Of a stretch of 20,328 nucleotides of DNA, positions 1 to 20,328 are shown piece after piece. Positions within the stretch are counted from its first letter, which is position 1. Each line of letters begins with the position of its first letter. Source of the DNA: a virus; the IMG/VR virus record IMGVR_UViG_3300042923_000831, positions 1-20,328 of that record; one strand, 5' to 3'. The notes under the pieces were generated by a model. That model saw only the letters and a program-made list of their open reading frames with translations. It made no database searches and was not told where the DNA came from. The translations under genes were made by a program, and so were the position numbers.

Positions 1-590
1 GCGTCGTAGAGGCCCTGTGTGGCGATGACGTCGCCGGCACAATACTCGGTGAGACGTTCCCGGTCCTCCACAGACCCAGCCACAGCACGGTTCATCGCTT
101 CACGGTCGTAAGCGTCTGTCTTCGCCGGGATGCCGATGATCTGACACAGGGCGTCGAGAGACTTGAACTGCACCCCGGTCCTGAACTGGCGGGCCACCTT
201 GAGGGTGTCGACAGTCTTGAACGGTGGGAGCGGGGGAAGTTGCGGGCGGTGCTTGTGCCCAATCTTCGGGAAGTAGAAATCACCCTTCAACCACGGCACA
301 TCAGCACCATCAAGGTTGTGGCCGACGATGATGTCGGCCATGCCCATGAGGGAGTGAACTTCGCGGAGGAACGGACCCCGCCCGCCCTTGTCCCACTCGG
401 CGAACCGGAGAACATCAGGCGAGTCGTACCACTTCGCACAAACGATCGTCGTGCGCGGTTCCCGCACCACCGTTTCGTGGTGGATGTACCGGTTCTTCAG
501 GTCGCCCCGGTCCCACCACTGCTGCTCGGAGACACCGGAGACACGTTCCACGTCAAGGATGAGGATGCGGTTACGGACTGCCGGGTTCAT
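1..590 (-). CDS. DEDDy-type 3'-5' exonuclease (DnaQ/RNase H-like), C-terminus beyond left edge
   Basis: The visible 196 residues carry the three exonuclease motifs of the DEDD superfamily: Exo I at about residues 10-15 (ILDVE, D-x-E), Exo II near residue 95 (VGHNLDGADVPWL) and Exo III near residue 185 (EYCAGDV, Tyr-x3-Asp, hence the DEDDy subclass). Such domains remove 3' nucleotides using two metal ions. In phages they are the proofreading domain of a family A or B polymerase or a free exonuclease; the missing C-terminus would decide this. The chosen start is ATG at 590. An in-frame ATG at 617 would overlap the end of the preceding gene and is the alternative. The gene lies downstream of the 76-aa gene and probably shares its promoter near 1094-1122. 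The exonuclease fold is confident; the exact role is inferred. Confidence 0.85.
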   Translation of the reverse strand, partial: MNPAVRNRILILDVERVSGVSEQQWWDRGDLKNRYIHHETVVREPRTTIVCAKWYDSPDVLRFAEWDKGGRGPFLREVHSLMGMADIIVGHNLDGADVPWLKGDFYFPKIGHKHRPQLPPLPPFKTVDTLKVARQFRTGVQFKSLDALCQIIGIPAKTDAYDREAMNRAVAGSVEDRERLTEYCAGDVIATQGLYD

Positions 591-607
591 CGCGGCGCCC
601 GCCGCCC

Positions 608-838
608 TCAGCGGCATGAGCAACGCCCCGATACATGCCGACGCACCTTGTCCTGAGACACGTCATGCCCGTCAGCACGGAACACGTCCGCAATGAACGT
701 CTTCGGCTTCTCCTCACGGATCATCTGCTCGTAGTACGCGTAGTCGTCGCGTTCCAGTCTGCGGAGCAGTTCCCCGAAGGAACACTTCGGTCCCGGGATG
801 TGTTGTTCAACGGTTTCAGCGGCGGTTTTGAGTCCCAT
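608..838 (-). CDS. Small putative helix-turn-helix DNA-binding protein (76 aa)
   Basis: The ATG at 838 is preceded by GGGAG at good spacing. The protein is mostly helical and charged. The segment around residues 45-70 (TFIADVFRADGHDVSQDKVRRH) is spaced like a helix-turn-helix with an arginine-rich recognition helix, and it ends in CSCR. Small proteins of this shape, ending in a Cys/Arg tail, are common in actinobacteriophages, where they are usually labelled DNA-binding or hypothetical. It is the first gene after a minus-strand promoter with an operator-like palindrome and a leader of about 250 nt. The HTH is inferred from pattern only. Confidence 0.7.
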   Translation of the reverse strand: MGLKTAAETVEQHIPGPKCSFGELLRRLERDDYAYYEQMIREEKPKTFIADVFRADGHDVSQDKVRRHVSGRCSCR

Positions 839-858
839 GGTCGCTCCCAATGGGTTGG

Positions 859-896
859 GTGCACACTCCCCCCGGATTACGCAGGGGCGCGTGCAC
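859..896 (-). other. Leader inverted repeat (GTGCAC arms) upstream of the 76-aa gene
   Basis: Two copies of the self-complementary hexamer GTGCAC at 859-864 and 891-896 flank CCCC/GGGG blocks. The transcribed minus-strand leader could therefore fold into a hairpin ending about 20 nt before the start codon at 838. No T-run follows, so a classic terminator is unlikely; a leader hairpin or protein-binding site is possible. Confidence 0.4.
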
Positions 897-1093
897 AGGG
901 AAAGTGAAGGTGCCCGCCGCACCGTTACGTGGCTCGGGCGTATTCGCTTGTGGGTGCCGGCTCCTGGGCGCGGCGGTTCTCTACCGAACTACGGGGTCAC
1001 CGTCATGCCGGGAGAACGGAAAATCCCCACCAATCCGGGAGGGCGATGGGGAGCAAAGTCGGTTTGAAGGCGCGATGCATCAACCTAGGGTCG

Positions 1094-1122
1094 ATTATAC
1101 ACACACGAACGTTCGTGCGCAA
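1094..1122 (-). promoter_or_regulatory. Sigma70-like promoter with a 14-bp operator palindrome in its spacer
   Basis: On the minus strand TTGCGC (1122-1117) is followed after exactly 17 nt by a perfect TATAAT (1099-1094). The spacer contains the perfect palindrome CACGAACGTTCGTG (1104-1117), so a dimeric repressor bound there would block RNA polymerase. The promoter points to the 76-aa gene and the exonuclease. The core GAACGTTC also occurs at 15671-15678, upstream of the integrase-side genes. The regulator is unknown. Confidence 0.7.
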
Positions 1123-1126
1123 TACC

Positions 1127-1345
1127 CTATTGGGCCGGTTCGGACTCAACCCACTCGTCGGCGGTTGGTTCCCCCGGCACCTCTTCGACGTGGGTGATGA
1201 CAGTGAAGGCGTCAGCCGGGTCCCCGTCCCAACCGAGTTCGAGCGCCCGATCGACAACACCTTTCCGAGTCGGCGCGATGACAACAACGGTGATCTTGCC
1301 CGACCCATTGAGGGGGCGGACTTCCGTGTGGAACTTTGCGAGCAT
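1127..1345 (-). CDS. Hypothetical protein (72 aa) downstream of the DpdA-like gene
   Basis: The ATG at 1345 has a strong ribosome site (TAAGGAG, 7 nt away). An upstream in-frame start would lengthen it by 10 residues but lacks a ribosome site and would reach into the DpdA-like gene. The sequence alternates strands and helices (KITVVVIAPTRKGVVDRALELG) and ends in an acidic tail, resembling a small alpha/beta domain. It is not recognised. It is last in the block before a new promoter and lies only 11 nt after the DpdA-like gene, so it is co-transcribed with it. A role in the same modification pathway is possible but unsupported. Confidence 0.75.
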   Translation of the reverse strand: MLAKFHTEVRPLNGSGKITVVVIAPTRKGVVDRALELGWDGDPADAFTVITHVEEVPGEPTADEWVESEPAQ

Positions 1346-1356
1346 GGTCGGTCTCC

Positions 1357-1992
1357 TTAGATGAGTGAGCCCCACCCGGTGAGGGATGGGGCCGTCTGGT
1401 TGCGGTCAAGCCAGCGTTTGAGTTTGGGAAGGTTCTGGTCTGGCCCGAAGACAAGGTAGGTGCCGTCTACGGAATCGCATCCGATAGCCGCGGCGTACCT
1501 GAGTCGGCGTTCGGAGTTGACCCGGCCCATGTGTACCCACTTGCCGCGGGCTTTCGCTTCCCGGGTGAGTTGTGCGGCGTGGGGTCCGAGTTTCCATTCG
1601 GTGGTGCCGCCCAGGAAGAGTGCGTCGAACTCGTCCCACGGGACACCGACCGTTTCGGCGCCGTCTTGCGCGACGAACGCTGCCGGGTATCCGAGCTCAC
1701 GGATCTTCGGGAGCCATGGGGTTGAGCGTTCGAGGGTTCCTGCGGCGTCAGCGACAACATCAGGGGCGGTCGCGAACAGGCATCTCGAGCGTTGCTCCGG
1801 GGTGAAACTGTCCAACCATGCGAGCCATGCGTCTTCGCCGGGGAACCCTTTGCCGAAGCATCCGTTGTCGGCACACCATGCGGCACCCTCGGGGATCGCG
1901 TTGCCCTGCATGGGCGTGTTGATCATCCCGAGGGTGCCGGAGGTCATTGCGTCACGAATAGGTCCCGTGGACGGGTTTCCGAAGTACAGCAC
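1357..1992 (-). CDS. DpdA/TGT-like deazaguanine transglycosylase (DNA modification)
   Basis: The 211-aa protein matches the tRNA-guanine transglycosylase fold at its signature points. ADNGCFGKG at 41-49 aligns with TGT TDSGGFQ, making D42 the general-base equivalent. LGGTTEWKLG at 127-136 aligns with the GG..GE substrate loop. GCDSVDGT at 171-178 aligns with the G.D.FD nucleophile motif (D173). TGTs swap guanine for a 7-deazaguanine base; phage DpdA members do so in DNA, giving resistance to restriction. At about 210 aa it is much shorter than a tRNA TGT and lacks the usual C-terminal CxCxxC zinc site, as do short phage DpdA-type proteins. The start is GTG at 1992; the gene overlaps the transporter gene by 41 nt. 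No preQ0 synthesis genes (FolE, QueD/E/C) are seen, so precursor would be imported. The family call is confident, the product inferred. Confidence 0.8.
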   Translation of the reverse strand: MLYFGNPSTGPIRDAMTSGTLGMINTPMQGNAIPEGAAWCADNGCFGKGFPGEDAWLAWLDSFTPEQRSRCLFATAPDVVADAAGTLERSTPWLPKIRELGYPAAFVAQDGAETVGVPWDEFDALFLGGTTEWKLGPHAAQLTREAKARGKWVHMGRVNSERRLRYAAAIGCDSVDGTYLVFGPDQNLPKLKRWLDRNQTAPSLTGWGSLI

Positions 1993-2518
1993 GGGACACC
2001 ACCCATCCGATGAGAATGAACGCGAGCATCGCCCACGCCTTGCCTACGAGTTGCCCGGGGAGGGCGGGGATGATTGCGGCGGGACCGAACGCGATCCCGA
2101 GGAACAGGACCGTGTCAACCACCGCACCAACGACGGTGGATGCTGCAACCGCGATGGCCCACTTGCGGTCACCGAACCTGGCCCGCTTGCGGATGGGCGT
2201 GTACACGCCGTAGTCCGCGAGCTCGGACACGAGGAACGCGATCACCGATGCGAGGGCGATGAATGGTGCGGACATTGCGAAGGACAGGGCTGCACCTGCG
2301 AGGATCGCTGCGATGACCACCCACTTGCCGAGGGTGTCTTGGATGCCGTCTCTGAGTGCGAGGGTTGCGCCGGCCACGTAGGTGCCTGCGGTGGCGGTGA
2401 GTCCGAACCCAACGGGGACGAACCCGTAGTGGGTGGTGAGGACGTTCGCGAGTACGACCGTGGAGATGAAAACGGCCACCAGAATCCATCCGGTGACCTT
2501 CTTGCTTGTGGTGTTCAT
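1952..2518 (-). CDS. VUT/YhhQ-family queuosine-precursor transporter
   Basis: This 188-aa integral membrane protein has about six hydrophobic segments and features typical of the VUT/YhhQ family: an early VVLANVLT segment, LRDGIQDTLGKW after the second or third helix, a loop near SELADYGVYTPIRKR and VDTVLFLGIAFG near the C-terminus. YhhQ proteins import the 7-deazaguanine precursors preQ0/preQ1 across the inner membrane. The ATG at 2518 directly abuts the previous stop and has AAAGG upstream. The 41-nt overlap with the DpdA-like gene argues that transporter and transglycosylase work together, the phage taking precursor from outside or boosting host uptake. The family is confident; the substrate is inferred from family and neighbour. 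Confidence 0.85.
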   Translation of the reverse strand: MNTTSKKVTGWILVAVFISTVVLANVLTTHYGFVPVGFGLTATAGTYVAGATLALRDGIQDTLGKWVVIAAILAGAALSFAMSAPFIALASVIAFLVSELADYGVYTPIRKRARFGDRKWAIAVAASTVVGAVVDTVLFLGIAFGPAAIIPALPGQLVGKAWAMLAFILIGWVVSRAVLRKPVHGTYS

Positions 2519-2665
2519 TCAACTTGCCTTTCGTTCGGTGAAGAGTTCGGGTGCGATGCAGCGACCGCGGACCCGACCGTCTGTGTCGACGGTTTCGGGG
2601 CACGGCCAACCAGCGCCGTCCTCGTGGTGGTGGGAGATGTGGGCGGACGCGAAGGATTCAGTCAC
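2519..2665 (-). CDS. Hypothetical mini-protein (48 aa)
   Basis: The GTG start at 2665 overlaps the preceding stop as GTGA, so it is probably translated by coupling. The stop abuts the ATG of the transporter gene. The sequence contains a histidine cluster (SAHISHHHED), CPETVDTDGRVRGRC and an acidic/basic tail. The H/C arrangement could bind a metal, but no known domain is recognised. The tight packing between two real genes is the main support. Confidence 0.65.
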   Translation of the reverse strand: MTESFASAHISHHHEDGAGWPCPETVDTDGRVRGRCIAPELFTERKAS

Positions 2666-3279
2666 GGGGTCTCCCTGGTTTCGAGTTCGTAGGCGAGTTC
2701 TCGTGCTCCCCACCTCTTGTCGCAGGCGCGGCAATGAGCTGTGGATTCGTCGATCAACGACTTGTCGGGGTTCCTAGGTGATTCGACGACAAGGGGACGT
2801 GGGTATCGTTCCCCATCCCTCCACCACTCCGACGCCCCACACGCAGGGCACGGGTCGGGGAGGTCTTTCTGTCGGGGTGGTTCAATCTCCCTGCGGATGG
2901 ATGCTTCCCAGCCGGTGAGGAGACGCACCCGCCCGGCGATGCTTCCCGCCTCGCGTTCCGTCTGCGTCCATGCCACGTACCAGGCCCGCAACGTCCGTGA
3001 CGGGTCACCCTTATGGACGGTCGCTTTCGCGTCATGCGCCCAATCGGTGATCTGTGAACTGATCCGCATGAACAGCATCAGGGCGCCGGAGTTGATCGGA
3101 ACCCGCTGATTCGGGAGCGACTTCGATCCCTCCCGTGACAGGGAGAACCGGATCTCGTTCTCCAACCGATCCAACAGTGGCGTGTCGAACACGACACACG
3201 TGAACCGGGAATCCTGAATCGTGTGATGCAGAACCCCAGGTTTCGTGAGCGCATCAACCGCGTCCAACAGTTCGGTCAT
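2662..3279 (-). CDS. Conserved-looking phage protein with C-terminal zinc ribbon (205 aa)
   Basis: Residues 1-120 are mainly helical. The C-terminal part has CPACGASEWW at about 144-153 and CRACDKRWG at about 183-191, a CxxC pair of knuckles typical of zinc ribbons that bind nucleic acid. The start is ATG at 3279, overlapping the previous stop as ATGA, with AGGA upstream. It lies between the methyltransferase block and the deazaguanine genes. The function is not recognised; similar helical proteins with a terminal zinc ribbon are common hypotheticals in actinophage early regions. Confidence 0.75.
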   Translation of the reverse strand: MTELLDAVDALTKPGVLHHTIQDSRFTCVVFDTPLLDRLENEIRFSLSREGSKSLPNQRVPINSGALMLFMRISSQITDWAHDAKATVHKGDPSRTLRAWYVAWTQTEREAGSIAGRVRLLTGWEASIRREIEPPRQKDLPDPCPACGASEWWRDGERYPRPLVVESPRNPDKSLIDESTAHCRACDKRWGARELAYELETRETP

Positions 3280-3608
3280 CGGGTTCCTGCTTCCTCAAAC
3301 TCAGACACAAACACCACACCCTCCACAGGAACGAAACAAAACCCCGCACGCCCCGTCGACAACTGCCACTCCGCGTCCGGGTGAACACACTCCCCCGTCA
3401 CAGGGTGACGGTCAGCCGGATCAAACACCGCCCTGGCCCTCGCAGCATGCACAGCGCACACGAACATGCCCGACCCGCCCGGACGATCAAACAGGTGATG
3501 CTCCACCGCCGGTGCGTAACACTCGGTTACAGCCCATGAGGTGATGAACCCGCAATGCCCCCGAGATGTGGTCGGGAGAATGGGACCGATCGTCCCCTTA
3601 CGCCTCAT
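3276..3608 (-). CDS. Hypothetical Cys/His-containing protein (110 aa)
   Basis: The ATG at 3608 overlaps the methyltransferase stop as ATGA, which fixes the start against the longer frame. It carries several Cys/His residues (HCGF, TECY, VEHHLFD, FVCAVHAARA, GECVHPD, GFCFVP) spaced as in a small treble-clef or zinc fold, with HP..EW and VFVSEFEE beta-like segments at the end. The function is not recognised. Tight overlap on both sides shows it belongs to the early operon. Confidence 0.7.
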   Translation of the reverse strand: MRRKGTIGPILPTTSRGHCGFITSWAVTECYAPAVEHHLFDRPGGSGMFVCAVHAARARAVFDPADRHPVTGECVHPDAEWQLSTGRAGFCFVPVEGVVFVSEFEEAGTR

Positions 3609-4762
3609 GCGTGTACTCCTAGCAAGGTCAGGGCCAGCGCGGCCTGTTGCGGTACGACGCCGTTGCCGAGCGCCTTCAACTGCTGGGCTCGCGTCAAACC
3701 AACGTTCGTGACGTGGCCTTCGGGGAGGCCCATCATCCATTCCACGAATCGAGGAGAGAGTCGGTGCTTCCCACCTCGTCCGTCAGGAGAGGTGGGGGCA
3801 GGGGCCAGCCGTCCGAGCTGGTGTTCCCATCGCTCGATTGCCGGGGCGTACTCTCGCCAATCAGTTGAGCCGCGATCGTCAAGGGCATCCCCATGCCGTT
3901 GCCGTTCTGTGCCGTCATCTTCACTCGCGATCGGCGGGCCAACCATGACTCGGTCGGTTCCCCGTCGTTCGGATTTGACGCGGCTGGCGTCGGCAGTAGA
4001 TGGATGGCCGTCCTCAAGTCCAGCCCGCCCGTACCGTGCACTCCTGGGCCGTTCTTGTCGGTCGTCCTCGGGGTTGGTAGCAGGTGACCGGTCAATGCGA
4101 GCATCTGCCCGGTCAGCCGCAGAGTCTGACCCCGCTCGCGCGCCGTGTCCGGGTGCAACGGACCCCCGCCATCCTCCGCCGCCATCGGGGTACGCAACAA
4201 CGAAGACCCGGAACCGTCCGTGAGGCGCCCCGGCATCGGCAGCTCGGACACCAACCCATCTGCCCACATACCCGAGGCGGGCAAGGTCGAGGAGTACACG
4301 TCCAAGTGCTCGAACGTTGGGAGCATGTCCCCCTCGGTAATCGGGGTCAGCACATCGCGGGCAAGGTCCAATCTCGCTATCGGCTTCGCATTCGGCGCAT
4401 CCACTCAGAAGTCCTCTCACGTTCTCAATCACGACCAGCCGCGGGCGGAGCGTGGCAATCGCCTTGACCGCGTCCCCCCAGAGCCCTGAGCGGGTACCTG
4501 GCCGCATCCCCGAGCGGCGCCCGATAAGCGACAAGTCCTGACAGGGGAAACCCAGCGTCAGGACATCAACGGCTGGCATTGACAGCCAGTCCACCTTTGT
4601 GACGTCGCCGTAGTTGGGTACGTCGGGCCAGTGGCGGGCGAAGATTCGTGATGGTGCTTCGTCGAACTCGACGTGCCACGCCACCTCACCCCCAAGGACT
4701 GACATGACGCCCATGTCGAGTCCGCCGTAGCCGGAGAACAGCGAACCAATCTTCAGCTTCAC
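3605..4762 (-). CDS. C5-cytosine-specific DNA methyltransferase
   Basis: This 385-aa protein has the ordered motifs of the DNMT family: motif I SLFSGYGGLDMG (7-18, SAM binding), motif IV GFPCQDLS (71-78) with catalytic Cys74, motif VI ENV (113-115), GRFRVFVVA as motif VIII, and the C-terminal motif X GNGVVPQQ. A CxxC..CxxC insertion (about residues 122-140) may bind zinc. The variable region between motifs VIII and IX, rich in Arg/Asp, should be the target recognition domain. It transfers methyl to cytosine C5 in phage DNA. The GTG start at 4762 overlaps the previous stop as GTGA. No partner endonuclease lies alongside, so it is likely an orphan methylase for anti-restriction or regulation. 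Confidence 0.93.
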   Translation of the reverse strand: MKLKIGSLFSGYGGLDMGVMSVLGGEVAWHVEFDEAPSRIFARHWPDVPNYGDVTKVDWLSMPAVDVLTLGFPCQDLSLIGRRSGMRPGTRSGLWGDAVKAIATLRPRLVVIENVRGLLSGCAECEADSEIGPCPRCADPDYRGGHAPNVRALGRVLLDLARLGYVGRWVGVRAADAGAPHGRFRVFVVAYPDGGGGWRGSVAPGHGARAGSDSAADRADARIDRSPATNPEDDRQERPRSARYGRAGLEDGHPSTADASRVKSERRGTDRVMVGPPIASEDDGTERQRHGDALDDRGSTDWREYAPAIERWEHQLGRLAPAPTSPDGRGGKHRLSPRFVEWMMGLPEGHVTNVGLTRAQQLKALGNGVVPQQAALALTLLGVHA

Positions 4763-5010
4763 TCTTGCCCCAAGTGCTCGCGACAGTCCGCACATCGACG
4801 TCTAACGCCGTGTTGCTCCCATGACTCGTGCGCGCAGGCCACCGCGAGGAGCTCGTGTTCGGCGATCAGGTCGCGGAGGGCCTGGCGGATTTTTCGCAGG
4901 TCTTCCGTAGCAAGATGTGCCTGGTACGTCGGGCCGGGGTTTTGATCCAGGCCCGCACGCATCAATGGTTCCGTCGCCAGTGCGGCGCGGGCGTCTTCGA
5001 GCGCACTCAT
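4759..5010 (-). CDS. Hypothetical helical protein with C-terminal Cys motif (83 aa)
   Basis: The ATG at 5010 has AAGGAG 7 nt upstream and overlaps the previous stop as ATGA. Residues 1-55 are helical (DLRKIRQALRDLIAEHELLA) and the C-terminus has CAHESWEQHG followed by CADCREH, a likely C/H metal knuckle. The function is not recognised. Confidence 0.75.
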   Translation of the reverse strand: MSALEDARAALATEPLMRAGLDQNPGPTYQAHLATEDLRKIRQALRDLIAEHELLAVACAHESWEQHGVRRRCADCREHLGQE

Positions 5011-5171
5011 CCGGGTCTCCTTGCGTTGGGGCAGTCGGGTCGTCCACCTGTGAACGGGTTCCGACAGTTGCCGCACACATGCGCGGGTGGTTCGGGGGGA
5101 GGGTTCCGGACGGAGTCAATGACCGCCTGCTGAGCCTTCGACGGGTTCCACCAGGGACGTGGCTGGCCCAT
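5007..5171 (-). CDS. Mini zinc-finger-like protein (54 aa)
   Basis: The ATG at 5171 shares a base with the SSB stop (TGATG). A helical start is followed by a Pro-rich hinge, then CGNCRNPF...RPDCP, a three-Cys knuckle. It is unrecognised but fixed by overlaps at both ends. Confidence 0.7.
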   Translation of the reverse strand: MGQPRPWWNPSKAQQAVIDSVRNPPPEPPAHVCGNCRNPFTGGRPDCPNARRPG

Positions 5172-5629
5172 CAGAAGGGACTTTCGGCCCCGAAGTCGCC
5201 AGGGGTAGACCACGCGTCCGCCGCCGCGGGAGGTGCGCTTTCCCGCGGCGTACCTCCGCCGCCACCTGCCGCACGGGTGACGGTCGCGGTCGCGTACCGC
5301 AGCGACGGGCCGATCTCGTCAACCTCGAGCTCGATCGCGGTTCGGTTGTTGCCCTCGTTGTCCTGGTAGGACCGCTGCTTGAGGCGCCCGGTCGCGACGA
5401 CACGGGAACCCTTCGTCAGTGACCCGGCGACGTGTTCGGCGTACTCACGCCACACGGATGCGCGGAGGAACAGTGCTTCGCCGTCCTTGTACTCGTTGGT
5501 CGCCTTGTCGAAGTTCCGCGGTGTTGAAGCGATGGTGAAGTTTGCGACGGGGAGGCCGTTCTGCGTGTACCGCAGCTCGGGGTCGGCAGTGAGGTTGCCC
5601 ACGACGGTGATGATGGTTTCGCCAGCCAT
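5171..5629 (-). CDS. ssb: Single-stranded DNA-binding protein
   Basis: The 152-aa protein has the SSB OB-fold (about residues 1-105): [63 protein letters not shown] and [18 protein letters not shown] Gly/Ala/Pro-rich linker follows and the tail ends in DFGAESPF, a variant of the acidic tip that binds partner proteins. It protects single strands during replication and recombination. The start at 5629 overlaps the RusA stop (TAATG), which excludes the ATG 12 nt upstream. Confidence 0.95.
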
Positions 5630-6036
5630 TAGTTGCTCCATTCGGTGACGTCTATTCCGACGCCGGTAGGGTCTCCGGGTGTTGGGTAACGCTTCGTCGC
5701 GACAAGGGTCACGACGAGGGAGTCGTCGGCGAGTAGCCCGCCATCGGTGAGACCGTCTAGGACGGCCCTCGTGAGCTTGTCGACGTCACCGACCCGCCCA
5801 GCGGGCACCGCCCAGCGGGGTTTCTGGGGGCGTGGGAGGACAAACGAAAGGGTCACGATGACTGGACAGTCGAACGTGACCCCAAGGTCCGCATGGGTGG
5901 CGATAACGTGCCGCCACGGTTTCAGGCGGGCGGCGTTCGCGTCCCGCAACCACGCCCGACCCTTCGCCTGCGAAACGGTCTTACTGCCCTGGGGGACTGG
6001 GACGCCTTCGATGAAGAACGACACTGTGTCAGTCAT
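5629..6036 (-). CDS. rusA: RusA-like Holliday junction resolvase
   Basis: The 135 residues follow the RusA pattern: an N-terminal strand with PVPQGSKT, a basic segment, the core [14 protein letters not shown] (83-96) and LLADDSLV (101-108). Acidic residues D84, D86 and D104/D105 match the metal-binding aspartates of RusA, which cuts four-way junctions symmetrically. It lies between the multi-HTH protein and SSB in the replication/recombination block. The ATG at 6036 overlaps the preceding stop as ATGA. Confidence 0.9.
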
Positions 6037-6956
6037 GCTGCGGTCAACGTCCCGTCTTTGTGGTGGGTGTTCGTTGCGAGGTAGATCGGCAACCCGAGCT
6101 CGGCACGCACCCGTTCAACGGTCTTCACGTTGCAACCGATGTGTTCAGCGATGCGCCGGCCTGACCAGCGGCGTTCGTTGAGGATGCTGATGACTTCGCG
6201 GCGTTGTTCCGGGTTCATGTCGGGTTGTTCCCCCGCGATGGCGGAGTCGACGGTCGATGCCCACAGTTCTTCGACGGTGGGGAGTTCGGGTTCCGCCCCC
6301 GGGTCGTCGATGGTGTCGTCATCCCATGCGAGGGGTGACGCCCACCCGTTCTTCACTGCGATGCCACGTGACCGCGTGTACGACTGCTTCTCCACCGTCG
6401 TGTCACGGGGTGGGAGGGTGTTCCACATTTCGTCGTAGAGGCGGGCGATGATGTCGCGGGTGGTTGCGGTGACGACGGTGGAGCGGGTGATGTTGTACGC
6501 CCACGTTTTCGCGTGGCCGGCGCGTGCACTGATGGCCCAGAATGTCCATCCGACTGCGACGAGTGCGCGGATGCGGCGGATGGTTCCGGTGGCGTCGGTT
6601 TTGCGGGGTTCGGGTGCCCGGTGCCGCATCTTCGGGTGTGTGCCGAGGAGTGCGTCAGCCGTTTCCCGTTCCACCCGGTCGGTGATGCCACGCATGATGC
6701 GGGAGATGGTGGGGACGGACACACCGGAGACCGCTTCAATGTCGGCGTAGGTCCAGTCCTCACGCATGAGCTGCATGATGCGGGGCACGGTGATGATTGC
6801 GTTGACGAACTCTTGGGTTTCGCCGTTGCGTGCCCGTTCTTCGCGTTCCCGTTCCTGTCTGGCGCGGTGTGCTTTGCAGGAGGTGCAGCGGCAGCGGTGC
6901 TTCTGGTAGCAGGTGCCCGTGGCGCCGTGCTTGTGATCTTCGGGGCACAAAGTCAT
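6033..6956 (-). CDS. Multi-helix-turn-helix DNA-binding protein with N-terminal Cys/His motif (307 aa)
   Basis: The N-terminus (residues 4-29) has C..H.H..C...HRCRC..C, a likely zinc site. At least three HTH-like units follow: about 58-90 (YADIEAVSGVSVPTISRI), about 128-165 (WAISARAGHAKTWAYNI) and about 262-290 (GRRIAEHIGCNVKTVERVR). It resembles actinophage HTH proteins placed before RusA and SSB, probably a replication or transcription factor. AAGGAACC precedes the ATG at 6956. A strong hairpin lies just upstream (6979-7013). The DNA-binding call is confident; the target is unknown. Confidence 0.85.
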   Translation of the reverse strand: MTLCPEDHKHGATGTCYQKHRCRCTSCKAHRARQEREREERARNGETQEFVNAIITVPRIMQLMREDWTYADIEAVSGVSVPTISRIMRGITDRVERETADALLGTHPKMRHRAPEPRKTDATGTIRRIRALVAVGWTFWAISARAGHAKTWAYNITRSTVVTATTRDIIARLYDEMWNTLPPRDTTVEKQSYTRSRGIAVKNGWASPLAWDDDTIDDPGAEPELPTVEELWASTVDSAIAGEQPDMNPEQRREVISILNERRWSGRRIAEHIGCNVKTVERVRAELGLPIYLATNTHHKDGTLTAA

Positions 6957-6978
6957 GTTGGTTCCTTGGGGGTATGAG

Positions 6979-7013
6979 AAACGGCCCCCTACCCGAAGGA
7001 AAGAGGACCGTTT
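6979..7013 (-). terminator. Long hairpin with cUUCGg tetraloop (terminator or processing site)
   Basis: Read on the minus strand, the 5' arm (7013-6998) and 3' arm (6993-6979) pair over about 14 bp with one bulge and one mismatch, closed by C-TTCG-G, the extra-stable tetraloop. Only a short TTTCTC follows, so termination may be partial. It separates the 87-aa gene from the multi-HTH gene inside the early operon and could attenuate or stabilise transcripts. Confidence 0.55.
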
Positions 7014-7036
7014 GTTGGTTGGTTCGAGCGGTGCGG

Positions 7037-7300
7037 CTACTCGTCTAGCGCTCGGCGGATGGTGGCGAGGCGTGCGCGGAGTTCGGCCGCTTCGGTCTCT
7101 GCTTTCGCGGCGCGGATCTCGGCGTCGGTGAGCCGCTTCAGCACTTCTTCGCTCACGTTGCGTTCCTGCGCCTCAATGACCATGCGGGCGGCTTCGGCGG
7201 GGAGACCGCAGTACGGGCAATCAGCACCGTCTCGGAAGGCGATCCCCACGGCGGATGTCCAGGCGTCGCAGGCGGGGCACAGCATCTTGAGATCGCTCAT
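7037..7300 (-). CDS. Zinc ribbon plus coiled-coil protein (87 aa)
   Basis: The N-terminal half has CPACDAW (8-14) and CPYCGLP (28-34), two CxxC knuckles of a zinc ribbon. The C-terminal half (about 42-87) is a charged heptad-like coiled coil (AEIRAAKAETEAAELRARL). The ATG at 7300 has TAGGA upstream and overlaps the previous stop as ATGA. Unknown function; the architecture suggests a small nucleic-acid or protein adaptor. Confidence 0.8.
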   Translation of the reverse strand: MSDLKMLCPACDAWTSAVGIAFRDGADCPYCGLPAEAARMVIEAQERNVSEEVLKRLTDAEIRAAKAETEAAELRARLATIRRALDE

Positions 7301-7431
7301 TGCTCATTCCTATCGGCTTGGTGGCAGTCGCAGGTACACGACACCCGCCGACATCCCGTGTGTTCGGGTGTACTCGGGTGGGCGCAGTACCCGGACATGG
7401 TCATAGGGACACGAACACGAGAAACAGTCAC
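7297..7431 (-). CDS. Cys/His-rich mini-protein (44 aa)
   Basis: This short frame starts at GTG 7431, overlapping the previous stop as GTGA with GGAG upstream, and ends as ATGA on the next gene, so both ends are locked by neighbours. The sequence YCAHPSTPEHTGCRRV and SCTCDCH gives a C/H set typical of tiny zinc proteins in actinophages. An internal ATG at 7404 lacks a ribosome site. Confidence 0.65.
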   Translation of the reverse strand: MTVSRVRVPMTMSGYCAHPSTPEHTGCRRVSCTCDCHQADRNEQ

Positions 7432-7688
7432 GACGCCCGCTCCGGGTCGGAATAGAAGTGGACGATCGTCCCGTCCGACTTCAGGATCACTGAAAGCACG
7501 GTAAGGTTCGTCCCCCCGTACTCATGCGTACCGTTCGGTGGCCAGAAGCGAATGAGGAAACCGTCCCGTTCGGGCAATGCCGACACCTGAGCGATCGCAT
7601 TGTCGGGCAGGCGAAGGTCAGCAGCCGACGCCACTCGTTCCTCCGCGCTGCCCATGAGCCACGTCCGCCCGTAACTGTCGCTAGTCAT
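7428..7688 (-). CDS. Hypothetical protein (86 aa)
   Basis: The ATG at 7688 overlaps the previous stop as ATGA, with AGGA very close to it and AAAGG further up. The sequence appears alpha/beta (AQVSALPERDGFLIRFWPP, LTVLSVILKSDGTIVHFYSD) with no motif recognised. The longer frame upstream is a shadow of the neighbouring gene. Confidence 0.7.
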   Translation of the reverse strand: MTSDSYGRTWLMGSAEERVASAADLRLPDNAIAQVSALPERDGFLIRFWPPNGTHEYGGTNLTVLSVILKSDGTIVHFYSDPERAS

Positions 7689-7933
7689 TCCTGCACCTTT
7701 CGGTAGTACCTGTTGAAGTTGGTTTCGTTGATCCACCTGACCGGGACACGACCAGACGGCCCCGGTTGTGCGTCGACACGCGCCCACCCGAGATAGTTCG
7801 GGGTGTTCCGTCGTGGGCGGGCATCCACAATCCGCACCGGGGTATCGAACCGGACCCATGTGTGGGGGTGCCCGTACTGTTCCAGCAGTTCACCGCGGGC
7901 CGTCAACACCGCATCAGACATTCGACGAGTCAA
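7685..7933 (-). CDS. Hypothetical protein (82 aa; 78 aa if ATG used)
   Basis: Two starts compete. TTG at 7933 overlaps the previous stop as TTGA and has GGGGAG at ideal spacing; ATG at 7921 has no ribosome site close by. I favour TTG. The protein has a helical N-terminus, then a beta-rich basic body (WVRFDTPVRIVDARPRR, GRVPVRWINETNFNRYYRK). Not recognised. Confidence 0.65.
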   Translation of the reverse strand: MTRRMSDAVLTARGELLEQYGHPHTWVRFDTPVRIVDARPRRNTPNYLGWARVDAQPGPSGRVPVRWINETNFNRYYRKVQE

Positions 7934-8718
7934 AACGCGTTCTCCCCTTCTTCACGCGCACACTTCGCACACGGCAACGGGTAATAGTCGTGGAACCGGC
8001 AGAACACTTGCTTCACCGCGTCGGGTGAGGGTGTGCCGGCTACGGGTTCGTCGTCCCACCGCTCAGCCCTCAACCACGGGCCAGGCATCTTCACAAACTG
8101 CTTCTCGGTCAGGAGGGATGCGAGCTTGTACCTGCGAAGCCCCGACATGATGGCCTCGAGGTCGGTCTTCTTCCTCGCAGCGGCGAACGCTTTACGCGCA
8201 TCACCCTTGCCCTCTTTCCGTGGGTACTCTCCCCAGAACTTGTCGAACTCCTCCGCCAAAGGTGGAGAAGGTCTTTTAGGTCTTGTCTCTGTCTCTGTCT
8301 CTGTCTCTGTCTCTGAGCTATGGCTTGCCGGTGGTTTGCTATCGGTTTGCCATCTGCTTGCCGCACCCTTGCTACCCGCTTCCCGGCGTCGATCCGAGAT
8401 CTCCCGCCGCTTGGCTTCAATCTCTGATCGGAGCGGGTGATGCTTCTCGAAGTCGTGGATGCGCCAGCCACGCTCAACCCGAATCCACGACGGGCGCTCA
8501 GGGTCGTTCGATCCGAGCTCGTCCGCGACAGCCTGGCCCCAACGTCGGAGGACCACGCGTTCGTCGAGGAAGCCGTCTGACATCATCCGCCGCGAGTAGA
8601 ACGTGGCCTCGAAGACGGCCCGGAACGCTGCGTCCGACAGTCCGATGATCTTCGGGTGCTCATCCATCTCGATGGGGAACGGCGCGAACAGCCGGTCATC
8701 CTTGCCGCTACCCTTCAT
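7930..8718 (-). CDS. Replisome organizer / replication initiation-like protein (262 aa)
   Basis: The N-terminal 120 residues look like a winged-helix replication domain (FPIEMDEHPKIIGLSDAAF, SDGFLDERVVLRRW, WRIHDFEKHHP). A low-complexity Glu-Thr linker (about 136-145) follows. The C-terminal domain has EFDKFWGEYPRKEGKGDAR and KMPGPWLRAERWDDE, features of phage DnaD/O-type initiators that load helicase. The last 30 residues contain C..H....C..C, a possible zinc knuckle. Start ATG 8718, with GAGGG upstream. No helicase gene is in the window. The role is inferred from architecture and its early-operon position. Confidence 0.75.
   Translation of the reverse strand: MKGSGKDDRLFAPFPIEMDEHPKIIGLSDAAFRAVFEATFYSRRMMSDGFLDERVVLRRWGQAVADELGSNDPERPSWIRVERGWRIHDFEKHHPLRSEIEAKRREISDRRREAGSKGAASRWQTDSKPPASHSSETETETETETRPKRPSPPLAEEFDKFWGEYPRKEGKGDARKAFAAARKKTDLEAIMSGLRRYKLASLLTEKQFVKMPGPWLRAERWDDEPVAGTPSPDAVKQVFCRFHDYYPLPCAKCAREEGENAF
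8285..8314. repeat. Five perfect tandem copies of a hexanucleotide (GTCTCT) inside a coding gene
   Basis: Five uninterrupted copies on the plus strand encode the alternating Glu-Thr linker of the replisome-organizer-like gene on the minus strand. The 6-nt unit keeps frame when copies are gained or lost. Confidence 0.95.
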
Positions 8719-8731
8719 CCGTCGCGCCCTC

Positions 8732-9085
8732 TCATTTGTCTGTCGCGGCGGGGAACGTCACGGTAGGGCTGTCAGCAACCCACGCGGCGTGGCGGGCAGC
8801 GAATTCCTCTTCCGACTCGTCCCACACCCGCTCCCCATGCGGGGTTGTGAAGAACACGCCACCGTCACGGTCGTAATCGAGGTAGCCCTTCGCTTCCCCC
8901 TCCGCAACGATCGCGTTGTACCGGAGCTTGAAGTCCTCGAACTGGCGAAGCTGCGACTCCGTGAGCGGCAGGTGGTGGCCCTTGCGGATGGGGCCGAACA
9001 TGCTCTCGATGTGCGCCGACTGCTGGGCGAGGATGTCGTTGATTCTCTTCGTCCACACATCCGGGAGGAAGTTGGGTTGTGCCAT
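8732..9085 (-). CDS. Hypothetical protein (117 aa)
   Basis: ATG 9085 with TAGGAG 8 nt upstream. The N-terminus is helical (WTKRINDILAQQSAHIESMF, SQLRQFEDFKLRYNAIVAEG), followed by an acidic, aromatic C-terminus (GVFFTTPHGERVWDESEEEFAARHAAW). It ends 13 nt before the replisome-organizer-like gene. No family recognised. Confidence 0.75.
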   Translation of the reverse strand: MAQPNFLPDVWTKRINDILAQQSAHIESMFGPIRKGHHLPLTESQLRQFEDFKLRYNAIVAEGEAKGYLDYDRDGGVFFTTPHGERVWDESEEEFAARHAAWVADSPTVTFPAATDK

Positions 9086-9096
9086 TGGTCTTGCTC

Positions 9097-9306
9097 CTAG
9101 TCGTCTGTTGTTCGGTTGACGGCGTCGGCCAGCAACACTTGTTGGACCCGCCACTTTGGGAACTCGGTGAGTGCGACGATCTCGTCCACGTCGAACCCGT
9201 TGAAGAACGCGTGCGGTATCGCATGGATGCGTTCGGGGATGCTGGGTGAGGTCAGGTGTGACTCGAAGAACGCGACCATCCAAATGCGTGTGCGCTTGTC
9301 AGGCAA
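9097..9306 (-). CDS. Hypothetical protein with HTH-like C-terminus (69 aa; 60 aa if ATG used)
   Basis: The frame is fixed by the stop at 9097. TTG at 9306 has GAGGTGG 6 nt upstream and overlaps the preceding gene by 8 nt; ATG at 9279 has no visible ribosome site. The segment GFDVDEIVALTEFPKWRVQQVLLA is spaced as a helix-turn-helix. Unknown role. Confidence 0.55.
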   Translation of the reverse strand: MPDKRTRIWMVAFFESHLTSPSIPERIHAIPHAFFNGFDVDEIVALTEFPKWRVQQVLLADAVNRTTDD

Positions 9307-9448
9307 CGGGGACCACCTCGCCGTCTTCGCAGCAGTCTTCGCCGGCCAGAGCTTCCTCGCCACACGAGTTGCAGTAGCCGTATTCCCGGTCCCACTCGTC
9401 GAGCAGGTAACCGTCTTCGCTGTATCGCGAATATGACTCTGACGACAT
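9299..9448 (-). CDS. Acidic mini-protein with zinc-knuckle spacing (49 aa)
   Basis: ATG 9448 has a strong AAGGAGGG ribosome site. The protein is very acidic, with CNSCGEE and EDCCEDGE giving four cysteines (residues 26, 29, 39, 40). Acidity may imply DNA mimicry or a protein partner, but nothing specific is recognised. Confidence 0.7.
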   Translation of the reverse strand: MSSESYSRYSEDGYLLDEWDREYGYCNSCGEEALAGEDCCEDGEVVPVA

Positions 9449-9461
9449 AACTGGCCCTCCT

Positions 9462-9812
9462 TCAGAATTCGGGTTCGGGTTTGACGTCGACCACCCTGCC
9501 GTCGTCGACAAGCCACATCAGGGTTCCCCGGTACAGGACCGGGCGGTGTTTCGGGTTCTCCCAGGAGTTGCAGGACCATCCGAGCTCGCCACCCTCAGCG
9601 GAATGCGCGACACCGTGGCACCCCTCCTTGGCGTTGTTCCCGAACCCGCACAGGTGCAGCAGGTTGGAGACTTCGTGCCCGCCTCCGCGCGAACGGTAGC
9701 GACGGTGATGTACCTCGGTCGCACGCGCTTTCCCGCAGCCCTCGCATACCGAGCCGGATCTCTCTTCGACGATGCGGCGGTTGCCGGGAGGGATAGGTTT
9801 CGCGCGACTCAC
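9462..9812 (-). CDS. HNH endonuclease domain protein (116 aa)
   Basis: The HNH core is clear: CEGC (23-26), VHHRRYRSRGG (34-44, catalytic His35/36), SNLLHLC (49-55, central Asn50) and EGCHGVAH (63-70, last His). CEGC and C55/C65 form the zinc scaffold often seen with HNH. A beta-rich tail follows. It may nick DNA in recombination or cleave foreign DNA; it is not a homing type, since it lacks extra DNA-binding modules. GTG start 9812 overlaps the previous stop as GTGA. Confidence 0.88.
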   Translation of the reverse strand: MSRAKPIPPGNRRIVEERSGSVCEGCGKARATEVHHRRYRSRGGGHEVSNLLHLCGFGNNAKEGCHGVAHSAEGGELGWSCNSWENPKHRPVLYRGTLMWLVDDGRVVDVKPEPEF

Positions 9813-10081
9813 AGGGGCACGGTCCTGACGATGGTCTCGAACCGGGCGAACCCGAAACAGTGACCGCAGGAACGGCACGTGATGTAGCGACCGTCAGCTA
9901 CCTTGCGTGCCTTCGCGAGACACCCAACGCACAGACAAGAGGAGTCGCCGCAGCACCGCATGACGCAAGACCACTCGGCGGTCCTGTCGCACCCGTATGC
10001 GGCCTGACAACTGGGGTCGTCGTCGAGGATGGTTTCGTCGAGGATGATCGTGTCTACCCGGGGTGCGTCAAGAACAGTCAC
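9809..10081 (-). CDS. Cys-rich zinc-binding protein (90 aa)
   Basis: Eleven cysteines: SCQAAYGC, WSCVMRCCGDSSCLCVGC, then ITCRSCGHCFG. The spacing suggests two zinc sites in a compact ribbon or RING-like fold. The N-terminus is acidic (ILDETILDDDP). GTG 10081 overlaps the previous stop as GTGA. The HNH gene follows with the same overlap. Partner and role unknown. Confidence 0.75.
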   Translation of the reverse strand: MTVLDAPRVDTIILDETILDDDPSCQAAYGCDRTAEWSCVMRCCGDSSCLCVGCLAKARKVADGRYITCRSCGHCFGFARFETIVRTVPL

Positions 10082-10287
10082 GACTCCACCTGCGCGCTCG
10101 GGTCGAACTGCTCGAAGACGAACGCCTTGCGACGCTTCGACGGGATGGTGAGGTGGATGTGCTGCTCCCCGTTGTCGACGATCAGCATGTATGCGTCTCC
10201 GAGGTCTTCGAGGTGCACGTATGCGGTGAACATGACAACCTCGTCCACGGTTTCGTCGGTGTTGAGCTTGATCCGCCAACTCTTCAC
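10078..10287 (-). CDS. Hypothetical protein (69 aa)
   Basis: GTG start 10287 overlaps the previous stop as GTGA. A beta-rich sequence (SWRIKLNTDETVDEVVMFTAYVHLEDL, HIHLTIPSKRRKAFVFEQFD) suggests a small barrel. Not recognised. Confidence 0.7.
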   Translation of the reverse strand: MKSWRIKLNTDETVDEVVMFTAYVHLEDLGDAYMLIVDNGEQHIHLTIPSKRRKAFVFEQFDPSAQVES

Positions 10288-10460
10288 GGCAGGTACCTCA
10301 TCACCTTGTTGGCAGTGTTCGATACCCGCGCCCAGGTGAGCGCCTTCCGCATCGCGTCCTCCCAGTTCGGGAACCAATCAGTGGTCTCCGAAGCCCTGTA
10401 CCGCACACCCCACGGGTCGGTGAGGCGTGTCTTGGAGTGGAAAACTCTGGGCTTCGACAT
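10284..10460 (-). CDS. Hypothetical basic mini-protein (58 aa)
   Basis: ATG 10460 overlaps the previous stop (TGATG). Basic, with WGVRYRASETTDWFPNWEDA and a helical end. Unrecognised; the start is supported by coupling only. Confidence 0.7.
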   Translation of the reverse strand: MSKPRVFHSKTRLTDPWGVRYRASETTDWFPNWEDAMRKALTWARVSNTANKVMRYLP

Positions 10461-11014
10461 CACGCCTCCTCGGTGGTGAGTTCGGTCTTGCGTCGTTCCT
10501 TGGCGGCGACGACGTCGGGGTGGTTCTGGATGCCGCGTTTGCCGGCGAGATCCCATGCCGCCTTGAGCGTCGGGATGGAGTCGGCGTTTGCGATGTCGGC
10601 CAGTGCAGCCTCGAGCCCGCCCGTATCGGACGGGAGCGGCTGGACGGTGAACGGTGCACGTCGGCCGCGAGTCACAGTCAGTGAGACAGTCAGCGGCTTC
10701 TCGATGTGCGAGAGCGCTCGAATCCGGATGCCCCCCACGGCGTCGGCACCGAACTTGATCGTTGGGTCACCGTAGAGCGTGATGCTTCGGCCGACGTACG
10801 CGGATGCCTCCGTGCCCCAAGCCGCGATCAGAACCCGCCGCATCGACTTACCCGGCTTGTACGGACGTCCGGGGTATTCGGCGTTGTGCAGCTCGACGGG
10901 CTGTTCCGGTCCGCCGGCCTTCACCTCAACGATCGTGATCGTCAGGTCATGCGAGGCGACGTGGTCGAAGTTGAGCTGGTCACTGCGGGGTTCAACGGTC
11001 TTAGTGATGTCCAT
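10460..11014 (-). CDS. Conserved-looking phage protein beside RecE-like exonuclease (184 aa)
   Basis: ATG 11014 has GGAGG upstream and overlaps the previous stop (TGATG). The first 120 residues are beta-rich: DLTITIVEVKAGGPEQPVEL, GRPYKPGKSMRRVLIAAWG, YVGRSITLYGDPTIKFG and KPLTVSLTVTRGRRAPFTV, like an OB or small barrel. The C-terminus is helical. I recall proteins of this type in actinophage early regions without a proven function. Its place next to the exonuclease suggests a recombination or replication accessory, perhaps the annealing or loading partner, but it does not look like RecT or Red-beta. Function is inferred. Confidence 0.75.
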   Translation of the reverse strand: MDITKTVEPRSDQLNFDHVASHDLTITIVEVKAGGPEQPVELHNAEYPGRPYKPGKSMRRVLIAAWGTEASAYVGRSITLYGDPTIKFGADAVGGIRIRALSHIEKPLTVSLTVTRGRRAPFTVQPLPSDTGGLEAALADIANADSIPTLKAAWDLAGKRGIQNHPDVVAAKERRKTELTTEEA

Positions 11015-11280
11015 CAGCGGCCCCCTCCAGTTCGGTATGGGTTGTCTGCGTCGGGGTCGTGCGAATCGGCGTTCCAGCCGTCGCCCTGGTAATCGCGGCC
11101 GGCAGCGTGGCCTTCCAGCCACGCCTCGGCTTTGGCGTTGGCCAACCACTCCTCCCACTCACGCTGGAACGGTGTCAGGTCGTGGTCCTGGAAGACCTTT
11201 CCGCGGTGGACGGCCCACACGTTGCGGAACTCGGCGGAGTTGAATGTGAGCGTGCGGGTGTCTCGGTTGTCGATGAACAT
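11014..11280 (-). CDS. Hypothetical protein (88 aa)
   Basis: ATG 11280 overlaps the exonuclease stop (TGATG). Features: FQREWEEWLANAKAEAWLEGHAAG helix and a C-terminal Asp/Gly/Asn-rich tail. It lies between the two recombination genes. Not recognised. Confidence 0.7.
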   Translation of the reverse strand: MFIDNRDTRTLTFNSAEFRNVWAVHRGKVFQDHDLTPFQREWEEWLANAKAEAWLEGHAAGRDYQGDGWNADSHDPDADNPYRTGGGR

Positions 11281-12125
11281 CAGATCCTGATTTCTGAGCT
11301 GAGTGCGTAGCGTTCTTCGTGTGCCATTGCCGCCCACACGGGCGGTTCGAGAACCTGTACGTCTTCGGGGTGTCCGGGCCACGTGTTCGTCGCCTCACAC
11401 TCGGCGTAGAGGGTGCGGGCGACCTTTGCGAGCGTCTTCCCCATGTCCTTGTAGGCGAGTCCGAGTTCGTGGACGGCGACGAGGTATGGGGCGGTTGTCT
11501 CGACGACGACGAAGGCGAAGCGGATGTCTTGGCCGAGGGTTTCGCGGTACCACTGCTCTTGCAGGAAATACCCGTACTTCACGACCGTCTTGGTGAACGT
11601 GTCACCGTCAGCGGAGTCGGAGGTGGTCTTCAGGTCGATGCCGAACACACCCTGCGGTGTCTCATCGGTGAGCGCGTCGAACCGTGCCCGCACCTTCACC
11701 CCGTCAACCTCACTGAACACGGACACTTCCCGATGCCCGGGAAGCTCGAACAGTGCACGCGCGGTCGGATGCTTGAGGACGGCTTCGGCCATGCCGGTGA
11801 TGGGTCGCATGTCGGCGGCTTTCATGGGGATCTTCCCCTCGAACCGCACACTGTCAGCCCAGTCCTTCGCGGCCTTCGTGGATGCGGCACCGTTCGACGC
11901 GAGCACATCTTCCGGGTATGCGACGGCTTCCGCACCAACCCCGAGCACCGCAGCGTGTACTGCTTTGCCGACGTCGAACGCGGCCGACGTGTATTCGCGT
12001 CCTTGCCGGTATTTGAACTTCGCCGGCGACCCACCGAACTCGGGCAAAAGAAGTCGCGCCCCGGTGCTGGAGAGCTCGGGGCGCGAATGGTAATCGGCGT
12101 CAGGAAGATCGTGGACGACGGTCAT
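11280..12125 (-). CDS. RecE-like PD-(D/E)XK exonuclease
   Basis: The 281-aa protein begins with PDADYHSRPELSSTGARLLL and SPAKFKY, the family opening, then AFDVGKAVHAAVLG with His57. Core catalytic residues are FSEVDGVKVRARFDAL (E139, D150), FGIDLKTT (D164, K166) and YFLQEQWYRE (Gln189/Tyr193). This is the RecB/Cas4-like fold of phage exonucleases (RecE and exodeoxyribonuclease VIII type) that resect double-strand ends 5' to 3' for recombination. ATG 12125 has AGGAGG and overlaps the previous stop as ATGA. Confidence 0.9.
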   Translation of the reverse strand: MTVVHDLPDADYHSRPELSSTGARLLLPEFGGSPAKFKYRQGREYTSAAFDVGKAVHAAVLGVGAEAVAYPEDVLASNGAASTKAAKDWADSVRFEGKIPMKAADMRPITGMAEAVLKHPTARALFELPGHREVSVFSEVDGVKVRARFDALTDETPQGVFGIDLKTTSDSADGDTFTKTVVKYGYFLQEQWYRETLGQDIRFAFVVVETTAPYLVAVHELGLAYKDMGKTLAKVARTLYAECEATNTWPGHPEDVQVLEPPVWAAMAHEERYALSSEIRI

Positions 12126-12268
12126 GAGTCCTCCTCATGGCGCTCGAACTCGTCTGCCAACTCCCGGAAGGCGCTGGCGATCTGGGAGTCGATCGTGTCG
12201 TAGTGATACGCGGGGCTGACACCATCGGCCGCTTCGCGAATGATCTTGGCGATCTGCTTGCCGTTCAC
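12122..12268 (-). CDS. Hypothetical mini-protein (48 aa)
   Basis: GTG 12268 overlaps the previous stop as GTGA and has GGAGGAC upstream; the stop overlaps the exonuclease start as ATGA. A helical sequence (GKQIAKIIREAADG, SQIASAFRELADEFERHEED). Not recognised, but coupling at both ends supports it. Confidence 0.7.
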   Translation of the reverse strand: MNGKQIAKIIREAADGVSPAYHYDTIDSQIASAFRELADEFERHEEDS

Positions 12269-12429
12269 GTGTCCTCCTTGGGGTGTGTGGTGAAGTACTC
12301 ACGCAACGCATCCGCCACCTCAGGCTCGAGGTGGATGGTGGGCCATGTGTCGCCCGGGTGCTGGTAGGTGATGTAGGTGGGGGTTTCGATGACCGTCACC
12401 CCGTTCGACGCCAGAAATCTTCGGTTCAT
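12265..12429 (-). CDS. Hypothetical mini-protein (54 aa)
   Basis: ATG 12429 has GGAGG 4-5 nt upstream and overlaps the previous stop as ATGA. VTVIETPTYITYQHPGDTWP followed by a helix. Not recognised. Confidence 0.7.
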   Translation of the reverse strand: MNRRFLASNGVTVIETPTYITYQHPGDTWPTIHLEPEVADALREYFTTHPKEDT

Positions 12430-12656
12430 GAGTCCTCCGTAGGGTGAAATCCGCCGTCGTCTGCGATGGTCAACTCCCGCAACACCCGTTCCCGCTGACC
12501 AACCCACGCATCCATCGCCGCGTGGTGTCGTTCCGCGAACCCAAGGTTCTGTGCGGCAACATGTGCGGCGTTCTTCGCACGTTCAAGGGTCACGGCCGCT
12601 TCGTCCCGCGCTTTCCGGGCTTCGGCGACCGCATCATCAGCATCAGCAGCGTTCAC
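12426..12656 (-). CDS. Coiled-coil protein (76 aa)
   Basis: GTG 12656 has AAGGAG upstream, overlapping the preceding stop region. Nearly all helical with high Ala/Glu/Arg content (AVAEARKARDEAAVTLERAK), consistent with a short coiled coil. Role unknown. Confidence 0.75.
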   Translation of the reverse strand: MNAADADDAVAEARKARDEAAVTLERAKNAAHVAAQNLGFAERHHAAMDAWVGQRERVLRELTIADDGGFHPTEDS

Positions 12657-12665
12657 GACGACTCC

Positions 12666-12782
12666 TTAGAGGGCACGCCACGCGGCGCGGATGGTTCGGG
12701 TGAGGATGGTCTGCCGTTCCTGCTGCCATGCCCACACGTAGGGGCGGACCAGGAGGCGGACTACGAGGCGGTGCAGTGTCAT
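12666..12782 (-). CDS. Basic micro-protein (38 aa)
   Basis: ATG 12782 overlaps the previous stop as ATGA. The TAA stop sits within the ribosome site of the next gene (TAAGGAG). Basic, with Arg/Trp residues (LHRLVVRLLVRPYVWAW). Not recognised. Confidence 0.55.
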   Translation of the reverse strand: MTLHRLVVRLLVRPYVWAWQQERQTILTRTIRAAWRAL

Positions 12783-12943
12783 CGGTTTCTCCGGTTCGGT
12801 GAGAACAGCACGGTCAGGGCCGCGTGGGTTATGAGGGCTACGGTGAGCCCGTAGAGGATGGCGTGGCGGATGGTGTGGTTGCGTTCACGGTGTATCCATC
12901 CGGGGCGACCGTTCACCCACGCGGTCGGGTCACGACGGCTCAT
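12779..12943 (-). CDS. Small membrane protein (54 aa)
   Basis: ATG 12943, overlapping the preceding gene by 14 nt. A basic N-terminus leads to one hydrophobic helix (ILYGLTVALITHAALTVLF) near residues 29-47 and then a basic tail. The stop overlaps the next start as ATGA. A single-pass membrane peptide; function unknown. Confidence 0.6.
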   Translation of the reverse strand: MSRRDPTAWVNGRPGWIHRERNHTIRHAILYGLTVALITHAALTVLFSPNRRNR

Positions 12944-13250
12944 GACTGCGGACCTGGCTGAGGAAGTAATCCCACGCTGGCTGGTCGTAGGTCGACGTTC
13001 CGCGGAGGCTGGTCGCCTCCTCGATGGCCTGCTCCACAGTCAGCGGCCCGGTCATGTCGCCGCGGCCCTGATAGTCCTCAAACGGGCTGGGGCATGAACA
13101 GCCGGAGTCGGTGCCGAGGTAGAAGCCATCCGCGTCCGCCCAGACGGCGAGGATGTCGAACGAGTAGTCCGGCTCCGACAGGTAGGCCTCATCGACCTTC
13201 ACGAGTCCGTGGACCTCGGGGTGGTAGTACGGGTTGTTGTCCCAGCTCAT
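12930..13250 (-). CDS. Hypothetical phage protein (106 aa)
   Basis: ATG 13250 with AAAGG upstream. Aromatic and acidic: DNNPYYHPEVHGL, YSFDILAVWADADGFYLG, then DSGCSCPSPFEDY. The CSCPSPFEDY segment is one I recall in many actinophage early proteins of unknown function. It is the first protein gene after the tRNA-like structures and the hairpin at 13274-13315. Confidence 0.75.
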   Translation of the reverse strand: MSWDNNPYYHPEVHGLVKVDEAYLSEPDYSFDILAVWADADGFYLGTDSGCSCPSPFEDYQGRGDMTGPLTVEQAIEEATSLRGTSTYDQPAWDYFLSQVRSHEPS

Positions 13251-13273
13251 TTCACGTGCCTTTCGTTTGTGTG

Positions 13274-13315
13274 TTGTGGGGTTCGGTACCCCCAATGCCG
13301 AACCGAACCCCACAA
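13274..13315 (-). terminator. Perfect 14-bp hairpin after the tRNA-like structures
   Basis: Positions 13274-13287 are perfectly complementary to 13302-13315, with a 14-nt loop. No U-tract follows on either strand. It begins right at the 3' end of the tRNA-like RNA, so it may be a processing or stabilising element, or a weak terminator. Confidence 0.5.
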
Positions 13316-13422
13316 GGTGCCGCCCGGATTCGAACCGGGGTCGCCGCGTCTCTGCCTCACGCTTTCGCGTCGGGATTCGAACCCTGAGATGGCGGCATCT
13401 TCGGCCGCTGGAAAACGGCACC
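13315..13422 (-). tRNA. tRNA-Ser-like RNA with expanded anticodon domain (about 108 nt), possibly non-canonical
   Basis: A perfect 7-bp acceptor stem (GGTGCCG with CGGCACC) and a perfect T-arm (CCCGG-TTCGAAT-CCGGG) close the molecule. The D-loop reads AGCGGCC with TTC/GAA pairing, as in serine tRNAs. The middle is abnormal: instead of a 5-bp anticodon stem there is a longer helix (TGCCGC/GCGGCG then TCTC/GAGA) opening into two hairpins, GGG-TTCGAAT-CCC and ACGC-GAAA-GCGT. The first has a 7-nt loop compatible with anticodon CGA. No encoded CCA. It could be a damaged tRNA gene or a structured tRNA mimic. Confidence 0.4.
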
Positions 13423-13423
13423 T

Positions 13424-13509
13424 CGCGCGCCCCGGGGAGTCGAACCCCGGCGTAGACCGTCAGCGCTGATCCGAGCCGTTCCTGATCGCCTCCGCACGCC
13501 TCTACGCGC
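13424..13509 (-). tRNA. Degenerate tRNA-like structure (about 86 nt)
   Basis: A textbook T-arm (CGGGG-TTCGACT-CCCCG) is followed by GGCGCGC, which pairs with GCGCGTA at the 5' end over 6 of 7 positions. One extra base lies between T-arm and acceptor, and no valid 7-nt anticodon loop was found. It ends one nucleotide before the next tRNA-like RNA. A decayed tRNA gene is the simplest reading. Confidence 0.3.
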
Positions 13510-13734
13510 TTGACGACCGTGTAGCAGTCACGTCAACCCCCGGAGGGGCATGAGGGAACGTGACTCCCGTAGCTCTCGAATCCAAAACTTGATGTATCAG
13601 CAGCACACAGAGGCTGCTCTCGACTGGCGAACCTCCAAGTTCCCAGTCGTCAATTCCCTTCGATCCTTCTCGGCTTCTCGCCTTCGGACCTCCCCGGCTA
13701 CTGCGATCGGCACACGCGAACCACCACGTCACCG
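13510..13734. other. Apparently non-coding stretch containing a GATGTATCAG motif
   Basis: No convincing gene: frames on both strands have atypical codon use. GC is lower than around it. It contains the intergenic 10-mer at 13591-13600 and a CCCC-TCC-GGGG mini hairpin near 13540. Possibly a processing or regulatory region upstream of the tRNA-like pair. Confidence 0.5.
13591..13600 (+). promoter_or_regulatory. GATGTATCAG motif, copy 1
   Basis: Exact copy of a 10-mer also found at 15031 and 17761. Here it sits in non-coding DNA upstream (by minus-strand transcription) of the tRNA-like pair. A repressor site is possible. Confidence 0.45.
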
Positions 13735-13935
13735 CTAACAGAACCCTTCCGGGTACTTTCTGCTGTTGAGTTGCTCCTGCCTGCCCTCTCCGCGCGGCTG
13801 GTCGGCCGGGATCTTGGAGGGTGTGGCATTGGTGTTGCGTGCATTGCTCCGCCGTGACGCGGGAGTCCACCTGTGTGGAGGCAATGCGGTAGCCAGGCTT
13901 CGACCACGCGGGCCGAAGTTGAGCGGGTCGGGTTA
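13735..13935 (-). pseudogene. In-frame continuation beyond a TAA: possible read-through or decayed gene
   Basis: The frame of the 25-aa ORF continues after its TAA (13933-13935) for 65 sense codons to a TAG at 13735. The encoded sequence has the usual codon choice and a protein-like charge balance, with segments such as NATPSKIPADQPRGEGRQEQ. No ATG or GTG with a ribosome site lies inside, though TTG occurs. Either a nonsense mutation split a roughly 90-aa gene, or the reading is fortuitous. Confidence 0.35.
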
Positions 13936-14010
13936 CTCGAGCTCTGGGATGTCCGTGGGGAGTACGGGGTCTTCTGTGAGGATGTCCGGAACAGGACGAG
14001 ACACGTTCAC
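13933..14010 (-). CDS. Micro-ORF (25 aa), possibly N-terminal part of a broken gene
   Basis: GTG 14010 overlaps the previous stop as GTGA and encodes a Pro/Asp/Glu-rich peptide (VPDILTEDPVLPTDIPELE). Coupling supports translation. It may be complete or the front of an interrupted gene that continues to 13735. Confidence 0.45.
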   Translation of the reverse strand: MNVSRPVPDILTEDPVLPTDIPELE

Positions 14011-14186
14011 GACGCGGCCTCCTCAGACGTGTACCGCAGCGAGCGGCATCCGGGACAGGTCCTGCGGTATCCGCCGAAGTCGTTGCGGGTCGCGTTCACG
14101 TCACCGTCGAACTCGCAGTGCTCGTTGGTCTCAGCGTCGAGCAGGCGGTTGCATACGCCGTAGATGACGGTGCCGTGGTTGCTCAT
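14007..14186 (-). CDS. Small zinc-knuckle protein (59 aa)
   Basis: ATG 14186 has GGGAGGCAGG upstream and overlaps the previous stop as ATGA. Four cysteines: YGVCNRLL, EHCEFDG and RTCPGCRS. CPGC and the two upstream Cys could hold one zinc. Role unknown. Confidence 0.7.
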   Translation of the reverse strand: MSNHGTVIYGVCNRLLDAETNEHCEFDGDVNATRNDFGGYRRTCPGCRSLRYTSEEAAS

Positions 14187-14305
14187 CGTCCTGCCTCCCA
14201 GTCGGAGCCGGCATTGAAAGCGGTCTGGAGGTCCACCACGGCCAGCTCGGACAGCGGCCCCAGGGTGGCGAGGAGTTGACCGAACGCGAACTCACGATCA
14301 GACAT
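14183..14305 (-). CDS. Hypothetical micro-protein (40 aa)
   Basis: ATG 14305 overlaps the previous stop (TGATG) and has a G-rich ribosome site. Helical (FAFGQLLATLGPLSELAVVDLQ). The stop overlaps the next gene as ATGA. Not recognised. Confidence 0.65.
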   Translation of the reverse strand: MSDREFAFGQLLATLGPLSELAVVDLQTAFNAGSDWEAGR

Positions 14306-14511
14306 CACACACCCCCCATGTGGTCAACGTCCGACTCAAACCTGGGCCGGCCCTGTACGGCTTCGTGCTGACGGTGCTCAACCAGCAGATCCACCGCGAG
14401 AAGCCCCGCCCCGATACCGAGCGGCACCCACCCGTCCACCCCGAACAACACGAGGGTGGCGCCGAAGAAGAACAGGAACCCGCCCACAAGAGCATTCAGC
14501 GCACGGAACAT
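14305..14511 (-). CDS. Two-TM membrane protein (68 aa)
   Basis: Two hydrophobic helices (ALVGGFLFFFGATLVLF and VPLGIGAGLLAVDLLV) near residues 7-23 and 27-42, then a charged tail. ATG 14511 overlaps the excisionase stop (TGATG). Position right after Xis suggests an early or lysogenic membrane function, such as superinfection exclusion, but this is guesswork. Confidence 0.75.
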   Translation of the reverse strand: MFRALNALVGGFLFFFGATLVLFGVDGWVPLGIGAGLLAVDLLVEHRQHEAVQGRPRFESDVDHMGGV

Positions 14512-14726
14512 CACGCCACCTCCCGCTCTTCAGTGCGACGATCGGAGTCGGCGGGGATCAGGCGGGCCTGGTTCCACGCGTCAAGATCCGCCGTGTAGAA
14601 CGCGTTCCGCTTGCCCTGCTTGTAGTGCTTCGGGCCGGCACCCTGAGAGATCAGGTTGTAGAGCGTCTGCACTGCCATGCCGCAGTACTCAGCGGCGGCT
14701 TTCGAGGTGAGGACGGGGCCGCTCAT
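14511..14726 (-). CDS. MerR/AlpA-type HTH, likely excisionase
   Basis: The 71-aa protein has the winged-helix layout of the helix_turn_helix_17 family: LTSKAAAEYCGMAVQTLYNLI (6-26) as HTH, QGAGPKHYKQGKRNAFYTADLDAWN as wing and final helix. Small phage members act as recombination directionality factors or activators. It is second in the leftward operon after the Cro-like gene and shares the att region with the integrase. ATG 14726 overlaps the previous stop as ATGA. Confidence 0.8.
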   Translation of the reverse strand: MSGPVLTSKAAAEYCGMAVQTLYNLISQGAGPKHYKQGKRNAFYTADLDAWNQARLIPADSDRRTEEREVA

Positions 14727-14956
14727 GCTGCACGCTCCCCGATAAGAGCCTCAACAGGCCGGTCGAGCGCCGCAGCGATACGGAGGAAGTTCTTGACGGT
14801 CAGCGCTTCAGGCTTGACCTTGAGCTGGTGTCGGAGCGTCGACCGTGCGATTCCAGACGCCTCGGCCAACCATGAGAACTTGCGTCCCTCGGTCTCGAGG
14901 ACCCGCAAGACTCGCGCGGCTGCTTCGCCGTCTGCGAGGTGTGTGTTGGTTGCCAT
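14723..14956 (-). CDS. Cro-like HTH regulator, probably leaderless
   Basis: The 77-aa protein contains an XRE-like HTH: FSWLAEASGIARSTLRHQLKV (27-47), followed by FLRIAAALDRPVEALIG, the typical last helices. First gene of the leftward early operon and divergent from the repressor gene. The ATG at 14956 follows the operator palindrome directly, with no ribosome site: TTGACG at 14992-14987, 17-nt spacer, -10-like CAGACT, 7 nt to ATG. This arrangement suggests a leaderless mRNA and repression by a dimer bound over the -10 element. Confidence 0.8.
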   Translation of the reverse strand: MATNTHLADGEAAARVLRVLETEGRKFSWLAEASGIARSTLRHQLKVKPEALTVKNFLRIAAALDRPVEALIGERAA

Positions 14957-14973
14957 GTGTCAGAGTCTGACAC
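14957..14973. promoter_or_regulatory. Operator palindrome GTGTCAGAGTCTGACAC
   Basis: A perfect 17-bp palindrome (8+1+8) immediately next to the Cro-like start codon and covering its -10 region. Likely binding site of Cro and/or the divergent repressor. Confidence 0.7.
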
Positions 14974-14992
14974 CCATATGGCAACACGTCAA
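14957..14992 (-). promoter_or_regulatory. Early leftward promoter (leaderless)
   Basis: -35 TTGACG (14992-14987), 17-nt spacer, weak -10 CAGACT (14969-14964), then 7 nt to the ATG. Drives the early operon toward 1. The -35 is strong, the -10 poor, so a regulator may be needed or the -10 may lie elsewhere. Confidence 0.5.
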
Positions 14993-15030
14993 CCCTTTTC
15001 GGCCATGTCACGCAACTTTTTGGCTACACC

Positions 15031-15040
15031 GATGTATCAG
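15031..15040 (+). promoter_or_regulatory. GATGTATCAG motif, copy 2
   Basis: In the divergent regulator region between the Cro-like and repressor genes, the expected place for a phage operator. Confidence 0.5.
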
Positions 15041-15120
15041 ACGGGGGTCCGGCGTCTCTGAGGGGGCATGGACAAGACCCAAAAGGCCGCTTCCGCAACA
15101 TTTCTCGCAACGGGAACGGC

Positions 15121-15133
15121 TAGTATCGAAGCC
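15121..15133 (+). promoter_or_regulatory. -10 TAGTAT, 7 nt before a GTG
   Basis: Hexamer TAGTAT (15121-15126) fits TANNNT and places transcription start on the GTG at 15134. No clear -35 element. Confidence 0.45.
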
Positions 15134-15388
15134 GTGGATGACGCGCCTCTGACCACGGCTGACGTGGTGCGCGAACTAAAGAAGGAAGCTCTCGACGTGT
15201 ACGGCACTCGAGGGAAGTTCTCTGACGCCATGAATGAGCCCGACAACACTGTTGGGCGCTACTTCCGGGGTGAACGCGAGATGCCGGCCGACTTCCTGCT
15301 GCGGGCCATTGTTCTTCTCGGGGTCACCCCGGAGCAGTTTTTTGCTAATGCACGAGCGACCCGGTCGGTGCCAACCAAGGGTGACTGA
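15134..15388 (+). CDS. Candidate immunity repressor (HTH, 84 aa)
   Basis: The 84 residues contain an HTH-like core (TADVVRELKKEALDVYG, SDAMNEPDNTVGRYFRGEREMP) and the XRE-type tail DFLLRAIVLLGVTPEQFF. It is divergent to the Cro-like operon and on the integrase strand, the usual place of an immunity repressor. The start is ambiguous: ATG 15068 gives 22 more residues but its G-rich ribosome site is only 1 nt away, whereas GTG 15134 lies 7 nt after TAGTAT, fitting leaderless translation. I choose 15134. It is short for a CI repressor and lacks a dimerisation domain, but such short repressors are common in actinophages. Confidence 0.7.
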   Translation: MDDAPLTTADVVRELKKEALDVYGTRGKFSDAMNEPDNTVGRYFRGEREMPADFLLRAIVLLGVTPEQFFANARATRSVPTKGD

Positions 15389-15653
15389 GTTCTTCGAGCT
15401 CCTGCATTAGTTGCATGAGTCCTGGGCATGATCGCCCCATTGCCATGACTGGGCAGATCTGTTCGCAAGCGGCTCCAGCTCCGCAGATGAGTCCCGGGGT
15501 CTGGGGGACGGTTTCTGGGTGCGTGGAGTCGGGTCCGCTGGTGCTTGCGCGTGGCTCGTTCAATTGTGTTCCCAACCCCCGGTGTGTCTGGTCGGCAGTG
15601 GCTAATTGACCCGTCTGGGGGGGTCGTGTCGACCATTAAGCGAAGGCTAAGTC
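15389..15653. other. Intergenic region after the repressor gene; no clear gene
   Basis: Two overlapping frames (plus 15415-15609, minus 15345-15575) compete and neither has a ribosome site plus good codon use. A GACCC...GGGTC hairpin near 15608-15625 could terminate the repressor transcript weakly. Confidence 0.4.
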
Positions 15654-15881
15654 ATGCCGGGGACACGGGAGAACGTTCTCATGTCCCCCTTAAGGCGGAC
15701 AAGCGGTAACGTTTTGGTAACGCCGCTAGCCAAGTTGCATGACCGCCCAAGAAGTTCTGTTAATGAGGCAAATGTTGTAGCAATTTCCGCTACGGCTCGG
15801 CTGCGTCTGGTATATGCTGTAGCTATGATCGCAACGATTGCCCTCTCGACGCTCGCTCTTACGGTCCCCGTGTCGCGATGA
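15654..15881 (+). CDS. Uncertain small membrane ORF (75 aa), or leader peptide from 15825
   Basis: ATG 15654 has AAGG 9 nt upstream, and the stop overlaps the next gene as ATGA. The C-terminal part is hydrophobic (VYAVAMIATIALSTLALTV). However codon use is unlike the neighbours (TTA, AGA, GTA, TAT, AAT), GC is low and the first codons lie in an inverted repeat. An alternative is a leaderless 18-codon leader starting at ATG 15825, 6 nt after TATGCT. Either form would couple translation to the next HTH gene. Confidence 0.35.
   Translation: MPGTRENVLMSPLRRTSGNVLVTPLAKLHDRPRSSVNEANVVAISATARLRLVYAVAMIATIALSTLALTVPVSR
15659..15688. repeat. Inverted repeat with GAGAACGTTCTC core
   Basis: Outer arms GGGGACA (15659-15665) and TGTCCCC (15682-15688) flank the perfect palindrome GAGAACGTTCTC (15669-15680). 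It shares GAACGTTC with the palindrome inside the promoter at 1104-1117. A protein-binding site or RNA hairpin. Confidence 0.55.
15813..15824 (+). promoter_or_regulatory. -10 TATGCT, 6 nt before ATG 15825
   Basis: TATGCT (15813-15818) fits the TANNNT -10 of actinobacteria and is spaced for a leaderless transcript beginning at ATG 15825. A likely promoter for the HTH-unknown-integrase operon. No -35 recognised. Confidence 0.4.
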
Positions 15882-16096
15882 ACGCTACAGTGAGGGGTGT
15901 GCCCCAAAAGCGAGGAATCGTCAGCGACGCCGACCAGGCGCGTATTCTCACGGCGCTAGGCAAACGCGGGGAGTGGGAAGCCGAACTCCGGGACTCTGTT
16001 GTCGCTGCCGCGCAGCATGGGGCGTCGGTCCGCGAGTTGGCTGCCTTGACGGGGTTGTCGACGAACACGATCAGCCGATGGAAGCGAGGCGAGTGA
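15878..16096 (+). CDS. Small HTH regulator (72 aa)
   Basis: Residues 37-70 form a clear HTH: LRDSVVAAAQHGASVRELAA then LTGLSTNTISRWKRG. No ribosome site before the ATG at 15878, which overlaps the upstream frame as ATGA. It resembles the protein encoded at 20051-20245, suggesting paralogs. First sure gene of the integrase operon and may regulate integrase. Confidence 0.75.
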   Translation: MNATVRGVPQKRGIVSDADQARILTALGKRGEWEAELRDSVVAAAQHGASVRELAALTGLSTNTISRWKRGE

Positions 16097-16311
16097 TGAG
16101 CGAGCGCCGGGAGATCAACGACCTCATCGATGAGTACGCGGTGACCACGATGATGAGCCGATCCGAGCTGACCGCCGTGGCTCGTGAGTACCCCGACGAG
16201 GACATGGTGCGGTTCATGTTCGAAGCGAAGGCCAACAACCCGTGGGTCTCGTGGCTTTGGCTTGCTTACGTGTACAGGGAAGCCCCCACGCTGACCCTCA
16301 ACGAGTCCTAA
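16096..16311 (+). CDS. Hypothetical protein (71 aa)
   Basis: ATG 16096 overlaps the previous stop (TGATG). Acidic and helical (INDLIDEYAVTTMMSRSELT, VAREYPDEDMVRFMFEAKA), then a Trp-rich segment (NNPWVSWLWLAYVY). It ends 11 nt before the integrase start. Not recognised. Confidence 0.75.
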   Translation: MSERREINDLIDEYAVTTMMSRSELTAVAREYPDEDMVRFMFEAKANNPWVSWLWLAYVYREAPTLTLNES

Positions 16312-16322
16312 GATGCGTCCCC

Positions 16323-17489
16323 ATGGCTAGGCCACCGCTGCCCCTGGAGACTTACGGCACGATCCGTAAGTTCACTCACAACGGGAAGCCGGCAGCCAGC
16401 GCGCACTACCGCGACAGTGACGGTGAGACGCGGCGGATGATGCGGACGGGGCGGACCTCAGCTCTAGCCGTCAACGCGCTCAAGGAAGCTCTGCGCGATC
16501 GTCTGGCGCCGGCCGGTGACGCGATCACGCGGGAATCGACGCTCGAGGAACTTGCGGCGGCGTGGAAAGTGGAGATGCTGGCCGACAACAACCTGGCGGA
16601 CGGGACGAAACTCACCTATCAGGAGGCGTTGAAGGCGGTTCTGCGGGGTTTGTCTGGTGTCCGGGTTGGGGAGGCTACCCCCGCGAAACTGAACCGTTAC
16701 ATCCAGGCGGTGGCGGCGAAGACTCCGGGGCAGGCACGGACGGTTCGGATCGTGTTGAAGCACATGATGTCGTATGCGGTGTATGCGGGTGCGGTCGACT
16801 CGAACCCGGTGCCGGAGACGAAGGCCGTGACGCGGACGAAACCGAAGGTGAAGGCGTTGCGCGCGGCCGACATCGCTGCGATTCGTGGGCTGTTGGAGGT
16901 GTGGGATGCCGGGTTCGACCGGTATCAGCGTCCACGGAACGGGAGCCTGCGGGACACGATGGACATGTATGCGGCGACCGGTGCCCGCACGTCGGAGGTT
17001 CTGGCGTTGCGGTGGTCTGACTTCAACTTCGACTCGCTGCCACCCACGGTCACCATCAACGGGACCGTCTCTCGGAGTATCGACGGGAAGCTGGTTGTGA
17101 AGGACACGTTGAAGACGGACAAGTCGCGGCGCGAGCTCGAACTGCCGGTGTTCGTTGTGCCGATGCTCGAGGCGCGTGCAGCCGGTGCGTACTCGGATCT
17201 GGTGTTCCCCTCTGCGGCGGGGACGCCGAGGTGGCCTGACAACCTTCGCAGGGATTGGCGGGCCGCGCTCGAGGGCAGCGACTACGCGTCGGTGACTCCT
17301 GGGGCGTTCCGTAAGGCTGTGGCGACGTTGCTTGCGGAGGATCTGGGTGTTGAGGCTGCGCGTGACCAGCTCGGGCATACGGGGTTCGGGAATCTGCGGC
17401 ATTACGTGGAGCAGGCTTCGCGCGGGCCGGCGTCGGCGGCGACGGTGCAGAAGCTTCTGTCGGCAAAACCGCCACTAAATAGCCACTAA
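16323..17489 (+). CDS. int: Tyrosine-family integrase
   Basis: 388 aa. N-terminal arm-binding region (about 1-70), core-binding SAM-like domain (about 72-160), catalytic domain (about 178-388). Catalytic set: R222 in ATGARTSEVLALRW, a lysine around 264-267 in LKTDKSRRELELP, R330 in TPGAFRK, H352 in DQLGHTG and nucleophile Y361 in LRHYVE. The first position of the usual HxxR box is Gly327 here. It integrates phage DNA at attP by strand exchange. The last codons contain two direct repeats (GCCACTAA) that look like arm-type sites. No strong ribosome site; likely coupled or leaderless. A strong terminator follows. Confidence 0.95.
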   Translation: MARPPLPLETYGTIRKFTHNGKPAASAHYRDSDGETRRMMRTGRTSALAVNALKEALRDRLAPAGDAITRESTLEELAAAWKVEMLADNNLADGTKLTYQEALKAVLRGLSGVRVGEATPAKLNRYIQAVAAKTPGQARTVRIVLKHMMSYAVYAGAVDSNPVPETKAVTRTKPKVKALRAADIAAIRGLLEVWDAGFDRYQRPRNGSLRDTMDMYAATGARTSEVLALRWSDFNFDSLPPTVTINGTVSRSIDGKLVVKDTLKTDKSRRELELPVFVVPMLEARAAGAYSDLVFPSAAGTPRWPDNLRRDWRAALEGSDYASVTPGAFRKAVATLLAEDLGVEAARDQLGHTGFGNLRHYVEQASRGPASAATVQKLLSAKPPLNSH

Positions 17490-17490
17490 C
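17472..17490 (+). repeat. Two GCCACTAA repeats (candidate integrase arm sites, left)
   Basis: Copies at 17472-17479 and 17483-17490, 11 bp apart (one helical turn), inside the end of the integrase gene. A third copy lies across the core at 17703-17710. Confidence 0.6.
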
Positions 17491-17495
17491 GCAGA

Positions 17496-17536
17496 AAACC
17501 GCCCCGCCTGTCCGAAGACTGGCGGGGCGGTTTTTG
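17496..17536 (+). terminator. Rho-independent terminator of integrase operon
   Basis: AAAACCGCCCCGCC (17496-17509) pairs with GGCGGGGCGGTTTTT (17522-17536). GC-rich 14-bp stem and T-run; probably works both ways. Confidence 0.95.
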
Positions 17537-17560
17537 TTGATTTTCCGGGGCTGTGGGGCT

Positions 17561-17588
17561 GGTGGCGAGTGAGGGATTCGAACCCCCG
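17561..17588 (-). other. attP: attP core: copy of a tRNA 3' end
   Basis: On the minus strand the sequence reads as a T-arm (GGGGG-TTCGAAT-CCCTC), then acceptor strand ACTCGCC, discriminator A and CCA. No 5' half of the tRNA follows, so it is a fragment, as expected for phage attP matching the 3' end of a host tRNA gene. Phage genes lie on both sides and integrase ends 72 nt away. The matching 5' acceptor would be GGCGAGT; the isotype cannot be read from the fragment. Confidence 0.8.
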
Positions 17589-17702
17589 AATGCTGAGCAG
17601 TCTGGTATGCAGTCGCGGTTACCTGGGGCTACTTCCGCCTACCGTTTCCCGTGATTTTGCGGGCGAGTAGTCACAGGGAGCCACAGGTAAGCCCTGAAAA
17701 CA

Positions 17703-17710
17703 GCCACTAA
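17703..17710 (+). repeat. GCCACTAA repeat (candidate arm site, right)
   Basis: Third exact copy of the 8-mer found twice at the integrase 3' end, same orientation, across the att core. Confidence 0.55.
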
Positions 17711-17760
17711 ACCGCCACCAGCCGATACCAAGCCGGGTGCGTGGTATCACTTCGGGCCGT

Positions 17761-17770
17761 GATGTATCAG
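17761..17770 (+). promoter_or_regulatory. GATGTATCAG motif, copy 3
   Basis: Between attP and the small plus-strand gene; identical 10-mer to 13591 and 15031. Confidence 0.45.
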
Positions 17771-17797
17771 GGGAGCGTTTACCGTCCTCCCACGGGT

Positions 17798-17950
17798 ATG
17801 GACACGCCCCACACCACCGTCGCACCCGCCACCGAAGTCATCCCCGCGGGTATCCCCTACCATGCGGACGACGACACCCCCTGTGACTCCCCCGGCCCCT
17901 GCTCACACCTGCGACTCGTGTACTGGCGGACCATACCGTTCGAGTCCTGA
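17798..17950 (+). CDS. Hypothetical mini-protein (50 aa)
   Basis: ATG 17798 (or ATG 17764, 12 codons earlier) encodes a Pro/Thr/Asp-rich protein with two Cys (DTPCDSPGPCSHL) and ends LVYWRTIPFES. It has high-GC codon choice like the phage genes and stops 6 nt before a terminator. No clear ribosome site. Not recognised. Confidence 0.55.
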   Translation: MDTPHTTVAPATEVIPAGIPYHADDDTPCDSPGPCSHLRLVYWRTIPFES

Positions 17951-17956
17951 CACGAC

Positions 17957-18002
17957 AAAAACGCCCCGCACCCCACCGGTTAGGTGAGATGCGGGGCGTT
18001 TT
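17957..18002. terminator. Bidirectional terminator between lysis and integration regions
   Basis: AAAAACGCCCCGCA (17957-17970) pairs with TGCGGGGCGTTTT (17990-18002), with CACC/GGTG pairing inside the loop. T-runs on both strands end the convergent transcripts of the plus mini-gene and the minus lysis operon. Confidence 0.93.
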
Positions 18003-18011
18003 GAGGTTTGG

Positions 18012-18086
18012 TCAGAACCAGCGGAACAGGAACCCGAGCAGCAGGCGGATCGAGTTAGTTCGGGGAAACGGCGTGTACCGGATCAT
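18012..18086 (-). CDS. Micro-ORF (24 aa), hydrophobic
   Basis: ATG 18086 overlaps the holin-candidate stop as ATGA and ends before the terminator. Basic start, then RLLLGFLFRWF. Possibly a translated lysis accessory; possibly fortuitous. Confidence 0.4.
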   Translation of the reverse strand: MIRYTPFPRTNSIRLLLGFLFRWF

Positions 18087-18319
18087 GCAGCGCTGTTCGT
18101 GTTCGCGACCGCGAGAGTGCCGACAGGGACACCCAGGTATGCGAGCACCGCAACAGTCGCGACAAGAATGTCGGGCTGTCCGAGCTCGAGCGAAGCGAAC
18201 GCGACCTGTGCGGCGCCGGCCAGGATGATGGCGACCACGTAGGTGCCGTAGATGGCGGCGCGTGCCTTCGCGTTCTTCACGATCACGCCAAGCTGCGCCG
18301 GAGTGGGAATGTCAGACAT
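18083..18319 (-). CDS. Two-TM holin candidate (78 aa)
   Basis: ATG 18319 with GGAGGAACC upstream. Two hydrophobic helices, about 22-43 (AIYGTYVVAIILAGAAQVAFA) and 49-70 (DILVATVAVLAYLGVPVGTLA), with a short polar N-terminus. Size, topology and place after the lysin fit a small holin that forms membrane holes to release the lysin. Not proven by motif. Confidence 0.7.
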   Translation of the reverse strand: MSDIPTPAQLGVIVKNAKARAAIYGTYVVAIILAGAAQVAFASLELGQPDILVATVAVLAYLGVPVGTLAVANTNSAA

Positions 18320-18334
18320 TGGTTCCTCCAGTGG

Positions 18335-18559
18335 TCATTCGATTTCGTCGAGCCAGCCGTCAGGCGGCTCAGGTAACGGCACTCCGGGGGCGTGCGTGTT
18401 GTGCGACACGATCAGCGACCGGATGTACAGCCACGAGAGCTTGTCGCGCCGCTCGAGGCGCTGTAGACGGCCTGACAGGCGGGTGAGCCACGTGATGAAC
18501 GCGGTCAGTATGCCGGTGCCGAATACGGAGATGAGGACGATTGCCACACCCTCGCTCAT
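18335..18559 (-). CDS. Single-TM membrane protein, lysis accessory or second holin (74 aa)
   Basis: ATG 18559 overlaps the lysin stop as ATGA. One N-terminal helix (VAIVLISVFGTGILTAFITWL) then a basic amphipathic segment (RLQRLERRDKLSWLYIRSL) and an acidic end. Could be a holin partner or antiholin. Confidence 0.65.
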   Translation of the reverse strand: MSEGVAIVLISVFGTGILTAFITWLTRLSGRLQRLERRDKLSWLYIRSLIVSHNTHAPGVPLPEPPDGWLDEIE

Positions 18560-19521
18560 GACAGGGGGCGATTCTTGAACTCGTCGCGGACGGCGCCGGG
18601 GATCGCCGCGAACTCGTCGCGAAGACGCGACTCAACCTCGGCCGCTGCGTCCTCACCGAGGAGCGTGTCAACCTTCGCGTCGATGGAGCGGAGAACGACT
18701 TCCTGCGTCGGCCGTGAGCTTCCGTAGTCGAGGGTCGGGTTCGACGTGAGCTGACCCGACACCCACAGCCCATCCGCGGGCAGGGCGGCAATCTCAGCCG
18801 GACTGATACCACCGATGCCACCGAGCACGGCGTCAAGGTTCCCGTCTGTGACGTCGACACGCTTCACCGCGGCAGGGTTCGCCGCCATGAGGATGTTGAG
18901 CACGTTCTGGTTGGCGATGTGCTTCACGACGCCCGGCTGCACGGCGTAGTCGCCGCGGGCCGTGTTGCGAATGTATAGGGGCATGTCGGCCTCCTCCTCG
19001 ATGATTGGTTGGGTGCCCGGGAACGGTGTCGCGCCGGAGACAGCGGTGGAACCGCCGACGTAGCGTTCAAAGTCGAGCGTCGGTTCAAGCGGGTAGCGCC
19101 CAAACTGGTAGAAGCGCCCCGCCCACAGGGTCACGTGAACGTGTGGCCCCCCGGTGTTGGCCGGGATTCCGCTCAGCCCGGTCGCGCCGAAATACTCAGA
19201 CCCGTACCCGGACGCCCCGGAGTAACCGATGACATCTCCCCGCTTGACGCGTGTGCCCCTCGATGCGTTCGCGTAGCGCGACAGGTGCAGGTACCGGACC
19301 CGACGCCCATCGTTGAGATCAAGGGTGATGTAGCGCCCCGTCGCCGTGGCGAGCGTCCCGCCACGTTCGAAGATCACTCCGTCATCCGCCGCACGGATCG
19401 GTGTTCCGATAGGGCAGTAATAGTCGACACCAGCCTCACTTGAGGGTGTGGTGCGGCGGGTGTGCGCGTAGTACGTCGACACCCGGCCGGCCGTTGGGTC
19501 AACGGGACGCAAGTAAGCCAT
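18556..19521 (-). CDS. M23-family peptidase endolysin
   Basis: ATG 19521 with AGGAGG. The N-terminal 135 residues form an M23/LytM domain: SEAGVDYYCPIGTPIRAADDG (29-48), GRYITLDLNDGRRVRYLHLSR (62-82), GDVIGYSGASGYGS and GPHVHVTLW (126-134). Zinc ligands would be D33, H129 and E29 at the position usually held by His; H79 and H127 are catalytic. M23 enzymes cut cross-bridge or stem peptides of peptidoglycan. An unassigned C-terminal region (about 175-321, helical with ESRLRDEFAAIPGAVRDEF at the end) may target the wall. No signal peptide, consistent with holin-dependent release. Confidence 0.88.
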   Translation of the reverse strand: MAYLRPVDPTAGRVSTYYAHTRRTTPSSEAGVDYYCPIGTPIRAADDGVIFERGGTLATATGRYITLDLNDGRRVRYLHLSRYANASRGTRVKRGDVIGYSGASGYGSEYFGATGLSGIPANTGGPHVHVTLWAGRFYQFGRYPLEPTLDFERYVGGSTAVSGATPFPGTQPIIEEEADMPLYIRNTARGDYAVQPGVVKHIANQNVLNILMAANPAAVKRVDVTDGNLDAVLGGIGGISPAEIAALPADGLWVSGQLTSNPTLDYGSSRPTQEVVLRSIDAKVDTLLGEDAAAEVESRLRDEFAAIPGAVRDEFKNRPLS

Positions 19522-19550
19522 TCCGAACCTCCTATGTCGGGGGAGTTCGG

Positions 19551-19556
19551 TAGAAT
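19551..19556 (+). promoter_or_regulatory. -10-like TAGAAT upstream of the HNH gene
   Basis: TAGAAT on the plus strand, 80 nt before the HNH start, just before the leader hairpin. No -35 visible. Confidence 0.35.
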
Positions 19557-19562
19557 GGAAAC

Positions 19563-19598
19563 GGCCCCGGAGAGTGCGTCAACACTCAATCCGGAGCC
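19563..19598 (+). other. Leader hairpin before the HNH gene
   Basis: Nested arms: GGC/GCC, CCGG/CCGG and GAGTG/CACTC with a 6-nt loop. It would fold in the HNH leader about 40 nt before its ribosome site. No T-run; a regulatory or stabilising leader is likely. Confidence 0.5.
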
Positions 19599-19636
19599 TC
19601 ACCCAAGCAATCGACCTAACCGATTGGAGGGCTGCT

Positions 19637-20035
19637 ATGCAGTCTACAGAACAGTGGAAGCCCGTCGTTGGATACGAGGGCGTTTACGAGGTCTCAGATC
19701 ACGGACGGGTACGTGGGGTGGATCGGGTTATCCAAGACAGCGTCCGCGGTAACCTCCGCCGATTGAAGGCGCGTCTCCTGAAGGTCTCGCCACTGCCGAC
19801 TGGACATCTATACGTCAACCTCTGCCGCAACGGCAAAGCCACGTCGACGTACGTTCACCGGATGGTGTTGGAGGCGTTCGTTGGCCCTTCCCCGTCTGAC
19901 CATGAAGGATGCCATTGGGACGGCGATCCTTCTAACAACCATCTGGACAACCTCCGCTGGGGCACCCGATCAGACAACGTGCAAGACGCTATTCGCCACG
20001 GAACGTATCTTGGCGCACGGCGGCGACGCGTCTAG
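19637..20035 (+). CDS. NUMOD4-HNH homing-type endonuclease
   Basis: 132 aa. The N-terminus has the NUMOD4 signature WKPVVGYEGVYEVSDHGRVRG (7-27), then a linker, a strand pair HLYVNLCRNGKATSTYVHRMVLEAF with catalytic His, HEGCHWDGDPSNNHLDNLRWGTRSDN as the HNH core (CHWDGD, NNHLDNLRW) and a basic tail. Free-standing homing endonucleases cut intron-less or endonuclease-less relatives and spread by repair. ATG 19637 has GGAGGG. It is the only plus-strand gene among the minus-strand late genes, a sign of insertion. Confidence 0.92.
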   Translation: MQSTEQWKPVVGYEGVYEVSDHGRVRGVDRVIQDSVRGNLRRLKARLLKVSPLPTGHLYVNLCRNGKATSTYVHRMVLEAFVGPSPSDHEGCHWDGDPSNNHLDNLRWGTRSDNVQDAIRHGTYLGARRRRV

Positions 20036-20050
20036 GCGTCGGGTCACCGG

Positions 20051-20245
20051 TTACTTGCCGTCGATGATCTTGCGGATGGTGTTCGGTGCAAGCCCGGTGA
20101 ACGCGGCGAGCTCACGGATCGACGCATCGTCGTTCGCGGCTGCGGTGATCGCATCCCGGTACGCCCGGTCAGCACGCACCTTCGCAGCCTCAGCACGCCG
20201 TATCGCGGCCTGATGCTTCGCGGGAACGGTGCCCCTGACTGTCAC
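20051..20245 (-). CDS. Small HTH protein (64 aa), paralog of the 15878-16096 product
   Basis: GTG 20245 overlaps the previous stop as GTGA. A basic helical start is followed by YRDAITAAANDDASIRELAA and FTGLAPNTIRKIIDGK, an HTH aligning residue by residue with the integrase-operon regulator. Function unknown. Confidence 0.8.
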   Translation of the reverse strand: MTVRGTVPAKHQAAIRRAEAAKVRADRAYRDAITAAANDDASIRELAAFTGLAPNTIRKIIDGK

Positions 20246-20328
20246 TCGCCCAGTGTAGGGAACTCGTGCAGAGGGGCACCGCCCACCCAGTAGACGGTTC
20301 GACCGCACACGTCGGGTGACGTGCATTC
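20242..20328 (-). CDS. C-terminal end of an unknown protein, cut by the right edge
   Basis: An open frame from the edge to TGA at 20242 gives 28 residues, with CTSPDVCGRTVYWVGG then APLHEFPTLGE. The GTGA overlap with the next gene supports it. Two cysteines; no assignment possible. Confidence 0.6.
   Translation of the reverse strand, partial: ECTSPDVCGRTVYWVGGAPLHEFPTLGE

What the first reader, a model, noticed from the sequence alone, without database searches (positions are those of the whole stretch)
1357..2518. Salvage-type 7-deazaguanine DNA modification: overlapping precursor transporter and DpdA-like transglycosylase
Sequence: the 211-aa protein aligns with the three TGT signature points (D42 in ADNG, GGTTE loop, GCDSVDG), and its gene overlaps by 41 nt a VUT/YhhQ-like transporter gene. 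Known: YhhQ imports preQ0/preQ1 and phage DpdA proteins place deazaguanines in DNA. Inference: this phage modifies G using imported base rather than making it, since no synthesis genes are visible. The neighbouring 72-aa and 48-aa genes might tailor specificity.
Basis: partly seen in the sequence, partly recalled or inferred. Interest (0 to 1): 0.72.

Follow-up and report, generated by a model that had tools for sequence, protein, structure and literature searches.

The report
Phage imports base, swaps DNA guanine
Two overlapping phage genes most likely import a guanine look-alike from outside the cell and swap it into DNA; related phages carry either this importer or the genes that make the look-alike, never both in the set examined, which would be a cheap way to hide DNA from bacterial defences.

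Summary
The window has a 211-aa gene (1357-1992, minus) that overlaps by 41 nt a VUT/YhhQ-type queuosine-precursor transporter gene (1952-2518, minus). The 211-aa protein belongs to a family of unknown function (phrog_15826). It is a small relative of phage DpdA, the DNA-guanine transglycosylase: it models as a confident TIM barrel, aligns by profile to canonical DpdA well above shuffled controls, and keeps the key aspartates and a histidine. The strongest evidence is gene context. In 26 loci the transporter lies just upstream. In 7 of these an unannotated QueF-like gene (preQ0 chemistry) sits between the two, and an eighth locus has QueF-like plus dpdA alone. In other relatives the transporter is absent and dpdA overlaps or adjoins queC, or the phage has a complete preQ0 pathway. 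Transporter and queC never co-occur, and the synthesis type is scattered over five places in the tree. The family also extends, unannotated, to Streptomyces, Nocardia, Deinococcus and Pseudomonas plasmids. Best reading: a salvage-type DNA 7-deazaguanine module, a new variant of a known kind. Modified DNA, substrate identity and DNA (rather than tRNA) as target are inferred, not shown.

The parts
1357..1992 (-). small DpdA-like DNA-guanine transglycosylase (211 aa). Putative active-site codons: D42 at 1867-1869, D78 at 1759-1761, H154 at 1531-1533, D176 at 1465-1467
   Evidence: phrog_15826 1.9e-92; AlphaFold2 TIM barrel, pLDDT 93.5; hhalign to canonical phage DpdA E 6.6e-8, score 59.4 vs at most 22.4 in 60 column shuffles; invariant residues
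1952..2518 (-). VUT/YhhQ-type (COG1738) queuosine-precursor transporter (188 aa), upstream gene of the pair
   Evidence: Vut_1 PF02592 2.4e-13 above cutoff; TIGR00697 50.3 bits, cutoff 50.95
1952..1992 (-). 41-nt overlap of the two genes, suggesting translational coupling
   Evidence: same 41-nt overlap in 9 other non-redundant loci; other overlaps of 4-44 nt in 7 more

Best explanation
The pair is a two-gene salvage module. The transporter brings a 7-deazaguanine base (preQ0 or preQ1) from outside into a host that often cannot make it. The translationally coupled small DpdA then exchanges guanine for that base in DNA. By analogy with TGT, D176 would be the nucleophile on the deoxyribose, D42 the acid/base, and D78 plus the GG loop would hold the base. 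The product would be phage DNA resistant to host restriction enzymes. Shown here: gene identity, predicted fold, remote homology, conserved residues, and linkage to 7-deazaguanine genes across phages and plasmids. Inferred: substrate, catalysis, DNA as target, protective role.
For: (1) Fold and residues: confident TIM barrel. Foldseek hits include DpdA 7ui4 (5.5e-4) and TGTs (3s1g 4.5e-4) among other TIM barrels, and several phage queuine transglycosylases in BFVD. Profile alignment to canonical DpdA pairs D42/D37, D78/D73, GG/GG, H154/H155, with score 59.4 vs a shuffled maximum of 22.4. (2) Transporter just upstream, same strand, in 26 loci (25 non-redundant), including two Streptomyces plasmids. 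(3) QueF-like gene between transporter and dpdA in 7 loci and beside dpdA in an eighth. (4) dpdA in overlapping or adjoining arrays with queC/queE/queD in L017 and L026, next to queC in L037, and a complete pathway in Sonali. The L017 and L026 records lack canonical dpdA. (5) Vut_1 in 22 and queC in 5 of 38 records, never both (chance 0.009, uncorrected for kinship); queD was found in all four queC records in which it was sought and in none of the others. (6) The synthesis state sits in 5 separate places on the enzyme tree. (7) YhhQ is needed for preQ0/preQ1 salvage in E. coli (PMC5372724) and DpdA is required for DNA modification in phage CAjan (PMC6884629).
Against: No biochemical or mass-spectrometric evidence for this family was found. 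Mycobacterium phage Orion, which has a DpdA but no pathway genes, had no modification when tested (PMC6884629). Foldseek ranks several unrelated TIM barrels above TGT/DpdA, with modest TM-scores. hhalign stops before D176, so that correspondence is by eye. The Cellulomonas host of one transporter-type prophage has its own queC. About a third of family members had neither transporter nor queC nearby, though some are contig fragments.
Confidence: 0.78

Rival explanations
1. The enzyme is a transglycosylase that works on tRNA, not DNA: the phage imports a Q precursor to restore modified tRNA and tune translation.
For: Same superfamily as tRNA TGT; the transporter family serves tRNA queuosine in bacteria (PMC5372724).
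Against: The profile similarity found is to phage DpdA, with no Pfam TGT match at E<=1. The later Q enzymes QueA/QueG/QueH were not seen in annotated relatives, though not searched systematically. Four of seven host genomes have neither a convincing QueC nor a TGT.
Confidence: 0.08
2. The enzyme belongs to the module, but does something other than bulk insertion, such as a second sequence specificity or a different 7-deazaguanine product, with the main insertion done elsewhere.
For: Sonali and Vibrio phage R29Z carry both canonical DpdA and the small one.
Against: In 36 of 38 records the small enzyme is the only DpdA-like gene found by these profiles, including two with the preQ0 operon.
Confidence: 0.09
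3. The enzyme is an unrelated TIM-barrel hydrolase or lyase and the transporter imports another vitamin or purine; the pairing reflects some other pathway.
For: Generic TIM barrels top the PDB Foldseek list; COG1738 is not functionally homogeneous (PMC5372724).
Against: Does not account for QueF-like and queC/queE/queD neighbours or for conserved DpdA-type residues.
Confidence: 0.05

Closest known systems
Phage DpdA DNA-guanine transglycosylases (9g, CAjan, Rosebush; PMC6884629)
   Same: TIM barrel; aligned D37/D42, D73/D78, GG loop, H155/H154 and (by eye) D174/D176; linkage to preQ0 genes in some members
   Different: about 200 aa instead of about 300; GRVN after the histidine instead of HGxG(I/V)T; Q109 where canonical has H103; not joined to canonical DpdA by PHROGs, and no Pfam or NCBIfam model hits it
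DpdA-only phages (Salmonella 7-11 and Orion, PMC6884629; Pantoea MED16, PMC8306585)
   Same: dpdA without precursor synthesis; uptake or host supply was already proposed; 7-11 and MED16 carry dADG
   Different: that work reported no correlation between phage YhhQ homologs and any group; here the transporter is tightly linked and alternates with synthesis
SEA-PHAGES 'DpdA-like tRNA-guanine transglycosylase' genes (Sonali 81, Aoka 40, GreaseLightnin 55)
   Same: same family, 56-64% identical to the window protein
   Different: name only; the neighbouring transporter and QueF-like genes are left as 'hypothetical' or 'membrane protein'
YhhQ/QPTR (COG1738, PF02592) transporters
   Same: Vut_1 match; family member imports preQ0/preQ1 in E. 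coli (PMC5372724)
   Different: short phage/plasmid form, coupled to a DpdA-like gene rather than to tRNA Q genes
QueF / QueF-like (PF14489, TIGR03139)
   Same: found between transporter and dpdA in 7 relatives; retains Cys-Pro, Asp at +7 and His-Glu
   Different: below the TIGR03139 cutoff; ELHSL in the helix motif; reductase or amidinotransferase activity not decided; absent from the window

Membership tests
DpdA (DNA-guanine transglycosylase) | TGT-type TIM-barrel fold | tested here: met
   AlphaFold2 pLDDT 93.5, barrel topology; DpdA 7ui4 and TGTs among Foldseek hits, though with other TIM barrels
DpdA (DNA-guanine transglycosylase) | sequence homology to characterised phage DpdA | tested here: met
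   hhalign probability 94.6, E 6.6e-8; score 59.4 vs shuffled maximum 22.4, reversed 12.7
DpdA (DNA-guanine transglycosylase) | conserved catalytic aspartates and histidine | tested here: met
   D42, D78, H154 aligned by profile; D176 by eye; all four conserved in every phage and plasmid member aligned
DpdA (DNA-guanine transglycosylase) | genetic linkage to 7-deazaguanine genes | tested here: met
   queC/queE/queD arrays, QueF-like and Vut_1 neighbours
DpdA (DNA-guanine transglycosylase) | inserts a 7-deazaguanine in DNA | not testable with these tools
   no experimental data found for this family
Canonical DpdA family phrog_887 | match to the phrog_887 profile | tested here: not met
   only phrog_15826 for the window protein; distant members L033 and L035 reach 0.04-0.07
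tRNA-guanine transglycosylase (PF01702) | match to PF01702 | tested here: not met
   no Pfam match at E<=1
COG1738 / YhhQ queuosine precursor transporter | PF02592 above cutoff | tested here: met
   51.2 bits vs 27.2
COG1738 / YhhQ queuosine precursor transporter | TIGR00697 above cutoff | tested here: inconclusive
   50.3 vs 50.95 bits
COG1738 / YhhQ queuosine precursor transporter | transport of preQ0/preQ1 | not testable with these tools
   needs a feeding assay

The most novel reading that the evidence does not exclude
A distinct, compact DpdA subfamily is spread over actinobacterial phages and, unannotated, over Streptomyces, Nocardia, Deinococcus, Burkholderia and Pseudomonas plasmids. 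Many mobile elements would then modify their DNA with a base scavenged from the environment or the host (sometimes converted by an undescribed QueF-like enzyme), so protection from restriction would depend on the chemistry of the neighbourhood.
Probability: 0.45. Interest if true: 0.75.

Novelty: new variant of a known kind. Interest (0 to 1): 0.58.

Why it matters
Phages with dpdA but no precursor genes were left as an open case in 2019 (modification status 'difficult to predict', uptake only suggested). A tight transporter-enzyme pair that alternates with synthesis genes makes the salvage hypothesis directly testable by feeding preQ0 or preQ1. It also gives a likely function to hypothetical proteins on many plasmids, including Pseudomonas megaplasmids, and suggests that plasmids may use the same camouflage. 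It may explain why a dpdA-only actinophage can look unmodified when grown in laboratory media without the precursor.

Tried and rejected
Sequence-only searches of solved structures found nothing meaningful, with single proteins or profiles. Pfam and NCBIfam do not recognise the enzyme. The neighbouring small ORFs were considered as specificity factors: two were scanned (82 aa at 1127-1375 and 71 aa at 2519-2734) without a match and were dropped. A PAPS-reductase-like gene beside dpdA in ReqiPine5 and L063 was noted but not tied to function. The idea that the enzyme is only a second copy beside canonical DpdA was rejected because phrog_887 occurs in only 2 of 38 records. Two main papers on DpdA diversity (Cui et al. 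2023, doi 10.1093/nar/gkad657, and the 2024 review PMC10966956) were not in the library, so I could not check whether this family is already listed there.

Full report
Observation. The transporter is a Vut_1 protein over the Pfam cutoff and just under the TIGR00697 cutoff. The 211-aa protein has no Pfam or NCBIfam name and belongs to phrog_15826, unknown function. Both genes are under purifying selection against close relatives.

What the enzyme is. An AlphaFold2 model from 30 sequences is confident (pLDDT 93.5, pTM 0.89) and is a TIM barrel. Foldseek alone does not settle the family: ribulose-phosphate epimerases lead, but tRNA-guanine transglycosylases and the DNA preQ0 insertase DpdA (7ui4) are among the 26 PDB hits at E<=0.001, and phage queuine transglycosylases recur among the viral hits. 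Profile comparison with nine canonical phage DpdA proteins gives probability 94.6 and E 6.6e-8, score 59.4 against a maximum of 22.4 in 60 column shuffles. The alignment pairs D42, D78, the GG loop and H154 with the invariant D37 and D73, the GG loop and H155 of canonical DpdA. D176 and D174 match by eye, just beyond the aligned block.

Context. Relatives come from actinophages, many already annotated 'DpdA-like', from 36 viral contigs, from 7 bacterial genomes and from 172 plasmid records, 131 of them Pseudomonas. The transporter lies just upstream in 26 loci (one a duplicate), usually overlapping, often by the same 41 nt. In seven loci the 300-410-nt gap between transporter and dpdA is filled by an unannotated QueF-like protein (four over the Pfam cutoff, three weaker; all related to each other), and an eighth locus has the QueF-like gene overlapping dpdA with no transporter in the record. 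In L026 dpdA, queC, queE and queD form a compact, largely overlapping array; L017 has the order queC, queE, queD, dpdA; L037 has dpdA next to queC; Sonali has a full preQ0 pathway plus canonical DpdA. Across 38 records Vut_1 occurs in 22 and queC in 5, never together; independence would give this with probability about 0.009, without correction for relatedness. On a tree of 45 members the synthesis state needs five separate changes, of which well-supported branches force at least two, so the swap has probably happened more than once.

Hosts. Of seven bacterial genomes with relatives, the two Micromonospora have the transporter beside dpdA and no full-length queC match or TGT; Actinomadura has queC and no transporter; Cellulomonas has both queC and the transporter, an exception. 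Pseudomonas, Deinococcus and Nocardia plasmid relatives examined have no transporter nearby.

Mechanism. Shown: gene identity, overlap, predicted fold, remote homology and repeated linkage to 7-deazaguanine genes. Inferred: import of preQ0 or preQ1, base exchange in DNA through an aspartate nucleophile, protection from restriction. YhhQ function and DpdA function are established elsewhere (PMC5372724, PMC6884629).

Known versus new. Uptake by dpdA-only phages was suggested in 2019, but phage YhhQ homologs were reported not to correlate with any group. The linkage, the alternation with synthesis genes, the QueF-like partner and the plasmid spread are what this analysis adds. I could not read the 2023 paper on further DpdA work, so I do not claim that the family itself is undescribed.

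Limits. The window is a 20-kb fragment. Many contigs are fragments, so absences are weak. I found no measurement of DNA modification for this family.

Noticed in passing
L020, L021, L028, L031 (small DpdA genes): Four members carry a CxxC...CxxC zinc-ribbon-like insert of about 30 aa exactly at the GG loop, between GG and TEWK. Role unknown.
   Followed up: no
L008:8163-8498, L009, L012, L014, L015, L028, L040:7667-7996, L010:9374-9901: Unannotated QueF-like proteins of about 110 aa beside small dpdA; Cys-Pro, Asp+7 and His-Glu kept, but ELHSL in place of the usual helix motif.
   Followed up: partly
PLSDB plasmids, e.g. NZ_MN208061 382075-382938, NC_005244 30474-31364: About 130 Pseudomonas plasmids carry a relative (280-300 aa in those read) annotated only as hypothetical protein.
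   Followed up: partly
Sonali (L038) and Vibrio phage R29Z (L086): Each encodes both a canonical DpdA and a small one.
   Followed up: partly
ReqiPine5 (L039:8709-9626), L063:10507-11631: A PAPS-reductase-like gene lies immediately downstream of small dpdA in two different elements.
   Followed up: no
window:3605-4795, Actinacidiphila plasmid L093, Nocardia plasmid L088, GreaseLightnin L041: A DNA methyltransferase gene lies within about 6 kb of small dpdA in several elements (a C5-cytosine one in the window), suggesting layered DNA modification.
   Followed up: no
L064 (Micromonospora andamanensis), 5061-6322: Small dpdA and the transporter each appear split over two reading frames, possibly a decayed prophage.
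   Followed up: no
window:16242-17489 and 19574-20035: Tyrosine integrase and a NUMOD4-HNH homing-type endonuclease: a temperate phage fragment.
   Followed up: partly
BFVD A0A0F7L9Z1: A 499-aa uncultured marine virus protein matches the model best (E 2.3e-12, 27% identity), so the small enzyme may exist fused to another domain.
   Followed up: no
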